Below are positions 1 through 64,000 of a DNA stretch of 64,000 nt, one piece after another. Both the position numbers and the translations under genes were made by a program. The stretch is from Candidatus Methanomethylicota archaeon (GTDB lineage: Archaea > Thermoproteota > Methanomethylicia > Culexarchaeales > Culexarchaeaceae), in assembly GCA_020833005.1 (NCBI GenBank), contig JAJHRD010000006.1, positions 1 to 64,000 of the forward strand, in the 5' to 3' direction. Position 1 is the stretch's first letter. The number at the start of each line of letters is the position of its first letter. A model generated the notes under the pieces. It ran no database searches. It saw only the letters and a list, made by a program, of their open reading frames with translations, and was not told where the DNA came from.

Positions 1-779
1 TACAATTTAATGCCAGTAGATCTAAAGATGAGAATCTTAAGAGGATCTTGAGTTACATTGAGTATGCATCTAAACTTGGTATTGAACTCATCGTCTTCCC
101 CGAGTATTCCATGTTCTTTCCATTGGATAAGGATTCATTGAAGCATTCGGAGTATATTGATGGGGGATTTTTAGGTGAAATTAGGCGTTCAGCGAGGGAT
201 TGTAATGTAAATGTTGTTGTGAACTTTTCTGAGAAGTCCAATGATAAGGCTGGGAGGGTTTATGACACCTCAGTTTTGATATCCAGTTCTGGTGAAGTAC
301 TTTCAGTTTATCGTAAAACACATCTCTTCGATGCATTTAATGTTAGGGAATCTGATTACATAGTTCCTGGAGATTCTTTGGCTAAACCTGTTAGATTGGG
401 TGATTTCAATGTTGGTCTTCTAATATGTTATGATATTCGTTTTCCAGAGGCTGCCAGAAGCCTAGCTATTGATGGGTGCACGCTACTTTGCGTTTCCTCA
501 GCATGGTATGGTGGGGTTTTAAAGGAGGTTCATCTATTAACTATGATTTTGGCTAGAGCCATAGAGAATGGAATTTATGTTGTTATGGCAAATCAAACTC
601 AGCCGAGATTTTGTGGTAGGAGTTGTATAGTTGACCCATATGGCGTGGTGTTGGCGGATGCTGGTGAACGTGAGGGTGTAATGATACATAGTGATATAAG
701 TATTGATAGATTGAATGATGTTAGGAGAAGTCTACCATTACTATCTCAAAGGAGACCTGAACTATACCTTCAAAAATGA
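1..779 (+). CDS. Nitrilase/carbon-nitrogen hydrolase family amidase (5'-truncated)
   Basis: The protein hydrolyses a C-N bond of an amide or nitrile, probably in the cytoplasm; the substrate cannot be read from sequence. The reading frame is already open at base 3 (QFNASRSKDENLKRI...), so the gene starts upstream of the window and the internal TTG at 48 is not the true start. Counting from that TTG, the three catalytic residues of the superfamily are present: Glu19 in FPEYSM, Lys90 in YRKTHLFD and Cys127 in LICYDIRFPE. Only some N-terminal residues of the first beta strand are missing. It is the only gene on its strand here and converges on the fRMsr gene 44 bases away. An omega-amidase or deaminated-glutathione amidase role is possible but unproven. 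Confidence 0.85.
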   Translation, partial: QFNASRSKDENLKRILSYIEYASKLGIELIVFPEYSMFFPLDKDSLKHSEYIDGGFLGEIRRSARDCNVNVVVNFSEKSNDKAGRVYDTSVLISSSGEVLSVYRKTHLFDAFNVRESDYIVPGDSLAKPVRLGDFNVGLLICYDIRFPEAARSLAIDGCTLLCVSSAWYGGVLKEVHLLTMILARAIENGIYVVMANQTQPRFCGRSCIVDPYGVVLADAGEREGVMIHSDISIDRLNDVRRSLPLLSQRRPELYLQK

Positions 780-823
780 ATTGGTGTGGAGTAGGGTTGG
801 GCGTCGTGTATGATGATTTACAT

Positions 824-1276
824 TTAGAGTTCTGTGAAGACTTTCCTCAATATCTTCTCAACCCACACTTTATCTTTCTCGTCAAAGCTTCCCAGCTGAT
901 CGCTATCGACATCAAATACAGCTATTACCTCCCCCCTTGAATTGAATACTGGCGCTGATATTTCGGATTTAGATCTCGGATCACATACTATGTGCCCTGG
1001 AAACTTATCCACATCTGGAACCACTATTGTTTCCTTACGTCTATATGCTGTCCCACATACCCCCGTATATGCTATTCTTGCACATGCAGGGGGGCCCATT
1101 GAGGGACCTAGCTCCAGATATTCCTCTCTTGGAATGTAGAATCCAACCCAGAAGTAGTATGGGATATTCTTCTTCATAACTTCGCAAACTATCCTCATCT
1201 TCTCCACAATCTCTTTGCCTTTAACTCTCCCTATTATCTCATTGTAGCATTTCTCGTAAATCTCATCTTTATTCAT
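824..1276 (-). CDS. Free methionine-(R)-sulfoxide reductase (GAF domain)
   Basis: This 150-residue single GAF-domain protein matches the fRMsr (YebR) family, which reduces free methionine-R-sulfoxide using catalytic cysteines and thioredoxin. Visible hallmarks are WVGFY, the LGPSMGPPACARI stretch, GVCG, VPDVDKFPGHIVCD and FDVDSDQLGSFD. Cys65, Cys74 and Cys98 lie at spacings close to those of the three conserved cysteines of E. coli fRMsr, so the enzyme should be active. Length is normal for the family. The ATG start (ATGAATAAAGAT) gives a complete N-terminal helix. The gene is monocistronic and divergent from the following metallo-beta-lactamase gene. A thioredoxin-reductase-like gene lies about 5 kb away and could belong to the reductant chain, which is inference. 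Confidence 0.88.
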   Translation of the reverse strand: MNKDEIYEKCYNEIIGRVKGKEIVEKMRIVCEVMKKNIPYYFWVGFYIPREEYLELGPSMGPPACARIAYTGVCGTAYRRKETIVVPDVDKFPGHIVCDPRSKSEISAPVFNSRGEVIAVFDVDSDQLGSFDEKDKVWVEKILRKVFTEL

Positions 1277-1339
1277 GGATTTCCACCACCATATATAATG
1301 GTAAAGCTATTATTCATATTTTAATTCATAAATTTAATT

Positions 1340-2179
1340 GTGATTGATTTGTTTGTCGAGATAATTTTCCTTGGGACTGGTGGTGGAAGGTTTTCAATGG
1401 CAACTCAGAAGAGGAGGACTGGTGGAATTAGGATTATTAGTTCTAAGTCTAATGTGCATTTAGATCCTGGTCCAGGGGCATTGGTTTACTCGATTGAGAT
1501 GGGTTTGGATCCACGTAAAATAAATGGGATAATTGTTTCGCATGCTCATCCAGATCACTCCAATGATGCTGCTGTTATGATTGAAGCTATGAGTGAGGGT
1601 ACAACTAGGAGGAGGGGTGTTTTACTGGCTTCCACAAGTGTCCTCTATGGTAATGAGGTTTGTGAGAAGGTTTTATCTAAGTATCATCAATCAATACCTT
1701 CAGAAGTTTATGAGGCTAAGATCGGTACTTCGGTGATTATAGGTGATTTGGAGGTTAAGGTTTGTAAAGCTGTTCATAGTGATCCAAGTACTGTTGGTTT
1801 TAGATTTAAAACTCAGTATGGGGATTTCGCCTACATGCCTGACTCAGAATATTTCGATGATGTTGCTGAATATTATGGTGGTGTTAGGCTAATTATACTC
1901 TCAGTATTGAGGCCTGGAGGTGAACCTTGGGAGGGGCATATGACCAGTGTGGATGCCGCTAAGATTATTAATAAGGTTAAGCCTGAGAAGGCTATAATAA
2001 CCCACTTTGGGATGCATATGATTATGAAGAGCCCTGATTCTGAGGCTAAGTGGATTGAGAATGAAACTGGAGTTCCAACTATAGCTGCGAGGGATGGTAT
2101 GAGGGTGAAGTTTGGTAAGAATATTGATTTCTCATTTATGGAGAAGCAGACTGATTTAAGGAGATTCTTCAACTATTAA
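1340..2179 (+). CDS. Metallo-beta-lactamase-fold hydrolase
   Basis: The 279-residue protein has the metallo-beta-lactamase metal motif SHAHPDHSND (His68, His70, Asp72, His73), a later VHSDP histidine, an MPDSEYFDD segment and the final ITHFGMHM histidines expected for a two-metal site. The N-terminus FLGTGGGRFSMATQKRRTGG resembles the arylsulfatase/RNase Z-like, lipoate- or phosphodiester-type MBL proteins common in archaea. No extra domain (KH, beta-CASP) is present, so it is unlikely to be an mRNA-processing nuclease. GTG at 1340 is used; its 3' end overlaps the convergent AtHypB gene by 24 bases. The substrate is unknown. Confidence 0.8.
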   Translation: MIDLFVEIIFLGTGGGRFSMATQKRRTGGIRIISSKSNVHLDPGPGALVYSIEMGLDPRKINGIIVSHAHPDHSNDAAVMIEAMSEGTTRRRGVLLASTSVLYGNEVCEKVLSKYHQSIPSEVYEAKIGTSVIIGDLEVKVCKAVHSDPSTVGFRFKTQYGDFAYMPDSEYFDDVAEYYGGVRLIILSVLRPGGEPWEGHMTSVDAAKIINKVKPEKAIITHFGMHMIMKSPDSEAKWIENETGVPTIAARDGMRVKFGKNIDFSFMEKQTDLRRFFNY

Positions 2180-2881
2180 TTTTAAAGCTTCCTCCACCTT
2201 CCTTCCAATCATGCTTTCCAATAGTTCCTCCACATCTCCAATTTTATCTTCCAAGTCTTGCTGGAATGGTATTTCCACCAAAACTCTTTTACCCAAACCT
2301 CTATATTCAGTGGTCACAATTCCCATGACCATGTTCACTATTATCCCAATTATATCCCCACCCTGCTCTTCCAGTAATTTGATGAGTTTTCTAACCGTTT
2401 CTAGGGCTAGCTTTGATGGTGTTGCTACAACTATGAATTTTATCCTCCAATTTATCCTCAGTAAATCTAGTATGATGTCGCTTATTCCTGGGGGTGCATC
2501 TATTATTAGGTAATCCAGCTCCCCCCATCTAGTTATGGATAATATTTCTATTAGGGCATTGGATACATCTATGCCTCTCAATGGTGTTGGGTTATTTTTC
2601 GTGTAGTATGTGATTGTCATATACTTTAATCCATGAATTTCTGGAGGTATAACCCCCCTATCCTCCTTCGGCATTAATTCCTCTGCGTTTAGTATTATGT
2701 GTGTGGATGGACTTGTGAAGTCTGTGTCTAGTAATCCAACTTTATACCCCATTCTGGAGAGTTGTAGCGCCATTATTGTTGAAATTATGCTTTTACCCAC
2801 ACCCCCCTTCCCACTAACCACCGCTATGACATTTCTAATGCTTTTCACACGTTCATTTATTGCAATTATCCTTGGATCCAT
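2156..2881 (-). CDS. ATPase-type HypB (Mrp/MinD family) for NiFe-hydrogenase maturation
   Basis: This deviant Walker A P-loop ATPase (SGKGGVGKS at about residues 23-31, Walker B-like DYLIIDAPPG) belongs to the Mrp/MinD family. In Thermococcus a family member of this type (AtHypB) partners HypA and drives nickel delivery to NiFe hydrogenase in place of the GTPase HypB. The coupling supports that role: its ATG overlaps the TGA of hypA (TGATG at 2881). A longer frame with an upstream ATG inside hypA exists, but the overlap start fits translational coupling and begins MDPRIIAINERV. It lacks the CxxC of Mrp/Nbp35 scaffold proteins, so an Fe-S carrier role is less likely. The 3' end overlaps the MBL gene. 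Confidence 0.82.
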   Translation of the reverse strand: MDPRIIAINERVKSIRNVIAVVSGKGGVGKSIISTIMALQLSRMGYKVGLLDTDFTSPSTHIILNAEELMPKEDRGVIPPEIHGLKYMTITYYTKNNPTPLRGIDVSNALIEILSITRWGELDYLIIDAPPGISDIILDLLRINWRIKFIVVATPSKLALETVRKLIKLLEEQGGDIIGIIVNMVMGIVTTEYRGLGKRVLVEIPFQQDLEDKIGDVEELLESMIGRKVEEALKLIVEESP

Positions 2882-3282
2882 CAAGCCACACCACTTATGC
2901 TCTCTATCCAAACCCCCCTACCACTTATTACTTCAAAGTCTGGGCTTCCACATTTTGGGCATCTCATGAATGTATGGGCTACTTCAGGTATGAAGTGTAT
3001 AGCCTCTTTAACATCTTCACTTAAACCTTCACTTCCAAACTTCCACTTATATCCACACTTCCTACACATCATTTCCGCTTCATCGATCTCTATCTTGAAT
3101 TCCACATTTTCCATATTATTTTCCCTTTTCAATTCTGATAGTGCGAATTTGAATATTTCAATATCTATTTGCTGTAGCTCCCCAACTTTGATGGCAACTT
3201 CCCTTATCTCCCTTAACCCTCTTTCCTTTGCAATTCTTAATGTAGACATTACCACAGCTTCTGCAAGGGCCCATTCATGCAT
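2881..3282 (-). CDS. hypA: Hydrogenase nickel incorporation protein HypA
   Basis: HypA inserts nickel into the NiFe-hydrogenase large subunit. The N-terminus MHEWALAEAV carries the nickel ligand His2 and Glu3, and the zinc site is formed by two CxxC pairs, Cys73/Cys76 (CRKC) and Cys108/Cys111 (CPKC). The stretch between the pairs is longer than in bacterial HypA, as in archaeal homologues. It is followed with overlapping stop/start by the ATPase-type HypB gene and preceded, 32 bases upstream on the same strand, by an aminotransferase. No hydrogenase structural genes or other hyp genes are in the window, so the client enzyme is encoded elsewhere. Confidence 0.93.
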   Translation of the reverse strand: MHEWALAEAVVMSTLRIAKERGLREIREVAIKVGELQQIDIEIFKFALSELKRENNMENVEFKIEIDEAEMMCRKCGYKWKFGSEGLSEDVKEAIHFIPEVAHTFMRCPKCGSPDFEVISGRGVWIESISGVA

Positions 3283-3314
3283 TCAATTTCACAACCATTG
3301 ATGTTTTATTTATG

Positions 3315-4523
3315 TCATTTTATCTCTTCCTTTATTGCTTGTGAAAGCCTCTTCACTCCTTCTACTATTTGCTCCTTTGATGGGTATGTGAAGTTTAGTC
3401 TCATGGCATTCCTAACGGATCCATCCGGGTAGAATGGTCTTCCGGGGACGTATGCAACCTTATACTTTTCTATTGCTTTTTGAGCTATTAGTTCTGTGTC
3501 AACCCCCTCTGGAGCCCATGCAAATATGAACATTCCCCCCACAGGTTTAACCCATTTAGACCCCTTTGGCATGTATGTTTCGAGGGAGTTCATCATTATA
3601 TCCCTCTTCTCCCTATATATCTCCCTAATTCTTGGTAGATGCTTTTCCATTAATCCAGTTTTAAGGGCTTCTGCCGCTATATATTGACTTAGTGGTGATG
3701 TGCATAAGTCTGCAACTTCCTTAGCCAATATTATCTTCTCTATTATCTTCTCGTTTCCAGCCATCCATCCCACTCTAAGTCCTGGTGCAATCATTTTACT
3801 AAATGTGCTCATGAATACCACTCTATCTTCATTATCCATGGATTTTAATGGTGTTGTTTCAACCTTCTCATATAGGAAGTAGCTGTATGGGTCATCCTCC
3901 AATATTAGGAGGTCGTATTTTGATGCTATTTCCATTAGATGCTTCCTCCTATCAAGGCTCATGGAGTATCCTGATGGGTTTTGGCATGTGGGTATTGTAT
4001 ATATGAACTTTATCTTCCTCTTCCTCCTGATGTTCTCCTTTATCTTTTCTTCCAATACATCTGTTCTCATGCCATTCTCATCTAATGGTATTCCAATTAT
4101 TTTTGGTTGGTATGGTGCAAAGGCGTTTAGTGCGGCTAGATATGTTGGGGCTTCAACAAATACTATGTCTCCAGGGTTGAGTAGAATTCTAGCCCATAGA
4201 TCCAATCCTTGCTGGCTTCCAGTCAGTATTACTAGTTCCTCTACCCCCTTAACTTTTATGCCATTTTTATTCATGAACTTCATGATTTCCTCTAGTAATA
4301 CATTGTTCCCCCTTGTTGGGCCGTATATGAGTGCTTCCTCACCATACTCCAATATAATCCTTCTCGTAATTTCTGCAAGCTCTTCTTTTGGTATGTTTTT
4401 TGGGTCTGGAATTCCCCCTCCAAAGCTAATTATATCCTTTTGTGTAGCCCATTTTAGTAGCCTTCTTATTTCTGATGGTTTTAGGTACCCGGATGTTTTT
4501 GAGAATAGTTTTTCATACTTCAC
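3315..4523 (-). CDS. PLP aminotransferase, LysN/2-aminoadipate or aromatic class I/II type
   Basis: A fold-type I aminotransferase of about 402 residues. The PLP lysine sits in STFSKMIAPGLRVGW, and the NPSGYSMS, LILEDDPYSYF and C-terminal RLNFTYP motifs (with the carboxylate-binding Arg) are typical of the archaeal LysN / multi-substrate aminotransferase group. A TTG at 4568 extends the frame, but it lies only 3 bases from the likely TATA box (4571-4578). The GTG at 4523, giving VKYEKLFSKTSGYLK, has GGTGGT 8 bases upstream and matches usual family N-termini, so I chose it. The gene runs towards hypA with a 32-base gap. The substrate may be 2-aminoadipate, aromatic or branched-chain amino acids; sequence alone does not decide. 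Confidence 0.85.
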   Translation of the reverse strand: MKYEKLFSKTSGYLKPSEIRRLLKWATQKDIISFGGGIPDPKNIPKEELAEITRRIILEYGEEALIYGPTRGNNVLLEEIMKFMNKNGIKVKGVEELVILTGSQQGLDLWARILLNPGDIVFVEAPTYLAALNAFAPYQPKIIGIPLDENGMRTDVLEEKIKENIRRKRKIKFIYTIPTCQNPSGYSMSLDRRKHLMEIASKYDLLILEDDPYSYFLYEKVETTPLKSMDNEDRVVFMSTFSKMIAPGLRVGWMAGNEKIIEKIILAKEVADLCTSPLSQYIAAEALKTGLMEKHLPRIREIYREKRDIMMNSLETYMPKGSKWVKPVGGMFIFAWAPEGVDTELIAQKAIEKYKVAYVPGRPFYPDGSVRNAMRLNFTYPSKEQIVEGVKRLSQAIKEEIK

Positions 4524-4570
4524 CCTATACCACCATATGTAGATTTCAATGCCCTCTATAATGCTCAATG

Positions 4571-4578
4571 TTTATAAA
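4571..4578. promoter_or_regulatory. Shared palindromic TATA box (TTTATAAA)
   Basis: TTTATAAA reads the same on both strands and lies between two divergent genes. On the plus strand it begins 28 bases before the ATG at 4599, the spacing expected for a leaderless archaeal transcript of the primase-like gene. On the minus strand it would start transcription near 4548, about 25 bases before the preferred GTG start of the aminotransferase at 4523. One TBP site could therefore serve both directions. No BRE was decided. Confidence 0.5.
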
Positions 4579-4598
4579 GGTTTTTACTTTGCACTTCT

Positions 4599-6038
4599 AT
4601 GGCATCATGTTTTTATGGTGGGTTAATGTCTAAATTTAATTGTATGATGGCTAGGGATGTTTTGAAGTATTATTCGGATGGGAGAGTTGTAGGTGAGATT
4701 CTGGATTATTGTAGGATGCGTTGGGTTGCTGCTGAAGCTAAGAGTTCTGGTGATAAGCGCATATTCTTTAGATACTGGAGTAGGGATGGTCCACCACTAT
4801 CCTTTAAGGATGAATCTTCATTTAAACGATTCCTTGAGAGGCATGCGTGGATTAATGTGAGAAGCTTCTATGGTTCAATAAACATTTACAGCACCCTCGA
4901 TAAGCGTGATGATTTGGAGGATTTGGATAATATTGTTGGATGTACACCCATATGGGATGTTGATGGTTCGCTTAGTAATGTTAAGTTGACGTTGGATGTG
5001 GCAAGGATTATTGTTAGCTTCCTTGAAAGTAAGGGGATATGTAAATCAATTTACTTGAAATGGTCTGGTAGAGGGTTGCATATACATTTACATGAAAATT
5101 CAATTTCAAAGGATGTTTTAAGTAAAGTTCATCCACTTGATGTCGCTTACGCCATCGTTGAGTATACCATAAATAAGTGCTGGGATAAGATTAGGGATGT
5201 GGTTTCAAAAGCCTCTAATCTTGATAGGGAGTTTAAGGTTGAGAATAAGATTGATATCCAGAGGGTTTTCACAGCTCCATTATCCCTCCATAGAGAGCAT
5301 GATGTGGTTGCCGTATGCTTTAAGCCTAATGAAATAGATTCCTTCGATATATCTTGGACTAACCCCTCATCATTCAAGCATAACCCAGATTGGAGAGTTT
5401 ATGTTGATGGTGAAGCTGATGGATTGGCTTTAGAAGCCTACAGGGAGGTTGGTGGATATATTCCGAAGATGGGTTTAAAATCTAAATCTTCAAAGCCCAC
5501 AAGGAGCCTTTTATCCATGGCGATAAGCATACCCACAATTAGTGGGAATATTGGTAGATTTCAAACCATGGCTTTACTTCAAGCTGCAAGATACTATGTT
5601 TTGAGGGGGGATATGGATAAAGCCAAATCCTTTGGTCTAAATAGAGCCATATTCTATGCTTGGGCAAAGTACTATAAGCCTAAATATGGATTCTCGCAAA
5701 AGAGACTTGAAGGTTTGGGGGCTATGAAGGAGAAGTATAGTTTCGATAGTCTGGGGGATGAGAAGGTTCCAATTTCAAGTAGTGGATACTACATTATAGG
5801 GGATATTGTTCAAACTCCAGATAGCTTTGATAGGGAAATTGCAAGTAAGATAAGTTCAGTGGTACCATTCAACATAGCTTGGGAGGCGGCTGTAGATTAT
5901 GTTAAGAGATTTTCTAAGGAGACTTTGGAGAGTCAACAGGAATTTTATAAGAGGGTTTATGAGCCTGTGAGGGATAATTTTGTAAAGATAATTCAAGAGT
6001 ATATGGCTTTCAAGAAGTTTATGGAGGATAAAAAGTGA
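4599..6038 (+). CDS. Archaeo-eukaryotic primase (AEP) superfamily protein, PriS-like
   Basis: A 479-residue protein with the AEP catalytic signatures: the metal-binding hDhD motif in PIWDVDGS, the SGRGLHIHLH nucleotide-binding motif, and a later IDIQRVFTAPLSLH segment placed like the third motif. Family members make RNA or DNA primers, or act as polymerases in repair. The N-terminal ~110 residues and the helical C-terminal half (FQTMALLQAARYYV..., IFYAWAKYYKPKYGFS) are not recognised, and there is no cysteine zinc cluster as in replicative PriS. No priL neighbour is seen, so this looks like a second, stand-alone AEP. ATG at 4599 fits a leaderless message; an in-frame ATG at 4626 is the alternative. 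The exact activity is inference. Confidence 0.65.
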   Translation: MASCFYGGLMSKFNCMMARDVLKYYSDGRVVGEILDYCRMRWVAAEAKSSGDKRIFFRYWSRDGPPLSFKDESSFKRFLERHAWINVRSFYGSINIYSTLDKRDDLEDLDNIVGCTPIWDVDGSLSNVKLTLDVARIIVSFLESKGICKSIYLKWSGRGLHIHLHENSISKDVLSKVHPLDVAYAIVEYTINKCWDKIRDVVSKASNLDREFKVENKIDIQRVFTAPLSLHREHDVVAVCFKPNEIDSFDISWTNPSSFKHNPDWRVYVDGEADGLALEAYREVGGYIPKMGLKSKSSKPTRSLLSMAISIPTISGNIGRFQTMALLQAARYYVLRGDMDKAKSFGLNRAIFYAWAKYYKPKYGFSQKRLEGLGAMKEKYSFDSLGDEKVPISSSGYYIIGDIVQTPDSFDREIASKISSVVPFNIAWEAAVDYVKRFSKETLESQQEFYKRVYEPVRDNFVKIIQEYMAFKKFMEDKK

Positions 6039-6043
6039 TTGAG

Positions 6044-7243
6044 TTAAGCTTTAATCCTATACTCAATATTTAGCCCTGCAACCTTATCTTTATTCCTCTC
6101 CATCCAGCTCTTCACATAACTGCATTCAACAATAACCCTCTTACCCCTACCCTTAACATAGTTAACTGCTACATCAACTATTTTTGAAGCCAATCCTAAA
6201 CCCCTATACTCAGGAGGTGTATAAGTGCTCACCATTCTAATTTCATCCTCAGTTTCCTCAATTCTATGATAGGCTCTAACCCCCTCCTCCAATTCTATGT
6301 AGAATATTTTCCCATCAAATTTGACTTCACCCATGCTCTTCTTTAATGCTTGAACATATTTTGATGCTGATATAGCTGCCATGCATCCATCTCCACTTGC
6401 AATAGCTACTTGCATCCCCCTGCCAGTCACATCTCCAGCTGCATATACACCTCTAACATTGGTTTCTTGATTCAAGTTCACAGCTATGTATCCTTGATCA
6501 TTCAATTTTATTCCAGCAGCCCTATATATCTCAGTTTTAGGTTCATCTCTACCAACAATGAAAATTCCAGCACATTTAATTTCAAAACTTTCACCATCCC
6601 TCAAAATCTTAATGGATATGCCATTCTCAACGCCACTTAATTCTTCCACCCTCCCCCTCAACAACTCGATATTACTGTGCTTTGAAGCTTCCTCAATTAT
6701 CTTTTCATCTAAATTTTCGGTTATCACATATAATTTCTCAGCATAATTGGATAGGAGTTCCATTTCATTTAACAATTCTTCACCTCTACCAGTTAGAGCT
6801 ATTGTTTTACCCTTGTATAGTGGTCCGTCGCATGTGGCGCAGTAGCTTACCCCTCTACCTATTAGATTGCCCTCCCCCTTAATTGTGGTTCCACCCATCT
6901 CCCTGCCAGTGGCTATTATCAATGCATACCCCCTATACTCTCCACCCCTACACTTCACAATCTTTAATACCCCACTTACATCCAGCCCTAAGGCTTGTTC
7001 TGGATAAACTATTTTTGCACCAAACTTTAATGCTTGATTGTACATTCGCATTGCAAGTTCCATGGGGTTTGGTAGTGTTGGTATGCCAGGATAGTTTTCT
7101 AAGTGCTTCATTTTCGCTAAATTCCCTCCTGGAGCATTCTTTTCAATAACCAGTGTTTTGAGTCCAGCTCTTGAAGCATATATGGCTGCTGCCAACCCCG
7201 CTGGTCCAGCTCCAATTATGATAACATCATATATTTCACTCAA
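6044..7243 (-). CDS. Thioredoxin reductase-like flavoprotein with C-terminal GNAT-like domain
   Basis: Residues 1 to about 305 form an FAD/NAD(P)-binding thioredoxin reductase: [10 protein letters not shown] dinucleotide fold at the N-terminus, the redox pair Cys135/Cys138 in SYCATCDGP, a second Rossmann stretch after [12 protein letters not shown], and [12 protein letters not shown] near the flavin. Residues about 308-399 are an added domain resembling YjdJ/COG2388 small N-acetyltransferases: [18 protein letters not shown] is the acetyl-CoA loop and [12 protein letters not shown] the typical end. An ordinary TrxB is about 310-320 residues, so the extra 80-90 residues are a real fusion. The gene is compact with no partner thioredoxin nearby. 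The second half of the nucleotide-binding motif is slightly unusual (GRGEE rather than GGGDS), so the electron donor (NADPH, NADH or other) is uncertain. Confidence 0.87.
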
Positions 7244-7281
7244 CTTGCATCCCTCATCCCATTTACTTATTTATTTAAAGT

Positions 7282-7872
7282 TTAAATTTCCATCGGTTTT
7301 ATGAATTTAAGCCCAATAGCCTTTAATATTTCAGTTAGATACTTCTGTCTGCAGTTCTTTTCTACATTGCATGTTGCTCTATATGCTTCTTCCAAATTTG
7401 ATCCCACTGCGAAGACTCCATGTCCCCTAACTATCACTGCATTACATGACCCTAAATTATCAACTATCTTTGCTCCAAGCTCCCTAGTTCCACTCTTCCC
7501 CTCAATAACTTTTATGCTTCCCATCCTAAGTGCAGCTTCTATTTCAAGTGGCTCTACCTCATTGAAGAAGTATGATACTGCAATTGCGTATGGTGGATGT
7601 GCATGTATTATTGCCTTGTAATCTGTTTTTATGTAGATTTCCCTATGAACTGGCGTTTCACTTGAAGCATACCTATCAGCTTCACTTTCATGTTTTAGGG
7701 GGGTTTGAACTATGTCCCTAGCGGATATGTCTTCCAATGATGCCCCTCTGCGGGTTATGTATATGTTTTCATTGATTCTTACACTTATGTTCCCTCCATG
7801 GCCGCATACAAACCCCCTTTCAGTTAGTTTTCTACCATACTTTGCTATTTCGAGCTGTATATGTCTCCACAT
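7282..7872 (-). CDS. Class II aldolase/adducin family protein (fuculose-phosphate aldolase-like)
   Basis: A 196-residue zinc aldolase of the FucA/AraD family, which cleaves or forms C-C bonds with phosphorylated sugars or related metabolites. The metal set is intact: Glu72 in SSETPVHREI, His90 and His92 in IHAHPPYA, and His151 in VRGHGVFAVG. The phosphate-binding GNIS loop is at residues 27-30. In archaea such enzymes occur as L-fuculose-1-phosphate aldolases and in the methionine salvage or ribulose/CoA precursor routes. No sugar kinase or isomerase is adjacent, so the substrate is open. Start ATGTGGAGACAT is the only one that gives a full N-terminal helix. Confidence 0.8.
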   Translation of the reverse strand: MWRHIQLEIAKYGRKLTERGFVCGHGGNISVRINENIYITRRGASLEDISARDIVQTPLKHESEADRYASSETPVHREIYIKTDYKAIIHAHPPYAIAVSYFFNEVEPLEIEAALRMGSIKVIEGKSGTRELGAKIVDNLGSCNAVIVRGHGVFAVGSNLEEAYRATCNVEKNCRQKYLTEILKAIGLKFIKPMEI

Positions 7873-8039
7873 AATTTCACATCACATACTTTGAATCTAT
7901 GTAAATTAATAATTATATTGTTGGCTTGTTTAATGCAATGCCTTATACGTTATTCACGTTAAATGTTTTTCTACACAATGATTCCACATTACAACTACAT
8001 TTTTATCTACGTTTTATTCAATTCTATAATTGATGCTGA

Positions 8040-9317
8040 ATGTTCACGTATAGGGGTAGGCATCCTCATATATTTTCAATCTTCATCGTAGCTTGCTTCA
8101 TATTACTCTTCATTCAGCCATATATTGCCCTTTCATCCCCTCCTAGAGTTTATTATGCTGAGGTTGATGCTACTATTGATGCTGGCATTGCTGAGTATAT
8201 TTTGAATGCTTTATCTAAGGCTGAAGCTTCCAATGCACCTTTAATTATTAGGTTGAATACTTATGGTGGATATATGGATAGCATGGATAAAATAATTAAT
8301 GCTCTTGTAAGCTCTAAAGTTGAGACTGTTGTTTGGGTTGGCCCTCCTGGGGCTAAGGCTGTTTCAGCTGGAACCTTTATTGCTCTTGCAGCAAATTATC
8401 TTGTAATGTCTGATGGTAGTGTTATAGGTTCATGTCAACCTAGGAGTACCACTGGTGAACCGGTTGACCCTAAAGTTTTAAATTATGCTATTGAGCGTAT
8501 GAGGGCTCTTGCTGAGAGAAAGTATGGTTTTAATGATAGTAGGGTTGATATTGCAGTTAAATTTGTTACTGAGAATCTTGATTTAACTGTGAGTAGGGCT
8601 TTGGAGCTTAAGATAGCTGATTTTAAGGCTAATTCCCTACAGGAGGTTTTGTCTGTACTTGGTTGGAGTGGTTATGAAGTTGTTGTGGTTGGTAGAAGTA
8701 TTGCCTCACAATTGTATTCGTTACTAAACGATCCACTCATCGTTGGTTTGCTGTTTGAGCTTGGATTTTGGCTCATATTAATAGAACTGTTAACCCCTGG
8801 GACTCAAATATACGGTTTTATTGGTGCAGCATTGATAGTTTTATCACTATTCGGTATAGGTTTAATTGGTCCCAGCGCTACGGCTTTAGCCTTACTGATA
8901 ATTGGATCAATATTGATACTAGTGGAGTTGCATTATCCTGGTATACAATTATTCGGTTTCCTCGGCCTAGTAATGTATGCTTTGGGAATACTATTTATGT
9001 ATAGGGAGCAACCATATATTGAAATTGGAGTTCCGCAATATGTATTCGTATCCATATTGGCTATTGGAGGAGGCTTCCTCATCCTATACATACATAATGT
9101 TAGGAAGAGTTGGAGGAGGGCTAGGGGGATGCTGGATCCAAAAAAGCTTATTGGGATGACTGGAACTGCTAAAACAGATTTTAAGGCTGGTGAGAATGGT
9201 GTTGTACATGTTTTTGGTGAGGAGTGGACTGCATTTTCTGATGTTGATATTAAGAGGGGGCAGAAGGTTAAGGTTGTTGATGTTGTTGGATTAAAATTGA
9301 AAGTGGCTCCAGCATAA
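8040..9317 (+). CDS. nfeD: NfeD family membrane-bound serine protease (STOPP type)
   Basis: NfeD proteins pair with stomatin-like proteins and cleave membrane substrates. The order is complete: N-terminal signal/membrane helix (about residues 11-30), a ClpP-like protease domain to about 215 with the nucleophile Ser109 in AVSAGTFIALAAN and the NTYGGYMD oxyanion-type loop, a polytopic membrane region (about 225-340, four to five helices), and a C-terminal OB-fold domain (GMTGTAKTDF ... KVKVVDVVGLKLKV). Length, 425 residues, is that of long NfeD. I could not confidently place the general-base lysine. No stomatin gene is adjacent, unlike the usual arrangement. A 167-base AT-rich gap precedes it, with no other feature seen. 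Confidence 0.92.
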   Translation: MFTYRGRHPHIFSIFIVACFILLFIQPYIALSSPPRVYYAEVDATIDAGIAEYILNALSKAEASNAPLIIRLNTYGGYMDSMDKIINALVSSKVETVVWVGPPGAKAVSAGTFIALAANYLVMSDGSVIGSCQPRSTTGEPVDPKVLNYAIERMRALAERKYGFNDSRVDIAVKFVTENLDLTVSRALELKIADFKANSLQEVLSVLGWSGYEVVVVGRSIASQLYSLLNDPLIVGLLFELGFWLILIELLTPGTQIYGFIGAALIVLSLFGIGLIGPSATALALLIIGSILILVELHYPGIQLFGFLGLVMYALGILFMYREQPYIEIGVPQYVFVSILAIGGGFLILYIHNVRKSWRRARGMLDPKKLIGMTGTAKTDFKAGENGVVHVFGEEWTAFSDVDIKRGQKVKVVDVVGLKLKVAPA

Positions 9318-9355
9318 ATAAACACCAACACTTTTATACTGTTGATTGCGATATA

Positions 9356-10399
9356 GTGGTTTGGTGCATAAGTTTGGTTTTATCTATAGGTGATCATCCA
9401 AGAGTTAAGCTAGTACGTTTACCAACACCAATACAATATATGCCTAAACTCAGTGAAGAGCTTGGCATTGAATTGTATATTAAGCGTGATGATTACATGG
9501 AATTGGCTATGGGTGGGAATAAGGCTAGGAAACTTGAATTCCTATTGGGGGATGCCTTAAAGAGGAATTGCGATACCGTGATAACCACTGGTGCTTTATG
9601 TTCAAACCATGTTAGATTAACTGCAGCTGCATGTAGATTGTACAATTTGCATCCAATCTTGGTTCTCACAAGTACTGGTCCTAAGAAGGTTAAGGGGAAT
9701 CTCCTATTAGATGTATTGTTTGATGCCGAAATTAGGATTGTTGATGCCGCTAGGGATGAAATCCCAAAAATTATGGAGGAAGTTGCAAGGGAGCAGGAGG
9801 CTAAGGGTAGAAAGCCCTATATAATCCCAAATGGCGGTGCAAGTAAAGTTGGTGTTTTAGGGTATTTGAATGCCTCCGTAGAAATTCTACATCAATTGAA
9901 TGAGATGTGTGTTAAAGTGGATTACGTAGTCCACTCCACTGGTTCAGGTGGAACGCAGACTGGATTGTGTTTGGGGATGAAGAATTTGAATAGTGGGATT
10001 AAGGTTTTAGGAGTTTCATGCGGCCCCTCAAAGAATGCTATTTACAATAGGGTTAAGAGTCTCGCTGAGGAGTCTGTGGAGTATTTGAAGCTACCAGTTA
10101 AACTTGATGATAAAGACATCATAGTTTACGATGAGTATACTTGTGGTGGTTATGGAATTGTGACTAAGGAGGTTGTTGAAGTTATGCGGAAGGTTGCAAA
10201 AATGGAAGCTATACTCTTAGATCCACTATATACTGGGAAGGCCTTTATGGGTTTAATGGATCTCGTGGATAAGGGGGTTATAGAGAAGGGGTCTAAAGTA
10301 CTATTCATCCACACTGGCGGTTTACCTCTAATATTCCAGTATGAAGAGGATTTGTGGCGTTATGGTGTTAAGGTTTCCGATCTGGAGAAACTTATGTGA
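9356..10399 (+). CDS. D-cysteine desulfhydrase / ACC deaminase family PLP enzyme
   Basis: A fold-type II PLP enzyme of the DcyD/1-aminocyclopropane-1-carboxylate deaminase family. The PLP lysine is in MGGNKARKLEF (Lys56), followed by the TGALCSNHVRLTAAAC segment and the phosphate-binding STGSGGTQTG loop; the C-terminal IHTGGLPLIFQY is characteristic. The activity would be breakdown of D-cysteine (or another D- or small amino acid) to pyruvate, ammonia and sulfide. GTG at 9356 is 23 bases from a TATA-like TTTATACT (9333-9340), so the TTG at 9374 is an equally plausible start. Close to D-aminoacylase and an amidohydrolase, suggesting D-amino-acid use; substrate is inference. Confidence 0.85.
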   Translation: MVWCISLVLSIGDHPRVKLVRLPTPIQYMPKLSEELGIELYIKRDDYMELAMGGNKARKLEFLLGDALKRNCDTVITTGALCSNHVRLTAAACRLYNLHPILVLTSTGPKKVKGNLLLDVLFDAEIRIVDAARDEIPKIMEEVAREQEAKGRKPYIIPNGGASKVGVLGYLNASVEILHQLNEMCVKVDYVVHSTGSGGTQTGLCLGMKNLNSGIKVLGVSCGPSKNAIYNRVKSLAEESVEYLKLPVKLDDKDIIVYDEYTCGGYGIVTKEVVEVMRKVAKMEAILLDPLYTGKAFMGLMDLVDKGVIEKGSKVLFIHTGGLPLIFQYEEDLWRYGVKVSDLEKLM

Positions 10400-10416
10400 A
10401 TTTGAACAATTAAATT

Positions 10417-10734
10417 TCAACCCTTTTTATATCCTATGTAGAATCCAGCTAGAAATGATCCTGCGAAGGGTATGTTGGCTGTTATTTGGCTTATTAGTGG
10501 TGTAGATTCGCCAAGCAGGGTTTTTGTGGCATTCTCTATTTTACCTATCAGTGTTGCATAATCCACCTTTATAACCCCATTCCATTGTAGGTATGCAAGT
10601 GCCAGTAGGAATATGCCCATTATGACTATTAGTATCTTTAATATCTTTTTCAATGCATATCCAACTATAAATCCCGTTATGGCTCCAACTCCAAGCTGGA
10701 AGAGTATTGGGTCCCATTCACTCATTCTTGTCAC
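10417..10734 (-). CDS. FUN14 family small membrane protein
   Basis: A 105-residue membrane protein with the FUN14 pattern: an N-terminal LGVGAITGFIVGYALKK helix, a second hydrophobic segment ILIVIMGIFLLALAYLQWNGVI, a short loop, and a third glycine-rich helix FAGSFLAGFYIGYKKG. Eukaryotic FUNDC1/2 are mitochondrial outer-membrane proteins; archaeal and bacterial members have no known role. TATAAATA lies about 31 bases upstream of the GTG, which supports a leaderless message beginning MTRMSEWDP; the ATG three codons later is the alternative. It is convergent with the desulfhydrase and has no evident operon partner. Confidence 0.78.
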   Translation of the reverse strand: MTRMSEWDPILFQLGVGAITGFIVGYALKKILKILIVIMGIFLLALAYLQWNGVIKVDYATLIGKIENATKTLLGESTPLISQITANIPFAGSFLAGFYIGYKKG

Positions 10735-10817
10735 TGAAATAATTAGAGGATGTTTGGTATTTATATTGTTTTACTTTACCATCAAAGCTTCGCACTCTAT
10801 ATTCTTTATAACTTAAT

Positions 10818-12419
10818 TTACTCTCTTTCTAGAACTCTTCCTGGTAGTTCTCCTGTGTGTTCGCCTTTATCTATAACGATTCTCCCATTTACTATCACGT
10901 ACTCTATTCCCTTTGGGTATTGGTGTGGGTTTTCGAAGGTTGCTGTGTCTATTATTGTTTTTGGATTGAATATTACGAGGTCTGCCCAGAACCCCCTCCT
11001 TATTATCCCCCTATCTTTTAATCCAAGTTTGTTGGCTGGTATTGACGTCATCTTTCTAATTGCTTCCTCTATGGTTATAACCTTCTTGTCTCTTGCATAT
11101 CTCCCAATTATCCTTGGGAATGTTCCATAACTTCTTGGGTGTGGTTTCCCTCTTCCTAGAGGTTCGTATGGTGCTATGCTGGATCCATCTGTTCCAACCA
11201 TTGTGTATGGGCTTTTTAATGCTTCCAACATATCCTCTTCCCTCATCATGTGTAGTATTATTTGCACTCTCCCCTCTTCCTCTATTATTAGGTCGAATGC
11301 TTGATCGTATGGGTCTTTACTATTCATTTTGGCTATTTCACTTATGCTTAATCCCTCGTATTGCTTATTCTTTTCACAGGATGCCACCACTATCTTATCC
11401 CATCCTGCTAGGTTTGCGAGGTTCTCCCATCCTTCAGTGCTCGTTTCTATATCCCTCCTTATCTTAGCTCTCTGCTCAGGATCTTTTAGCCTCTTAATCA
11501 TCTCCTCTATTCCGCCTACATGGGCCCATGGTGGTATACAAGCAGTTAAACTTGTGCTTCCAGCAGTGTATGGGTAGAAGTCTGCTGTTACATCCACCCC
11601 TTCCCATCTTGCTTCTTCAATCCTTTTCAGTGCTTCCACAATTTTACCCCAATTCCTAACTCCAGCTGATTTTAGATGTGAAATTTCCACTCTAATATTT
11701 GCTTCTCTCCCTATCCTTATTGCTTCCATTATGGCTTCCATAAGCTTATCCGCTTCACTCCTTATGTGTGAGGAGTATATTCCACCATACTTTGCAACTA
11801 CTTTTGCAAGTTCAATTATCTCTTCAGTTTTAGCGTAGCTTCCAGGGGTGTATATGAGTCCGGTGGATAGTCCGAAGGCTCCATCCTTCATGCATTGCTC
11901 CAGCAATTTCTTCATTTCCTCAAGTTCCTCCATGGTTGGCTCCCTATTTTCATATCCCATTACATTAACTCTTAATGTTCCATGCCCTATTAGTGGGGCA
12001 ACGTTCAATGCAATTCCATTTTTCATGAGCTTCTCCTTATACTCCCTATATGTTGACCAATCCCATGTTATGTACTGTGCAAGTTCACCGAGTCTCCTCT
12101 TAAATTCACTTAGCCTTTTTGGTAGTATTGGTGCCATGCTTGAACCGCAATTACCTATGACTTCCAATGTAACCCCCTGCCTAATTTTGCTTTCAGCTTT
12201 AGGATTTATTAGTAGGTATGCGTCTGAGTGGCTGTGCATATCTATGAATCCTGGTGCCACCATTAACCCTTCGGCGTTTATCACATGTTCTCCACTCTTA
12301 AATCTCCCCTTCCTCTTGATTTCCACTATCTTGCCATTTCTTATGGCTATGCTCCCATAGTACCATGGGCTTCCAGTTCCATCAACTATCTTTGCATTAT
12401 TTATTATTATATCGTACAT
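10818..12419 (-). CDS. N-acyl-D-amino-acid deacylase (D-aminoacylase) family amidohydrolase
   Basis: A 533-residue zinc amidohydrolase that removes acyl groups from N-acyl-D-amino acids. The N-terminal beta-sandwich with IVDGTGSPWYYGSIAIRNG is followed by the metal motif GFIDMHSHSD (His62, His64), EVIGNCGSSMAP, the SSHIRSE stretch, HLKSAG and the final GTDGSS. The C-terminus (RRGFWADLVIFNP ... EHTGELPGRVL) is the classic end of this family, so the gene is full length. It is divergent from the YtcJ-like amidohydrolase at 12536 and sits among enzymes for amino-acid release. The D-specificity is a family inference; some relatives act on dihydropyrimidine-like or formylated substrates. Confidence 0.9.
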   Translation of the reverse strand: MYDIIINNAKIVDGTGSPWYYGSIAIRNGKIVEIKRKGRFKSGEHVINAEGLMVAPGFIDMHSHSDAYLLINPKAESKIRQGVTLEVIGNCGSSMAPILPKRLSEFKRRLGELAQYITWDWSTYREYKEKLMKNGIALNVAPLIGHGTLRVNVMGYENREPTMEELEEMKKLLEQCMKDGAFGLSTGLIYTPGSYAKTEEIIELAKVVAKYGGIYSSHIRSEADKLMEAIMEAIRIGREANIRVEISHLKSAGVRNWGKIVEALKRIEEARWEGVDVTADFYPYTAGSTSLTACIPPWAHVGGIEEMIKRLKDPEQRAKIRRDIETSTEGWENLANLAGWDKIVVASCEKNKQYEGLSISEIAKMNSKDPYDQAFDLIIEEEGRVQIILHMMREEDMLEALKSPYTMVGTDGSSIAPYEPLGRGKPHPRSYGTFPRIIGRYARDKKVITIEEAIRKMTSIPANKLGLKDRGIIRRGFWADLVIFNPKTIIDTATFENPHQYPKGIEYVIVNGRIVIDKGEHTGELPGRVLERE

Positions 12420-12535
12420 TTGATCACCATTGATACGTATCCATTCATTCCTTATATTACTCTTTCTAATGGGATTTGGAGTTGATTATGCTTAAATAGT
12501 TTTGAGTGACATTACATTATAATTGATGGTTTTGT

Positions 12536-14149
12536 ATGGTTAGTTTGAAGGCTGATCTCGTATTGGTTAATGGTAAGATATACTCCTTTGATGAGGAGGG
12601 TAGGGTTTTTGAGGCTTTAGCTGTTAAGGATGGCAAGATAGTCTTCTTGGGATCTTCTAGAGATGTTAAGGATTTCATTGGCAATGAAACTTTGACTATT
12701 GATTTGAAGGGGAAACCTGTCTTTCCCGGATTCATTGATACGCATATACATTTCATTGGGGTTGGACTTTCACTTATGATGTTAGATTTGAGGGATGTTA
12801 AATCCATAGGTGAATTTAAGAGTATGGTTAAGAGGTATGCTGAGGGGTTGAAGCCTGGGAAGTGGATTCTTGGTAGAGGTTGGGATCAAGATAAGTTTTA
12901 TGAGAAGAGGTATCCAAATAGGTGGGATTTAGATGAAGTTGCACCCAAAAATCCAGTCTTCCTTAGGAGGGTTTGCGGTCATATTGCAGTAGCCAATTCC
13001 ATGGCTTTAAGGATTGCTGGAATTGATAAGTTCACCCCCGACCCTGAAGGTGGGAGGATTGATAGGGATGAGAATGGTGAACCCACTGGAATACTTAGGG
13101 AGTCTGCCATGAGGCTTGTTTGGTCTAAGATTCCACAACCATCCCTCGATGATTATGTTAAGGCTGTGGAGCTTGCATGTAATGAAGCCTTATCCCATGG
13201 GATAACAACAGTACATTTTGTTTCAGCAATTCCAGAGGAGATTGAAGCTTTACAGGTTGCTAGGGGTTTGGGGAAGCTTAAGGTTAGAGTTTGCCTATAC
13301 ATTTCAGCTGAGCATTTAGATGAGTTGCTGAGTTTGAGGTTGAAGAGGGGGTTTGGTGATGATTTCATAAAGATTAATGGCATTAAAGTTTTGATTGATG
13401 GTTCTCTTGGAGCTAGAACTGCAGCTTTGAGATCACCATACAATGATGATCCAAGTAGTATGGGTATTTTGACAATGCCCATTGAAAGGTTTAGGGATAT
13501 CGTGTTTAAAGCTCATGATGGTGGATTGCAAGTTGCAGTTCATGCCATTGGCGATAGGGCTGTGGAATTGGCTTTAAAAGTTTTCAGTGAAGTTCTCTCG
13601 AAGAATCCAAGGGTTGATCATAGGCATAGGATTGAACATGCATCTATAATGTCTCCAGAATTAATTAAATTGATGAGCGATCTAGGTGTATGTGCATCCA
13701 TTCAGCCTAGATTCATAATATCAGATTTCTGGGCTGTGGATAGGGTTGGACCTAATAGAGCTAAGTGGGTTTACCCATTTAAGAGCATGATGAAAGCTGG
13801 TGTTAAAATTGCTGGTGGATCAGATTGCCCAGTAGATCCACTAGACCCATTATATCAAATATATTCCGCTGTGAGTAGGGGGAGGTATGATGGCATAGAA
13901 CTGTACAAGTACACGTATGATGAATGTCTAACCCCAGTGGAGGCAGTATCCCTATTCACGAGGAATGCTGCTTACATCGGGTTTGAAGAGAAGGTTAAGG
14001 GGTCTCTTGAAGTTGGGAAATATGCTGATATGGTTGTCCTATCGGAAGACCCATTATCCATAGATGAGAGTAGGATAAAGGATGTCAAGGTTTTAATGAC
14101 CATAGTTAATGGGGGAATCGTATACAAGTCTAATGTGGAAAGCTTTTAA
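12536..14149 (+). CDS. YtcJ-like amidohydrolase (metal-dependent, amidohydrolase family 3)
   Basis: A 537-residue amidohydrolase with metal motif GFIDTHIHFIG (His70, His72), the WDQDKFYEKRYP segment typical of YtcJ/LAF3-type proteins, HAIGDRAVELAL, DHRHRIEHAS and the AGGSDCPVDPLDP metal-binding aspartate near the end. The C-terminal sandwich LEVGKYADMVVLSEDP is complete. Members hydrolyse amides or N-formyl groups of unknown substrates. It runs in the same direction as, and 21 bases before, the class III aminotransferase gene, so the two may be co-transcribed; an amide hydrolase feeding an aminotransferase is plausible but unproven. ATG at 12536 is used. Confidence 0.85.
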   Translation: MVSLKADLVLVNGKIYSFDEEGRVFEALAVKDGKIVFLGSSRDVKDFIGNETLTIDLKGKPVFPGFIDTHIHFIGVGLSLMMLDLRDVKSIGEFKSMVKRYAEGLKPGKWILGRGWDQDKFYEKRYPNRWDLDEVAPKNPVFLRRVCGHIAVANSMALRIAGIDKFTPDPEGGRIDRDENGEPTGILRESAMRLVWSKIPQPSLDDYVKAVELACNEALSHGITTVHFVSAIPEEIEALQVARGLGKLKVRVCLYISAEHLDELLSLRLKRGFGDDFIKINGIKVLIDGSLGARTAALRSPYNDDPSSMGILTMPIERFRDIVFKAHDGGLQVAVHAIGDRAVELALKVFSEVLSKNPRVDHRHRIEHASIMSPELIKLMSDLGVCASIQPRFIISDFWAVDRVGPNRAKWVYPFKSMMKAGVKIAGGSDCPVDPLDPLYQIYSAVSRGRYDGIELYKYTYDECLTPVEAVSLFTRNAAYIGFEEKVKGSLEVGKYADMVVLSEDPLSIDESRIKDVKVLMTIVNGGIVYKSNVESF

Positions 14150-14170
14150 AGTTAAGTTAATGAGTAAAGT

Positions 14171-15538
14171 TTGGTGAAGGATTTGACTGAAATTGATGTC
14201 CCGAAAATAATAGTTACACCTCCAGGACCTAATGCCAAGAAGATTGTAGAGGAAGATGAGAAGTTTCTAATGCAATCCTTTGTACGCTGGTATCCATTGG
14301 TTTTGAAGGAGGCTAAGGGCTGCATATTAACCGATGTTGATGGGAACAAGTATATTGATTTGAATGCTGGTATAGCAGTTACCTCTGTGGGTCATTGTCA
14401 TCCAAAGGTTGTGGAGGCAATTAAGAGGCAAGCTGAGAAATACCTTCACTACTCATTAACAGACTTCTGGTATGATGTTGCTGTGGAATTGGCTAAGAAA
14501 CTCTGCAGAATAACTCCTGGAAACTTTGAGAAGCGTGTATTCTTCTGTAATAGTGGTGCTGAAGCTGTTGAAGGTGCAATGAAGGTTGCTAGAGGATACT
14601 TTAAAGGTTCAAGGCCATATGTGATGGCATATATAGGGGCATTTCATGGTAGATTGTTTGGAAGCGTCACTCTAACGTCCAGTAAGCCTGTTCAGCGTAA
14701 GTGGTTTTCACCCCTACTCCCAGGCGTTGAGCATGTTCCATACCCATATTGTTATAGGTGCCCATGGAAACAGAGCTACCCTGAATGTGGATATTGGTGT
14801 GTAGACTTCATAGATGAATACTACTTTAAGAAGTTCGTTCCACCAGATGAAACCAGTTGCATAGTTTTTGAACCGATACAGGGTGAGGGCGGCTACATAG
14901 TTCCACCCCCAGAATATTGGTCTAGGATTAGGAAATTATGTGACAATTACGGTATACTAATGGTTTCAGATGAAGTTCAGGCTGGCATGGGTAGAACTGG
15001 GAAGTGGTTTGCAATAGAGAATTGGAATGTAACCCCAGACCTTATCACGGTGGCTAAGGGGATTGCCGCTGGACTTCCACTTGGAGCTGTGATCGGTAGA
15101 GCTGACGTTATGTCTCTGCCGAGAGGTAGTCATGCATCCACATTTGGAGGTAATCCAGTTTCATGTGCTGCTGCATCAGCTGTTATTGATGTTATTGAGG
15201 AGGAGAAGTTGATGGAGAATGCCATTAAAGTGGGGGATTACACCATGAAGAGGTTTAGGGAGATGGCTGAGAAGATCGAGCTTATAGGTGATGTTAGGGG
15301 TAAGGGACTTATGATAGGTGTTGAGTTGGTTAGGAATAGGAAGAGTAAGGAGCCAGCTGTTAAGGAGCTTGAATCATTCCTAATGAATTGCTTTAAGCGT
15401 GGTGTTGCAGTTATAAGTTGCGGTATTTCATCGATTAGAATAGCTCCACCACTGAACATATCCATTGAATTAATGGATAAAGCTTTGAACATTATGGAAG
15501 AAGTTTTGTTGGAGATTGATAAGAGCCGTTTAAAGTAG
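14171..15538 (+). CDS. Class III PLP aminotransferase / archaeal amino-acid racemase
   Basis: A 455-residue acetylornithine/4-aminobutyrate-type aminotransferase. The PLP lysine is Lys296 in TVAKGIAAGLPLGA; the cofactor motifs FCNSGAEAVEGAMK, AFHGRLFGS, VSDEVQAGMGRTG and THFGGNPVSCAA-like region (ASTFGGNPVSCAA) are intact. It carries the four-cysteine insert Cys194-Cys197-Cys206-Cys210 and GYIVPPPEYW seen in the Thermococcales group that includes broad-specificity amino-acid racemases and omega-aminotransferases. That group is consistent with its D-amino-acid neighbours. Start is TTG 14171 or GTG 14174. It overlaps the convergent kinase-like gene by 9 bases. Confidence 0.88.
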   Translation: MVKDLTEIDVPKIIVTPPGPNAKKIVEEDEKFLMQSFVRWYPLVLKEAKGCILTDVDGNKYIDLNAGIAVTSVGHCHPKVVEAIKRQAEKYLHYSLTDFWYDVAVELAKKLCRITPGNFEKRVFFCNSGAEAVEGAMKVARGYFKGSRPYVMAYIGAFHGRLFGSVTLTSSKPVQRKWFSPLLPGVEHVPYPYCYRCPWKQSYPECGYWCVDFIDEYYFKKFVPPDETSCIVFEPIQGEGGYIVPPPEYWSRIRKLCDNYGILMVSDEVQAGMGRTGKWFAIENWNVTPDLITVAKGIAAGLPLGAVIGRADVMSLPRGSHASTFGGNPVSCAAASAVIDVIEEEKLMENAIKVGDYTMKRFREMAEKIELIGDVRGKGLMIGVELVRNRKSKEPAVKELESFLMNCFKRGVAVISCGISSIRIAPPLNISIELMDKALNIMEEVLLEIDKSRLK

Positions 15539-16861
15539 CTCTTCAATTCTACTCTTAACTTCACTTATTTTTCTTGAAATCGTTTTCCCATCGATCTTCT
15601 TTGAATCCATAACTATCCCCACAACCTCCCTCCCCCTCTCCATCCCCTTTGGAAGTCCATATAGTTCTAGGAAGGCATCTTTCAATATGCTTAGAGCCAT
15701 GAGCATCCTCCTCTTCACCTTCCCCTCCAATTCATACTTCTTCATTTTATTATATCCATACTCTATTCCATCTATTAGGCTCTCTGTGAATTCTTCATAT
15801 ATGTTTTCAGGTCTATAGTATCCTCCGTGAAGGCTCACTATTTCATTGAAGGCTTGAAACCCTTCCCACGTATGCATTTGTGAAATTACTTCCGGAGCAT
15901 TCAGTATCGTTGTACGTTTTATCTGTGAAATTATGAATTTCTCCGCTGATGGTAGTGGGTTCATGATATGCCATAAGGCATAGTATTCTTCCATCTTCAT
16001 CCTCTCAAATTCCTTTCCACCCATTTTCCTCGTTAAATGGAAGTCTGTTATGTATGTTTCCTCCAGCCCCACTACATGGTTTGCCAAATGGGAGTTTGTA
16101 TATATGCCCAATCCACTTGCATCAAACACCGTTCCATGTATTATGCCGTTTTCGTGGAGTAATCTTAGATTATATCCGCATGATGATCCAAGCCATTTAA
16201 GATATGCTTTAACCTCCTTAACGTTAATTATCTTCTCCACTTTTGGCATTAATAGTCCGTATAGTATTTCATCTGCTCTCACATCACTTACATTCCTATA
16301 GAATATGCATGCCCCACGTTGCTCCCATGCGCTTTCCTCAAGCATCTTTATGAGTTCCCCACGTCCACCACTCATAATCTTGTTTGTAAGTTCATATCTA
16401 TCCTTAATCTTCAGCAGTTTTATCCTGTCATAGTATCCTAATCCTATGGGTTCTGGAACTGGGATTCTCAGTTCCCTTAACATTATCATATTGTTTAATT
16501 CCTCTTCAGCCTCCTTGGGGGTCATGAATCCCCACATCAACTGTCCAGTTCCAATATATTCGTTTGTGAAGTAGTATGTGTATATGGTGTTGTTCTTGTA
16601 TATTGGTTTTACATCTTTGAAGGGTATTCCTATCCCCTTCAATTTTACCACATACCCATCCTCCGAAACTTTTATTATGGATCTAAATCCACTTACATAC
16701 CCCTTATATGTTGGGAGATCCTCTTCAGTTTCGCATAGTATTGGCACTTTATCTTTGCCATGTGGATATAGTTCTGGTTTTATAAGTTTTGTTTCTCCGT
16801 CAATGATGTAGTATTCCCTGGGCTCTCCTCTAAGCAATTTAACAATTCTTTCAGTGATCAT
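15530..16861 (-). CDS. Uncharacterised protein with divergent protein-kinase-like fold features
   Basis: I do not recognise this 443-residue protein as a named family. A kinase-like order of elements is visible: a lysine in GYVVKLKG (Lys73/75), an acidic helix EEELNNMIMLRELRIPVPEPIG as the alpha-C region and hinge approach, LRLLHENGIIHG at about 233-243 resembling a catalytic-loop lead-in, NSHLANHVV, and ITDFH at about 271-275 in the DFG position. The Asp of the HRD motif is not clear and DFG reads DFH, so it could be a small-molecule kinase, a SelO-like enzyme or a pseudokinase. The C-terminal 150 residues are helical. It is a single gene divergent from the P1 peptidase. Kinase assignment is inference. 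Confidence 0.5.
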   Translation of the reverse strand: MITERIVKLLRGEPREYYIIDGETKLIKPELYPHGKDKVPILCETEEDLPTYKGYVSGFRSIIKVSEDGYVVKLKGIGIPFKDVKPIYKNNTIYTYYFTNEYIGTGQLMWGFMTPKEAEEELNNMIMLRELRIPVPEPIGLGYYDRIKLLKIKDRYELTNKIMSGGRGELIKMLEESAWEQRGACIFYRNVSDVRADEILYGLLMPKVEKIINVKEVKAYLKWLGSSCGYNLRLLHENGIIHGTVFDASGLGIYTNSHLANHVVGLEETYITDFHLTRKMGGKEFERMKMEEYYALWHIMNPLPSAEKFIISQIKRTTILNAPEVISQMHTWEGFQAFNEIVSLHGGYYRPENIYEEFTESLIDGIEYGYNKMKKYELEGKVKRRMLMALSILKDAFLELYGLPKGMERGREVVGIVMDSKKIDGKTISRKISEVKSRIEELL

Positions 16862-16913
16862 ACAAACTTAAATTCTCAAAAGCCCCATTTAAATAATTGT
16901 TTGGTGATCCCCT

Positions 16914-18017
16914 TTGGGTAGGGTGAGGGTTAGGGATATTGGATTAAGGATAGGTGTATTTGATACTGGAGCTAGTGATTCGATAGTTGATGTTAAGGGG
17001 GTTATGGTTGGACATTGCACCATTATTGAGGGTGAGGGGAAGCTTATTCCAGGTAAGGGTCCAATTAGGACTGGTGTAACTGTGATATTCCCACATGAGG
17101 ATAGGAATGTTTTTAAGAGTAAGGTTGTGGCAAGTTCATTTGTAATTAATGGTTTTGGTAAACCCATTGGTTTAATTCAATTGAATGAGCTTGGACAATT
17201 GGAAACACCAATAGCTTTAACCAACACATTGAATGTGGGTATAGTGGCTGATGCAATCATAGAGTATATGTTAAGTTTAAATTCAGATATAGGTGTTAGT
17301 ACTGGCACTGTTAATCCAGTTGTATTGGAGTGTAATGATGGATTCTTGAATGACATTAGGGGGAGACATGTTAAGCATGAACACGTCTTTAAAGCTATTG
17401 AAAATGCCTCCTCAAACCCCGTTGTTGAGGGTAATGTTGGGGCTGGAACTGGTATGTCATGTTTCGAGTTTAAGGGTGGAATAGGCTCTGCTTCGAGGGT
17501 GCTACCCAAGGAGGCTGGAGGATACGTTGTGGGTGTACTGGTTTTATCCAATTTTGGTCGTAGGGAGGATTTAACTATAGCTGGAATTCCCGTTGGGTTG
17601 AAGTTGAAGGATTACGGTGTTAGGGGTGGTGATGGAAGTGGATCTATAGTGGTTATAGTGGCTACAGATGCACCTTTAACTGCCAGGCAACTTCATAGAT
17701 TAGCTAAACGTGCAACTCATGGTATTGCGAGGACCGGTGGATACTCATCCCATGGTAGTGGCGATTTTGTTGTGGCATTCTCCACAGCTAATAGGATACC
17801 ACACTATGAGGAATCTCCAACCCGTGAACTTCAAGTGTTAAGTGAGGGGTATATGTCGTACTTGTTTAAAGCTACTGTGGAGGCTGTTGAAGAAGCCATT
17901 TTGAACTCAATGTTTATGGCTGAAACGATGGTGGGTAGGGATAATCATGTTAGGTATGCTCTTCCAATAGATTTAGTTGTCGATTTGCTGGAGAAGCATG
18001 GCATCATTAAAGGTTAA
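16914..18017 (+). CDS. P1 family peptidase (DmpA-type L-aminopeptidase/D-esterase)
   Basis: A 367-residue N-terminal nucleophile hydrolase that cleaves itself into two chains and releases N-terminal amino acids from peptides, some members accepting beta- or D-residues. The self-cleavage site is visible as Gly243-Ser244 in GDGSGSIVVIVATDAPL, with the freed serine as nucleophile. The N-terminal ITDVxGVxVGH-type entry (SIVDVKGVMVGHCT), GVTVIFPH, NEVGxxxTPI-like NELGQLETPIALTNT and GNVGAGTGMSCFEFKGGIG are standard. TTG at 16914 or GTG at 16923 could be the start; TTTAAATA near 16889 suits a near-leaderless GTG. It is 3 bases from the convergent DUF763 gene's stop. Confidence 0.92.
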   Translation: MGRVRVRDIGLRIGVFDTGASDSIVDVKGVMVGHCTIIEGEGKLIPGKGPIRTGVTVIFPHEDRNVFKSKVVASSFVINGFGKPIGLIQLNELGQLETPIALTNTLNVGIVADAIIEYMLSLNSDIGVSTGTVNPVVLECNDGFLNDIRGRHVKHEHVFKAIENASSNPVVEGNVGAGTGMSCFEFKGGIGSASRVLPKEAGGYVVGVLVLSNFGRREDLTIAGIPVGLKLKDYGVRGGDGSGSIVVIVATDAPLTARQLHRLAKRATHGIARTGGYSSHGSGDFVVAFSTANRIPHYEESPTRELQVLSEGYMSYLFKATVEAVEEAILNSMFMAETMVGRDNHVRYALPIDLVVDLLEKHGIIKG

Positions 18018-18018
18018 C

Positions 18019-19197
18019 TTAAATTTCAACACTCCATTTTTCAGATATCCTTTTAAGGTTTCTGAAAGCCATCCTCTTTTCCTCTTCATCCCTCCTTATA
18101 GCTTCCACTATGTTCCTCAATTCGAATATTACTTCATCGTAATGCTTCTTGGATATCGGATATGGAATTCCATCTTTACCTCCAACCGCATAAGACCACT
18201 TCACTGGATCATATATGTGTGTTACTGGATCCCTCTTTGACGGAGGTTCATTGTATATGAGTTCTGAGATTAGTGATAAAGCTCTAATGGTCTTTGGACC
18301 TATGCCTGGATATAGCAAGAGGTTCTTGAAGCCTTCTACCTTAACGCTATATATTTCCTCAAGTTTACGCCAATCAATCCTCTTCTCATCTATTGGTTTA
18401 TATATTATGTAATCCTCACTGCTAATCCTTCTATTGGTCGTTATGGATTTGTTTATCCATTTATCGATCCCTTCACTTCTGCATAGTATTCTATTTGCTT
18501 CAGCTAAGTATCTTCTTATCTTCGTAGGCCCCTCATTAGCTATGTCCACTATGGTTTTCCTAGCCTCCGCACTCTCCCTATCCACTAGATTTAACACTCT
18601 TTCCATCTTTATTTGACATGATATTGCTTTATGTGGTTCTTCAACCATATCCCTTATATCCTCTGAGAACCAGTGGTATCTCCTTGCATATTTTAGGTTG
18701 ATGTTCATTCCTTGCTGTATTACGCACCATTTCCCTTCTCTGGATATTAGCATTGCATGATGGTATATTGTGAATCCATCTTGTAATGCTACATTATCCA
18801 CCTTTGCAGTTAATCTACTATTCTCCTCAAGTTTGGCTGTATCCTCCTCATTTAACCCGAATTTGCTCGATATGCTCTTTATGTCGTTTATGGTTTCAAG
18901 GCTCTTCCTACCCTTACCCCCAGCTAATGCTAAATTTATTTCCACTTTGTTTAGTGCTTCCCTTAAGACTCCACATGTCACTGTGGTTGACCCTGAAGAA
19001 TGCCAATCAAATCCTAGAACATTGCTGAATGCTTGAAACCATATTGGGTTGCTCAACCTCTCCATTATCTTCAATTCCCCAAATTCATTGTACATTATTT
19101 CAAGCATTTCAGATGCCAATTTTACCATTCTCTGGAAGAGCCATCTTGGGGCTTTACCATAATGTAATGGTAATTCCGCTATTCCAGATATCCCCAT
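18019..19197 (-). CDS. DUF763 domain protein
   Basis: A 392-residue member of DUF763 (COG1415), recognised from MGISGIAELPLHYGKAPRWL at its start and the VALQDGFTIYHHAMLI, GKWCVIQQGMN and ARRYHW stretches. The family is widespread in thermophilic archaea and bacteria and its biochemical function is not known to me. A helix-hairpin-helix-like segment, NLLLYPGIGPKTIRALSLISE, near residues 295-315 suggests nucleic-acid binding. The histidine and aspartate richness of the central part (YHH, HWFSED) would fit a metal-dependent nuclease, which is inference. ATG start at 19197. It lies next to Toprim and MoaB genes, 47 bases away on the same strand. Confidence 0.85.
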   Translation of the reverse strand: MGISGIAELPLHYGKAPRWLFQRMVKLASEMLEIMYNEFGELKIMERLSNPIWFQAFSNVLGFDWHSSGSTTVTCGVLREALNKVEINLALAGGKGRKSLETINDIKSISSKFGLNEEDTAKLEENSRLTAKVDNVALQDGFTIYHHAMLISREGKWCVIQQGMNINLKYARRYHWFSEDIRDMVEEPHKAISCQIKMERVLNLVDRESAEARKTIVDIANEGPTKIRRYLAEANRILCRSEGIDKWINKSITTNRRISSEDYIIYKPIDEKRIDWRKLEEIYSVKVEGFKNLLLYPGIGPKTIRALSLISELIYNEPPSKRDPVTHIYDPVKWSYAVGGKDGIPYPISKKHYDEVIFELRNIVEAIRRDEEEKRMAFRNLKRISEKWSVEI

Positions 19198-19244
19198 AGT
19201 GTATCAATTCCAAATTTTACATTACAAACTGATGTAATTTTAAC

Positions 19245-19646
19245 TTAAATTTCTTCTTCCAATAATCCAATTAACTCTTCTATTCTCCTCCTGTTCTCTT
19301 CTAACATAGCCTTCCTAAGCCTATCTTTTAGAGTTCTCTCAACCTTTAAGCTACTACCTTCAAGTATTCTTTCTATCTTCTTATTCAGCTCCTCCCCCTC
19401 CTCATCGAAATCTGTGAGTATTGCAACTTTAAGTCCCATGTACTTCATGTTTAGATCTTCTATTAATGTTAGCAGTGGTTTATGCGTGTCTCCTAGAGCT
19501 ATTATGTTGGTTTTGCATCCAAGCTTCCTCAAAACATACCTATCCCTTTTACCCTCCACTATTATTAGATCGACATTTTCATCTAACTTTTTAAGTGCTT
19601 CAATTATTTCCATTCTCCTTTCGATAATCTTCCTCTTACCTCTCAT
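19245..19646 (-). CDS. Small Toprim domain protein (UPF0292 type)
   Basis: A 133-residue stand-alone Toprim protein. Toprim folds bind Mg2+ for phosphotransfer in primases, topoisomerases and RNA-maturation nucleases. The glutamate motif is in LIIVEGKRDRYVL and the acidic DxD-type motif in ILTDFDEEGEE. A basic N-terminus (MRGKRKIIERRME) and a charged C-terminal helix flank the fold. It resembles archaeal UPF0292 and RNase M5-like small Toprim proteins; the target is unknown. It directly abuts moaB (no intergenic base) and is the last gene of a carbamate kinase-moaB-toprim run, a grouping that does not explain its role. Confidence 0.8.
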   Translation of the reverse strand: MRGKRKIIERRMEIIEALKKLDENVDLIIVEGKRDRYVLRKLGCKTNIIALGDTHKPLLTLIEDLNMKYMGLKVAILTDFDEEGEELNKKIERILEGSSLKVERTLKDRLRKAMLEENRRRIEELIGLLEEEI

Positions 19647-20177
19647 CTACTTCCTCCTCGCATGGAATATTATGTGGCGTAATTCTGGTAGTAGCAGTTT
19701 TTCTAAGGCTATGGGTATGGCGTTTGGAGATCCAGGTATTGCAACAAGTAATCTCCCATTTAGAATTCCAGCTGTGGCTCTAGACATTATTGCTGCAGAC
19801 CCTATCTCCCTATAACTTAGCATCCTAAATATCTCTCCAAAACCCTCCATCTCCTTTTCCAAAATTTCCATTATAGCTTCATATGTTAAGTCTGTTTTGC
19901 TTAATCCTGTTCCACCTATGAATATTATTGCATCATCCCCCTCCTCAATCCTCTTTTTTGCCCACATTTGTATAATCCCCTTATCGTCTGGCACGATCTC
20001 CTTACATGTAACCGTATATCCATATTTCTCAATTATCTTCTTAGCTATTTCTCCGGATTCATCTTCGAATGGTTCTCCCCGAATCTTCTTCTCATATCTC
20101 GATGTGCTCACAACTATTATTGCAACTTTTACTTCCTCAGCCTCCTTCAATGCCTCCTCCTTATGTTTTACGCTCAA
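19647..20177 (-). CDS. moaB: Molybdenum cofactor biosynthesis protein B (MoaB/Mog family)
   Basis: A 176-residue MoaB/MogA fold protein, which adenylates molybdopterin before metal insertion; in archaea it serves tungsten as well as molybdenum enzymes. The molybdopterin-binding motif FIGGTGLSKTDLTYEA and the ending IPGSPNAIPIALEKLLLPELRHI are intact. TTG at 20177 with GGGGGTAA before it gives MSVKHKEEALKEAEE, a charged leader. The window also contains a tungstopterin-type aldehyde ferredoxin oxidoreductase at 49.5 kb that would need this cofactor. It follows the carbamate kinase gene by 4 bases. Confidence 0.9.
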   Translation of the reverse strand: MSVKHKEEALKEAEEVKVAIIVVSTSRYEKKIRGEPFEDESGEIAKKIIEKYGYTVTCKEIVPDDKGIIQMWAKKRIEEGDDAIIFIGGTGLSKTDLTYEAIMEILEKEMEGFGEIFRMLSYREIGSAAIMSRATAGILNGRLLVAIPGSPNAIPIALEKLLLPELRHIIFHARRK

Positions 20178-20181
20178 ATTC

Positions 20182-21129
20182 TTACCCCCTATAAATTCTT
20201 GTTCCAGTTTTCCCCTCCAATGCTTCTGCAGCCTTCTCCAATGATGTTATTATTGCCATTTCTCCACCCCACTCTATAAATCTTATGCAGGCTTGTATTT
20301 TTGGTCCCATACTTCCAGGTGGGAAATGTCCTTCCTCATAATACTTCTTAGCTTCTTCCACAGTCATTTTGTCAATGTCCACTTCGTTTGGCTTCCCAAA
20401 ATTCAATTTAACCTTTTCCACATCGGTTAGTATTAGGAGTATGTCTGCATTTATTATCTCTGCAAGTTTCTCGCCTGCTAAATCTTTGTCTATAACTGCT
20501 TCTACGCCAGTATATTCACCGTTTTCTAAGGTTACAGGTATCCCCCCTCCCCCGGATGCTATCACTATTACTCCTTCATCCACAAGTCTCTTTATAACTT
20601 TACCTTCAAGTATCCTTATTGGTTCTGGTGATGGAACAACCCTCCTATAAGTTTTCCCCACTCCAATTTTAACCTTCTTTATAGTCATTCCCATACGAAT
20701 CTTCTCTTCAGCTTCCTTTTCATCGTAGAATGGTCCTATGGGTTTTGTTGGATTTTTGAATGCTGGATCATCTTTATCCACTTCCACTTGCGTTATTATT
20801 GTTGCAACCTCCCTCCTTATCCCCCTCTTCATGAGTATATTCTTTAAAGTTCTCTGAATGAGGTATCCTATGTGTCCTTGTGTCATAGCTCCTAAAACGT
20901 CTAAAGGTTGAGGAGGCACCTCCCTTGCTGCTGCTTCTTGCTGTATTAATAGATTTCCAACTTGCGGCCCATTTCCATGCGTTATCACTATATCATATCC
21001 CATCTCTATTAACTTTACAAGCTCTACGCATGTCTTATAAACGTTCTTCAATTGTTCTTCATATGTACCCAGCTCATCAGCTTTCTTTATTGCATTTCCA
21101 CCAAGTGCCACCAGTATTCTCTTATGCAT
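20182..21129 (-). CDS. arcC: Carbamate kinase
   Basis: A 315-residue amino-acid-kinase-family enzyme that interconverts carbamoyl phosphate + ADP with ATP and carbamate. The glycine loop ILVALGGNAIKK, THGNGPQVGNLLIQQEA, PLDVLGAMTQGHIGY, VIASGGGGIPV and the ending FPPGSMGPKIQACIRFIEWGG are hallmark carbamate kinase sequences. A longer frame from 21156 exists, but ATG 21129 has GAGGTG 8 bases upstream and gives the family N-terminus MHKRILVALGG. It could produce ATP from arginine or purine breakdown or supply carbamoyl phosphate to the arginine genes at 30 kb. It appears to be the first gene of a run with moaB and the Toprim gene. Confidence 0.93.
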   Translation of the reverse strand: MHKRILVALGGNAIKKADELGTYEEQLKNVYKTCVELVKLIEMGYDIVITHGNGPQVGNLLIQQEAAAREVPPQPLDVLGAMTQGHIGYLIQRTLKNILMKRGIRREVATIITQVEVDKDDPAFKNPTKPIGPFYDEKEAEEKIRMGMTIKKVKIGVGKTYRRVVPSPEPIRILEGKVIKRLVDEGVIVIASGGGGIPVTLENGEYTGVEAVIDKDLAGEKLAEIINADILLILTDVEKVKLNFGKPNEVDIDKMTVEEAKKYYEEGHFPPGSMGPKIQACIRFIEWGGEMAIITSLEKAAEALEGKTGTRIYRG

Positions 21130-21207
21130 TCCGCATTCACCTCGTTGTTGAGACAAATCATTTATCTTGATTTCTAGTTATATATATTGTTGGTTTGGTG
21201 ATTTTAC

Positions 21208-21528
21208 TTGCAAAAAGTTAGTTACGGCTTCGTTGCCTTCATAATAGCTTTAATTTATTTTGGGGTTATCTTCATAATGTTTTACCTTGGATTTCATATT
21301 GGGCTGCTGGATATGTTCTCCGGCTTCCTCCTAGCCTTATCTCTTTGGACTCTAACATATGGTTTGAAGTTTGCGTCTAGGGATAGTTTCTGGATTGTTA
21401 ATGGGTTCGTTTTGATGTTTTTCTCTGCCAGCATGCTGGTTTTCTCTCTTACTGGTTCAGGTTTGCTGTCCATTGGGGTTTTATTGTTTTGTCTTGGAAT
21501 ACTTGGACTTCTTATGATTTTAAGGTAA
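21208..21528 (+). CDS. Small four-helix membrane protein, unknown
   Basis: A 106-residue protein made almost entirely of hydrophobic helices (about residues 8-28, 34-55, 63-83 and 86-105) with few charges. I do not recognise a family. The start TTGCAAAAAGTT is at 21208; the region before it has TATATATA-rich sequence consistent with a promoter. It abuts the stop of the convergent DHH gene with no intergenic base. No operon partner gives a clue to its role. Confidence 0.6.
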   Translation: MQKVSYGFVAFIIALIYFGVIFIMFYLGFHIGLLDMFSGFLLALSLWTLTYGLKFASRDSFWIVNGFVLMFFSASMLVFSLTGSGLLSIGVLLFCLGILGLLMILR

Positions 21529-22506
21529 TCACATTAATTCAATAATCTTCTTCACGACATCTTCAACTTCTTTCAAAATTTTCCTTTTCAATGTCAAGTA
21601 GTTTATTATTTTGCTTTTCCATGATAGCTTCATTCTGAAACCGCATGCAAAGGGGTGCCCTCCACCACCAAATTCCTCTGCTATCTTCAATAGGTTTATG
21701 TTCTTTGACTTGTCTCCTATGTATAGTGAGATTGCATCATCCTTCCTCCAGACCATTGTGAAGTCTAATTTGAATTTTTCTGAAACTCTCTTAGCAAGCC
21801 AACTTCTCGGCGTCTTAGCCCCCCTTAAATCAATTAATCCAAACTTTAATCCACTTTTCGTCTCATATACTCTTGTTTTATTATATGCTTCATTAACGTC
21901 ACGTTCAGCTCTCCTCTTTATTTTTTCAGCTTCCCTTGATATTTCCTCATCCCAAAATATTCCATTTGAGAATTTTATTAGAAGCTTCTCTTTCCACCCA
22001 TTTTTGAAGCTTAATGCTCTCAGTATGAAGCTTTCATTAAGTTTGTCTGTTAATGCATCGATATCATCTGCATATTCAGCTATCTTCCTGGATACCTCAT
22101 CTTCCTTCATGAATTTCTCGTAGACTATTCTTGCAGCACTTGGAGTCTTTTCCACTATTATTGAATCTACTGACTTCATCACTTCATTTATATCTTCAGC
22201 GCTCCATTGATGGTGATCCATCCATACTATTCTTTTCCCTTCACTACTAAGCTTTTTAATTATGCCTTTAATATTCTCAGAGTTTTTTACGTTTATGGAT
22301 ATGTCTGTTATGTATATTTTTTTCACATTTTTATTGTTCATTAGCTCTTTAAGCTTCTCTGGTAGTGCTGATGGACCTGTGAATTTTACCTCTATATCAT
22401 TATCTTTTAGGTTCATCTTTACTTTTAGGTATCTTAGCAATATGGCTGCGGAGGCTATTCCATCTATGTCGCCATGGGTTAATATTACGGTATCCCTCAT
22501 CTTCAT
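21529..22506 (-). CDS. DHH family phosphoesterase (RecJ/NrnA-like)
   Basis: A 325-residue DHH/DHHA1 enzyme that hydrolyses phosphodiester bonds in oligonucleotides, cyclic dinucleotides or pyrophosphate-type substrates. The motifs are HGDIDGIASA at 11-20, ITDISIN, the signature MDHHQW (Asp97-His98-His99), a DDIDAL acidic motif and the DHHA1 stretch EEFGGGGHPFACGF near residue 285. The length and missing OB fold resemble archaeal RecJ-like/NrnA-like enzymes rather than full bacterial RecJ. It is downstream of two genes on the same strand (small membrane protein and RNase H-like exonuclease), which may share a role in nucleic-acid turnover. Confidence 0.85.
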   Translation of the reverse strand: MKMRDTVILTHGDIDGIASAAILLRYLKVKMNLKDNDIEVKFTGPSALPEKLKELMNNKNVKKIYITDISINVKNSENIKGIIKKLSSEGKRIVWMDHHQWSAEDINEVMKSVDSIIVEKTPSAARIVYEKFMKEDEVSRKIAEYADDIDALTDKLNESFILRALSFKNGWKEKLLIKFSNGIFWDEEISREAEKIKRRAERDVNEAYNKTRVYETKSGLKFGLIDLRGAKTPRSWLAKRVSEKFKLDFTMVWRKDDAISLYIGDKSKNINLLKIAEEFGGGGHPFACGFRMKLSWKSKIINYLTLKRKILKEVEDVVKKIIELM

Positions 22507-22559
22507 CCCTTACTTCATTGAACATTGCATGTTTTAATTAATAGTTGGATATCCTTAAT

Positions 22560-22730
22560 TTATACTCTTCTTCTAATCCCCCTCATCATTGAGCTTACTC
22601 CAATTATAAGTATGCTGGCTCCACCTATTATCACTAGAGCTATCCCTATGTCTTGTTCTAAGGTTAACAGTATTATTCCAAGGAATAATACTAGTATGGA
22701 TATTGCTGGCAATATTGTTCTTTCACTCAT
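22560..22730 (-). CDS. Small two-helix membrane protein (56 residues)
   Basis: A short gene of 57 codons encoding MSERTILPAISILVLFLG..., two hydrophobic helices separated by LTLEQDIG, and the basic tail MMRGIRRRV. Its ATG (22730-22728) overlaps the TGA of the exonuclease gene in the form ATGA, which strongly suggests translational coupling and that it is real. It ends with TAA at 22560, 53 bases before the DHH gene start. No family recognised. The positive C-terminal tail predicts both ends in the cytoplasm or C-in topology. Confidence 0.65.
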   Translation of the reverse strand: MSERTILPAISILVLFLGIILLTLEQDIGIALVIIGGASILIIGVSSMMRGIRRRV

Positions 22731-23305
22731 ACATATTCCTCCATAACGTTTTCCAATTCAACGCTTTTCACTGCATCCACTATTTTCCTCATTTTATCAT
22801 ATATCTTTTTCAGTGCTTGTAGATCGTCGTAGCAGTGTTCTATTATGAGTTTCATGGCTTCTTGATCTCCAGCTATTGCTTTCATATAGTATGGTGGCAT
22901 ATCCCTCCCCTTCAATTCAACCTTCTTTGGTATTCCCATATACTTTGCCACTGCATCTAGGCTGTATTCGCTTAGTTTAAGTAGCTTCTTTGCATACCTG
23001 TATAGATCTATGTGTTCCTTTAGAATTATTGGTGTTGGGTCAATGTTGTGTATGATGGCTCTAGCTATTAGCATTGGGATATCGAAGGTCAGTCCATTCC
23101 ATGTCACTATTGTTGTGGCGTTTGATAGTTCATTGATGCTCTTTCTTATGAGTTCAGCTTCCCCCTCTATGACGCTTCCCTTCAGGAATTCATGGCTCCA
23201 TTTTTCATCATCCCACATTATTCCAATTCCAACTATGAATCCACTATCTGCTGTTAATGATGTTGATTCAATATCTAGAAATGCTACTCTACCCTTTTCA
23301 CTCAT
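22727..23305 (-). CDS. RNase H-like 3'-5' exonuclease (YprB/DnaQ superfamily)
   Basis: A 192-residue DEDD-type nuclease. Motif I is FLDIESTSL, motif II lies in TWNGLTFDIPML, and motif III is at HCYDDLQALKKI; the IDLYRYAKKLLKLSEYSLDAVAKYMGI stretch is typical of the RNase_H_2/YprB group. The enzyme would trim single-stranded DNA or RNA ends. It is followed by an overlapping 56-residue membrane protein and then the DHH phosphoesterase, so a nucleic-acid degradation module is plausible (inference). Start ATGAGTGAGAAGGG gives the expected short leader before the first strand. Confidence 0.8.
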   Translation of the reverse strand: MSEKGRVAFLDIESTSLTADSGFIVGIGIMWDDEKWSHEFLKGSVIEGEAELIRKSINELSNATTIVTWNGLTFDIPMLIARAIIHNIDPTPIILKEHIDLYRYAKKLLKLSEYSLDAVAKYMGIPKKVELKGRDMPPYYMKAIAGDQEAMKLIIEHCYDDLQALKKIYDKMRKIVDAVKSVELENVMEEYV

Positions 23306-23348
23306 GTCTAAAATTATGTCTCCCCCTGTTTATCTTGTTTTCCATTAA

Positions 23349-24440
23349 TCATATTTCATGTTCGAAGTACTTTTGCAGTCTTCCAACGTTTTCCATGCGC
23401 TTCCTATTGTGATCTTCCATGTATCTAATCAATGTTTTTGTTAGCATATTTTTGCATTCCCCGCAGAGTATCTCCCCCCTCCTGCATTTCCAGTAATGTT
23501 CCTCAATATCCTTTACATCTTTAAAGTGGAATATTGATAGCCATTCGTAGACCACGCATTTCTCAGCTTCACCTCCAAGCTTCCTCTGCTCCTCCACGGT
23601 TGCTCTTCCACCGGTGAATGCTGCCCAAACCTTGCTTCTTATGGTTTGTGGCGTGTCTGTTATGAATATTGATGTTTCTGGTTTTGAAGCTGACATGGGT
23701 TCCCCTGTTAATCCTCTTATGAATTTTATGTATAGTGATGCTGGTTTGAATACCCTTAATTTGCCAGCTATGTCTCTACTTAGTCTCATGTATGGGTCTT
23801 GATCCATACCTATTGGAACTACCACTGGGTATCCATACATGATTGTTGGTCCAAGTATATGTGCTGCTTGTGTTGCTGCATAGAATATTTCACCTATATT
23901 TACTTCATCGGTGAATCCGAATGTCGCTTTCACAGTATTGTATGTTAAGTGTTTTGAGAAGCTTATTGCAAGTCTATAAACCCATCCACTCCTAGTTGAT
24001 ATGTATAGTTTTGTATCCTCCTCTTTGAATCCCAGTGATATTATGCTTAGTGCATTGCTTAAAGCGTACTTGTATGCTACGTCTAAGCTTTCCACCTTTT
24101 GGAAAACGTATTTCTCATCATCTGATAATGGTATGAAAACTTTTGCATTCAATTCCTCTTGTAGATATTTTATGAATTCGAATAGGACTAGGTGGCCCAT
24201 ATGAAGCTCTTCCGATGGCCCTCTACCTGAAACTATGGCTAGAGTTTTACCCGTCCCCCCTTCTTCTAGGTATTTGTCGAAATCTCTATGTGCAAACACC
24301 ATTTTGAGTTGTATGAATTTGTGTTTGTTTTTGAATTTTCCAGCTAATTCCTCATTAAATTCTTTTGCTCCGAAGACCTCTATAAGCTTCTCATAATCTG
24401 AGCTCTTCTCAATACTCTTCGGTGTGCCAAACGCTATCCC
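23349..24440 (-). CDS. trpS: Tryptophan--tRNA ligase, 5' end disrupted or with non-canonical start
   Basis: A class I aminoacyl-tRNA synthetase charging tRNA-Trp. GPSEELHMGHL is the HIGH motif, MSASKPETSIF the KMSKS loop, and VVPIGMDQDPYMRLSRD is the archaeal/eukaryotic TrpRS tryptophan pocket. The first ATG of the frame (24302) starts at MVFAHRDFD, which removes a conserved N-terminal segment. That segment is encoded upstream in the same frame (SSDYEKLIEVFGAKEFNEEL...), open back to 24440, but without ATG, GTG or TTG. ATGs at 24444, 24450 and 24453 are in another frame that stops after EEY. Either a one-base indel (real or assembly error) separates start and body, or an unusual start such as ATA is used. 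Confidence 0.82.
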   Translation of the reverse strand, partial: GIAFGTPKSIEKSSDYEKLIEVFGAKEFNEELAGKFKNKHKFIQLKMVFAHRDFDKYLEEGGTGKTLAIVSGRGPSEELHMGHLVLFEFIKYLQEELNAKVFIPLSDDEKYVFQKVESLDVAYKYALSNALSIISLGFKEEDTKLYISTRSGWVYRLAISFSKHLTYNTVKATFGFTDEVNIGEIFYAATQAAHILGPTIMYGYPVVVPIGMDQDPYMRLSRDIAGKLRVFKPASLYIKFIRGLTGEPMSASKPETSIFITDTPQTIRSKVWAAFTGGRATVEEQRKLGGEAEKCVVYEWLSIFHFKDVKDIEEHYWKCRRGEILCGECKNMLTKTLIRYMEDHNRKRMENVGRLQKYFEHEI

Positions 24441-24477
24441 TCATACTCATCATGGATACTTATATCTAAATGTAAAC

Positions 24478-24486
24478 TTTTATACT
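24478..24486 (+). promoter_or_regulatory. TATA box for pantoate kinase/Clp1 genes
   Basis: TTTTATACT begins 29 bases before the TTG start codon at 24507, the position expected for a leaderless archaeal transcript that begins at or within a few bases of the start codon. No Shine-Dalgarno sequence precedes the TTG apart from a GGTGG too close to judge. Confidence 0.5.
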
Positions 24487-24506
24487 TTATTTTTGGTGGC
24501 ATATGT

Positions 24507-25436
24507 TTGAGGGTTGCATATGCCTTTTCACCAGCATCTATATCCAGCTTCTTCTCCCCACATATTGTTGATAATCCATTGGAGTGTGGAGCTATTGGTG
24601 GGGGTTTCCCCCTAAATGTTGGGGTTAGGGTTAAAGTTGGGGTTGAAGATTCCAGTAATGGCTTTTCCCTAGTATCTAGAGTTAATGGTAGAGCTTTTGA
24701 CTCATTTATTGTGAGTAAGGTTTTGGAGCTTCTTGGGGTGGTTGGTGCAAATTATCATGTTGAGGTGGATCAATTTATTGATGTGCCTGTGAGGTGCGGT
24801 TATGGAACTAGTGGTGCCAGCGCTATCGCTGTAACTATGGCTTTATGTAAGGCTTTGGGGTTTAAGAAGACTTTCATCGAGATGGCTAGGATAGCGCATC
24901 TCGTGGACTATTACTGTGGCACTGGATTGGGAACTGTTAGTGGGATTTGTGGTGGTGTTGGTGGAGTGAGGATTATTGTTAAGCCTGGGGGTCCTGGATA
25001 CGCTATTGTGGATAGGATATTCATACCCAATGATTGCTACATAGTTTCAGTAGCCTTCAATCCAATTGATAAAAGAAGGTTTCTTAGGGATAGAAGTTTC
25101 CTCAGTTTTATAGAAGTTCTCGGTAGACGTGTGCTTGATGAGGTTTTGAGGGATCCATCTGTGGAAGTCTTCTTCAAATGTTGTAGGGATTTTGCTTTGA
25201 AATCCGGTTTCATGACTGCGAGGTTGAAGTATTTGTTGGATGTTTTGGATTCTGCTGGATTCAATTTGGCCACTCAAAACATGATTGGTGAAGCTATTCA
25301 CATCCTCGTATATAAGGAGGATTTAGATAGAGTTAAAGATATACTTAAGTTTCACTTAAGTGATGATGGTATTGTGGTTATTGCTGGAGTTGATGATCGC
25401 GGCCCAAGATACTTGGATGGATTGATGGTGTTGTAG
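24507..25436 (+). CDS. Pantoate kinase (archaeal, GHMP superfamily)
   Basis: A 309-residue GHMP kinase matching archaeal pantoate kinase, which phosphorylates pantoate for the archaeal route to coenzyme A. The start AYAFSPASISSFFSPHI and GAIGGGFPLNVGV are the family's N-terminal signature, the ATP loop is VPVRCGYGTSGASAIAV, and the central GTGLGTVSGICGGVGGVRI is characteristic. Phosphopantothenate synthetase, its usual partner, is not in the window. TTG at 24507 is 29 bases after a TATA box, supporting leaderless translation. The Clp1-like gene follows 2 bases later, so both are probably on one message. Confidence 0.9.
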   Translation: MRVAYAFSPASISSFFSPHIVDNPLECGAIGGGFPLNVGVRVKVGVEDSSNGFSLVSRVNGRAFDSFIVSKVLELLGVVGANYHVEVDQFIDVPVRCGYGTSGASAIAVTMALCKALGFKKTFIEMARIAHLVDYYCGTGLGTVSGICGGVGGVRIIVKPGGPGYAIVDRIFIPNDCYIVSVAFNPIDKRRFLRDRSFLSFIEVLGRRVLDEVLRDPSVEVFFKCCRDFALKSGFMTARLKYLLDVLDSAGFNLATQNMIGEAIHILVYKEDLDRVKDILKFHLSDDGIVVIAGVDDRGPRYLDGLMVL

Positions 25437-25438
25437 CC

Positions 25439-26734
25439 TTGAGTTTAGGAATTGGCTCAAGATTCCTTGATTTGAAGGTTAATGAAACTCTTTGGATAGC
25501 TGGTCCAGCTAAGATAGTTGTGGATAGTGGGATTGTTGAGGTTTTTGGGGCTAGGATTGTTAAGGGTGAATCCATAATTGTTAAGCGTTGTAAGTCCATT
25601 TATTTGAAGGCTTTAAGTGACTGTAGAATTGGGGTTTCCAGTGGAGCTTATGTCATGGCCGTTGAGGATGATGGCATTCCAGATGATTGGCGTAAGTTGG
25701 TTTCAGAGATATCTAATGTTAAGGGTAAAGTTATGGTTTTGGGTGGTTTGGATTCTGGTAAGAACACACTTGTAACATTCCTTTCCAATAATCTCTTCAA
25801 TAATGGTTTTAAGGTTGGAGTTTTGGATGCTGATGTTGGTCAGAATGAGTTGGGTCCACCAACAACTATGGCTCTTGGCCTTGTTAAACGTCCAGTTTCC
25901 TCATTGGATCAGTTGGATGTTGTTGGATATGTTTTTGTGGGGTCCACATCCCCAGCCAATGTTCGTGATAGGGTTTTTAATGGTTTAAGGAAGCTTATGG
26001 ATTTGTCCAGTAAGTTTGAGTTGGATTACCTCATAATAAATACCACTGGATGGATATCCAATGGTGGAGTTGACTTCAAGATAGAGAAGATTAAACTCGT
26101 TAAACCTGAAGTGCTTATAGGGATTGAGCGTAGTGGTGAGCTTGAACCAATATTTTCATCAATTAAAATGGATTGCAAGGTTTTTAGGGTTCCATCTTCC
26201 AGGAGGGTTAGGGCTAGAGATAGGTTTGATAGGAAGATTATTAGGCAAATGAATTACGTTAAGTGGTTTGAGGATGCTTCAAACAAGAAGTTTTCAATCG
26301 ATGATTTCATTGGATTTGAACCAAACATATTTCAAGGCACTCCAATGGGTGATGGTGAAATCGATTTAATCGGTAAGATTTTGGGAGTTAAAGTTGCTTT
26401 TTCAATACGTAGGGGTGATGATATAATAGTATTCCCGTATTCGGATCTAGATTTCAATGAAGATGTTAAGGAAAGGGTTGTTGGAGAATTTAATGCTAGG
26501 AGATGTTTAATAATCCCATTCACACATCTAATTCCACTCCTCGTTGCCTTTGAAGATTCAAATGGGGTTTTTATGGGTTTAGGCATATTGACTAACATCG
26601 ACTTTAAGAATAGAGTCCTCCAATTTTACACAAAGGTAAATGTTGGAGGGGGAGTTAAAGTCGTTTTGGGTTTAATCAGAATTAACCCAGTCAATTTCGA
26701 TGAAATTGGTTATTCCAAAATACCATTAAACTGA
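25439..26734 (+). CDS. Clp1/Grc3-type polynucleotide 5'-hydroxyl kinase
   Basis: A 431-residue P-loop kinase of the Clp1/Nol9/Grc3 family, which phosphorylates 5'-OH ends of RNA (and DNA). The P-loop is GGLDSGKN at 102-109, preceded by an N-terminal beta-sandwich domain with WIAGPAKIVVDSGIVEVFG. The Clp1 motif DADVGQNELGPPTTMALGLV is clear, as is YVFVGSTSPA and the INTTGWI Walker B-adjacent stretch. The C-terminal domain (FLGLGILTNID-like MGLGILTNID) is present, so length is complete. It likely heals RNA termini after endonuclease cuts in tRNA processing. It follows pantoate kinase by 2 bases; TTG start (TTGAGTTTAGGA). Confidence 0.9.
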   Translation: MSLGIGSRFLDLKVNETLWIAGPAKIVVDSGIVEVFGARIVKGESIIVKRCKSIYLKALSDCRIGVSSGAYVMAVEDDGIPDDWRKLVSEISNVKGKVMVLGGLDSGKNTLVTFLSNNLFNNGFKVGVLDADVGQNELGPPTTMALGLVKRPVSSLDQLDVVGYVFVGSTSPANVRDRVFNGLRKLMDLSSKFELDYLIINTTGWISNGGVDFKIEKIKLVKPEVLIGIERSGELEPIFSSIKMDCKVFRVPSSRRVRARDRFDRKIIRQMNYVKWFEDASNKKFSIDDFIGFEPNIFQGTPMGDGEIDLIGKILGVKVAFSIRRGDDIIVFPYSDLDFNEDVKERVVGEFNARRCLIIPFTHLIPLLVAFEDSNGVFMGLGILTNIDFKNRVLQFYTKVNVGGGVKVVLGLIRINPVNFDEIGYSKIPLN

Positions 26735-26795
26735 TATGCATTATCTTTAATGGTTAGCTTTTTATCTGAATTTCCACAATTTTATCTTGATCTAA

Positions 26796-27533
26796 ATGAC
26801 CATTAAACTCTATCTTGAAGACTCATATATCAAAAGTTTTAGAGCTAAGGTTTTGAGTTTAGAGGAAACTGATGGTTCATTTAACCTATGTTTGGATAGA
26901 ACTGCATTCTATCCTGTTAGTGGCGGTCAGGATCATGATACCGGGGTTATAAGGGGTGTTAATGGATCCTTTAAGGTTTTGCGTGTGGATGAGCTTGATG
27001 ATGGTAGTGTGGTTCATAGTGGTTTTCTTGAGGGGGTCATCAAAGTTGGGGATGATGTTGAAGGTGTTATAGATTGGGATAGGAGGTATAGGTTGATGAA
27101 GATGCATACAGCCGCCCACATATTGATTCAATCCGTTAGGAGCATTTATGGTTTAAATGTGAAATGTGTTAGTGCGAGTAAGAGGGTTGATGGTGGACAC
27201 ATGGACTTCTCCACTTCAATACAGAGGGATATGCTTAACAAAATTGAGGCTTTAGCTAACAGTATTGTTAATGAGGATAGGCCTGTAATCATTCGCTATA
27301 TGGGTTTAGAAGAGGCTGAATCATATGTGTCGAGGTTTGGTGAATCCTTAGAATTGTATTTGAGGAAGCATGATGTTGGGGGGTCAATTAGGATCGTTGA
27401 GGTTAAGGATTGGATAGCTATCCCTTGTGGTGGAACTCATGTTCATAGCACTGGTGAGATTGGCTCTATAAAAATTTTGAAGAGGGAGAGTAAGGGTAAG
27501 GGGGTTACGAGGATATACTTTGATGTGGCTTAG
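26796..27533 (+). CDS. alaX: Alanyl-tRNA editing protein AlaX
   Basis: A 245-residue trans-editing factor that hydrolyses Ser-tRNA(Ala) or Gly-tRNA(Ala) mischarged by AlaRS. The zinc site is complete: His104 and His108 in MHTAAHIL, Cys211 and His215 in IPCGGTHVHSTGEIG. The N-terminal glycine-rich beta barrel with TAFYPVSGGQDHDTG is present, making it AlaX-M rather than the short type; there is no C-terminal DHHA1-like domain. The 3' end overlaps the spermidine synthase gene by 29 bases on the opposite strand. Confidence 0.92.
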   Translation: MTIKLYLEDSYIKSFRAKVLSLEETDGSFNLCLDRTAFYPVSGGQDHDTGVIRGVNGSFKVLRVDELDDGSVVHSGFLEGVIKVGDDVEGVIDWDRRYRLMKMHTAAHILIQSVRSIYGLNVKCVSASKRVDGGHMDFSTSIQRDMLNKIEALANSIVNEDRPVIIRYMGLEEAESYVSRFGESLELYLRKHDVGGSIRIVEVKDWIAIPCGGTHVHSTGEIGSIKILKRESKGKGVTRIYFDVA

Positions 27534-28440
27534 TTTGAATTTCTGAGAAGAGTTTTATCTTTTCAAGAAGGCTTTTCATTGAGTATCTTAGTGAGAAGTG
27601 TAGCTCTGGATTATAGTATCTTGTGTTTAGTTTCCTATTTAGGTATCTCCTAGATATCTCCTCCAACCCTAATCCCAATACATCCACTTTGTCTGAAGCA
27701 TATGTGAATGTCCATTCTCCACCATATGCTGGTACATAGCTGGCATATATGCCTACGTACTTGAATATTTCCTTCAATGTTTCCTGGATTTCCAGTATCT
27801 TTCTCCCATACATTTCATATCCTGATGATTGTAGGAGTAGTATGCCATCCTCCTTCAGTATCCTCTTAATTTCTTTGAAGAATTCTTTCCCATATAATTG
27901 TATGGATGGTCCTGATGGTTCTGGGTCTGTTAAATCCATTAGTATAATGTCGAACTTCTCTTTAGTTTCCTCCACATATTTCTTCCCATCTTCAATCACT
28001 ATTTCCACTCTTTGGTCTTCAAACGCCCCTCTAGGTACGTTTGGCATATATTCCTTAACGGTCTTAATCACCTCTTCATCTATTTCCACCATTATAACCT
28101 TCTTCACACATCCATGTTTTAGCACTTCCCTTAATACTCCACCATCTCCTCCACCTAGTATGAGCACCTTCTCCGGGTTTTCATGGCTTATTAATGTGGG
28201 GTGTACATGCATTTCATGGTATAAATGTTCATCTAGTTCTGATAATTGTATTAGATCGTCTAGTACTAGGCATCTTCCATACTCCTCGAAATCCATTACC
28301 TCTATCTTTTGATATTTCGATTGCTTTGAATACACCTTATTCTTAATTTTCAGCATCTTATATGTTGTTGGCGATGTTTTCTCCATGTAATATCCATTTA
28401 TGTATGGATTTTTGAAGCTTGAACCACTCATAATGGTCAA
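27505..28440 (-). CDS. speE: Polyamine aminopropyltransferase (spermidine synthase family)
   Basis: A 311-residue SAM-fold enzyme transferring aminopropyl groups from decarboxylated SAM. The motif ILGGGDGGVLREVLKH (GGGDGG at 96-101) binds dcSAM; YQKIEVMDFEEYGRCLVLDD and DEHLYHEMHVHP are classic, and MDLTDPEPSGP carries the catalytic aspartate region. The C-terminus continues beyond the usual core (KLFSEIQTKPHQSISS). Archaeal homologues use agmatine, putrescine or longer amines, so specificity is open. The gene is monocistronic and the AlaX gene overlaps its 3' end. Confidence 0.9.
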   Translation of the reverse strand: MTIMSGSSFKNPYINGYYMEKTSPTTYKMLKIKNKVYSKQSKYQKIEVMDFEEYGRCLVLDDLIQLSELDEHLYHEMHVHPTLISHENPEKVLILGGGDGGVLREVLKHGCVKKVIMVEIDEEVIKTVKEYMPNVPRGAFEDQRVEIVIEDGKKYVEETKEKFDIILMDLTDPEPSGPSIQLYGKEFFKEIKRILKEDGILLLQSSGYEMYGRKILEIQETLKEIFKYVGIYASYVPAYGGEWTFTYASDKVDVLGLGLEEISRRYLNRKLNTRYYNPELHFSLRYSMKSLLEKIKLFSEIQTKPHQSISS

Positions 28441-28499
28441 TTTGAATTTAATGGATTAATTCAAATATAACTGTTACCATAATTTTATTGGTGTAATCT

Positions 28500-28850
28500 T
28501 TGAGGGAATTCCTATTTGAAGGTAGGGATATGCTTGTGGGGGATGTTCTTAGGGTTTTAGGTTTCTGTATGGGTAGACTTTGGTTTAGTGAGCTTGTGGC
28601 TGAGGTTAATGCATTTAGGTCTACATTGGGTGATGCATGTGTTGATGATGATAGTGTTAGAGATGCTTTGAGGGTTTTGGAATCTTCTGGTGTGATTGTT
28701 TGTGAAGAGAGGTTGAGGAGTCAGTTGATTGGTGATAGTGTTCCCGACATCTTAGTATCCATAGTTGATTATGGTTCTTTGATGGATTTATTGAAGCTTG
28801 ATAGGAGATATAACGAGTATATTTATAGGTACCGTTCATCCATTACATGA
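28500..28850 (+). CDS. Hypothetical protein, possible winged-helix
   Basis: A 116-residue protein that I do not recognise. Helices LVGDVLRVLGFCMGRLWFSELVAEV and DDDSVRDALRVLESSGVIVCEERLR have the layout of a winged helix-turn-helix (recognition-type helix followed by a short strand), so DNA binding is possible. TTG at 28500 is the start; the upstream gap to the divergent speE gene is 59 bases and AT-rich. It ends 12 bases from the convergent argH stop. Function is unknown, and the wHTH call is weak. Confidence 0.5.
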   Translation: MREFLFEGRDMLVGDVLRVLGFCMGRLWFSELVAEVNAFRSTLGDACVDDDSVRDALRVLESSGVIVCEERLRSQLIGDSVPDILVSIVDYGSLMDLLKLDRRYNEYIYRYRSSIT

Positions 28851-28862
28851 TTTCCATAACCT

Positions 28863-30215
28863 CTATACTGTCATGAGACTCCTCTTCCTTTCCAAAATTA
28901 AGCTCCTAATATGATCTGGGTTTGGAGATCCAAGATTCTTCTTCAGCTTTAAATATTCTTGAACTCTCACTGGTACGTTTATATTTACACCCAATTCCTT
29001 CTTGAGGATGCTTAAAGCTTCTTGTATGTCGTTGTCCGTTTCCCTTAACGCTTTAGCCATCATTTGATGGACTTTCCTATATGGTATTCCACATTTCACA
29101 GATATTAATTCAGCCATTTCGGCTGCTATTACTGGGTTGTTCTCCACATCTTGCCTTGTTCTTCTATCGTTTACCTTCATTTTTCTTATGGCGTCTTCAA
29201 TAACTCTTATTGAATCTTTAACCATTTTTGTTATATTCCATAGGTGTTTAGTTACTTCTTGTAGGTCTAGGTTGTATCCTGATGGTACCCCCTTAATTAT
29301 CGCCATTATGGCTGTGTTTTCCCCAATGGTTTCTCCTGCTTGTGCTCTTAATACTTCCATGGTTACTGGATTCTTCTTGTGGGGCATTATGCTACTCGTT
29401 GCGAGATGGCTTTCTGGTAGTTGTATGTAGTTGAATTGATTGGTTGACCATATTATGAAGTCTTCTGCTATTCTACTCAATGTTACTTGTAGTGCTGTTA
29501 GTATTGATGATGCAATCATAATGAAGCTCCTACTACCAGTGGCTCTAATGGTATTTACTATGGTTTTACCCATTCCAAGCTTCTCCGTCATCCTATCTCT
29601 ATCTATAGTCACTATGCTTCCAGCTATGGCTCCTGCCCCCAGTGGGGATTCATCTATCACTTTGCTGTTAATGTAATTTAGGAGATCTTCATATTCTTCC
29701 ATTTCCTCCTCTATGTATAATAGGTAGTGTGCCAGTGTTGTGGGTTGGGCGGATTGTAGGTGTGTGAAGCTTGGCATTATCATATCTACGTATTCTTCAG
29801 CTCTTTCTATTAACGTCTTCCTGAATTTCCTAATTTCTTCTATTATTTCAGAGATCTCCCTTTTCAAATGTAGTCTTATTGCTGTGGCTACATGGTCGTT
29901 TCTACTTTTCCCAAGGCCTATCAATTTGGCTTCTTCTCCAATCTCCCTTTCTAATGCCATTTCTATTGCTTCATGAATGTCCTCTGCATAATCTTTTAAA
30001 TCAAATATTTTTTGCGGTTTCTTCATTATTTCGTCCAGTGCTCTTATTATTCTATCCCCCTGCTCCTTACCAATTAAATTCTGCTCCATTAATTCTTCCA
30101 CATGAACTTTTAGGGCTGTGATTACTTCTAATGTTATTTCAGCATCTTCTTCCATTGAGCTTTCATATTTCATTAGCCATTCTTCATGTTTTCCAAGGAG
30201 CCCCCTTCTATACAT
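28863..30215 (-). CDS. argH: Argininosuccinate lyase
   Basis: A 450-residue fumarase/aspartase-superfamily enzyme that splits argininosuccinate into arginine and fumarate. The signature SSIMPHKKNPVTME (274-287) holds the catalytic serine, FTHLQSAQPTTLAHYL carries the catalytic histidine (His151), and GLGKSRNDHVATAIRL and DESPLGAGAIAGS are typical. The C-terminal domain is complete. It follows argG by 6 bases on the same strand, so the two last steps of arginine synthesis form an operon. Note the missing W at the usual N-terminal LWGGRF; the start reads MYRRGLLGKHEEW. Confidence 0.95.
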   Translation of the reverse strand: MYRRGLLGKHEEWLMKYESSMEEDAEITLEVITALKVHVEELMEQNLIGKEQGDRIIRALDEIMKKPQKIFDLKDYAEDIHEAIEMALEREIGEEAKLIGLGKSRNDHVATAIRLHLKREISEIIEEIRKFRKTLIERAEEYVDMIMPSFTHLQSAQPTTLAHYLLYIEEEMEEYEDLLNYINSKVIDESPLGAGAIAGSIVTIDRDRMTEKLGMGKTIVNTIRATGSRSFIMIASSILTALQVTLSRIAEDFIIWSTNQFNYIQLPESHLATSSIMPHKKNPVTMEVLRAQAGETIGENTAIMAIIKGVPSGYNLDLQEVTKHLWNITKMVKDSIRVIEDAIRKMKVNDRRTRQDVENNPVIAAEMAELISVKCGIPYRKVHQMMAKALRETDNDIQEALSILKKELGVNINVPVRVQEYLKLKKNLGSPNPDHIRSLILERKRSLMTV

Positions 30216-30221
30216 TCTGCT

Positions 30222-31418
30222 CTATGAACCTCCATGAAATTTTAACTTTTTATTTGCAATTACTGTTTGCATACCCCAAATCTCTATGAACCCTTCAGCC
30301 ATTTTCTGGTTGAATTTGCTCCAAGCTTCATATGTTGCCAGCTCCTTGCTGTATATGCTGTACTCTGATCTTCTACCTACACATATCATTCCACCCTTGT
30401 ATAGCTTCACTTTAACTTCTCCATTCACCCTCTTCTGCGTCTCGTTTATGAAGGCTTCCAGAGCTTTTCTGAGGGGGTCCATCCATAATCCAGCGTATAC
30501 TAGGTTTGTCCATTCATCGTCAACTAACCTTTTGAATTGTAGTTCTTGTGTTGTTAGGGTCATCTTTTCAAGGTCTTTGTGGGCTTCTATCGCTATTAGT
30601 GCTGCTGGTGCTTCGTATACCTCCCTAGACTTTAACCCCACAACTCTATCTTCTATGTGATCTATCCTACCAACACCATGTCTTCCACCAATCTCATTTA
30701 ATTTCATTATTAGTTCCTTTGGCTTCATGGTTTCCCCATTTATCTTTGTGGGTATTCCATTGTTGAATGTTATCTCTATTATTTCCGGGTTTTCTGGGGC
30801 GTTCTTTGGGTTTACTGTTATTTTGAATATTTCTTCTGGTGGTTCTTGGTATGGGTCTTCGAGCACTCCGCACTCTATGCTTCTACCCCATAGGTTTTCA
30901 TCTATGCTGTATGGGCTTTCGCTAATCTTTACTGGTAGCCCCTTCTTTTTTGCATATTCTATTTCCCAATCCCTCGTCAGCCCCAGCTCCCTTACTGGAG
31001 CTATTACCTTTATGTTTGGGTTTATGGCTTTTATTGTTACATCAAATCTTACTTGATCATTCCCCTTACCTGTGCATCCATGGGCTACGGCATCAGCCCC
31101 CTCCCTTTCCGCTACTTCCACAAGCTTCTTTGCTATTAGTGGTCTTGATATTGCGCTTGATACTGGATACTTCTGTTGGTATAGTGCATTTGCCTTTAAT
31201 GCTGGTAGTACATAATCATTTACGAATTCATCTCTTGCATCTATATTGTAATGTTTTATTGAACCAGCTTTCAGTGCTCTTTCCTCTATTTCCTCATAAT
31301 CCTTTTCTTGTCCAAGGTTTAGTGTTAACGTTATTACTTCGGCATTATACTTTTCTTGTAGTATTTTTAGTAGTACTGTGGTGTCCAATCCCCCTGAATA
31401 TGCGAGTACAACTTTCAT
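30222..31418 (-). CDS. argG: Argininosuccinate synthase
   Basis: A 398-residue ATP-dependent ligase joining citrulline and aspartate. The N-type ATP pyrophosphatase loop LAYSGGLDTTVLLK is at residues 4-17; HGCTGKGNDQVRFDV, YSIDENLWGRSIECG and GRIDHIEDRVVGLKSREVYEAP are unmistakable. The length is standard. It lies 6 bases upstream of argH, and carbamate kinase at 20 kb could provide carbamoyl phosphate, though no ornithine carbamoyltransferase is seen in the window. The ATGAAAGTTGTACTC start needs no alternative. Confidence 0.97.
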   Translation of the reverse strand: MKVVLAYSGGLDTTVLLKILQEKYNAEVITLTLNLGQEKDYEEIEERALKAGSIKHYNIDARDEFVNDYVLPALKANALYQQKYPVSSAISRPLIAKKLVEVAEREGADAVAHGCTGKGNDQVRFDVTIKAINPNIKVIAPVRELGLTRDWEIEYAKKKGLPVKISESPYSIDENLWGRSIECGVLEDPYQEPPEEIFKITVNPKNAPENPEIIEITFNNGIPTKINGETMKPKELIMKLNEIGGRHGVGRIDHIEDRVVGLKSREVYEAPAALIAIEAHKDLEKMTLTTQELQFKRLVDDEWTNLVYAGLWMDPLRKALEAFINETQKRVNGEVKVKLYKGGMICVGRRSEYSIYSKELATYEAWSKFNQKMAEGFIEIWGMQTVIANKKLKFHGGS

Positions 31419-31477
31419 TTATGATTCGTTTTATGGGGTTTTATTTTCCATATTTTATATGTTTTGTGTTTTTTGAA

Positions 31478-32188
31478 TCATTTTTGCCCTTCTTGTGTTA
31501 TGTTTGTTCTATGCTTTATTATCATGTCTTCTATTATGTTATATGCTTTTTGAGCATCTTTCCTGTCAACTATTAGTATGGTGTCTTCGTGGCATGATAT
31601 TATTTGTGTTATGTTTATTCCATTCCAAGCTAATTGAGTTGTTACGTATGAAACAAATCCCGGTATTTCTATAACTTCCACTGGGCTTACTATTATTATG
31701 GCTGATTGATCGTCTATCATCTTCTCCACATTCTTCTCGCCGCCAATTTCCTTTATGACTTCATCTACGACTTTTTTGTCACAGCTTATTGTAAAGGTTC
31801 TTGTGCCTTGTGTTAATTGGAAGAATCTGGATTTTGATGCTATCCTCATTAATTCCCCAAGCTTATCTACGAGTAATGCTTGTTTAACTGTTACAACTAC
31901 TATGTCGCTTTTCAATTCCACTGTGCTCCTCTTTAGTAGCCAGCTTATCCTCCCCTCCATTAACTTCCACTTTTCAGATATTTCTTGTGAGAATCTTATC
32001 AGTGCAACTTTTATGGCTTCTTCTCTAACCTTCTTCCCCTTTATTACATTTTCAACTTCACTTTTTATTAGGGTTGCCAGTGATGAATAGTTTAGTATGT
32101 CCATCTTCATGCAGTCAATTATGCTTGGATGCTGTAATATTATGCTTTTTGTCACTTCAGCTATTGATGGTTGATTATCTTTTTGCAT
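31478..32188 (-). CDS. ACT-domain regulatory-like protein
   Basis: A 236-residue protein conserved in archaea with an N-terminal helical part (IAEVTKSIILQHPSIIDCMKMDILNYSSLATLI) that resembles a winged-helix region, and two C-terminal ACT-like repeats: around 140-170 and IIIVSPVEVIEIPGFVSYVTTQLAWNG... in which the glycine turn of ACT domains is visible. ACT domains bind amino acids to control enzymes or transcription. It is 59 bases upstream of argG on the same strand, which makes arginine or aspartate-family regulation a reasonable inference. No catalytic domain is seen. The start is ATGCAAAAAGATAATC. Confidence 0.7.
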   Translation of the reverse strand: MQKDNQPSIAEVTKSIILQHPSIIDCMKMDILNYSSLATLIKSEVENVIKGKKVREEAIKVALIRFSQEISEKWKLMEGRISWLLKRSTVELKSDIVVVTVKQALLVDKLGELMRIASKSRFFQLTQGTRTFTISCDKKVVDEVIKEIGGEKNVEKMIDDQSAIIIVSPVEVIEIPGFVSYVTTQLAWNGINITQIISCHEDTILIVDRKDAQKAYNIIEDMIIKHRTNITQEGQK

Positions 32189-32255
32189 TTTCAGTTTACC
32201 CCATTTGGTTACGTAGTTTAGTTTTAAGTTTAATAAATGTTGTGTGGTTTATGTT

Positions 32256-32567
32256 TTATCCTGGCAGTATTGCTATTGCTTCCACATTATCCTTTCCAAT
32301 CTTCTTTATCCCTTGTTTTACGTTTGGTGGGACTAGTATTATGTCTCCAGGTTTCACGTCCTTCTCCCATCCTTCGAAGACCACTTTTCCTTCCCCTTTT
32401 AAGACTATTATTATTTCTCCATGTGGGTGTGAGTGGGGGGTTACATCTCCCTCTATAACCACATATCTGACTATTGCTGGTATCCCCATTTCCATGTTTG
32501 CTAATGTTTTCCTCCTACCATATTCTGTCTTCTCCCATTCCAATATGTCCATGCTCTTTACACTCAA
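32256..32567 (-). CDS. Cupin domain protein
   Basis: A 103-residue single-domain cupin. The two cupin motifs are visible: GDVTPHSHPHGEIIIVLKG (metal-binding histidines and glutamate) and PGDIILVPPNVKQG, although the second motif has lost its usual histidine. Function may be as isomerase, dioxygenase or sugar/small-molecule binding protein; it cannot be told from sequence. The gene begins TTG at 32567 right at the end of the M20 amidohydrolase gene (stop at 32569), preceded by a G-rich stretch, so they are likely co-transcribed. ATG at 32552 is an alternative start. Confidence 0.8.
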   Translation of the reverse strand: MSVKSMDILEWEKTEYGRRKTLANMEMGIPAIVRYVVIEGDVTPHSHPHGEIIIVLKGEGKVVFEGWEKDVKPGDIILVPPNVKQGIKKIGKDNVEAIAILPG

Positions 32568-32568
32568 A

Positions 32569-33777
32569 TTAATCCCCCCTAAACTCTCTTTTAACTTCTT
32601 CTAATAGATTTTTGTCTAGTAATAAGTCCATGGCGCTTCCAACTAAAACCTTTGTTGATAGTATTGTCCTCCTCTTCCCCTCCTCAGTCATGGTTGCTTC
32701 TGCGAATTCCCTTGAATGTCCTGGTATATTTTGATCCGTTATTGGTATGGATGCTGATATTGCTGGAACCACTTGCGTTACGTTTCCAAAGTCTGTTGAG
32801 GCCACAGGCCCCCTCCTCAAATATTCTTCCATTGGCATTACTTTGAATCCATTTTCTTCGAGGTTTTTGTCTACAATGTCTGCAAGTTTATGGTATATCC
32901 TCTTCTCCCTGTATAGTGGGCCTACTTCCTCCACCTCATATTTTGCTTCCGTCATTATTGCAGCCCCCCTTATGCAATTGAATACCTTTTCTTTGAGGAT
33001 GTTTAGGTAATCTATGTCTGCTGCTCTTATACTTATCCTTGCTTCAGCGTAGTCTGGGATTACATTTGATGCTTCTCCACCTTTAACTATTATCCCATGT
33101 ATCCTTGCATCTCTTCTAATGTGCTGTCTGAGGGCATCTATCCCCCTGAACATTATCATAACAGCGTTTAATGCATTTATCCCCATTTCTGGATTTGCAG
33201 CTGCATGTGCTGTTCTCCCTCTAAATACCACTTTGAAGCTTTGTACTGCAAGGGCTTCAGTTCTTGTGGCTGCATATCTACCGGCTGTTGGATGCATCAT
33301 TAGAACTGCATCTATATCTTTGAATACCCCCTTTTCAACCATGATTATCTTGCTCCCAGCGTATGGTCCATTGCCTTCTTCAGCCGGCGTCCCTATTACC
33401 ATTATTTCCCCATTAATTTCTGGTATGATTTTTGATATTGCTATGGCGGCTCCCACTGCTGTGGCTGCTATTACATTATGACCGCATCCATGACCTACTC
33501 CAGGTAGTGCATCGTATTCAGCTAGGAATGCTATTTTCGGTTTCCCGCTGAGGCCTGTGAATGAAGCTTTAAATGCTGTTTTCATTCCGAGGAGTTCCCC
33601 TTCGATTTTGAATCCATGTTTGGCTAGGGTTTGTGTTAGGAGGCTGTATGCTTTGTATTCTTCACTTCCAAGTTCTGGATTTCTATATAGGTATTCGCTT
33701 ATGTATAGTATTTCATTGCTCAGTTTATCCACCCATGATAATGCTTCCAACTTATAATTCCTATTACCACTATTCAA
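32569..33777 (-). CDS. M20 family amidohydrolase (AbgB/M20D type)
   Basis: A 402-residue zinc peptidase/amidohydrolase. YRNPELGSEEYKAYSLL, FLAEYDALPGVGHGCGHNV, GTPAEEGNGPYAG, MMHPTAGRYA, and GRTAHAAANPEMGINALNAVM are the hallmark motifs of M20D enzymes such as p-aminobenzoyl-glutamate hydrolase subunit B. The HGCGHN cysteine and histidines supply metal ligands. Members remove amide-linked groups from amino acids or dipeptides. It is followed by the cupin gene. Given the other peptide-degrading enzymes in the window it probably serves amino-acid recovery, which is inference. Confidence 0.9.
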   Translation of the reverse strand: MNSGNRNYKLEALSWVDKLSNEILYISEYLYRNPELGSEEYKAYSLLTQTLAKHGFKIEGELLGMKTAFKASFTGLSGKPKIAFLAEYDALPGVGHGCGHNVIAATAVGAAIAISKIIPEINGEIMVIGTPAEEGNGPYAGSKIIMVEKGVFKDIDAVLMMHPTAGRYAATRTEALAVQSFKVVFRGRTAHAAANPEMGINALNAVMIMFRGIDALRQHIRRDARIHGIIVKGGEASNVIPDYAEARISIRAADIDYLNILKEKVFNCIRGAAIMTEAKYEVEEVGPLYREKRIYHKLADIVDKNLEENGFKVMPMEEYLRRGPVASTDFGNVTQVVPAISASIPITDQNIPGHSREFAEATMTEEGKRRTILSTKVLVGSAMDLLLDKNLLEEVKREFRGD

Positions 33778-33883
33778 CTTGCTTCCACCTTACTATAGAC
33801 TAATTGATGGTTTTACGATGTATTTAACGTTTATTGTGGGGTGTGCATACAAATTTATTTTCATTTGAACTTAACTTATTGAT

Positions 33884-34555
33884 GTGTCTGTTGTAATCTC
33901 CCCTGAGGTTAAGAGTGTCTTTCCAGATATACGTTTATGTTCAGCTTTAATTAGAGGGTTGCATGTTGATGAGCATAATTCATCTCTTGATTTGGAGGTT
34001 AGGAGGGTTGAGGAGGATTTTAGACGTAGATTATCCCTTGATGCTCTTAAGGATTACGGTAATGTTAGGGCTTATAGGGATTTCTATTGGCGTATTGGCA
34101 TAGATCCCACTAAGCAGAGGCCTGCTGCTGAAGCTTTAATTAGGAGGGTTTTGCAGGGGAAGTCTATTCCAAGGATAAATGTGGCTGTTGATTCTATAAA
34201 TTTGGCTTCAATGATGTTTGTTGTATCTATAGCGGCATATGATTATGATAAGGTTGTGGGTAAAGTTGTTTTGAGATGGTCTAGGGATGGTGAGCTTTTC
34301 ATGGGTATTGGTGATGTGGAGGCTAAGCCTATCCCTAGACAGCTGGTTTTAGCTGATGATGAGAAGATACTTGGCTTGTATCCGCATAGGGATTCTGAGC
34401 TTTCAAAGATAACCCTATCCACTAGGAATGTTCTTCTCATTTCATGTGGTGTGCCTGGGGTTTCACTGGATTCTCTACGTAATGCCATTATCTTCGCTTG
34501 GAAGCTTCTTGAAGATTATTGTGGGGGTAAATGTGAATGGTTTGATTGCATTTGA
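33884..34555 (+). CDS. B3/B4 tRNA-binding domain protein
   Basis: A 223-residue protein of the B3/B4 family, the editing domain of phenylalanyl-tRNA synthetase beta chain found alone. It is recognised by DFYWRIGIDPTKQRPAAEALIRRVLQGKSIPRIN, here split in description: WRIGIDPTKQRPA and LIRRVLQGKSIPRIN, followed by VDSINLASM. Stand-alone members are widespread in archaea and bacteria; aminoacyl-tRNA editing or free amino-acid binding is suspected but not proven. TATA-like sequence precedes GTG/TTG start; the last 40 bases overlap the convergent MTHFS-like gene. Confidence 0.85.
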   Translation: MSVVISPEVKSVFPDIRLCSALIRGLHVDEHNSSLDLEVRRVEEDFRRRLSLDALKDYGNVRAYRDFYWRIGIDPTKQRPAAEALIRRVLQGKSIPRINVAVDSINLASMMFVVSIAAYDYDKVVGKVVLRWSRDGELFMGIGDVEAKPIPRQLVLADDEKILGLYPHRDSELSKITLSTRNVLLISCGVPGVSLDSLRNAIIFAWKLLEDYCGGKCEWFDCI

Positions 34556-35280
34556 TTCCTCCTCATCCAAAGCTCCTTTAATATTGGTATGCTTGAAATC
34601 TTCTCTTCCTCCATTAAATCCCAGTATATGCCCTTAGGCTTCTCTCTAACCCTATTCGTTTTAATTATTCTTGTAGGGGTTATTATCATATCCACTGGAA
34701 CATCGTATGGTTCAACTTTGAACTCGTAATCCACAACTTGTATATCATGTACTGTTGTAACTACAGGTGTATCCTCCGACACTTTACCATACTCCCTCAT
34801 TAAACCCCACTCTATTTCTGAGTATCCCTCCCCCTTCCCAATTCTATCCCCATTCATATTTACAGCTACGCTTCCAACAACTACTAGATCTATTTTTGGT
34901 ATGTCTTTTGGATCTGTCTTCAACCCATATTGGAAGCCTCCCTTTATTGTGGATGCATAGTCGTAGAGTCTTTCATCTATTCTCTTAGGGTCTAGTTTTA
35001 GGAATCCATTTGAGATTCTTGGTGTTGGCATTATGAGGGTTTTCCCATGCATTAAAGCATATCTTCTCACGGGTCTTTGGGGTGAATCCGGGTTTACCTT
35101 TACAACTTCAGCCTTCTTCCATAGATCCAGTTGTATTAGATTTTTTGCAGCTTCCTCTGCTCCTATGAAGTTTGGTATTCTACCATATGCCCCTGGGAAT
35201 AATGCGATTCCAGTTTCCGTCATCTTCCTCCATATTTCGTTTCTAATTTCCTCCTTCGTCATCTGCTTATCCTTCTTCAT
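34516..35280 (-). CDS. 5-formyltetrahydrofolate cyclo-ligase family protein
   Basis: A 254-residue MTHFS-fold protein. The C-terminal half has VVGSVAVNMNGDRIGKGEGYSEIEW, matching the nucleotide and folate site GRGGGYYDR of the family in altered form, and TTVHDIQVV. The N-terminal KKEEIRNEIWRKM is like the lysine/arginine ATP-binding helix. Archaeal forms and human MTHFSD diverge from the true enzyme, so 5-formyl-tetrahydrofolate conversion is uncertain, especially in an organism that may use tetrahydromethanopterin. It starts two bases after the stop of the M28 peptidase gene and its 3' end overlaps the B3/B4 gene by 40 bases. Confidence 0.8.
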   Translation of the reverse strand: MKKDKQMTKEEIRNEIWRKMTETGIALFPGAYGRIPNFIGAEEAAKNLIQLDLWKKAEVVKVNPDSPQRPVRRYALMHGKTLIMPTPRISNGFLKLDPKRIDERLYDYASTIKGGFQYGLKTDPKDIPKIDLVVVGSVAVNMNGDRIGKGEGYSEIEWGLMREYGKVSEDTPVVTTVHDIQVVDYEFKVEPYDVPVDMIITPTRIIKTNRVREKPKGIYWDLMEEEKISSIPILKELWMRRNQMQSNHSHLPPQ

Positions 35281-35281
35281 T

Positions 35282-37081
35282 TCAAATTACCCTTAATGAT
35301 AATTCCACAATTCTTATGGAGTTGTTTAATGCATCTAGAATCTTCTTCCTATCCCTAAGTATCTTTGTTTCCCATAGTCTAATTTCATCACTTCTACCCT
35401 TCACTTCCATTATCTTGTTTACGGATTTGTATAGTATTGGTATTGGTTTTCCAGTTAGGTAGTATCCGTATGGATCGTAATCGTATCTTCCAGCTTCCGT
35501 CATTATGATGTTTGATAGTTCATGGCTTATCCTCATTAGAGCTTTGTTTACTATTTCAGCTTTAACTTCAACTTTCTCCATGAACCCACTCTCTTCACCT
35601 TCCTCTTCAATTTCCCTTGCAGCTTCCTCAAGCTTCCCCACAAGCTTCAACAATGTTTCACATCTCTCCACAGTATCGCCTATACTTATACTAGTCGTCT
35701 TCTTAATGGTTTCATCATAATTCTTTAAGTTGGTTAATAGCGTTTTTACAAGTTCTCCTTCATTGTATGGTATTATCAGTTTATTGCATAATCTTAGTAT
35801 TAGTTTTATGTAGAATTTCATGTGCATTTGGTAGAGTTCTGGATCTAACTTGTCTATGGTGTCTGCTTCACTATGTATCCATGGACTTAAACTTGCATAA
35901 TTCAGTTCCCTCAACTTTTCCTCAGTGTATTCTGTGCTGAATGATATGTATGGTACTCCAATCCCCATGAAGGATTCATCTCCACCCATGTATGGTTGTT
36001 TCCAAACCCCACTCCTACCCCAAACTTCTTCAACTATTTTCAATGTGAAGTCTTTTAATTCAATTGAGCATCTGACCGTTGGGATTTCAGTTCCAATTAT
36101 TCCGGGATTATCTATGTTTACGTATGCAATGCAGTTTTCATCTATCATGTTCCAGTACGTGTCAACAAACCATGCGGATCCAGCTGCTTCAGCTATTTCA
36201 TGTCCATCCCAGAATCCAAATATTATATTCCTCCTCAACTCCCCCTTACGTTTAGCTAGTACTCTGGCTATTTCCATCATCATTGCATTTCCACTTGAAT
36301 TGCATATTGCAGTTTTACCCCAAGCCTCCAAGTGTCCCCCAACAACTATGAAATCCTTCCTTTGCAAGCCTAAATCAGCCATGGGTTGTGTTGCCATTAC
36401 CCATAGGTTTTCTGAAGCACCTCTAAGCCAAACCTTCACTTTCCCATGTTCCTTCAATAGCTTTTTGAGGTATTCCCCTGCAGCTCTAGTTATGCTTATG
36501 ACCGTTATCTTGGGTATCCTCTCCCATCCTTCTGGTGTGGGGTTCCCCCAAACTGATTTCACAGCCCCCTTCTGTATTACTGGATTGTCCATGGCACCCC
36601 AATTCATTATTACAAGTGCTTTTGCCCCCTTTTCATATGCTATTCTGGCTTTTTCAGGTCTTGGTGGACTCCAACTCATTTCCACTAGTACTATCTTCCC
36701 CCTAACATCTATTCCCTCGTAATCTTCGTATCCTCCAGCCCCCGCATATATCAGCTCTCCAGTTATTCCCTCCATTAGGGTTGACATTATATGTCCACAT
36801 GGCTTTGCTTCTATAACCCTTTGTTCAGGTTCTATCACCTTCATTAATGCATCTTTTGGGTAGCTGTGATATATTGGGAATTTATCAATCCAAGTTTTCA
36901 AGCCGTACTCGGATAGTTTCTCAATTATGTATTTTGCCGCCTTTTCAATTTCCATACTTCCAGCAATTCTCTCACCAACTTCTTCAACTAGGAATTTTAT
37001 GTGTTTGAAAGCCTTTTCTATAGAGGCTTCCCCAATTATTTCCTCTTCCAGTTTCCTCATTTCTTCATTCCACATACACAT
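35282..37081 (-). CDS. M28 family aminopeptidase with PA domain
   Basis: A 599-residue zinc peptidase. Residues about 25-75 (GERIAGSMEIEKAAKYIIEKL) are the standard entry, a PA (protease-associated) insert spans about 120-225, and the M28 metal site is VVGGHLEAWG with DGHEIAEAAGSAWFVD and, later, WIHSEADTIDKLDP. A C-terminal helical region after 480 has no recognised motif. No signal peptide is evident. It would release N-terminal amino acids from peptides. The MTHFS-like gene follows immediately. A GHLE in place of the usual GHYD changes the first metal-ligand context and deserves attention. Confidence 0.87.
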   Translation of the reverse strand: MCMWNEEMRKLEEEIIGEASIEKAFKHIKFLVEEVGERIAGSMEIEKAAKYIIEKLSEYGLKTWIDKFPIYHSYPKDALMKVIEPEQRVIEAKPCGHIMSTLMEGITGELIYAGAGGYEDYEGIDVRGKIVLVEMSWSPPRPEKARIAYEKGAKALVIMNWGAMDNPVIQKGAVKSVWGNPTPEGWERIPKITVISITRAAGEYLKKLLKEHGKVKVWLRGASENLWVMATQPMADLGLQRKDFIVVGGHLEAWGKTAICNSSGNAMMMEIARVLAKRKGELRRNIIFGFWDGHEIAEAAGSAWFVDTYWNMIDENCIAYVNIDNPGIIGTEIPTVRCSIELKDFTLKIVEEVWGRSGVWKQPYMGGDESFMGIGVPYISFSTEYTEEKLRELNYASLSPWIHSEADTIDKLDPELYQMHMKFYIKLILRLCNKLIIPYNEGELVKTLLTNLKNYDETIKKTTSISIGDTVERCETLLKLVGKLEEAAREIEEEGEESGFMEKVEVKAEIVNKALMRISHELSNIIMTEAGRYDYDPYGYYLTGKPIPILYKSVNKIMEVKGRSDEIRLWETKILRDRKKILDALNNSIRIVELSLRVI

Positions 37082-37138
37082 TAACTTCTATGAATAGCTT
37101 CATATAATGATTACCACAGATGTTTATGTGGTGTCAGC

Positions 37139-38515
37139 ATGTCTCATAGTGAATTGGTTAAAGCTATAGATGAATCTTCTTCGGAAATAGTTTCCTTCCT
37201 TAGATCCATAATTAGGTTTAATACTGTTAATCCACCTGGAAATGAGCTCCCCCTAGCTCAGTATATATGTGATTACATGTCCCGTGAGGGGGTTGAATGT
37301 GAGGTTATTGAGTCTGGGGATGGTAGGGGGAATGTGATTGCAAGACTTCCCGGTGAAGATGATTCTAAACGCCTCCTATACCTTTCACATTTGGATGTTG
37401 TCCCAGCAGTTAATGCTTCACTTTGGAGTCATGATCCATTCTCCGGTGATGTTGAGGGTGATTGGATATATGGTAGGGGTGCATTGGATTGCAAGAGCCT
37501 TGTTACCGCTGAAGCCTTCTCCCTAATAATGCTTAAACGTTTGGGGATTAAGCCGAAATACACGTTGATATTTGCTTCCACAGCGGATGAAGAGGCTGGT
37601 GGCTGGAGGGGGGTTGGGTGGATTGTATCGAAATTTCCGGAGAAGGTTAAGGCTGATTATGTGATAAATGAGGGTGGTGGTTTAGCCATTAGGGGGAGGG
37701 GTGGTAGAGTCATCTATTTGGTGGATGTATGTGAGAAGGGGTATTGCAATGTTAAGATTAAGGTTTCAGGTAAGGGTGGGCATTCTTCAACTCCATATAC
37801 AACTGGGAATGCATTGTACTTGATGGGTCTCATCATTAAGAAGCTTTATGAATATGAACCCCCAACGTACAAGTTTAGCTTGGTGGAGGAATGCATTAAG
37901 AGTGTTTTTGAGGGGATTGCTGGGCTACCTGGATCCATTATTGCACGAATGATATTTTCACCCATGCGTCCATTGGCAATGGCTCTCCTCTCAAAATTTA
38001 ACCCTAACATCACTAGATTTCTCAAATCACTCATGGGTTTAACTATTGCTCCAACCATTGCTAAGAGTGGTGAGAAGGAGAATGTTATTCCAAGCTATGC
38101 TGAGTTGGTGGTGAATTGTAGGCTTCTACCTGGTCAAGATGATAAGTATGTTTTATCTGTAGTTAGGGATGCATTATCTGGTATTGGTGGATTTGAAATT
38201 GAGAGTTTAGGTTGGTTTCCAGCTTCCTATTCCGATATTGATTTGAAATTCTTCAATTCCATGGAGTCCACCTTAAAACTGTTAATGCCAAAAGTTGATG
38301 TTAAGTTGGCGCCATTCGTAATGCCCGGCTCTTCTGATAGTAGGTTTCTGCGTAGTCTTGGAGCTAAGGTTTATGGCTTTTCACCTATGAATCCAAATCT
38401 AAATTATGTTGAGTTGATGAATTTGGCTCATGGAGTTAATGAGAAGATTGATGTTAATAGCTTGTTGCTTTCAACGAAGTTTTTAGCAATCCTCCCCATA
38501 ACCATGAACATTTAA
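37139..38515 (+). CDS. M20/M25/M40 peptidase (ArgE/DapE superfamily)
   Basis: A 458-residue metallopeptidase or deacylase with FNTVNPPGNE, YLSHLDVVPA, GRGALDCKSLVTAEA, STADEEAGGWRGVGWIV and the lid domain motif GKGGHSSTPYT; VMPGSSDSRFLR and MNLAHGVNE hold the last ligands. It resembles the Pep20/M20 group acting on N-acyl-amino acids or di/tripeptides. Compared with DapE it has an extra hydrophobic stretch SIIARMIFSPMRPLAMALLS near 280, possibly contacting a membrane. ATGTCTCATAGTG start. Its 3' end overlaps the C-GCAxxG gene by 33 bases. Confidence 0.88.
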   Translation: MSHSELVKAIDESSSEIVSFLRSIIRFNTVNPPGNELPLAQYICDYMSREGVECEVIESGDGRGNVIARLPGEDDSKRLLYLSHLDVVPAVNASLWSHDPFSGDVEGDWIYGRGALDCKSLVTAEAFSLIMLKRLGIKPKYTLIFASTADEEAGGWRGVGWIVSKFPEKVKADYVINEGGGLAIRGRGGRVIYLVDVCEKGYCNVKIKVSGKGGHSSTPYTTGNALYLMGLIIKKLYEYEPPTYKFSLVEECIKSVFEGIAGLPGSIIARMIFSPMRPLAMALLSKFNPNITRFLKSLMGLTIAPTIAKSGEKENVIPSYAELVVNCRLLPGQDDKYVLSVVRDALSGIGGFEIESLGWFPASYSDIDLKFFNSMESTLKLLMPKVDVKLAPFVMPGSSDSRFLRSLGAKVYGFSPMNPNLNYVELMNLAHGVNEKIDVNSLLLSTKFLAILPITMNI

Positions 38516-38977
38516 GCCTTCACCTTCATTCAGAATTCCCATTAGAATGTTTATTACGTCTTTAACGAATTTCATGCAAAACCTCTCCTTAACTTTTTCC
38601 ACTCTAAATTTCTCCCTATCTTCAGCTCTACTCAGCTTTAATCCTATGAGTTTTTCGCAATCTATCTCCCCATTCCTATTCTTGAATTCCATTATCAGTT
38701 TCTGCACTTTCCCTATGCATTTCTCGTATCTTTCTGTGTCATTTGGGTTTGATCTACCATAAATTAATCCGATAATCATAATTCCCCCACTTATGGCTCC
38801 ACATACATCCCCCATCCTACCAATTCCTGCGGAGAATCCTGTGGCTATTTTTGGGATAATATTTGTTTCGATCTTTAGGTATTTGCTCATGGCCAATACA
38901 ATGGATTCTGAGCATGTGTATCCTAAGCTCATGTTACTTAGCGCTTCTTCCACAACATTCTCCTCATCCCCTTTCAT
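38483..38977 (-). CDS. C-GCAxxG-C-C family redox protein
   Basis: A 164-residue protein of the C_GCAxxG_C_C family: GYTCSESI carries the first cysteine, GDVCGAISGGIMIIGL is the GCAxxG-type motif, and Cys in YEKCIGK, IDCEKLIG and ERFCMKFV provide the remaining thiols. Members are small redox or metal-binding proteins of unknown function, often near oxidoreductases. The first GCAxxG cysteine pattern reads C-G-A-I-S-G-G. No signal peptide. It is monocistronic and convergent with the M20 gene, so context does not help. Confidence 0.8.
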   Translation of the reverse strand: MKGDEENVVEEALSNMSLGYTCSESIVLAMSKYLKIETNIIPKIATGFSAGIGRMGDVCGAISGGIMIIGLIYGRSNPNDTERYEKCIGKVQKLIMEFKNRNGEIDCEKLIGLKLSRAEDREKFRVEKVKERFCMKFVKDVINILMGILNEGEGLNVHGYGEDC

Positions 38978-39017
38978 CGTCCCCCACCATAATGCATGTG
39001 TAGTTAATTATAATTAG

Positions 39018-39025
39018 TTTTAAGG
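39018..39025 (+). promoter_or_regulatory. TATA box for tldD
   Basis: TTTTAAGG begins 30 bases before the tldD ATG at 39048; there is no Shine-Dalgarno sequence in between, so a leaderless message is likely. A second AT-rich stretch GATATATTTT (39025-39034) is an alternative. Confidence 0.4.
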
Positions 39026-39047
39026 ATATATTTTGTTTTGATCTGTT

Positions 39048-40439
39048 ATGTCCCAGTTAAGTGATGTTTTGAGTATTATGGATGAAGCCTTCAAGGGAGG
39101 GGTTGAGTCGGATTTCACTGAGATTAGGTTTCATAGGAGGCGTGAATTATCGGTTCTCGTTAGGAATGGGGAGGTGGAGAGGGTTGGCGGAGGATCTATT
39201 TCAGGTTTCTGTGCTAGGAGTCTTGTTAATGGTGTGTGGGGCTTTTCATCCACAACGGAAATCTCCAGTAGTGGTGTTAAATCCATCATTGAATCTTCAG
39301 TGAAGTCTGCTAAAGCTCTCATTGGGCGTAGTGTTAGGAGGGTTCAATTGAAGGATAGGAAGACTTTTAGGGATACCTATATTACGCCGATGAAGAAGGA
39401 TCCATTGAATTTGAATGTTGAGGATATGGTTAAGGAGTGTCTTGAAGTTCATAAGTTCATTAGAAGCATATCCCCACTAATAACCTTAGACTCCATTAGC
39501 ATGGGCGTTATCGACGATTACCATGTATACTCCAGTAGTGATGGCTCCTTCATAATTCAGAGGATTGTTAGATGTTCTGGTGGATGTTCCGTTACGGCTA
39601 GGGAAGCTGGGAACATTGCCACTGGATATGAGAGTGTTGGAGCTCAATCTGGTATGGAGATATTTGAGGAAACACCATTAATTGGAGCCGCTGAAATTGC
39701 AGCTAAACGTGCCGTTAGGCTTGTGAATGCAAAGCTTCCTAAGGGGGGCTTTCATAAGGTAGTCTTAGATAAGGATATAGTTGGTTTATTGGCGCATGAA
39801 GCTGTAGGTCATACTGCTGAAGCTGATCTAGTTTATTCTGGAAGCTACCTTTCTGGGAAGATTGGTGTGAAGATAGTTTCCCCACTGATAACATTAGTTG
39901 ATGATGGTAGGTTTGAGAGGGGGTTTGGAACTGTGATGTATGATGATGAAGGTACACCCACACAGAAAACGGTCATAATTGATAAGGGGGTTTGTAGTGG
40001 ATACCTGCATTCTAGGGAGACTGCTTATGAAATGGGTTTTGAGCCCACTGGGAATGCTAGGGCTTGGACTTTTGAATATGACCCAATAATTAGGATGAGG
40101 AACACGTACATTGAAGCTGGGGATTATGAATTTGAGGAGTTGCTTGAAGATGTAGACTATGGTTATCTACTCATTGGTGGTAGGGGTGGTCAAGCTGATT
40201 CAACTGGTGAGTTCATGTTTGGTGTTCAAGAAGTTGTTGAGATAAAGAATGGTGAGCTTGGTGAGCATTATAGGGGGGTTACAATTAGCGGTAATGCCTT
40301 TGAAGTTTTAAGTCTCGTTGATGCTGTTGGGAAGGATTTTGCTTTGAGGAGGGGGATGTGTGGTAAGGAGCAACCAAACTTTGTTGGTATGGGTGGACCA
40401 AGCCTTAGGACTAAGATAATTGTGGGTGGAGGGAGGTGA
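39048..40439 (+). CDS. tldD: TldD metallopeptidase subunit
   Basis: TldD and TldE form a heteromeric peptidase that degrades unfolded or modified peptides; in bacteria it matures microcin B17 and antitoxins. The active subunit motif HEAVGHTAEAD (His250, Glu251, His255) is intact, along with VSPLITLVDDGR, GYLHSRETA and the C-terminal GGRGGQADSTGEF. Length, 463 residues, is normal. It is the first gene of a two-gene operon with the tldE/pmbA gene 7 bases downstream. No modified-peptide precursor gene is recognised nearby. Confidence 0.95.
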   Translation: MSQLSDVLSIMDEAFKGGVESDFTEIRFHRRRELSVLVRNGEVERVGGGSISGFCARSLVNGVWGFSSTTEISSSGVKSIIESSVKSAKALIGRSVRRVQLKDRKTFRDTYITPMKKDPLNLNVEDMVKECLEVHKFIRSISPLITLDSISMGVIDDYHVYSSSDGSFIIQRIVRCSGGCSVTAREAGNIATGYESVGAQSGMEIFEETPLIGAAEIAAKRAVRLVNAKLPKGGFHKVVLDKDIVGLLAHEAVGHTAEADLVYSGSYLSGKIGVKIVSPLITLVDDGRFERGFGTVMYDDEGTPTQKTVIIDKGVCSGYLHSRETAYEMGFEPTGNARAWTFEYDPIIRMRNTYIEAGDYEFEELLEDVDYGYLLIGGRGGQADSTGEFMFGVQEVVEIKNGELGEHYRGVTISGNAFEVLSLVDAVGKDFALRRGMCGKEQPNFVGMGGPSLRTKIIVGGGR

Positions 40440-40446
40440 ATGCAAA

Positions 40447-41793
40447 ATGCCTTCAACCTTTGAGATAGCTGAGAAGGCTGTTAGAATCACTTGTAATATG
40501 GGTGCAAATGAAGCTGAAGCCTACGTGGAGCGTAGCAAGGTTTTAGAGGTGTTCTTGGAGCGTAATGACTTCAAAACCGTTAGGGTTAAATGGCATGCTG
40601 GTATAGGCATTAGAGCAATATACAATAAGAAGGTTGGCTTCTCATATGCTTCAAGCTTAACATCCTCAAGTGTAGAGGAAGTTTGTAGAGAGGCTTTCAA
40701 GAATGCTAAGCTTTCACCTGAATTGAAGGATTGGGTTTCACTGCCAAGTCCAATGCCTCTACCAAAAGTTGAAGGCACCTTCTGCAATGAAATTGCCAAC
40801 ATCTCTGAATCGCAGCTTGTGGATCTCGCCAAGAGGGGGTATGAAGCTATATTTGAAGCTGATAAGAGGGCTAGATGTGATGATGGCAAGATATCTGCAG
40901 TTGTTGAGGAGACTGTTATAGCTAATAGTAATGGTATCCTCGTTGGAGAGGAGGGGACTGCGATAAGTGGTTATATTGTTTGTGTGGCTTCTGAAGCTGG
41001 TAAAACTTCAAGCTTCGCCACTAGTAGTGGTAATGCTAGGATGTTATCACAATTTAAACCTGAAGACATTGGGCGTGAAGCTGCATTACTTGCAGTTAGA
41101 TCTCTTAATCCACGTAAAATTGAATCCTTTAAGGGTAAAGTGTTGCTGGAATGGATGCCAGTTACAAGCATAATACTCCCAGTAATTGGGTTTAGTGTTA
41201 ATGCTGACATGGTTCAGAGGAAGAGTAGCTTATGGGCTGGGAAGATTGGTGAAAGGGTGTGTTCAAGCAATATTAGTATTGTGGATGATGGAACTCTTCC
41301 GGGAGGGATGGCTACATCAAGATTTGATGATGAAGGTGTGGCTAGGAGAGTTACTCCAATAATATCCAATGGTGTTTTGAAGAGTTACCTCTACGACTCA
41401 TATACTGCATTTAAGGAGTCTAGGGAGAGTACTGGTAATGCTGGTAGAGCATCCTATGCCTCCATGCCATCAATATCATTTTCAAATGTGATTTTCAATG
41501 AGGGGGTTAAGAGCATTGATGAACTCATTTCAGAAGTGGATAGAGGCCTACTTGTTGGTAGGTTTAGTGGGAATGTAGAGCCTGCATCTGGAATATTCTC
41601 TGGAACTGTTAAGCAGAGTGTATACATTGAGAATGGTGAGGTAAAGTTTGCAGTTGAGGAGACCATGATATCTGGGAATGTATTCCAACTTTTAAGTGGA
41701 AATGTGGTTTTGGGGAAGCCTAGGAGGATGCTGGGAGGTGCACATGTCCCTCCAATATTGCTGGAAGATGTGAACATAATATCTAAAACATAA
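40447..41793 (+). CDS. pmbA: TldE/PmbA subunit
   Basis: A 448-residue partner of TldD. It shares the fold but has no HExxxH, as expected for the non-catalytic subunit. Characteristic stretches are GANEAEAYVERSKV, KWHAGIGIRAIYNKKVGFSYAS, SSLWAGKIGERV, IVDDGTLPGGMATSRFDDEG and the ending RMLGGAHVPPILLEDVNI. An upstream start at 40420 exists in frame, but ATG 40447 has GGAGGTGA 10 bases before it, inside the end of tldD, and gives MPSTFEIAEKAV. The pair is translated from one message. Confidence 0.93.
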   Translation: MPSTFEIAEKAVRITCNMGANEAEAYVERSKVLEVFLERNDFKTVRVKWHAGIGIRAIYNKKVGFSYASSLTSSSVEEVCREAFKNAKLSPELKDWVSLPSPMPLPKVEGTFCNEIANISESQLVDLAKRGYEAIFEADKRARCDDGKISAVVEETVIANSNGILVGEEGTAISGYIVCVASEAGKTSSFATSSGNARMLSQFKPEDIGREAALLAVRSLNPRKIESFKGKVLLEWMPVTSIILPVIGFSVNADMVQRKSSLWAGKIGERVCSSNISIVDDGTLPGGMATSRFDDEGVARRVTPIISNGVLKSYLYDSYTAFKESRESTGNAGRASYASMPSISFSNVIFNEGVKSIDELISEVDRGLLVGRFSGNVEPASGIFSGTVKQSVYIENGEVKFAVEETMISGNVFQLLSGNVVLGKPRRMLGGAHVPPILLEDVNIISKT

Positions 41794-41838
41794 AATTTTT
41801 CTCTCCATTAGTGGGATAGTTAATTGTAGTGTTTAGTC

Positions 41839-42321
41839 ATGTTTACAATACATATTTTGAACGTTAAGGATTGGTTTAACTTCCTAAATGAGTTTACAGC
41901 CTTCTTGAAGAGTGATGAATTTCTCAAAGCATCAAGATTTTCAGAGGTTAATTTGAAGATGCGTTTTCATGGTACTTTACTCTTGGATGTTGATGGTGTT
42001 AAGAGTGTTGGGGATTTTGAGTATTGGGATATTTATGGTGATGGTGCTCCAATAGGGTACCTTGAAGTTGCATATATGGATCAGCATTTCTTCGCCCTCT
42101 CCGTGGAGGCTATAGATGCACTTCTAAGTGATGATGAGTTGAGGGATTTCATGTTGAGTGGGGCTAGTTGGGCTTCACCAGTTGCACCAATATCCCTATC
42201 CTTAACATTTGATGTTTCTGATGATGTTAAGAGGTTAATTGGGAATTTCGTTTCAAATTATCGTGACGATTACCCAAACAATATTGCTAGGAAATTTGTT
42301 CCAAGAGCCGTTATATGCTGA
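41839..42321 (+). CDS. Hypothetical protein
   Basis: A 160-residue soluble protein that I do not recognise. Visible features are an aromatic, acidic sequence (KDWFNFLNEFTAFLKSDEFL, FEYWDIYGDGAPIGYLEVAYMDQHFF), no signal peptide, no membrane helix, one terminal cysteine and a proline-rich end. The beta-rich middle with an adjoining helix suggests a compact alpha/beta fold. It follows tldE by 45 bases on the same strand and could be a third gene of the operon, although the gap contains T-rich sequence that may terminate it. ATG at 41839 preceded by TTAGTC, no clear RBS. Confidence 0.55.
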   Translation: MFTIHILNVKDWFNFLNEFTAFLKSDEFLKASRFSEVNLKMRFHGTLLLDVDGVKSVGDFEYWDIYGDGAPIGYLEVAYMDQHFFALSVEAIDALLSDDELRDFMLSGASWASPVAPISLSLTFDVSDDVKRLIGNFVSNYRDDYPNNIARKFVPRAVIC

Positions 42322-42326
42322 TTCCA

Positions 42327-43166
42327 CTATATCTTAATCCATTTTAAACCTACCTTTTCAAGGTATCCTACTGTCATATCCCTCTGCTTCTTGTTAAGCC
42401 CCTTCCAATCTATTAGTGCATATTCCACTTTCTCATCACTCCTCTCCACGGCCATTTCAATTTCCCTTACAGTTATTTTGTCGTATACGTATTCTGGTAC
42501 TATGTGTCCAATGGCGTATTCTGTTTCAAGGGTTTTCTTGGTGAATGATGGTGCATAGTGAGGGCCTCCAAACCCAGCGGCTATTTTGAATCCCCCCTTT
42601 TCATCAATTTCCCTTGCAACATTCATTATGGCTTCAGATACTATGTATGCTGCAGATTCATCCCTCCAATTCTCCTCCCTACTTCCAAGTTCCACGAATA
42701 TTGTTGGTGTATTATGTATGCTTGGTCCATGATGGGTTACTTCCAACCCCACCTTATATCCTTCCAACATCTTCTCATCTTTAAGTTTATTCAGCCATTT
42801 CAACATCCTCTTTATTGTTGATGGTGATGATATTGCTATGCTTCTAGGCTTTCCTCCCATACTAGTATCATCAGTCCAGTTTCCCGGGGTATGGGTTAAT
42901 AGTGCTGGTATCCCGCTTTCTGATGAATGTCTAGATGCAAATATGAATATTTTCGCTTTGAATTTTTCCTCCAAATTCTCTGCGTATATTGAGTCTTCTG
43001 GTATGTCTACGATCAATGCATCTATATCCCTATCATGGTATGCATATCCCACTCCAATGCTCTTCTCACTTAACTTATGATTCTCCAGTATTCTCATCTT
43101 TATGTTTTGTGCAGCAATATCCATTTTTGATGTGAATATTATGATTTTTGCTTCAACTTTCTGCAT
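42327..43166 (-). CDS. dtdA: D-aminoacyl-tRNA deacylase (DtdA/GEK1 type)
   Basis: A 279-residue archaeal/plant-type DTD2 enzyme that removes D-amino acids (notably D-Tyr) wrongly attached to tRNA. Family signatures are FASRHSSESGIPALLTHTPGNW, given here as RHSSESGIPALLTHTPGNW, EVTHHGPSI and GFGGPHYAPSFT, which carry the zinc-binding histidines. An ATG at 43166 is preferred to the TTG two codons earlier. Its presence fits a cell that handles D-amino acids, as the deacylase and desulfhydrase genes at 9-12 kb suggest. It lies upstream of nothing obvious and ends 5 bases from the hypothetical gene. Confidence 0.93.
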   Translation of the reverse strand: MQKVEAKIIIFTSKMDIAAQNIKMRILENHKLSEKSIGVGYAYHDRDIDALIVDIPEDSIYAENLEEKFKAKIFIFASRHSSESGIPALLTHTPGNWTDDTSMGGKPRSIAISSPSTIKRMLKWLNKLKDEKMLEGYKVGLEVTHHGPSIHNTPTIFVELGSREENWRDESAAYIVSEAIMNVAREIDEKGGFKIAAGFGGPHYAPSFTKKTLETEYAIGHIVPEYVYDKITVREIEMAVERSDEKVEYALIDWKGLNKKQRDMTVGYLEKVGLKWIKI

Positions 43167-43203
43167 TACCAATCAACTTACCACTATATTTCGATCTGTA
43201 AAT

Positions 43204-44457
43204 TTAAATCATTTTGCCAGTTCTGAATAGTCTTGGGAATGGAACTGCATCTCTTATGTGATCTAATTTGCATATCCACCATGTCAATCTATCTATACCC
43301 ATTCCAAATCCTGCATGTGGTACGGAGCCATACCTCCTCAAATCCAGGTACCAGTCATAGTTTTCTGGGTTAAATCCTTCCCCCTTTATCCTTTCAACTA
43401 GTTTTTCTATGTTATCTTCCCTCTCCCCTCCAGTGGCCATTTCACCGTAACCTTCTGGTGCAAGTAGGTCTACAGTTGCACCCATACCACTTTTATCCTT
43501 CAATTCCTTAACGTAGAATGGCTTGTACTTCAATGGGTATCCAACTAGGAATATTGGTTTGTTATGCTTTTTAGTTAGTATGTATTCTTCATCTCCACCT
43601 ATTTCATCTCCAACATTTATGTTTACCCCCTCCTTTCTAAGTTCTTCTATTGCTTCTTCGTAGCTTATCCTTTTGAATGGTGGCTCTATCCCCAAGAGTT
43701 CTTCTGGATTTCTGTTTAGGAGTTTGAGTTCGTATGGGCATCTCTCCGCCACTGAGTGGCATATGTATGAGACTAGCTCCTCCTCTAGTTTCATTAATTC
43801 ATCTAGGTTCATCCATGCTGCTTCAGCTTCTAGGTGCCAGAATTCCGCTAGATGCCTCCTAGTTCTCGATTTTTCAGCTCTGAAGGATGGTGCTAAGCAC
43901 CAAACTTTCTCATATGTGAATATCATTATTTCCAGGTATAGTTGTGAGCTCTGCGTTAAATATGCTGGTGTGTCGAAGTAATCTATTTTGAATAGTGTTG
44001 CCCCTCCCTCACATGCTGTTGTAACTATTATTGGTGGTGAAACCTCTACGTATCCATTGTTCATGAAGTATTCTCTGCTGGCTCTAAGTATTTCGCTTCT
44101 AACCCTAAATATTGCTTGATATCTCTGTCCCCTAACGGCTAGATGCCTCTTCTCCATCAATGTTTCTGGGGAGTGCTCCTTCTTCCCAAGTGGGTATGGT
44201 GTTTCTGCTAGATGCACTATCTCTATGCCATTAACCACGAATTCCCTACCTCTTGGCGCTCTATCTTCAAGCCTCCATTCCCCCTTAAGTATTATGCTTG
44301 ATTCTTGAGTTAACTCTTCAGCTTTATTCCAGTCTTCATTACTCACATTTCCTCTTCTAACTACGCATTGCGTTATCCCATCCCTATTCCTCAAGTCTAT
44401 GAATATTATGTTTCCATGTTCCCTCTTCTTTAAAACCCATCCACGTATAGTCTCCAT
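43204..44457 (-). CDS. asnS: Asparagine--tRNA ligase
   Basis: A 417-residue class II synthetase. The N-terminal OB anticodon-binding domain (IRGWVLKKREHGNIIFIDLRNRDG) is followed by the catalytic domain: motif 2 FRAEKSRTRRHLAEFWHLEAE, the AsnRS-specific insert, and the motif 3 region GFGMGIDRLTWW. The stretch YDWYLDLRRYGSVPHAGFGMG distinguishes AsnRS from the archaeal AspRS, which it otherwise resembles. A direct AsnRS means asparagine is charged without the amidotransferase route. The 190-base gap upstream to the ferredoxin gene is AT-rich; I see no RNA gene in it. Confidence 0.93.
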   Translation of the reverse strand: METIRGWVLKKREHGNIIFIDLRNRDGITQCVVRRGNVSNEDWNKAEELTQESSIILKGEWRLEDRAPRGREFVVNGIEIVHLAETPYPLGKKEHSPETLMEKRHLAVRGQRYQAIFRVRSEILRASREYFMNNGYVEVSPPIIVTTACEGGATLFKIDYFDTPAYLTQSSQLYLEIMIFTYEKVWCLAPSFRAEKSRTRRHLAEFWHLEAEAAWMNLDELMKLEEELVSYICHSVAERCPYELKLLNRNPEELLGIEPPFKRISYEEAIEELRKEGVNINVGDEIGGDEEYILTKKHNKPIFLVGYPLKYKPFYVKELKDKSGMGATVDLLAPEGYGEMATGGEREDNIEKLVERIKGEGFNPENYDWYLDLRRYGSVPHAGFGMGIDRLTWWICKLDHIRDAVPFPRLFRTGKMI

Positions 44458-44647
44458 CTCCTTTCTTCAACTCCAATTAAAAATATAGATTGAATGTGGG
44501 TTAATTTAATCTTTTGTATATTTACATGTGCTTTATTCATTTCATATTGAATCCTAACGTATCATTTTCATTATCATATACATTTTTACATTGAATTTGA
44601 AGATTAGGAAATAAAAAATAATATTGTGTAATTTATTTATTTTGCTC

Positions 44648-44872
44648 CTAACCACATGAGCTATGTTTTATCGCTTGAGTGGGGCATGCTACTACACATG
44701 CGCAGCACTGTATGCAGTTATCTATGTTTTCCGCTACTGATTTCCCATTCACTAGCTTGTATACTGATGTTGGGCATACTCTGACGCATTCTCCTTCGCC
44801 AGTGCATTTGTCGTGATCTATCTCGATGGTTATTCCCAGTGATGCACTTGTCCACTTCTTTATGTTTGCCAT
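44648..44872 (-). CDS. Small ferredoxin with one altered cluster site
   Basis: A 74-residue bacterial-type ferredoxin with two cluster-binding motifs. The second is complete, CIQCCACVVACP (Cys53, 56, 59, 63). In the first, CTGEGECVRVCP, the second cysteine is replaced by Glu26, leaving Cys23, Cys29 and Cys33. Family knowledge predicts a [3Fe-4S] cluster or a carboxylate-ligated [4Fe-4S] there, similar to other archaeal ferredoxins with Asp at that position. It could serve PPDK-linked pyruvate metabolism or the AOR as electron carrier. Divergent from ppdK, with a 121-base shared intergenic region containing TATA-like stretches. Confidence 0.92.
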   Translation of the reverse strand: MANIKKWTSASLGITIEIDHDKCTGEGECVRVCPTSVYKLVNGKSVAENIDNCIQCCACVVACPTQAIKHSSCG

Positions 44873-44993
44873 AAACAGTCAATGAGTATTTAGAATAGTA
44901 CAAATATTTAAGTTTTCCAATTTACGATTATTTTGATGTAAACAATAGGTTTTTAATTGTGTTCTCCATAATTAACAATCATAATTTAGGTGA

Positions 44994-47684
44994 ATGGGTT
45001 TGGTTGGTGGTAGGGCTGGCCAAATGGTCTACACATTTGATGAGGCAGATCCAAATAATGTTAAGTTGCTTGGAGGTAAGGGTGCGGGGCTTTGTTTAAT
45101 GATGCAGCAGGGGTTGCCAGTTCCTCCGGGAATAATAATAACCACTGAAGTTTGTAGAATGTTTTATGAGGCTGGGGAGAAGCTTCCAGATGGTTTAATG
45201 GATGAAGTTAGAGGGAAGATGAAGTATATTGAGGAGAAGACTGGGAAGAGGTTTGGTGATCCTGAGAATCCATTGCTTGTTTCGGTTAGGTCTGGTGCAC
45301 CTGTATCCATGCCTGGAATGATGGATACAGTTTTGAATCTTGGGATTAATGATGTTATTGTTAAGGGTTTAGCTAAGCAGATGAGGGATGAGCGTGCTGC
45401 ATATGATGCCTATAGGAGATTCCTTCAAATGTTTGGGAGGATTGTGCTTGGAATTGATGAGAAGCTTTTCAATGAAGTTTTCGAGGAAGTTAAACGTAAG
45501 TATGGTGCTAAGACTGATGCTGAACTTGGTGTTGAAGGGCTTAGGGAGGTTGTTGAGAAGTTTAAGGGCATTATTAAACGGGAGTATGGTGAGCTAATTG
45601 AAGATCCATGGAAACAATTGGAGCTTGCAATAAAAGCTGTATTTAAATCTTGGAATTCTCCGAGGGCAGTCTTCTATAGGAAGGCTAACAATATAACCCC
45701 AGATATAGCTGATGGAACTGCAGTTTCCATTGTTGCAATGGTTTTTGGTAATATAGGTGAAACTTCAGGTACTGGTGTTGTCTTCTCGAGGAATCCCGCC
45801 ACTGGTGAAAATGAGTTGTATGGTGAATTCCTCGAGACTGCTCAAGGTGAGGATGTGGTTGCAGGGATTAGAACTCCTAAACCTGTTAGTGAACTTAAAA
45901 AGTTGAATCCAAAACTCTATGAGGAATTGTATGCTGGAGCAAAACTTTTAGAACGTGTTAAGAAGGAGGTTCAAGATATAGAGTTCACTGTGGAGCGTGG
46001 AAAGATATACTTCCTACAGACTAGGAATGGTAAGCTTGGACCAATAGCTAGGGTTAAAACTGTTGTGGATATGGTTAAGGAGGGTATATTGACAAGGGAG
46101 GAAGCTCTGCTTAGAGTTTCACCCAATCACGTTATACAATTATTGTATCCAAGGATAGATGCTTCAGTTAAAGCTTCACCAATAGCTTCAGGGCTTCCAT
46201 CATCTCCGGGGGCTGTTTCCGGGATGGTGGTTTTCACAGCTGATGAAGCTGTGGAATGGAGTAAGCAAGGTAAGAGGGTTATATTGGTTAGGGAGGAAAC
46301 GAAGCCTGATGATGTTCATGGAATGTATGCTTCAGTGGGGATATTGACTAGTAGGGGTGGTATGACTAGCCATGCAGCTGTGGTTGCTAGGGCTATTGGG
46401 AAGCCATGTGTGGTTGGATGTGAAGATATAGTTGTGGATTATGATAATAAGCTTTTCAGAGTTAAGGGTAAGGATGTCGTTGTTAGGGAGGGTGAATACA
46501 TAACCATTGATGGATTTTCTGGGAATGTGTATTTAGGCATCGTTCCAACGGTTGAACCTAAGATTCCACCTGAATTGGAGGAGCTTCTCTCATGGGCTGA
46601 TGAGTTTAGGAGGCTTGGGGTTAGAGCCAATGCAGATATACCTGAGGATGCTGAGATAGCTAGGAAGTTTGGGGCTGAGGGTATAGGTTTATTGAGAACT
46701 GAGAGGATGTTTAGAGCTCCAGATAGACTTGAAGTGTTTAGGAATGTGATATTATCTTCTGATGCTGATGAAAGGAGGAGGAATCTCGAGAAGCTTGTCC
46801 CACTATTGAAGAAGGATTTCATTGAAATCCTTAAGGTTATGAATGGACTTCCAGTAATAATAAGATTATTTGATCCCCCACTACACGAGTTCCTTCCAAA
46901 GGAGTCTGAGCTCATGTCTGAGATTATGGATTTAAAGTTGAAGGGAAAGTTTGAGGAGGCTGCTGAGAAGGAGAAGCTTCTTAAGAGAGTTTCAATGTTG
47001 ACTGAAGCTAACCCAATGATGGGTCATAGGGGAGTTAGGGTTGGAGTTGTTTATCCAGAGATTTATATGGCTCAAGCTAAGGCAATATTTGAAGCTGTTG
47101 CAGAGCTAATTAAAAATGGATATGACATTAAAGTTTCAGTAATGATACCGCAGGTTAGCGATGTTAAGGAACTAATATATGTTAAGGAGCATGCCGTTGA
47201 TGTGGCTCATAGGGATGTTGAATCCAAGTATGGAATTAAAGTTCCATATAAGTATGGGACTATGATAGAGGTTGTACGTGCATGTCTAACTGCTGATGAA
47301 ATTGCCCGTGTAGCGGAATTCTTCAGCTTTGGAACCAACGATCTTACACAAGCAGTATACACATTCAGTAGGGATGATGCTGAAGCAAAGTTTCTGCCAA
47401 AGTATCTTGAGCTTGGAATATTGGAGTTCAACCCATTTGAGACCATTGATGTCAAGGGTGTTGGGAAACTCATGAAGATGTGTGTTGAGGAGGCTAGGAA
47501 GGTTAGGAAGGATATTGAGATAGGGATTTGCGGTGAGCATGGGGGAGACCCGAAGAGCATAGAATTCTGCCATAAGATCGGCTTGGATTATGTTAGTGCT
47601 TCACCATACCGTATACTTGTAGCTAGACTTGCAGCTGCACATGCGGCTTTAAAGGAGAAGGGGCTAAAACTAGCCGAATACTAG
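44994..47684 (+). CDS. ppdK: Pyruvate, phosphate dikinase
   Basis: An 896-residue enzyme interconverting PEP, AMP and PPi with pyruvate, ATP and Pi. Nucleotide-binding domain motifs GGKGAGLCLMMQQGLPVPPG and SVRSGAPVSMPGMMDT are at the start, the phosphohistidine His460 is in GGMTSHAAVVARA, and the PEP/pyruvate TIM barrel ends with GICGEHGGDP (Cys846). All three domains are complete, so the protein should be active; in archaea it may run glycolytically or gluconeogenically. It stands alone; its 3' end overlaps the MGMT gene by 4 bases. ATG at 44994 is preceded by AGGTGA only 2 bases away. Confidence 0.96.
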   Translation: MGLVGGRAGQMVYTFDEADPNNVKLLGGKGAGLCLMMQQGLPVPPGIIITTEVCRMFYEAGEKLPDGLMDEVRGKMKYIEEKTGKRFGDPENPLLVSVRSGAPVSMPGMMDTVLNLGINDVIVKGLAKQMRDERAAYDAYRRFLQMFGRIVLGIDEKLFNEVFEEVKRKYGAKTDAELGVEGLREVVEKFKGIIKREYGELIEDPWKQLELAIKAVFKSWNSPRAVFYRKANNITPDIADGTAVSIVAMVFGNIGETSGTGVVFSRNPATGENELYGEFLETAQGEDVVAGIRTPKPVSELKKLNPKLYEELYAGAKLLERVKKEVQDIEFTVERGKIYFLQTRNGKLGPIARVKTVVDMVKEGILTREEALLRVSPNHVIQLLYPRIDASVKASPIASGLPSSPGAVSGMVVFTADEAVEWSKQGKRVILVREETKPDDVHGMYASVGILTSRGGMTSHAAVVARAIGKPCVVGCEDIVVDYDNKLFRVKGKDVVVREGEYITIDGFSGNVYLGIVPTVEPKIPPELEELLSWADEFRRLGVRANADIPEDAEIARKFGAEGIGLLRTERMFRAPDRLEVFRNVILSSDADERRRNLEKLVPLLKKDFIEILKVMNGLPVIIRLFDPPLHEFLPKESELMSEIMDLKLKGKFEEAAEKEKLLKRVSMLTEANPMMGHRGVRVGVVYPEIYMAQAKAIFEAVAELIKNGYDIKVSVMIPQVSDVKELIYVKEHAVDVAHRDVESKYGIKVPYKYGTMIEVVRACLTADEIARVAEFFSFGTNDLTQAVYTFSRDDAEAKFLPKYLELGILEFNPFETIDVKGVGKLMKMCVEEARKVRKDIEIGICGEHGGDPKSIEFCHKIGLDYVSASPYRILVARLAAAHAALKEKGLKLAEY

Positions 47685-48046
47685 CATAGTAAGTCCATAA
47701 TGTCTGAAATATGTTCAGATAAAATCTTACCATTTTTTGATACTTTTACACCTTCAAATTCCAGTAACCTTTTCTTAAATATAGTTCCTCCAAGTCCACT
47801 ATATCCACCAAAACTTCCATCACTCTTTACTATCCTATGGCATGGGTAGATTACTGGTTCATCATTCATTTTAACAATCTTCCCAACCAGTTTTGGGTTT
47901 ATTTTTAAAGCTTTAGCTATGCTTCCATATGTTGATACCCTCCCCTCTGGAATTAATTGCATGAGTGCCTTAACGATCTCCACGTAATCCTCTAATTTTG
48001 CCCTCCTAATCCTTCCCTTATTGACATCGTATACTAGTATTGTCAT
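47681..48046 (-). CDS. ogt: Methylated-DNA--protein cysteine methyltransferase (Ogt/MGMT)
   Basis: A 121-residue protein consisting mainly of the DNA-binding/active-site domain that removes O6-alkyl groups from guanine. The acceptor Cys69 is in VIYPCHRIVKSDGSFGGYSGL, and the HTH-like GRVSTYGSIAKALK precedes it. The usual N-terminal RNase H-like domain is short or absent. It overlaps the upstream 150-codon gene by 29 bases, and a 3'-phosphoesterase gene is one gene further upstream, so this is a repair cassette. Its stop overlaps the ppdK end. Confidence 0.9.
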   Translation of the reverse strand: MTILVYDVNKGRIRRAKLEDYVEIVKALMQLIPEGRVSTYGSIAKALKINPKLVGKIVKMNDEPVIYPCHRIVKSDGSFGGYSGLGGTIFKKRLLEFEGVKVSKNGKILSEHISDIMDLLC

Positions 48047-48467
48047 CTAAATCGCCTGGGAGTTTTGATAAGTATCTAGCTTTCTTAACCCTACTCCTAT
48101 CAACTTCTACCTCCCTCCCCCTATATACGACTACGTGTTTCACGTTGAGCGTTTTACCCGTTACCTTTTCAACTTCATCCATCATGAAGTGTAATTGTAT
48201 GCAGTGTGGTGATCCATCTACTGTTAGCACCACTATTTCCTCTATGGGCACTCTTGCCACTATTGAGGCTAGTTTTAGGCATGCCATGTTGAAGTGTTCC
48301 CTTTCCAGACATACTTTTAATGCAACTCTCCCCTCAACGTACTTCTCCACTATTTCCGGATGCTCATATGTTAGGCATGATCCTATGAGTAGTATCCTCC
48401 TTTTATCTCTAAGCTCTCTGCTTGCGGAGTTCGTCTCCATTAAATCCCTCAACTCCAATATTTTCAT
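48018..48467 (-). CDS. Cysteine/histidine-containing protein in DNA-repair cassette
   Basis: A 149-residue protein of unknown function. Using ATG 48467 (GGAGG 5 bases upstream) gives MKILELRDLMETNS. A conserved-looking stretch has cysteines in IGSCLTYEH, KVCLEREHFNMAC and DGSPHCIQLHFMM, spaced along an alpha/beta pattern with VVLTVDGS between; this could bind metal or an Fe-S cluster (inference). A longer frame reaches 48524 but would overlap the phosphoesterase gene. It lies 13 bases after the 3'-phosphoesterase gene and overlaps the methyltransferase gene by 29 bases, so all three are probably cotranslated and may act in the same repair process. Confidence 0.65.
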   Translation of the reverse strand: MKILELRDLMETNSASRELRDKRRILLIGSCLTYEHPEIVEKYVEGRVALKVCLEREHFNMACLKLASIVARVPIEEIVVLTVDGSPHCIQLHFMMDEVEKVTGKTLNVKHVVVYRGREVEVDRSRVKKARYLSKLPGDLDDNTSIRCQ

Positions 48468-48480
48468 ACCTCCACTCACA

Positions 48481-48858
48481 CTATTTCTTGAAGAAGAGCC
48501 AATTGTTTTCACCACTCTTATCATACTTTAATAGTACGTATTCCCCCTTAAGCTTCTCCCCATTCAGTTGGAATACTATCTTCTTATCCGTAACTTCTAT
48601 TGGCTTATATGTCCCCTTATCCCATATTTCCACTTTTCCAGCTCCATAATGCCCCTCAGGTATTACCCCTTGGAAGTTTGCGTATTCCAGTGGGTGGTCT
48701 TCAACCATGATAGCCAATCTCTTAACCCCCTTCTCAGTTGGGGGTTCTTTTGGGACAGCCCAGCTCTTTAACACACCATTCATTTCAAGTCTCAGATCCC
48801 AATGTAGCCTTCTCGCCTCATGCCTATGAACTACGAATATACGTTCTTCTCCACTCAT
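48481..48858 (-). CDS. Stand-alone LigD-type DNA 3'-phosphoesterase
   Basis: A 125-residue protein equal to the phosphoesterase (PE) module of bacterial LigD, which removes 3'-phosphates and ribonucleotides from DNA ends before ligation. The metal and catalytic residues His13, His19, Asp21 in HRHEARRLHWDLRLE and His55 in VEDHPLEY are visible, plus EGHYGAGKVEIWD and the C-terminal LKYDKSGENNWLFFKK. Single-domain archaeal homologues such as that of Korarchaeum are known. No ligase or Ku gene is in the window. It is the first gene of the cassette with a cysteine-rich protein and MGMT. Confidence 0.9.
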   Translation of the reverse strand: MSGEERIFVVHRHEARRLHWDLRLEMNGVLKSWAVPKEPPTEKGVKRLAIMVEDHPLEYANFQGVIPEGHYGAGKVEIWDKGTYKPIEVTDKKIVFQLNGEKLKGEYVLLKYDKSGENNWLFFKK

Positions 48859-48989
48859 AGTTCATCAATTCAATATTCTAATGTTCATTGGAATTAAAGG
48901 TTGTGTTTACATGGGTTATTTGGATGCTAAACCTTAAATATGGTTCTCAAACAAATATTAATATTGCTAAATAAGTATTGGTGTATTTT

Positions 48990-49520
48990 ATGGCTGTGAA
49001 ATCTCAGATTTGGATTATGAGGGATTATGCCAATTGTAGTGGTTGTAGGCTTTGTGAAGTTGTTTGCAGCTTGGTTCATGAGGGTAGGATATGGCCTGAA
49101 GCTTCTAGAATTAGGGTTTTCAAGTTTGTCCCAGGGGTTGAGTTTCCACATTTCTGTTCTCAGTGTGAGGACTATCCATGTGTAGCTGCATGTCCAGTTA
49201 AAGCTTTATCCGTTAATGAAAGTACTGGTGCAGTTATTGTTGATGAGAGTAAATGTATAATGTGTGGGAAATGTATAGATGCATGTCCAGGGCATATTCC
49301 CCATAAGCATCCAGCTAAGAATCATGTGGTCATATGTGATCTATGTGGTGGGTATCCAAAGTGCGTTGAAATATGTCAGAAGGCTAAGTATAATGCGTTG
49401 TGGATTGTGGATAGAAGTGGATTGGGTAAACAGACTAAGCTTTATGCAAGGACACCTAAGGAGATTTCAGATGAACTTGTAATTAGACTTTATGGTGAAT
49501 TTGGGAGGCGATTCCTATGA
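48990..49520 (+). CDS. Four-cluster iron-sulfur electron-transfer protein for AOR
   Basis: A 176-residue HycB/DmsB-like ferredoxin with 16 cysteines arranged for four [4Fe-4S] clusters: Cys16-19-22-26, Cys56-59-64-68, Cys89-92-95-99 and Cys116-119-125-129. It passes electrons between the aldehyde oxidoreductase and soluble ferredoxin or another acceptor. The gene ends by overlapping the AOR start by four bases (ATGA), so they are cotranslated and probably form a complex. ATG at 48990 is preferred over the in-frame TTG at 48978. CTTAAATAT near 48935 is a possible TATA box. Confidence 0.92.
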   Translation: MAVKSQIWIMRDYANCSGCRLCEVVCSLVHEGRIWPEASRIRVFKFVPGVEFPHFCSQCEDYPCVAACPVKALSVNESTGAVIVDESKCIMCGKCIDACPGHIPHKHPAKNHVVICDLCGGYPKCVEICQKAKYNALWIVDRSGLGKQTKLYARTPKEISDELVIRLYGEFGRRFL

Positions 49521-51400
49521 TTGGAGGTTATTGTGGTAAAATATTGGAGGTAAATTTGAGTAAAAGCAAAATCCATGTTGCTGATGCCAATGAGGATGTG
49601 CTTAGACATTACATTGGCGGTAGAGGTCTTGCAACGAAGATACTCTGGGATAGGCTTGGTAGTAGGTGGAGTAAAGTTGACCCATTATCCCCTGAAAACC
49701 TATTAATAGTTGCCACGGGACCCCTAACTGGATTCTACCCTGGAGGCAGAATATGCATATCTGGTAAGTCTCCACAAAGCAATGGGATTATAGGCTCTAC
49801 TGTTGGAGGTGAAGCCGGCATAGATTTGAAATGTGCTGGATATGATGCAATCGTAATTGAAGGTGCATCTAAGGATCCAGTATACTTATGGATTAAAGAT
49901 GATGAAGTGGAAATTAGGGATGCCTCAAAATATTGGGGTTTAGATGGTAAGGATACAGTTGTAAAGTTGACTAAGGATGCCGTAGATTACTTGAATAGCA
50001 AGTATAGACGATTCGGGGAATGGAAAGATCCATCCATCCTATACATAGGTCCAGCCGGGGAGAAGCTGTGTAGGGTTGCTGTGGTTATGGAGAAGTGGAC
50101 TCATGCTGCTGGTTACGGTGGTTATGGAGCTGTGATGGGTTCCAAGAAGCTTAAAGCCATTGTGATAAAGGGTTCAGGGCCTCTGCCAGAAATACATAAC
50201 CCAATAAAATTCCACAACCTACTGTACAGGGCATATGATGAATGTATCCGTAGGGATGGTATGCGGAGGTGGGGTACTGGTTCTGGTGGATATAGTGTTG
50301 GGGCAATGCAGAGTTCTGAACCTGTGAAGAATTGGCAGGAGGAGTGGCATGATGAGAGGAGTTTCGGTGTAGATGAATTTGAACGTAGGGTTTGGATTAA
50401 ACGTTATTGGGGTGATTATGGTTGCCCAACAACATGTTTGAAGATTGCGTTAGTTAAATGTGGCCCATATGCTGGATCATTAACGGATAATCCAGATTAC
50501 GAGTTGCAAGCATATCTTGGCACAAATCTGGGAATATTTACTCCAGAAGAAAATGTTTATGTTGCATCCATTGTTGATGACCTTGGAATATGTGGAATAA
50601 ATGGTGGTAATGTTCTTGGATTTGCCGCCGAACTATATCAACGTGGAATATTGACGAAGGAAGATCTTGGAGGTTTAGATTTAAGTTGGGGGAATGCAAA
50701 GGCCTTTGGTGAACTTGCAAAGATGATAGCATATAGGATTGGCATTGGAGACATACTTGCAGAGGGTACTTATAGAGCTGCTTTAAAGCTTGGTAAAATG
50801 AAGGGGGTGGATCTACTCCCATATGCTGTTCAAGTTAAGGGTGTTGCTGTGGGTGCTCATGGTATAAGGAGTAGGATGGATTACCCAACACCCATAGCTT
50901 ATGCATGTTCAGTTCAAGGTGGAGATCACACTTCAGTGGCCAGACTACCCATAGATTCTAATGGTGGTGAAATTGTTAGGATAATGTGTGATTCCGCTGT
51001 GGTCTGCATATTCAACTTCTTCCCAAATCCATCGCTAATGTGGGAATTCTATGAGGCTGTAACTGGAATTAAGATTAATCCACATGATTGGTGCTATAGT
51101 GATGGACTTAGAATACTACATATTCAACGTGCAGCTTTACTGCTAGGTGGACCAGACTTCTATTGGGATCCAAAGGTTCATGATGATAATCCACTGAGAT
51201 TTTACGAACCTCTACCCACTGGTCCATATAAGGGTCAAGCTGCTGATAGGAGTGAAGTTGAGAATTTGAAGAAGCAGTATTACGAAGCCGTTGGGTGGGA
51301 TGAGTATGGAATACCTAGAAGTGATAAATTGAGGGAGCTTGGACTTGAAGATGTGGATTTAGCTTTAGAGGAGGTTAGGAAGAGGTTAAAGCATAGTTAG
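49517..51400 (+). CDS. Aldehyde ferredoxin oxidoreductase family tungstoenzyme
   Basis: A 627-residue tungsten (or molybdenum) bis-pyranopterin enzyme oxidising an aldehyde to the acid. The AOR N-domain GGYCGKILEVNLSKSK, GGRGLATKILWDRL, GPLTGFYPGGRICISGKSP and GGEAGIDLKCAGYDAIVIEGAS are family hallmarks; DDLGICGINGGN is the second pterin site. The proximal cluster motif reads D300-Y-G-C303-P-T-T-C307, where known AORs have CxxCxxxC, with the last ligand in VVCIFNFF. The Asp300 may replace a cysteine. Its Fe-S partner gene overlaps its start; the 3' end overlaps the M20 gene by 4 bases. Substrate unknown. Confidence 0.93.
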   Translation: MIGGYCGKILEVNLSKSKIHVADANEDVLRHYIGGRGLATKILWDRLGSRWSKVDPLSPENLLIVATGPLTGFYPGGRICISGKSPQSNGIIGSTVGGEAGIDLKCAGYDAIVIEGASKDPVYLWIKDDEVEIRDASKYWGLDGKDTVVKLTKDAVDYLNSKYRRFGEWKDPSILYIGPAGEKLCRVAVVMEKWTHAAGYGGYGAVMGSKKLKAIVIKGSGPLPEIHNPIKFHNLLYRAYDECIRRDGMRRWGTGSGGYSVGAMQSSEPVKNWQEEWHDERSFGVDEFERRVWIKRYWGDYGCPTTCLKIALVKCGPYAGSLTDNPDYELQAYLGTNLGIFTPEENVYVASIVDDLGICGINGGNVLGFAAELYQRGILTKEDLGGLDLSWGNAKAFGELAKMIAYRIGIGDILAEGTYRAALKLGKMKGVDLLPYAVQVKGVAVGAHGIRSRMDYPTPIAYACSVQGGDHTSVARLPIDSNGGEIVRIMCDSAVVCIFNFFPNPSLMWEFYEAVTGIKINPHDWCYSDGLRILHIQRAALLLGGPDFYWDPKVHDDNPLRFYEPLPTGPYKGQAADRSEVENLKKQYYEAVGWDEYGIPRSDKLRELGLEDVDLALEEVRKRLKHS

Positions 51401-52578
51401 ATCATCAGCTTCCTATCCAAAACTTCCAAAATCTTTTTATATCCTTCAACAGCTCTATCCATATCCTTTAAACTTATCTTCTCATTTGGTTGATGTGCCA
51501 TCTTCCAATCTCCAGGTCCGAATCCAAATGTCTTTATATTTGAGTTTGCTATATAGACTCCATCTGTGCTGAAATCCCATACCATATATCTTCCACCCAT
51601 AGCTTTGATAAGTTCTCTAATTCCCATATCCTCCAATTTTTCAATGCTCATTAGCCATGCTGGGAAGAAGTCTTTCACCTTCATTGATGCTCCAGTCCAA
51701 CATTTAACTTCCTCTTCAACTATTTCCACAAATCCATTCAAAGCTTCTTTACTGCTTATTAGTTCATTAACTAGTTCCATTAGAGGTTTTATGACGCTAC
51801 TTTCATCTTCACCTATTATCATTCTCCTATCAAGAATTACTTCTGCTTCATCTGGGATTTGTGGTAGTCCTTCAGGTTGACATTTAATTTTTATTGGGGT
51901 TATGGTGGCTTTCCCCAGTACTGGATGTATGGGGAGATTCAAATTCAATTTCTCCCTTAACCTTATAATGAATTTTGAAGCGGCTTCTATTGCATTTACC
52001 CCTAGATCTGGCATACTTGCATGGGCAGTTTTCCCCATCAATTTAACCCTTATTAGGCTTCTACCCCTATGCCCAATTGCCACATTTAGGTTTGTTGGTT
52101 CTATAAGTATTGCAACTTCCGGTTTATCCAATATCCCCTCTTCAATTATCCTCTTTATAGCTTCCCCTTCAACTGTTTCTTCATGAACTACGAATGCCAA
52201 TTGAATGTTCACTTCAAATTCCCTTTTCAAGGCTTCTTCCATGGCTGTTATTAGTGAAGCTATTGGCCCCTTCATATCTACAGCCCCCCTACCGTAAACT
52301 TCATCATTCACAATTTTTGCATTGTATGGTGGATATTTCCATGCATTGATATTTCCAGGTGGAACGTGATCTAAATGTCCTTCAAATAATATGTTTAGAT
52401 TGCTTTTACCCTTGGCAACAGCTATTACACTTCCATATTTATCTATTTCAACTTTATCGAAGCCTATTTCATTTAGCTTATCCTTTATGATTTCAGCTAT
52501 TTCCCTCTCGTTTCCAGATGTGCTTGGGGTTGCTATGAGTTTTGATATTAGATTTTCCAGCTTCTCTCTATACTTCAT
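51397..52578 (-). CDS. M20 family peptidase/hydrolase (YgeY/ArgE-like)
   Basis: A 393-residue M20 metalloenzyme: IATPSTSGNERE, FEGHLDHVPPGN, YGRGAVDMKGPIASLI, FVVHEETVEGEAI, GHRGRSLIRVKLMGKTAHASMPDLGVNAI and GFGPGDWKMAHQPNEKI are its family motifs. The last, with a tryptophan-rich FSTDG region, resembles YgeY, a hydrolase linked to selenium-dependent purine or amino-acid metabolism in bacteria, but specificity in archaea is unknown (ArgE, DapE and LysK are alternatives). It lies 17 bases downstream of the thiamine diphosphate enzyme gene on the same strand; start ATGAAGTATAGAG. Confidence 0.88.
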   Translation of the reverse strand: MKYREKLENLISKLIATPSTSGNEREIAEIIKDKLNEIGFDKVEIDKYGSVIAVAKGKSNLNILFEGHLDHVPPGNINAWKYPPYNAKIVNDEVYGRGAVDMKGPIASLITAMEEALKREFEVNIQLAFVVHEETVEGEAIKRIIEEGILDKPEVAILIEPTNLNVAIGHRGRSLIRVKLMGKTAHASMPDLGVNAIEAASKFIIRLREKLNLNLPIHPVLGKATITPIKIKCQPEGLPQIPDEAEVILDRRMIIGEDESSVIKPLMELVNELISSKEALNGFVEIVEEEVKCWTGASMKVKDFFPAWLMSIEKLEDMGIRELIKAMGGRYMVWDFSTDGVYIANSNIKTFGFGPGDWKMAHQPNEKISLKDMDRAVEGYKKILEVLDRKLMI

Positions 52579-52595
52579 TTGTTCATCGCCGCTAT

Positions 52596-54266
52596 CTATA
52601 ATCTGTATCTATAACTTTCATATTCGTTTGTTGTGTGTACGTCTATTATTGTTGGGCCTTTAATGTTTAAAGCTTCTTCTAATATTGCGCTTAAATCTCT
52701 TGGATCATCTATTCTAATTCCATTTGCTCCAAAGCTTTTTGCTATTTCATCGAAGTTTGGTGTATGTATGTCCACTTGGAATGGTGGGTATCCATGCCTA
52801 CTCCTCTGTATATTCTTTATCATGGTGTATTGTCTGTCATTCATGACTATTACTTTTATATTGGACTTTTGCTCTACAGCTGTGGCTATTTCTCCGAGGG
52901 TCATTAGCATCCCTCCATCCCCCGTTATTCCGATCACATTGGCTTCTGGTACCACTTTACTTGCAGCTATTGCTGCTGGTAGTGTGAATCCCATATTTCC
53001 AAATCTATCTGATGTTAGTAGTGTGTTTGGCTTGTTTTGTCTTAGGTATAGTTCAGCCCATGATGAGCTTCCACCAACATCTATGGTGAATATCACATAA
53101 TCATTCCTTACAATCTCTTTTATTGTTTGAACGAGGTATGCTGGGTGTATGGGTTTTTGTTTTGAAAATCTGTATGCATGTTCTTTTAAATCTGATTCCA
53201 CCTTCCCCTTTAATTCCGCTATCCTATTTTCAAGGTTAGTCCATTTACTCCTATAACCATTTACTTCTCCAATTAACTCCTTCAATAATTGTTTTAGGTT
53301 TGGGGTGTTTACTTCAATTATCCTACCATTATCTTCAATTATTTCTCCGTAGGGTGGTTCCTCTTGGTATATGTGTATAATAATCTTACTCTTAGATAAT
53401 TCCATGATATCCCTAGACTCCCTCTCCCCCCTATCTAGCCCCACAGTTATTATTCCATCAGCTTCTTCAAGGAATTTCCTTAAATCTTCCAGTATATTTC
53501 CAAATCCCACTATTATGGTGTATCCTATATTCAGTTTATTGTTGAATGGTATTACGTCTCTACTCCTCCTACTTGCCAGTGTCGGTATGTATGTTTTCTC
53601 CATCAATTCTTCGATTTCCATGGTTGAATTCTCTCTAAGAACCCCCTTACCAGCAACTATTATTGGCTTCTCTAATTCCATTAACTTTTTAGCTATTCTT
53701 TTTGCAACATCCTTTGCCCCGAGTTGCAGTTCACCTTTATATGTATTTAATGTTTTTTGTATGTCTACTTCGAGTATGTCCATGGCTAGTGATATGTGTA
53801 CAGGCCCCTTCCTCCCACTTGTGGCAATATGGTATGCTTTTTCTATGTGGTATGGTAGTTCCAATGCGTTATCCACTGTTTTACTCCATTTCGTTATGTT
53901 TGCAAATATCTTTTCTAGGAAAAGCCAGTCTTCAACTCCATGGTATGGTTGCACCTTCTCCCTACTTGAGCAATGTCCAGTTATGTGTAGCATTGGTGAA
54001 GCTGCTGTATATGCTGCTGCCACTCCTGTGGCTGTGTTTAATGCTCCAGGTCCCGCTGTAACTAGGCATACTCCTGGCTTTAAGGTTAACCTACCCGTTA
54101 CATCTGCCATTACAGCTGCTGAGTGTTCATGTTTTACCAGCACATGCTCTATGCTGCTCTTCCTTATAGCTTCATATATTTCCAGTATATTATATCCTGG
54201 CAAACCATACACTATTCTTGCATCCTTTTCCTCTAAAAATTTCACTATGTACTCCGCTGCCTTCAT
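52596..54266 (-). CDS. Thiamine diphosphate-dependent enzyme (acetolactate synthase-like)
   Basis: A 556-residue enzyme with the three-domain ThDP fold. The catalytic Glu47 is in VLVKHEHSAAVMADV, the GLPGYNILEI and CLVTAGPGALNTATG segments are typical, and the ThDP motif is GDGGMLMTLGE...VMNDRQ. It resembles IlvB, benzaldehyde lyase or 2-hydroxyacyl-CoA lyase. No small regulatory subunit gene is adjacent, so true branched-chain synthesis is uncertain. ATG 54266 (MKAAEYIVKF) is preferred over the upstream TTG. It is followed by the M20 hydrolase with a 17-base gap. Confidence 0.85.
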   Translation of the reverse strand: MKAAEYIVKFLEEKDARIVYGLPGYNILEIYEAIRKSSIEHVLVKHEHSAAVMADVTGRLTLKPGVCLVTAGPGALNTATGVAAAYTAASPMLHITGHCSSREKVQPYHGVEDWLFLEKIFANITKWSKTVDNALELPYHIEKAYHIATSGRKGPVHISLAMDILEVDIQKTLNTYKGELQLGAKDVAKRIAKKLMELEKPIIVAGKGVLRENSTMEIEELMEKTYIPTLASRRSRDVIPFNNKLNIGYTIIVGFGNILEDLRKFLEEADGIITVGLDRGERESRDIMELSKSKIIIHIYQEEPPYGEIIEDNGRIIEVNTPNLKQLLKELIGEVNGYRSKWTNLENRIAELKGKVESDLKEHAYRFSKQKPIHPAYLVQTIKEIVRNDYVIFTIDVGGSSSWAELYLRQNKPNTLLTSDRFGNMGFTLPAAIAASKVVPEANVIGITGDGGMLMTLGEIATAVEQKSNIKVIVMNDRQYTMIKNIQRSRHGYPPFQVDIHTPNFDEIAKSFGANGIRIDDPRDLSAILEEALNIKGPTIIDVHTTNEYESYRYRL

Positions 54267-54328
54267 TTCCCCACACCAAATATTCATTCACTATAGTATG
54301 ATATTTTGATTTTTAACCCTTTGGTTTG

Positions 54329-55540
54329 CTACTTTCTTTTTGTTGTTGATACCAGTGTTATTACGTCTCTATCTCTTAGTATGTAGTCTTTTGGTAGCCT
54401 TATTCCTGTTCTCACATCTATTCCGTATAGTAGTCCTCTTGCTAAATCGCTATGTATCTCTTTTGCAAGGTCTAGTAGTGTGGCGTTATGTGGCATTAGG
54501 AATGCGTCTGGGAGTACATTCCCCTTCTTGTCCGTTAACCTTTCTGGGTCTTCAACTGGGTATACCACGTTCACTCTTAATAATTTGAAGACTGCTATGT
54601 TTAATGCCAATTGAACTCCCGTCCTCAATAGTTTATCCATCACCATATGTTTTATGTAGCTTAAAGCCCACCTTTGTCTTGGATTCAATTTGGATTCATC
54701 TATTATTTCGAAGCTCTCCATTCCCGGTATATATTTCACTAGTCCTTGCTGTTCAGCTCTCCTTAAAGCCAGTTCTGCTTCTGCACTACATGGGACTACT
54801 AAGTGTTGTCCGAATTCCTCAACCATCCTCTTATAGTTTTCCTCAGCTATCCCTAAATCCATTTTATTGGCAACTATTAGTGTTGGTTTTGATATTGTTC
54901 TAAGCTCCATTGAGAATTTATTGTAGTCTTCCTCCGTCCAAGAATCTATTTTCCTATCTAGGAGTCCTGCCTTCTCCAAGCTTAAATATATCATTCCCCT
55001 TGTAACCTTCATTCCAGAAAATATTTGATATAATGCTTCAACCATGGATTGCCTCTTCGCATACTCCCTCTCCACCCTATCTCTATTGGATTTTATAACC
55101 TTCTTAAACCACTCCACAAGTTCATATTCAACTTCATAGTAATCTGCTATTGGATTTCCAATTCCAGGTTGACATATCCTCCCCTCCGCATCTATGCTTC
55201 CAGATGCATCCACTATGTGTAGTAGTGCATCTGATTGCATAGCTACGCTTAAGAATTGGTCTCCAAGCCCCCTACCCAAATGTGCATCCTTTATTAGCCC
55301 TGGTAAGTCTATTAATTCTATTGGTATATATCTCCATCCCTCTATACATTTAGAATTTTGTGGATTATCTTTAACCTTAAACTCCCTGCATACGCAGACT
55401 GTTTGAACTGTAGCCGTCCCTATGTTCGGTTTCTTTGTTGTGAATGGGTATGTTGATACCTCTTCACTTAGTAGGGTTGCTGCATTGAAGAATGTCGTCT
55501 TCCCAGTATTCGTCTTCCCAATCAATCCTATTCTTATCAT
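54329..55540 (-). CDS. ychF: YchF/OBG-like GTPase with TGS domain
   Basis: A 403-residue TRAFAC GTPase of the YchF family, archaeal-type, with ribosome-linked functions. G1 is GKTNTGKT (7-14), G2/3 in DLPGLIKDAHLGRGLGDQFLS, G4 is NKMD, and the helical insertion (WFKKVIKSNRDRVEREYAKRQ) and C-terminal TGS domain (LPDAFLMPHNATLLDLAKEIHSDLARG) follow. In archaea ATP or GTP use is unsettled. It starts immediately after the stop of the inositol phosphate synthase gene with no intergenic base, so it is co-transcribed. Confidence 0.92.
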   Translation of the reverse strand: MIRIGLIGKTNTGKTTFFNAATLLSEEVSTYPFTTKKPNIGTATVQTVCVCREFKVKDNPQNSKCIEGWRYIPIELIDLPGLIKDAHLGRGLGDQFLSVAMQSDALLHIVDASGSIDAEGRICQPGIGNPIADYYEVEYELVEWFKKVIKSNRDRVEREYAKRQSMVEALYQIFSGMKVTRGMIYLSLEKAGLLDRKIDSWTEEDYNKFSMELRTISKPTLIVANKMDLGIAEENYKRMVEEFGQHLVVPCSAEAELALRRAEQQGLVKYIPGMESFEIIDESKLNPRQRWALSYIKHMVMDKLLRTGVQLALNIAVFKLLRVNVVYPVEDPERLTDKKGNVLPDAFLMPHNATLLDLAKEIHSDLARGLLYGIDVRTGIRLPKDYILRDRDVITLVSTTKRK

Positions 55541-56710
55541 CTACCCCTCTACCAATCCATCTATTTCTCTAAGCCACTCTTTAAGTTTTTGGAATGCCAA
55601 TATCTTCGATGTGGATTTTGATCCTGGTGGTCCAGGCATTTTCATGTAGAATAAGTTTACTGGGTATACTGCTCCACAAATACCTCTATCTATGCATATC
55701 CTCCCAATCCTAACTAGATCCACTAGTAACCCCGCCAGCGCTGGGCTGTCATTCATCCTAACATTAATGTATATTTCATCCTTCAAATTGTTGAATGTGT
55801 AGTATTCCATATGCATTGTTACAAGCTTCCTATCTCCTAAAGGTTCTAGGTATCCTGTGGGCTTTATATAGTGTGGGACTTCATATCCAAGTATATCTTT
55901 TATCATGCTGCTCTTCGTAACTTCCTTCATCAAATTCCTCTCCGGTAGTGTTAATGCTAGGAAGTCTGTGTTTCCAGCTATGTTGAATTGAACTATGAAT
56001 TCAACCTTCCTATTCCTAGTGGCCATATGCTCCAATAAATCTGCGGTTAATGGTGTTGCACCAGTAGCTCCATCATCCCCAAATAGTGGTAAGCCATTTT
56101 TCTCATACATTTTAACGATGTTTTCATCGTTGGCTACTGGTGTTGGTATGGCATTTACGAATGCCACTTTACGTCCAGTTTCCTCCCTATACTTCAAAGT
56201 GGCGTATGCATATACTTGTGTTGCCGCTAATTTTTCAACATCATTTCCATTAATCCTCTTCTCCAATTCGCTTATATCGTTGAGTGGTTTCGCGTTTTCC
56301 GTTGTTATGATGTTTACTATTACGTCTGGATTCATCTCCCTCCATTGATCAACAATATTATTTACGGCATCCTTTAAGGTCATCTTCCTCTCCAATCCCA
56401 AGACTCCACTTAAAACTCCATTTAAGCTTCTTAAATGCACCCCCTCCCTAACTTCTACTTCCTTCAATTTCTCAGGGATTGGCGATACTTCTCCTATTTC
56501 CTTCTTTGCCACTTCATATATTGTTTTCCCAACCTTTTTTGCATCTACATCGTATGATCCCACTATCTCTATTTCCTCTATCTTCCTCCTCAATTTTACA
56601 TTGGCTAGTGGAACTCCATATGGTGGTATCTCCCCAGCTTTTATCCTTTCCAATCCAACTGCAAAGTAATTTGCAACCATCCCTTGCCCGAGGATTATGG
56701 TTCTTATCAT
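55541..56710 (-). CDS. ino1: Inositol-1-phosphate synthase
   Basis: A 389-residue NAD-dependent isomerase that converts glucose-6-phosphate into myo-inositol-1-phosphate, the head-group precursor of archaeal phosphoinositides or di-inositol phosphate osmolyte. The Rossmann IILGQGMVANYFAVGLER, TTENAKPLNDISELEKRI, NAIPTPVANDENI and FGDDGATGATPLTADLL plus NIAGNTDFLALTLPER are the known motifs, and the K/DNMY stretch (MPGPPGSKSTS) closes the gene. ATG at 56710. The YchF gene follows directly. Translin is next upstream on the same strand, 35 bases away. Confidence 0.92.
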   Translation of the reverse strand: MIRTIILGQGMVANYFAVGLERIKAGEIPPYGVPLANVKLRRKIEEIEIVGSYDVDAKKVGKTIYEVAKKEIGEVSPIPEKLKEVEVREGVHLRSLNGVLSGVLGLERKMTLKDAVNNIVDQWREMNPDVIVNIITTENAKPLNDISELEKRINGNDVEKLAATQVYAYATLKYREETGRKVAFVNAIPTPVANDENIVKMYEKNGLPLFGDDGATGATPLTADLLEHMATRNRKVEFIVQFNIAGNTDFLALTLPERNLMKEVTKSSMIKDILGYEVPHYIKPTGYLEPLGDRKLVTMHMEYYTFNNLKDEIYINVRMNDSPALAGLLVDLVRIGRICIDRGICGAVYPVNLFYMKMPGPPGSKSTSKILAFQKLKEWLREIDGLVEG

Positions 56711-56744
56711 GTGGTTACATCACACTTTTCCTTTGATAATTGGT

Positions 56745-57404
56745 TTAACTAGCTTTTAAGTATTTCTGGCCGTAAATATTACGTAGTGCTTCATATAATT
56801 TCATGGAGATTATTGATGTAGCCATTATCCTCTCCAAGTCTTCTATGCTCTTCCTCATTTCATCGAGCTTCTTCCTCAATCCTGGAACTAGTGATCTAGG
56901 GTACTCTAGTGATTCTAATGCTTGGAATATTTTGTTCATGAGGTTCATTCTAATCTTCGCGGATTCCACATCCCCCTTTATTAGGCTCGTTATAGTCCTC
57001 CTCTTCAATTCTCCAATTAAGTCTGCTAGTCCAAGTATGTATGCTTTTACTGGTACTTTTAGATCGCTTGCCCTAGGTATTCCATGCCCCTCTTCCATTT
57101 CAAGTAGTGCTTTTGCTTCAACGTACTCTTGTAGCATTGTAGTGTAGGCTTCACTTAAATCTTCCATAACCTCTTTGTCTTCTAGTTTTCTCAATTCCCC
57201 CTCAATCATTTTTTCCGCTGAGGTAAGTTTTGTTTTAGCTTCTTCCATCATTTCTTGTTGTATTAATGATATTGCTTCTCCACATAGTCTCTGTGCTTCC
57301 CTAATTTTGAGGTATATCTTCTCCTTTGCTTCATACTTCTCGTAAAGTCCCCTCTTTATCTCTTCAACTTCCTTTAGGAATTCTGTTAAATCCATTTTTA
57401 TCAT
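56745..57404 (-). CDS. Archaeal translin-family protein
   Basis: A 219-residue all-helical protein matching archaeal translin, which forms the barrel-shaped C3PO RNA-degrading complex in single-component form. The distinctive stretch is KAYILGLADLIGELKRRTITSL; other helices follow the translin/TRAX pattern and the acidic GHGIPRASDL region. The catalytic acidic residues (E123-type and partner) are not located with certainty. ATG at 57404 has GGAGGGT 4 bases upstream. It follows a hypothetical gene by 14 bases and is probably translated from the same message. Confidence 0.85.
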   Translation of the reverse strand: MIKMDLTEFLKEVEEIKRGLYEKYEAKEKIYLKIREAQRLCGEAISLIQQEMMEEAKTKLTSAEKMIEGELRKLEDKEVMEDLSEAYTTMLQEYVEAKALLEMEEGHGIPRASDLKVPVKAYILGLADLIGELKRRTITSLIKGDVESAKIRMNLMNKIFQALESLEYPRSLVPGLRKKLDEMRKSIEDLERIMATSIISMKLYEALRNIYGQKYLKAS

Positions 57405-57418
57405 GTACCCTCCACTCC

Positions 57419-57958
57419 TTAGAGTTTTATTCCTAAATCTTTTATCTCATTCTTCTGTTTTTCCGTAATTAATTCCTCAAGTTTATTCATTAACTCCTTA
57501 TCAATTATGTCTATTACACTCATTAATTGTTTCAATTCCTCCACGTTGTCTAATGGTATTTCAAATGTTACTGCATTATAATCCCCTTCAATCAACACCC
57601 CCTTCTCAGCCACCATTTTATAAATTTCGCTGAAATCTTCTTTGTATGCTAAGCTTAATAGGATTCTATCTGACTCTACAATGGCTTTCAGGAATTCCTT
57701 AATCTCCTTATTTGATGGTAGTATGGCAATCTTGAATTCCTCTTCAACCTTGTACTGTTTGAGCATTACTTCAATGATTACAATTGGGGGTTTTGTATGT
57801 ATTGCCACAAACCCTTCACTTCTAACTCTAGGCTTGAAGGTTTTGTCGCTATGCAGTATAATGTATGGTGTTCCATCATCATATACCCCATAAACATATA
57901 TTGTTCTCGCCTCTCTTATTACATCCATGTAGCCTTCCAAACTCAACTCATCATCCAA
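57419..57958 (-). CDS. Hypothetical protein upstream of translin
   Basis: A 179-residue acidic protein of unknown function. It begins TTG at 57958 (MDDELSLEGYMDVIREA) and has an N-terminal beta-rich part (YVYGVYDDGTPYIILHSDKTF) followed by a helical, charged C-terminal part ending NEIKDLGIKL. No metal motif, no cysteine and no membrane helix are present. It precedes translin by 14 bases and the two are likely one operon, which suggests RNA metabolism (inference). Divergent from the acyl-CoA dehydrogenase gene. Confidence 0.65.
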   Translation of the reverse strand: MDDELSLEGYMDVIREARTIYVYGVYDDGTPYIILHSDKTFKPRVRSEGFVAIHTKPPIVIIEVMLKQYKVEEEFKIAILPSNKEIKEFLKAIVESDRILLSLAYKEDFSEIYKMVAEKGVLIEGDYNAVTFEIPLDNVEELKQLMSVIDIIDKELMNKLEELITEKQKNEIKDLGIKL

Positions 57959-57993
57959 TAATCTTATCTATACACTAATACATTAACATTTAT

Positions 57994-59277
57994 TTGGTGA
58001 TTGTATTGAGCGTGCCACCAATAAATTACCCGAAGGACACTATTCTAAGTTTCAGTAAAGATGAGGAGATGTTTAGGGGGGTTGTTAAGGAGTTTTGTGA
58101 TAGGTATATTGCGCCAGTCTGGGTTAAAGTTGATGAGGAAGCTGAGAAAGATCCCATGAATATACCATTAGACCTCTACTCCAAGATGGGTGAGCAAGGC
58201 TTATTTGCAATTCCATGTAGCTCGAAGTTTGGGGGGCAGGATGGAACATACACCATGGCTACAATAGCCACGGAGGAGATAGCTTATGCCGATCCAGCAG
58301 TGGCCATTGCCGTATACACACTCCTAAATAATGGTTGGCCCTTCGCTTTACAGGTTTTTGGCAGTGAGGAGGTTTGTCAAGAGATAATACCGGAGGTGGC
58401 TAAGGGGAGGGCATTCTTTGGAATATCGACAACAGAGCCTCAGGGGGGTTCAGATATTGCTGGAATAAAGACTACGGCTAAGAAGGAGGGGTCAAAGTAC
58501 ATATTCAATGGTGAAAAAGCCTACATTAGCGGTGTTGGAGAGGTTCAGAAACTTCCATGGGGTGGAGGATGGTTCCTAGTGGCTAGGACTGGTGGTCCTG
58601 GTCATAGGGGGTTATCGGCCTTCGCTTTCCTAGCTAGGAGGAATGGCGTGTTAGGTAAAGGGTTTCATCCAACAATATACCATGATATTGGTAGGCACGG
58701 CCTCACCACTGGAGGATTTATATTGGAGAACTTTGAGCTTGACGCCAAATACCTCCTCGGCGAGGAGAATAGGGGGTTCTATTATGTGATGGAGGGGTTC
58801 AACCTAGCTAGAATACTGGTTTCAGCTGCATGTGTTGGTGCAATGAAGTGGCTTTTGGAGAGGGCTGCTGAATGGTTTAAGCAGAGGAAGCTATTTGAGG
58901 GGAGATATATATCATCATTTCAAGGTGTAAGCTTCCCATTCGCCGAACTATATGCAAAGTATGAAGCTGCAAGATACTTCGTTTATAGAGCTGCAAGACT
59001 TGCGGATAAAGTTTATGTGGAGAAGGATCCAACCGTGAATCCAAGGGATTTAAATGTTCCAGTTGCTTTAGCTAAGATGTGGGCTCCACTGGCAGTTGCT
59101 GATTTAGCTGAGGAAGTTATGAAATGGTATGGGGCTTTCGCATATACCAAGGAATGCCCAGTATATAGAGCTTGGCTTGGAACATTCTCATATGCCATAG
59201 GCGCTGAGGGAGCTCAAAACATAATGAAATACATAATAGCCAGAGACCTCCTTGGAAGTGAATATGTTAAGGCTTAA
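57994..59277 (+). CDS. Acyl-CoA dehydrogenase family flavoenzyme
   Basis: A 427-residue flavoprotein desaturating acyl-CoA thioesters. The family signatures are GISTTEPQGGSDIAG, GEKAYISG, RHGLTTGGFILENFEL, NLARILVSAACVGAMKWLLERAAEW and AKMWAPLAVADLAEEVMKWYGAFAYTKECPVYRAWLG. The catalytic base is taken as the Glu of GAEGAQNIMKY, replacing the usual EGTxE. The RAWLG that follows PVYR differs from the usual RDAR, so substrate may be unusual. No ETF genes are in the window. Candidate starts are TTG 57994, GTG 57997 or TTG 58006; start uncertain. The four-gene membrane unit begins 140 bases downstream. Confidence 0.88.
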   Translation: MVIVLSVPPINYPKDTILSFSKDEEMFRGVVKEFCDRYIAPVWVKVDEEAEKDPMNIPLDLYSKMGEQGLFAIPCSSKFGGQDGTYTMATIATEEIAYADPAVAIAVYTLLNNGWPFALQVFGSEEVCQEIIPEVAKGRAFFGISTTEPQGGSDIAGIKTTAKKEGSKYIFNGEKAYISGVGEVQKLPWGGGWFLVARTGGPGHRGLSAFAFLARRNGVLGKGFHPTIYHDIGRHGLTTGGFILENFELDAKYLLGEENRGFYYVMEGFNLARILVSAACVGAMKWLLERAAEWFKQRKLFEGRYISSFQGVSFPFAELYAKYEAARYFVYRAARLADKVYVEKDPTVNPRDLNVPVALAKMWAPLAVADLAEEVMKWYGAFAYTKECPVYRAWLGTFSYAIGAEGAQNIMKYIIARDLLGSEYVKA

Positions 59278-59363
59278 ACCATCATAACCTAAATCATCAT
59301 TTTTCAAATTTTTTAGAGATATTAGTTACAAATATTGCATAAACTTTTTAAATCCTCTACACC

Positions 59364-59371
59364 TATATAGT
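59364..59371 (+). promoter_or_regulatory. TATA box of the four-gene membrane operon
   Basis: TATATAGT lies 54 bases before the TTG start. Counting 25-30 bases downstream puts the transcription start near 59393, giving a leader of about 25 bases with a clear ribosome binding site GGAGGGAT at 59407-59414. This contrasts with the leaderless starts common elsewhere in the window. Confidence 0.5.
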
Positions 59372-59378
59372 ATAGGCT

Positions 59379-59402
59379 CGTTTCCAAAAGATTTGGAAAA
59401 CG
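59379..59402. promoter_or_regulatory. Palindromic site overlapping predicted transcription start
   Basis: Perfect 7-base arms TTCCAAA and TTTGGAA are separated by AGA; extended flanks CGT and AACG continue the symmetry with one inserted A. It spans from about -15 to +8 of the predicted start of the DUF6754-like operon, the place where an archaeal repressor would block initiation. In RNA it could also form a short hairpin in the leader. Confidence 0.45.
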
Positions 59403-59417
59403 TTATGGAGGGATAAA

Positions 59418-60221
59418 TTGTTGAACCCAACATTTGCTGGGCAAATACTATTTGCAGGGCGTGGAAGCAGCCTAGTGATATTAATACTGCTAATAGTGTT
59501 CTTCTATATTGGTTTGAGACTTGCAAAGATGGGTAGACCTCCAAAGATGAGGCGTCTACCAGCAATAGATGCCATTGATGAGGCTGTGGGTAGATGTGCT
59601 GAGATGGGTAAGCCAGCGTTATTCACTCCAGGCCTTACTGGAGGTCTTGCTTCCGAACAGGGGCCTCAAATGGTAGCCTCGATAACCATATTGAGTTATG
59701 TGGCTGAAGGATGCGCAAAGTATGATGTGCCATTAATTGTTGATCACTGTCAGGGCGATGCCATACCATTAATGGATGAAACGCTTAGGCTTGCATATTT
59801 AAAGCATGGGAAGCCTGAAAAGTATGATCCAAAAATGATAAATTACTTCCCAGGTCAATCACCCATGGTTACTGGAATTCTTGGGCATCTTCAACGTTTA
59901 CGTCCAGCAGCATTCTTCATGATTGGAGGATTATACTATGAGTCTGTGGTTATTGGTGAAGCTGCAAACTTCGTTGGAGCCATGACCATTGGTGGAACCG
60001 CAAACACACATCAGCTACCATTCATAATTGCAGTATGCGATTACGTTTTGATAGGGGAGGAAATTTATGCTGCAAGTGCATATATTTCCAAAGATCCGTA
60101 TCAAATAGCGACAATTGCTGGTGAAGATTGGATAAAGTTTGTGTTGATGGCGCTACTGATATTGGGTTTCATACTTGAACCCCTCGGAATTAAGTATATA
60201 AGTGGTTTTCTGAGGTGGTGA
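59418..60221 (+). CDS. Membrane-anchored soluble-domain protein A (DUF6754-like)
   Basis: A 267-residue protein with a hydrophobic helix at about 17-34, a soluble domain at about 45-235 and a C-terminal hydrophobic region at 238-262. The soluble domain has Rossmann-like alternation with glycine-rich turns: PALFTPGLTGGLASEQGPQM, VPLIVDHCQGDAIPLMDETLR, FMIGGLYYESVVIGEAANFVGAM and IGGTANTHQLPF. It resembles, from memory, DUF6754 proteins of archaea and some bacteria; no biochemical role is known to me. TTG start at 59418 with RBS GGAGGGAT. It overlaps the RBS of the next gene; the four genes form one unit. Confidence 0.6.
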   Translation: MLNPTFAGQILFAGRGSSLVILILLIVFFYIGLRLAKMGRPPKMRRLPAIDAIDEAVGRCAEMGKPALFTPGLTGGLASEQGPQMVASITILSYVAEGCAKYDVPLIVDHCQGDAIPLMDETLRLAYLKHGKPEKYDPKMINYFPGQSPMVTGILGHLQRLRPAAFFMIGGLYYESVVIGEAANFVGAMTIGGTANTHQLPFIIAVCDYVLIGEEIYAASAYISKDPYQIATIAGEDWIKFVLMALLILGFILEPLGIKYISGFLRW

Positions 60222-60226
60222 TAAAC

Positions 60227-60892
60227 ATGGGCGCGGTTGCTTTTCTAAGAAGACCTGAAGTGTTTATGTTCATTGCAGGTGTAGTTATGGGGTTGACATT
60301 ATTTGCATACTTCTTCAATGTTCCAACAGTCATAGATCTGGTTACATGGTTCCAAACTTTTGCAGTTCATGTAAGTTTCTTTGCCGTATGGCTTGGTTTC
60401 TTAACGGCAGCTAGAATACATATACATCACATTCAACGTAGAACTCCTGGAATATGGTACTTCAGTATAGTGATGTTTGCAGCATGTCTAATACCATTTA
60501 TAGCTGCATTACCAGAAATAGCTGCTCCCTCAGTTACGAATCCGGTATATCAATGGCCATTCAATTGGGTTTATACACCCCTCGGTGCAGCTTTATATGC
60601 TACTACTGGGTTCTATATATTTTCAGCAGCTTATAGAGCCTTTAGGGCTAGAAGCTTTGAAGCAGCAATACTGCTGGTGTCCGGGTGTCTAGTTATGCTC
60701 GGAAATGCACCGATAGGGGAAGTTATATGGAGTGCAATTCCATATATAAACGATTGGCTTCAGTTAACTGGGCAAATTCCTGGCATGCGTGCACTAAACA
60801 TCACAGCTGCACTTGGAATAATATACTTTGGATTACGAGTTGCCACTGGTGCTGAGAAGAGGGTTATTACCCTTGGAACTGGGGGTGGGTAA
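60227..60892 (+). CDS. Polytopic membrane protein B of the four-gene unit
   Basis: A 221-residue protein with six hydrophobic segments at about 11-30, 41-62, 77-95, 116-137, 144-162 and 188-207. Histidines 48, 65, 67 and 68 (RIHIHHIQ at the end of the second helix) might bind metal or cofactor, although this is inference. A longer frame begins GTG 60215 inside the previous gene, but ATG 60227 is preceded by AGGTGGTGA and gives MGAVAFLRRPEVF. No family recognised. Gene C begins 2 bases after its stop. Confidence 0.6.
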   Translation: MGAVAFLRRPEVFMFIAGVVMGLTLFAYFFNVPTVIDLVTWFQTFAVHVSFFAVWLGFLTAARIHIHHIQRRTPGIWYFSIVMFAACLIPFIAALPEIAAPSVTNPVYQWPFNWVYTPLGAALYATTGFYIFSAAYRAFRARSFEAAILLVSGCLVMLGNAPIGEVIWSAIPYINDWLQLTGQIPGMRALNITAALGIIYFGLRVATGAEKRVITLGTGGG

Positions 60893-60893
60893 A

Positions 60894-61763
60894 ATGGGTG
60901 GAGGACAAACCATTTGGGAGAAAATAGGGGCTGTAGATAGGAGAGTTCTGTATTGGGTGCTATTTTTATCTCTTGCCATACCATACATTAAACCTTTGGG
61001 TTTACCAGTATCCATAGCTGAAACCACATATGCATTGTACAATTTCATAAACACCCTAGGACCCAATGATGTTGTTGTTATGGCAATAGAGTTTGGTGTT
61101 TCTGCATGGCCTGAATGTCTGCCTGGTTTCGTTGCTGTATCTAAGCATCTTGTGCAACGTGGTGTAAAGATAATTTATTGGTGCGTTGGTTATACTGACT
61201 GCGATTTAACTATGGAGGCTGTCATGGCAAGAGTTCCACAACTTAAGGGTCCAGGTCAGCCCGCAGGGCCTGGAGACTATAAGTATGGTGTTGACTGGGT
61301 TTACTTTGGATTCATTGCCGGTGGAGAACCGACCGTGGCTCAATTGGCTGACAACATACGTAATGTACTTAGAACTGATAAGTATGGAACACCAATAGAT
61401 CAAATACCTTTAATGAAGAATGTGAATTCAGCTAAAGATATCAAATTGGTAGTTGATTCAACAACTGGTGATTATGGAGATTATTATCTTAGACAGTGGA
61501 GGATGAGGTATGGAACTGCCGTGGCTGAGATCGGTATAGCCATGAACTACTCAACATTCTTAACATACTATCAAGCAGGTTTAGCTGTGGGTGCACTTAA
61601 GGGCGTTAGAGGTGCAGCTGAATATGAGAAGCTTATTGGCCAACTTGGTGAAGCAACTATAAGCATGGATGCTTTGAACATTTCCCACCTACTAGTAATA
61701 ATGGCTGTAATCTTTGCCAATTTAAGTTATGTAATGACTAAACGTAAAGGAGGTGTGAGGTGA
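60894..61763 (+). CDS. Membrane-anchored soluble-domain protein C of the four-gene unit
   Basis: A 289-residue protein with an N-terminal hydrophobic helix (about 18-38), a soluble domain 40-260 and a C-terminal helix 263-283. The soluble part begins with NDVVVMAIEFGVSAWPECLPG, a strand-helix-strand unit, VKIIYWCVGYTDCDL and ends with GTAVAEIGIAMNYSTFLTYYQAGLAVGAL, a layout like that of protein A, so the two may be distant paralogues. Cys75, 97 and 103 are present. ATG 60894 follows a G-rich stretch in the end of gene B. Its stop overlaps the ATG of gene D. Function unknown. Confidence 0.6.
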   Translation: MGGGQTIWEKIGAVDRRVLYWVLFLSLAIPYIKPLGLPVSIAETTYALYNFINTLGPNDVVVMAIEFGVSAWPECLPGFVAVSKHLVQRGVKIIYWCVGYTDCDLTMEAVMARVPQLKGPGQPAGPGDYKYGVDWVYFGFIAGGEPTVAQLADNIRNVLRTDKYGTPIDQIPLMKNVNSAKDIKLVVDSTTGDYGDYYLRQWRMRYGTAVAEIGIAMNYSTFLTYYQAGLAVGALKGVRGAAEYEKLIGQLGEATISMDALNISHLLVIMAVIFANLSYVMTKRKGGVR

Positions 61764-62404
61764 TGCCGTACCCCTCAACAATTGATGGAATAATTGGAGC
61801 TTGGGTTGGAGCCTTCCTCACACTAGCAGTATATAGTTACATACTTTACAAGGAGACTAGAATTTACCGGCTTGCAGAATATATCTATGTTGGAAGTGCC
61901 TTTGCAGTTTCATTAGTTGTTTCAGCAACACAAATCTACAAACAGATAATAGTGCGTATAGCTAGAGGCGAGTACATATATATCATAGGTGTCATTCTCG
62001 GGTTAATGCTTCTTACATTGCCATTTAAGCGTATACGTTGGATAAGTAGGTATACTGTAATGTTTCTGATGGGTTTAGGTTTCGGAGTTACAATTAGGGG
62101 CGCACTTACGGCAAACATTATAGGTCAAATCAGGGGGTCAATAACTCCACCTGCTGCAACAGCAACTGCATTGGATTGGTTCAATTTTGTATGGATATGT
62201 CTTGGAACCCTTTTAGTGGTATCATACTTTACATTCACGGTTGAACACACTGGATGGTATTTCTACCCAACGAAGCTTGGCAGGTACATATTATTAGTCG
62301 GTCTTGGAACTTACTATGGTAATACCGTCCAATTTAGAATGACAATGCTTGCGGGGAGAGTTCAGTACCTACTACAAGTGTTTAAGATAATTCCATGGCC
62401 ATAA
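61763..62404 (+). CDS. Polytopic membrane protein D of the four-gene unit
   Basis: A 213-residue protein with about six hydrophobic segments (13-29, 41-58, 72-88, 97-117, 140-158 and 175-190). Loops carry basic residues (KETRIYRLAEY, FKRIRWISRY, VEHTGWYFYPTKLGRY). I see no known family or catalytic motif. The ATG at 61763 overlaps the TGA of gene C as TGATG, and AGGAGGTG lies 9-16 bases upstream, which indicates tight translational coupling. It is the last gene before a T8 tract, so it closes the transcription unit. Confidence 0.6.
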   Translation: MPYPSTIDGIIGAWVGAFLTLAVYSYILYKETRIYRLAEYIYVGSAFAVSLVVSATQIYKQIIVRIARGEYIYIIGVILGLMLLTLPFKRIRWISRYTVMFLMGLGFGVTIRGALTANIIGQIRGSITPPAATATALDWFNFVWICLGTLLVVSYFTFTVEHTGWYFYPTKLGRYILLVGLGTYYGNTVQFRMTMLAGRVQYLLQVFKIIPWP

Positions 62405-62420
62405 ACACAAAAATAACAAC

Positions 62421-62428
62421 TTTTTTTT
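62421..62428 (+). terminator. T-tract terminator of the four-gene unit
   Basis: Eight consecutive Ts follow the stop of gene D by 17 bases. Archaeal transcription commonly ends at such U-rich stretches without needing a hairpin. It also precedes the TATA box of comB. Confidence 0.5.
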
Positions 62429-62430
62429 AC

Positions 62431-62438
62431 TTTTATAT
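62431..62438 (+). promoter_or_regulatory. TATA box for comB
   Basis: TTTTATAT begins 32 bases before the comB ATG, so the transcript is expected to begin at or close to that start codon. Confidence 0.5.
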
Positions 62439-62462
62439 TAGACCTATAGTTTAGTTTATTGT

Positions 62463-63158
62463 ATGGTTAAGGTTGAAGTATGTTTTGGTATTGGTGATCG
62501 CTTTAACATTCCCGTTAAAGATAGGGTTGTAGTTGTAATTGATGTTTTGAGGGCATCTTCAACCATAACTACGGCTTTGGCTAATGGTGCTTTGAAAGTT
62601 TACGTTTTTAGGGAAATTGAGGATGCCATTGATTTCCATAGGAGGATTTCGAATTGTATTTTGGCTGGTGAGCGTGGTGGTTTGAGGATTGAGGGGTTCC
62701 ATTTAGGTAATTCTCCAAGGGAGTTTTCCCGTGAATCCGTTTTTGGGAAGTATATATCCTTTACGAGTAGTAATTGTGCTAGGATTGTTGATTCTCTTAG
62801 GGATGCTGAGCACATGGTTTTAGCATGCTTCCTAAACATTTCTTCAGTATGCAATTATATTAGGCATTTATCATCGAAATATGGTTTGGATGTTGTTTTG
62901 GCTTGTGCTGGTAGGTATGGATCCCCTTGTTCTGAGGATTTGCTGTGTGCTGAAGTTTTACGTGATATGATTTTGGGATCCATAGATAAACCCCCTACAA
63001 ATGATTTTTCCCAATTCTTGAAATTGACATCTTCTGGTAGGAATTTAATTAGGTTGGGCTTTAATCAAGATGTTGAGTATTGTGGTGCTGTAGATGTTTT
63101 TGATGTGATACCAGTATGGGATGGTGAAGGATTCATAGCTTTCAGATTTAAAACATAA
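62463..63158 (+). CDS. comB: 2-phosphosulfolactate phosphatase (ComB)
   Basis: A 231-residue Mg2+-dependent phosphatase that makes sulfolactate, the second step of coenzyme M synthesis by the phosphosulfolactate route. Signatures are VVVIDVLRASSTITTAL, GERGGLRIEGFHLGNSPREFS, FTSSNCARI and ACAGRYGSPCSEDLLCAEVL. Length is normal. The same family occurs in some bacteria without coenzyme M. No comA, comC or comDE is visible in the window. A TATA box lies 32 bases upstream, and a small membrane protein gene follows. Confidence 0.92.
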   Translation: MVKVEVCFGIGDRFNIPVKDRVVVVIDVLRASSTITTALANGALKVYVFREIEDAIDFHRRISNCILAGERGGLRIEGFHLGNSPREFSRESVFGKYISFTSSNCARIVDSLRDAEHMVLACFLNISSVCNYIRHLSSKYGLDVVLACAGRYGSPCSEDLLCAEVLRDMILGSIDKPPTNDFSQFLKLTSSGRNLIRLGFNQDVEYCGAVDVFDVIPVWDGEGFIAFRFKT

Positions 63159-63200
63159 GCTTCATATTCACGTTTAAAAACATATATTTTGTGATCCAAT

Positions 63201-63623
63201 TTGGATTATCTTGGTTTGCTGTATAAGTTCATGTACATATTCATATTGAATTTGATTGTTAAAGAGCTTTCTCTACAATTCTTCCTTGGGAAGCTTGCAA
63301 GGAACTTTAAATTCGTAGTTGGTGTTTTGATATTGTCTTTAGCTTCTTCCAGCTTCCTATTTATAGTTATGAATGTTGTATCCACATATTTTAGGTATGC
63401 TCTAATTTACCTATACTTTTCAAGTTTACTTGGATATCTAGGTTTATTCATAGCGTTGTACATAGGTTCCAATTTATTGGTGGAAGTTCCATTGTATGGG
63501 TACACTCTTCTTAGGGGTAAATTGGATTTTGGAGGTATTGTGAGTTTGTTATTGATGATTAACATGTTTGCATATTTCATAGCCTATCTACTTGGATTTG
63601 TAGATCCATTGGCTTGGATTTAG
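63201..63623 (+). CDS. Small membrane protein, unknown
   Basis: A 140-residue protein with four hydrophobic helices (about 5-27, 37-58, 66-90 and 110-132) and short loops; basic residues near positions 30-36 (KLARNFK). No family recognised. The TTG at 63201 is preceded by CATATATTTT, which could be the promoter. A 54-base gap leads to the HdrC-like gene, so both may be in the same direction but separate units. Confidence 0.55.
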   Translation: MDYLGLLYKFMYIFILNLIVKELSLQFFLGKLARNFKFVVGVLILSLASSSFLFIVMNVVSTYFRYALIYLYFSSLLGYLGLFIALYIGSNLLVEVPLYGYTLLRGKLDFGGIVSLLLMINMFAYFIAYLLGFVDPLAWI

Positions 63624-63677
63624 CAATAATCAACCTTAAATATACTTCATTATTAAACTGGTTTGGGGTAATCTGGC

Positions 63678-64000
63678 TTGTGGGCTGATGTGACTGTTTT
63701 ATCTGAGAAGGCTAATGTTGAGCTTGTTAAGAGGCTCAAAAATTTCCCCTCAATCGTGGATCCATATGCATGTTTACAGTGTGGTAAATGCACTAGCGGT
63801 TGCACTGTTATGGTTTTGATGGAGAATTTCCCACATAGGGTTGTGGATATGGTTAGACTTGGCTTAGTACCTGAACTTTTGAAGTCTGATGTTATTTGGG
63901 CTTGCACTCAATGTCAGAAGTGTAGGGATGCATGTCCACAGAAGGTTAATCCATCTGAGATATTCATTGTACTTAGGAATCTCAGTATAATTGAGGGTGG
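63678..64000 (+). CDS. HdrC-like 4Fe-4S subunit (3'-truncated)
   Basis: The first 107 codons of a heterodisulfide-reductase C-type protein: cluster motifs Cys32-35-38-42 (CLQCGKCTSGC) and Cys76-79-82-86 (CTQCQKCRDACPQ), spaced by 33 residues as in HdrC. The usual proline after the first motif's last cysteine is threonine. Start is TTG 63678, since a TAA closes the frame at 63669. The gene runs off the window end. HdrC passes electrons in heterodisulfide reductase complexes or in related complexes without methanogenesis. A TATA-like CTTAAATAT is at 63635. Confidence 0.87.
   Translation, partial: MWADVTVLSEKANVELVKRLKNFPSIVDPYACLQCGKCTSGCTVMVLMENFPHRVVDMVRLGLVPELLKSDVIWACTQCQKCRDACPQKVNPSEIFIVLRNLSIIEG

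Follow-up and report, generated by a model that had tools for sequence, protein, structure and literature searches.

What does a compact run of four membrane-protein genes do in an archaeon when sequence searches connect it to no named system, and is it a functional unit at all? The question is raised by one end of a 64,000-nucleotide stretch of DNA (the whole of which we call the window), where four open reading frames, A to D, lie intact and open between 59418 and 62404, all in one direction on the forward strand. The features of this part of the window are listed here, with 1-based coordinates.

57994 to 59277, forward strand: acyl-CoA dehydrogenase gene (Pfam match) upstream of A, the genomic partner of the window copy of the cassette
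59341 to 59353, forward strand: TATA/BRE-like element AAACTTTTTAAAT, a putative promoter on grounds of conservation
59381 to 59399, no strand assigned: 19-bp palindrome TTTCCAAA-AGA-TTTGGAAA in the 5' leader of gene A, a possible operator
59407 to 59413, forward strand: Shine-Dalgarno sequence GGAGGGA of gene A, from sequence
59418 to 60221, forward strand: gene A, TTG start after GGAGGGA; DUF6754 protein, predicted helix, cytosolic alpha/beta domain, helix
60227 to 60892, forward strand: gene B, ATG start; polytopic membrane protein with six predicted transmembrane helices and conserved F-ASAAYRAFRAR and GxER motifs
60894 to 61763, forward strand: gene C; predicted helix, extracytoplasmic Rossmann-like domain, helix
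61763 to 62404, forward strand: gene D, ATG start; polytopic membrane protein with four clear transmembrane helices, probably five or six
62421 to 62428, forward strand: T8 run, a probable archaeal-type terminator, from sequence

The genes are closely packed, with five bases between A and B, a single base between B and C, and an overlap of the C stop and the D start in the form TGATG. The original prediction, made from the letters of the DNA, had described this co-directional layout and its overlap, and had placed an acyl-CoA dehydrogenase gene directly upstream on the same strand; our check of the open reading frames and the sequence finds the same layout, and the Pfam match identifies the upstream gene. 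It had also given the unit a promoter, an operator-like palindrome and a terminator of its own, and here the outcome is mixed. The TATA-like element is conserved, as AAACTTTTTAAA is common to the window and two congeners (G062 and G151), and the less exact TGCTTTTAAA is found in a genome from another family (G210). A T-run downstream of D is likewise present in the two congeners; a hairpin was looked for at the T8 run and none was found, and archaeal terminators can be T-runs without a hairpin. The palindrome fared less well. It has a single match in the window, with 0.09 expected, and is roughly kept as a near-palindrome within the genus, but is absent from the other-family genome; we regard it as a possible operator. 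Its reading as an RNA hairpin was rejected, the stability being no better than that of shuffled sequences.

Protein A matches PF20539 (DUF6754) with E=5.6e-69 and 232.6 bits against a gathering cut-off of 27, which bears out the resemblance proposed earlier; its homologues match far over the cut-off as well. In Pfam, however, DUF6754 is one domain with no function assigned, with no B, C or D, no four-gene order and no link to the partner proteins M and E described below. B, C and D of the window match no Pfam or NCBIfam family above the curated cut-offs, which includes any transporter or channel family for B or D, and three of the four subunits are thus absent from Pfam. Extending the Pfam search to 24 B and 25 D homologues gave scattered weak matches only (best E about 1e-3), as did a larger set of C homologues, and profile searches of the PDB with A, B, C and D returned nothing significant. 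The earlier failure to connect the unit to a known transporter, respiratory or export system is matched by sequence searches of Pfam, NCBIfam and the PDB with all four proteins and by fold searches of the PDB with A and C, none of which names such a system. Within the open-access literature searched, DUF6754/PF20539 does not appear, and searches on the GlmL/MutL proteins and on the hosts brought up nothing about the four-gene system. We also rejected the ideas that A and C are duplicated homologous domains (hhalign probability 1.4%), that B and D are homologues (1.2%), and that the system is of viral origin, viral contigs having no relative.

The expected division into two multi-pass proteins (B, D) and two soluble domains anchored at both ends (A, C) is upheld by hydropathy and charge profiles averaged over 90-98 homologues per gene, with six helices in B, four clear and probably five or six in D, and one helix at each end of A and C. 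In A, the helices carry their positive charges toward the domain (6.5 against 2.8 acidic); in C these charges sit on the termini (4.0 and 3.7), with few beside the domain. By the positive-inside rule, this charge bias puts the domain of A in the cytosol and that of C outside the membrane, and the two proteins would have opposite topologies. Single-chain AlphaFold models of both are confident and of the alpha/beta type (pLDDT 94 and pTM 0.88 for A; 94.7 and 0.91 for C). Foldseek searches of the two models against the PDB gave no match below E=1e-3; the partial matches are to generic Rossmann-like, SIS-like or USP-like folds, and the best TM-scores (about 0.47 for A and 0.53 for C, where a score above 0.5 over the domain would count as a fold match) are normalized by small targets, all with E above 1e-3. 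The soluble part of A is acid-rich and is the most conserved region of the system, with E62, E181, D208, E214, E215, D237 and K240 invariant or nearly so. Conserved polar residues are also present in B (R141, R144 and R192) and in D (R97, R193, R200, E40 and Q123). At a conservation of at least 85%, neither B nor D has a His pair or Cys cluster suited to heme or Fe-S; there is one Cys (Cys207) in A and one His (His265) in C, and no heme or Fe-S ligand set is conserved across A to D. In many bacterial A proteins, the N-terminus is extended by a signal-like segment and what is probably an extracytoplasmic Fn3/Ig-like domain.

An indirect indication that A to D belong together comes from gene order. 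A scan of GTDB genomes with the six A proteins of the host returned more than 500 relatives, and 80 of the loci were retained. Of the 82 A genes behind which the contig continues for 3 kb or more, 76 are followed on the same strand by B, C and D in this order, with median gaps of 16, 3 and 6 bases from A to B, B to C and C to D. The original prediction had proposed a search for this order in other genomes, and had taken scattered homologues as evidence against a unit; the order is retained. The exceptions include a split C gene, loci with insertions or larger gaps, and A genes that stand alone, one of which (L080, 7650-8819) has no B, C or D behind it. Taken together, the sequence data lead us to infer a single membrane complex, of an undescribed family, with A to D as its subunits.

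Relatives of A are found in bacteria such as Bacillota (including Symbiobacterium), Zixibacteria, Poribacteria, Cloacimonadota, WOR-3, Eisenbacteria, Latescibacterota, Fermentibacteria, Planctomycetes, Sumerlaeota, Armatimonadetes and Riflebacteria, and in archaea such as Bathyarchaeota and Methanomethylicota, so that the hosts of the cassette are monoderm, diderm and archaeal. Its presence is patchy, as A exceeds the cut-off in 6 of 300 genomes of the host's phylum. Where it occurs, it can be present in many copies: six ABCD cassettes in the host genome (one truncated where its contig ends), seven A genes apiece in two congeners, and at least 12 full cassettes plus remnants in Ca. Fermentithermobacillus carboniphilus (Bacillota). 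Complete cassettes also occur as tandem or convergent pairs (L053, L118, L083, L092, L054 and L086). In a tree of 116 concatenated cassettes, the archaeal ones form one clade, and within it paralogue groups are common to species and several also to families. Clades shared by archaea and Bacillota and having similar neighbors were not seen in this tree, and since the archaeal cassettes form one clade, any resemblance between the neighbors of archaeal and Bacillota cassettes is convergent or due to chance.

Clustering of the neighboring genes brought out two partner proteins, M and E. M (about 620 aa) is GlmL/MutL-like and matches PF13941 with E=5e-122 in the host. It differs from the known members of that accessory family (NF040745, NF040744 and TIGR01319) in an extra C-terminal part, in its pairing with E, and in scoring under all three NCBIfam cut-offs (209.9 of 475, 210.7 of 600 and 142.9 of 204 bits), the first two of which place it outside the GlmL equivalog. 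PF13941 is a family of the ASKHA-type fold; this suggests nucleotide use, and M is potentially ATP-binding. E (roughly 375 aa) appears to combine a barrel-sandwich-like part with a KOW-like part. It is reminiscent of the barrel-sandwich subunits of the NqrA/RnfC type, but its match to NqrA covers about 55 residues at E=0.029, scoring 13 bits where the cut-off is 321, and A to D match no other Nqr/Rnf subunit. In Bacillota, the E proteins are longer, with the barrel-sandwich-like part seemingly duplicated, and in Symbiobacterium-type loci (L050, L051 and L081) two M paralogues lie around E.

The M and E genes adjoin one another, and in several phyla the pair stands immediately before A or after D. 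In the host, a single M-E pair is found apart from the cassettes, and an M55 D-aminopeptidase gene comes after its E gene. Across genomes, E tracks A closely. Among the 300 genomes of the host's phylum, E occurs in exactly the 6 that have A (Fisher p=1e-12), and among 250 Bacillota genomes it occurs in 18 of the 20 A-positive ones and in one other (p=3e-24). These p-values overstate the evidence, as the genomes were evenly drawn but are related and not independent; the pattern is found in two distant phyla.

The neighborhoods of the copies differ from one another and are retained. Each archaeal paralogue group keeps its own neighbors across genomes, in some cases across families. The window group keeps the order acyl-CoA dehydrogenase-A-B-C-D in both congeners and in the other-family genome (L181), where HdrC and HdrB are also kept, and in another group (C4) a DUF917-type gene and one for a carboxylase subunit are retained. 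Behind the window cassette stand genes for phosphosulfolactate phosphatase and a small membrane protein, then HdrC, HdrB and an HdrA-like gene (L018, 3679-5387, which runs on from the end of the window); the downstream HdrCB arrangement is seen in L018, L181, L170 and L177, including another family. Old paralogues with stable and distinct neighbors suggest different substrates or partners. In Ca. F. carboniphilus, the cassettes lie near three M20 peptidases, amidohydrolases, creatininase, DUF1028 and regulators of the IclR, RpiR and MarR types, and inspection shows an adjoining threonine-degradation pair. Six M20/amidohydrolase genes lie within 3 kb of its cassettes against 1.6 expected from genome-wide family counts (p=0.005), a modest enrichment in one genome that comes partly from one locus. 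By sequence inspection, one archaeal cassette, found in two congeners, adjoins genes of D-aminoacylase-like, creatininase-like and M20/M28-like type; it does not group with the bacterial cassettes in the tree.

The pooled picture is less uniform. The 74 flanking genes from many phyla do not show a single dominant pathway, the leading families (lipoate ligase, dehydroquinate synthase, amidohydrolases) reaching 3-4 each, and many cassettes in other phyla adjoin housekeeping genes. ABC ATPase genes occur in 13 loci at a median distance of 3.6 kb. In several bacterial phyla (L052, L127 and L061), the run M-E-A-B-C-D has glycine-cleavage genes (GcvPA/PB) on one side and a lipoate ligase gene on the other, and M is preceded by genes for a small membrane protein and for a protein of 130-150 aa.

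What, then, might the complex do? Our favored reading, to which we give somewhat less than an even chance, is an undescribed complex most likely devoted to solute transport, with several copies in each cell that differ in substrate. Solutes would cross the membrane by way of B and D, the outside Rossmann-like domain of C would bind or sense the solute, the conserved acid-rich cytosolic domain of A would gate or couple transport, and the shared cytosolic M and E might activate, energize or mature all copies of the cassette. The window copy could then handle a carboxylate or acyl substrate that feeds the acyl-CoA dehydrogenase and the Hdr-like electron-transfer proteins encoded beside it. Paralogue groups with their own retained neighbors fit different substrates, and the hydrolase neighbors, the multiple copies with nearby regulators and the polytopic subunits with their conserved charges favor, as the leading hypothesis, the uptake of small organic compounds, often of the amide type; the catabolic context suggests this but does not establish it. 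In architecture alone, ABC and other multi-subunit importers resemble the system (two polytopic subunits plus one domain outside and one in the cytosol, with copy-specific catabolic neighbors), but A to D have no match to an ABC ATPase, solute-binding-protein or transporter family, and no ABC ATPase is encoded within the conserved unit of A-D plus M-E. Also against transport, no subunit is related to a transporter in sequence, nor A or C in fold, the neighbor enrichment is modest and from one genome, with many cassettes elsewhere near housekeeping genes, and a plain importer does not explain M-E-ABCD between glycine-cleavage genes and lipoate ligase.

The main rival owes its place to the strong conservation of the soluble domain of A, whose invariant or nearly invariant acids and K240 would be less expected in a scaffold than in an active site. 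In this alternative, which we consider unlikely, A and/or C would act catalytically on amides, peptides or acyl compounds in a membrane-bound enzyme or processing complex scaffolded by B and D. It would account for the hydrolase neighbors and for the M55 D-aminopeptidase gene just beyond E in the host, but two polytopic subunits with conserved charges exceed what a scaffold needs, and no fold relative names an activity. The neighbors of the window copy, an acyl-CoA dehydrogenase upstream and Hdr genes downstream that are kept in another family, suggest instead a complex that transfers electrons or translocates ions and is coupled to flavoprotein dehydrogenases, as does the NqrA-like stretch of E, far below the cut-off as it is. 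We judge this decidedly improbable: A to D lack a conserved heme or Fe-S ligand set, redox neighbors are missing at most copies, and cassettes are numerous in Ca. F. carboniphilus, a fermenter described as having no respiratory chain (PMC10215811). The absence of a conserved Cys or His pair in B and D and this reported lack of a respiratory chain in the Bacillota host both support the transport reading. A respiratory complex in the strict sense was rejected, as no cofactor motifs are conserved. It is also improbable that the complex serves cell-envelope assembly, lipids or signaling in a non-catabolic role, with mostly accidental neighbors; the extracytoplasmic extension of many bacterial A proteins and the spread over monoderm, diderm and archaeal hosts would suit such a role, yet a copy number of 1 to 12 or more together with patchy presence would be unusual for envelope assembly, and paralogue-specific neighbors are retained.

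We tentatively propose, as an idea that may well prove wrong, that A-D and M-E together constitute a new class of prokaryotic membrane machine, made of six proteins with several exchangeable membrane cassettes in each cell, in which an ASKHA protein drives substrate-specific units in both bacteria and archaea. An intact multi-phylum membrane complex with up to a dozen copies per genome marks a sizeable gap in the understanding of how archaea and bacteria that live by fermentation deal with their surroundings, and gives the GlmL-like family a possible role outside its known setting. The paralogous copies, the M-E partners and the distribution across phyla go beyond what the original prediction contained, and the system is now defined for testing by its subunits, partner genes, topology, conserved residues and copy-specific neighbors that hint at substrates.

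A few further neighbors deserve mention. Near another cassette (L014, 66-6576), inspection indicates genes for a GcvH-like lipoate-binding protein and fumarate reductase/Tfr-like A and B proteins, and in the same run HdrB, HdrC and HdrA-like genes. ThiD-type kinase genes adjoin a cassette of the archaeon, in convergent orientation and as ThiD-ThiN (L015, 5655-7034), and one of the Bacillota genome, on the same strand and as ThiD-ThiM-ThiE-like (L146, 11410-12321). Finally, the archaeal window itself carries a gene for a translin-family protein (PF01997, E=4e-15) at 56745-57404, on the strand opposite to the cassette.
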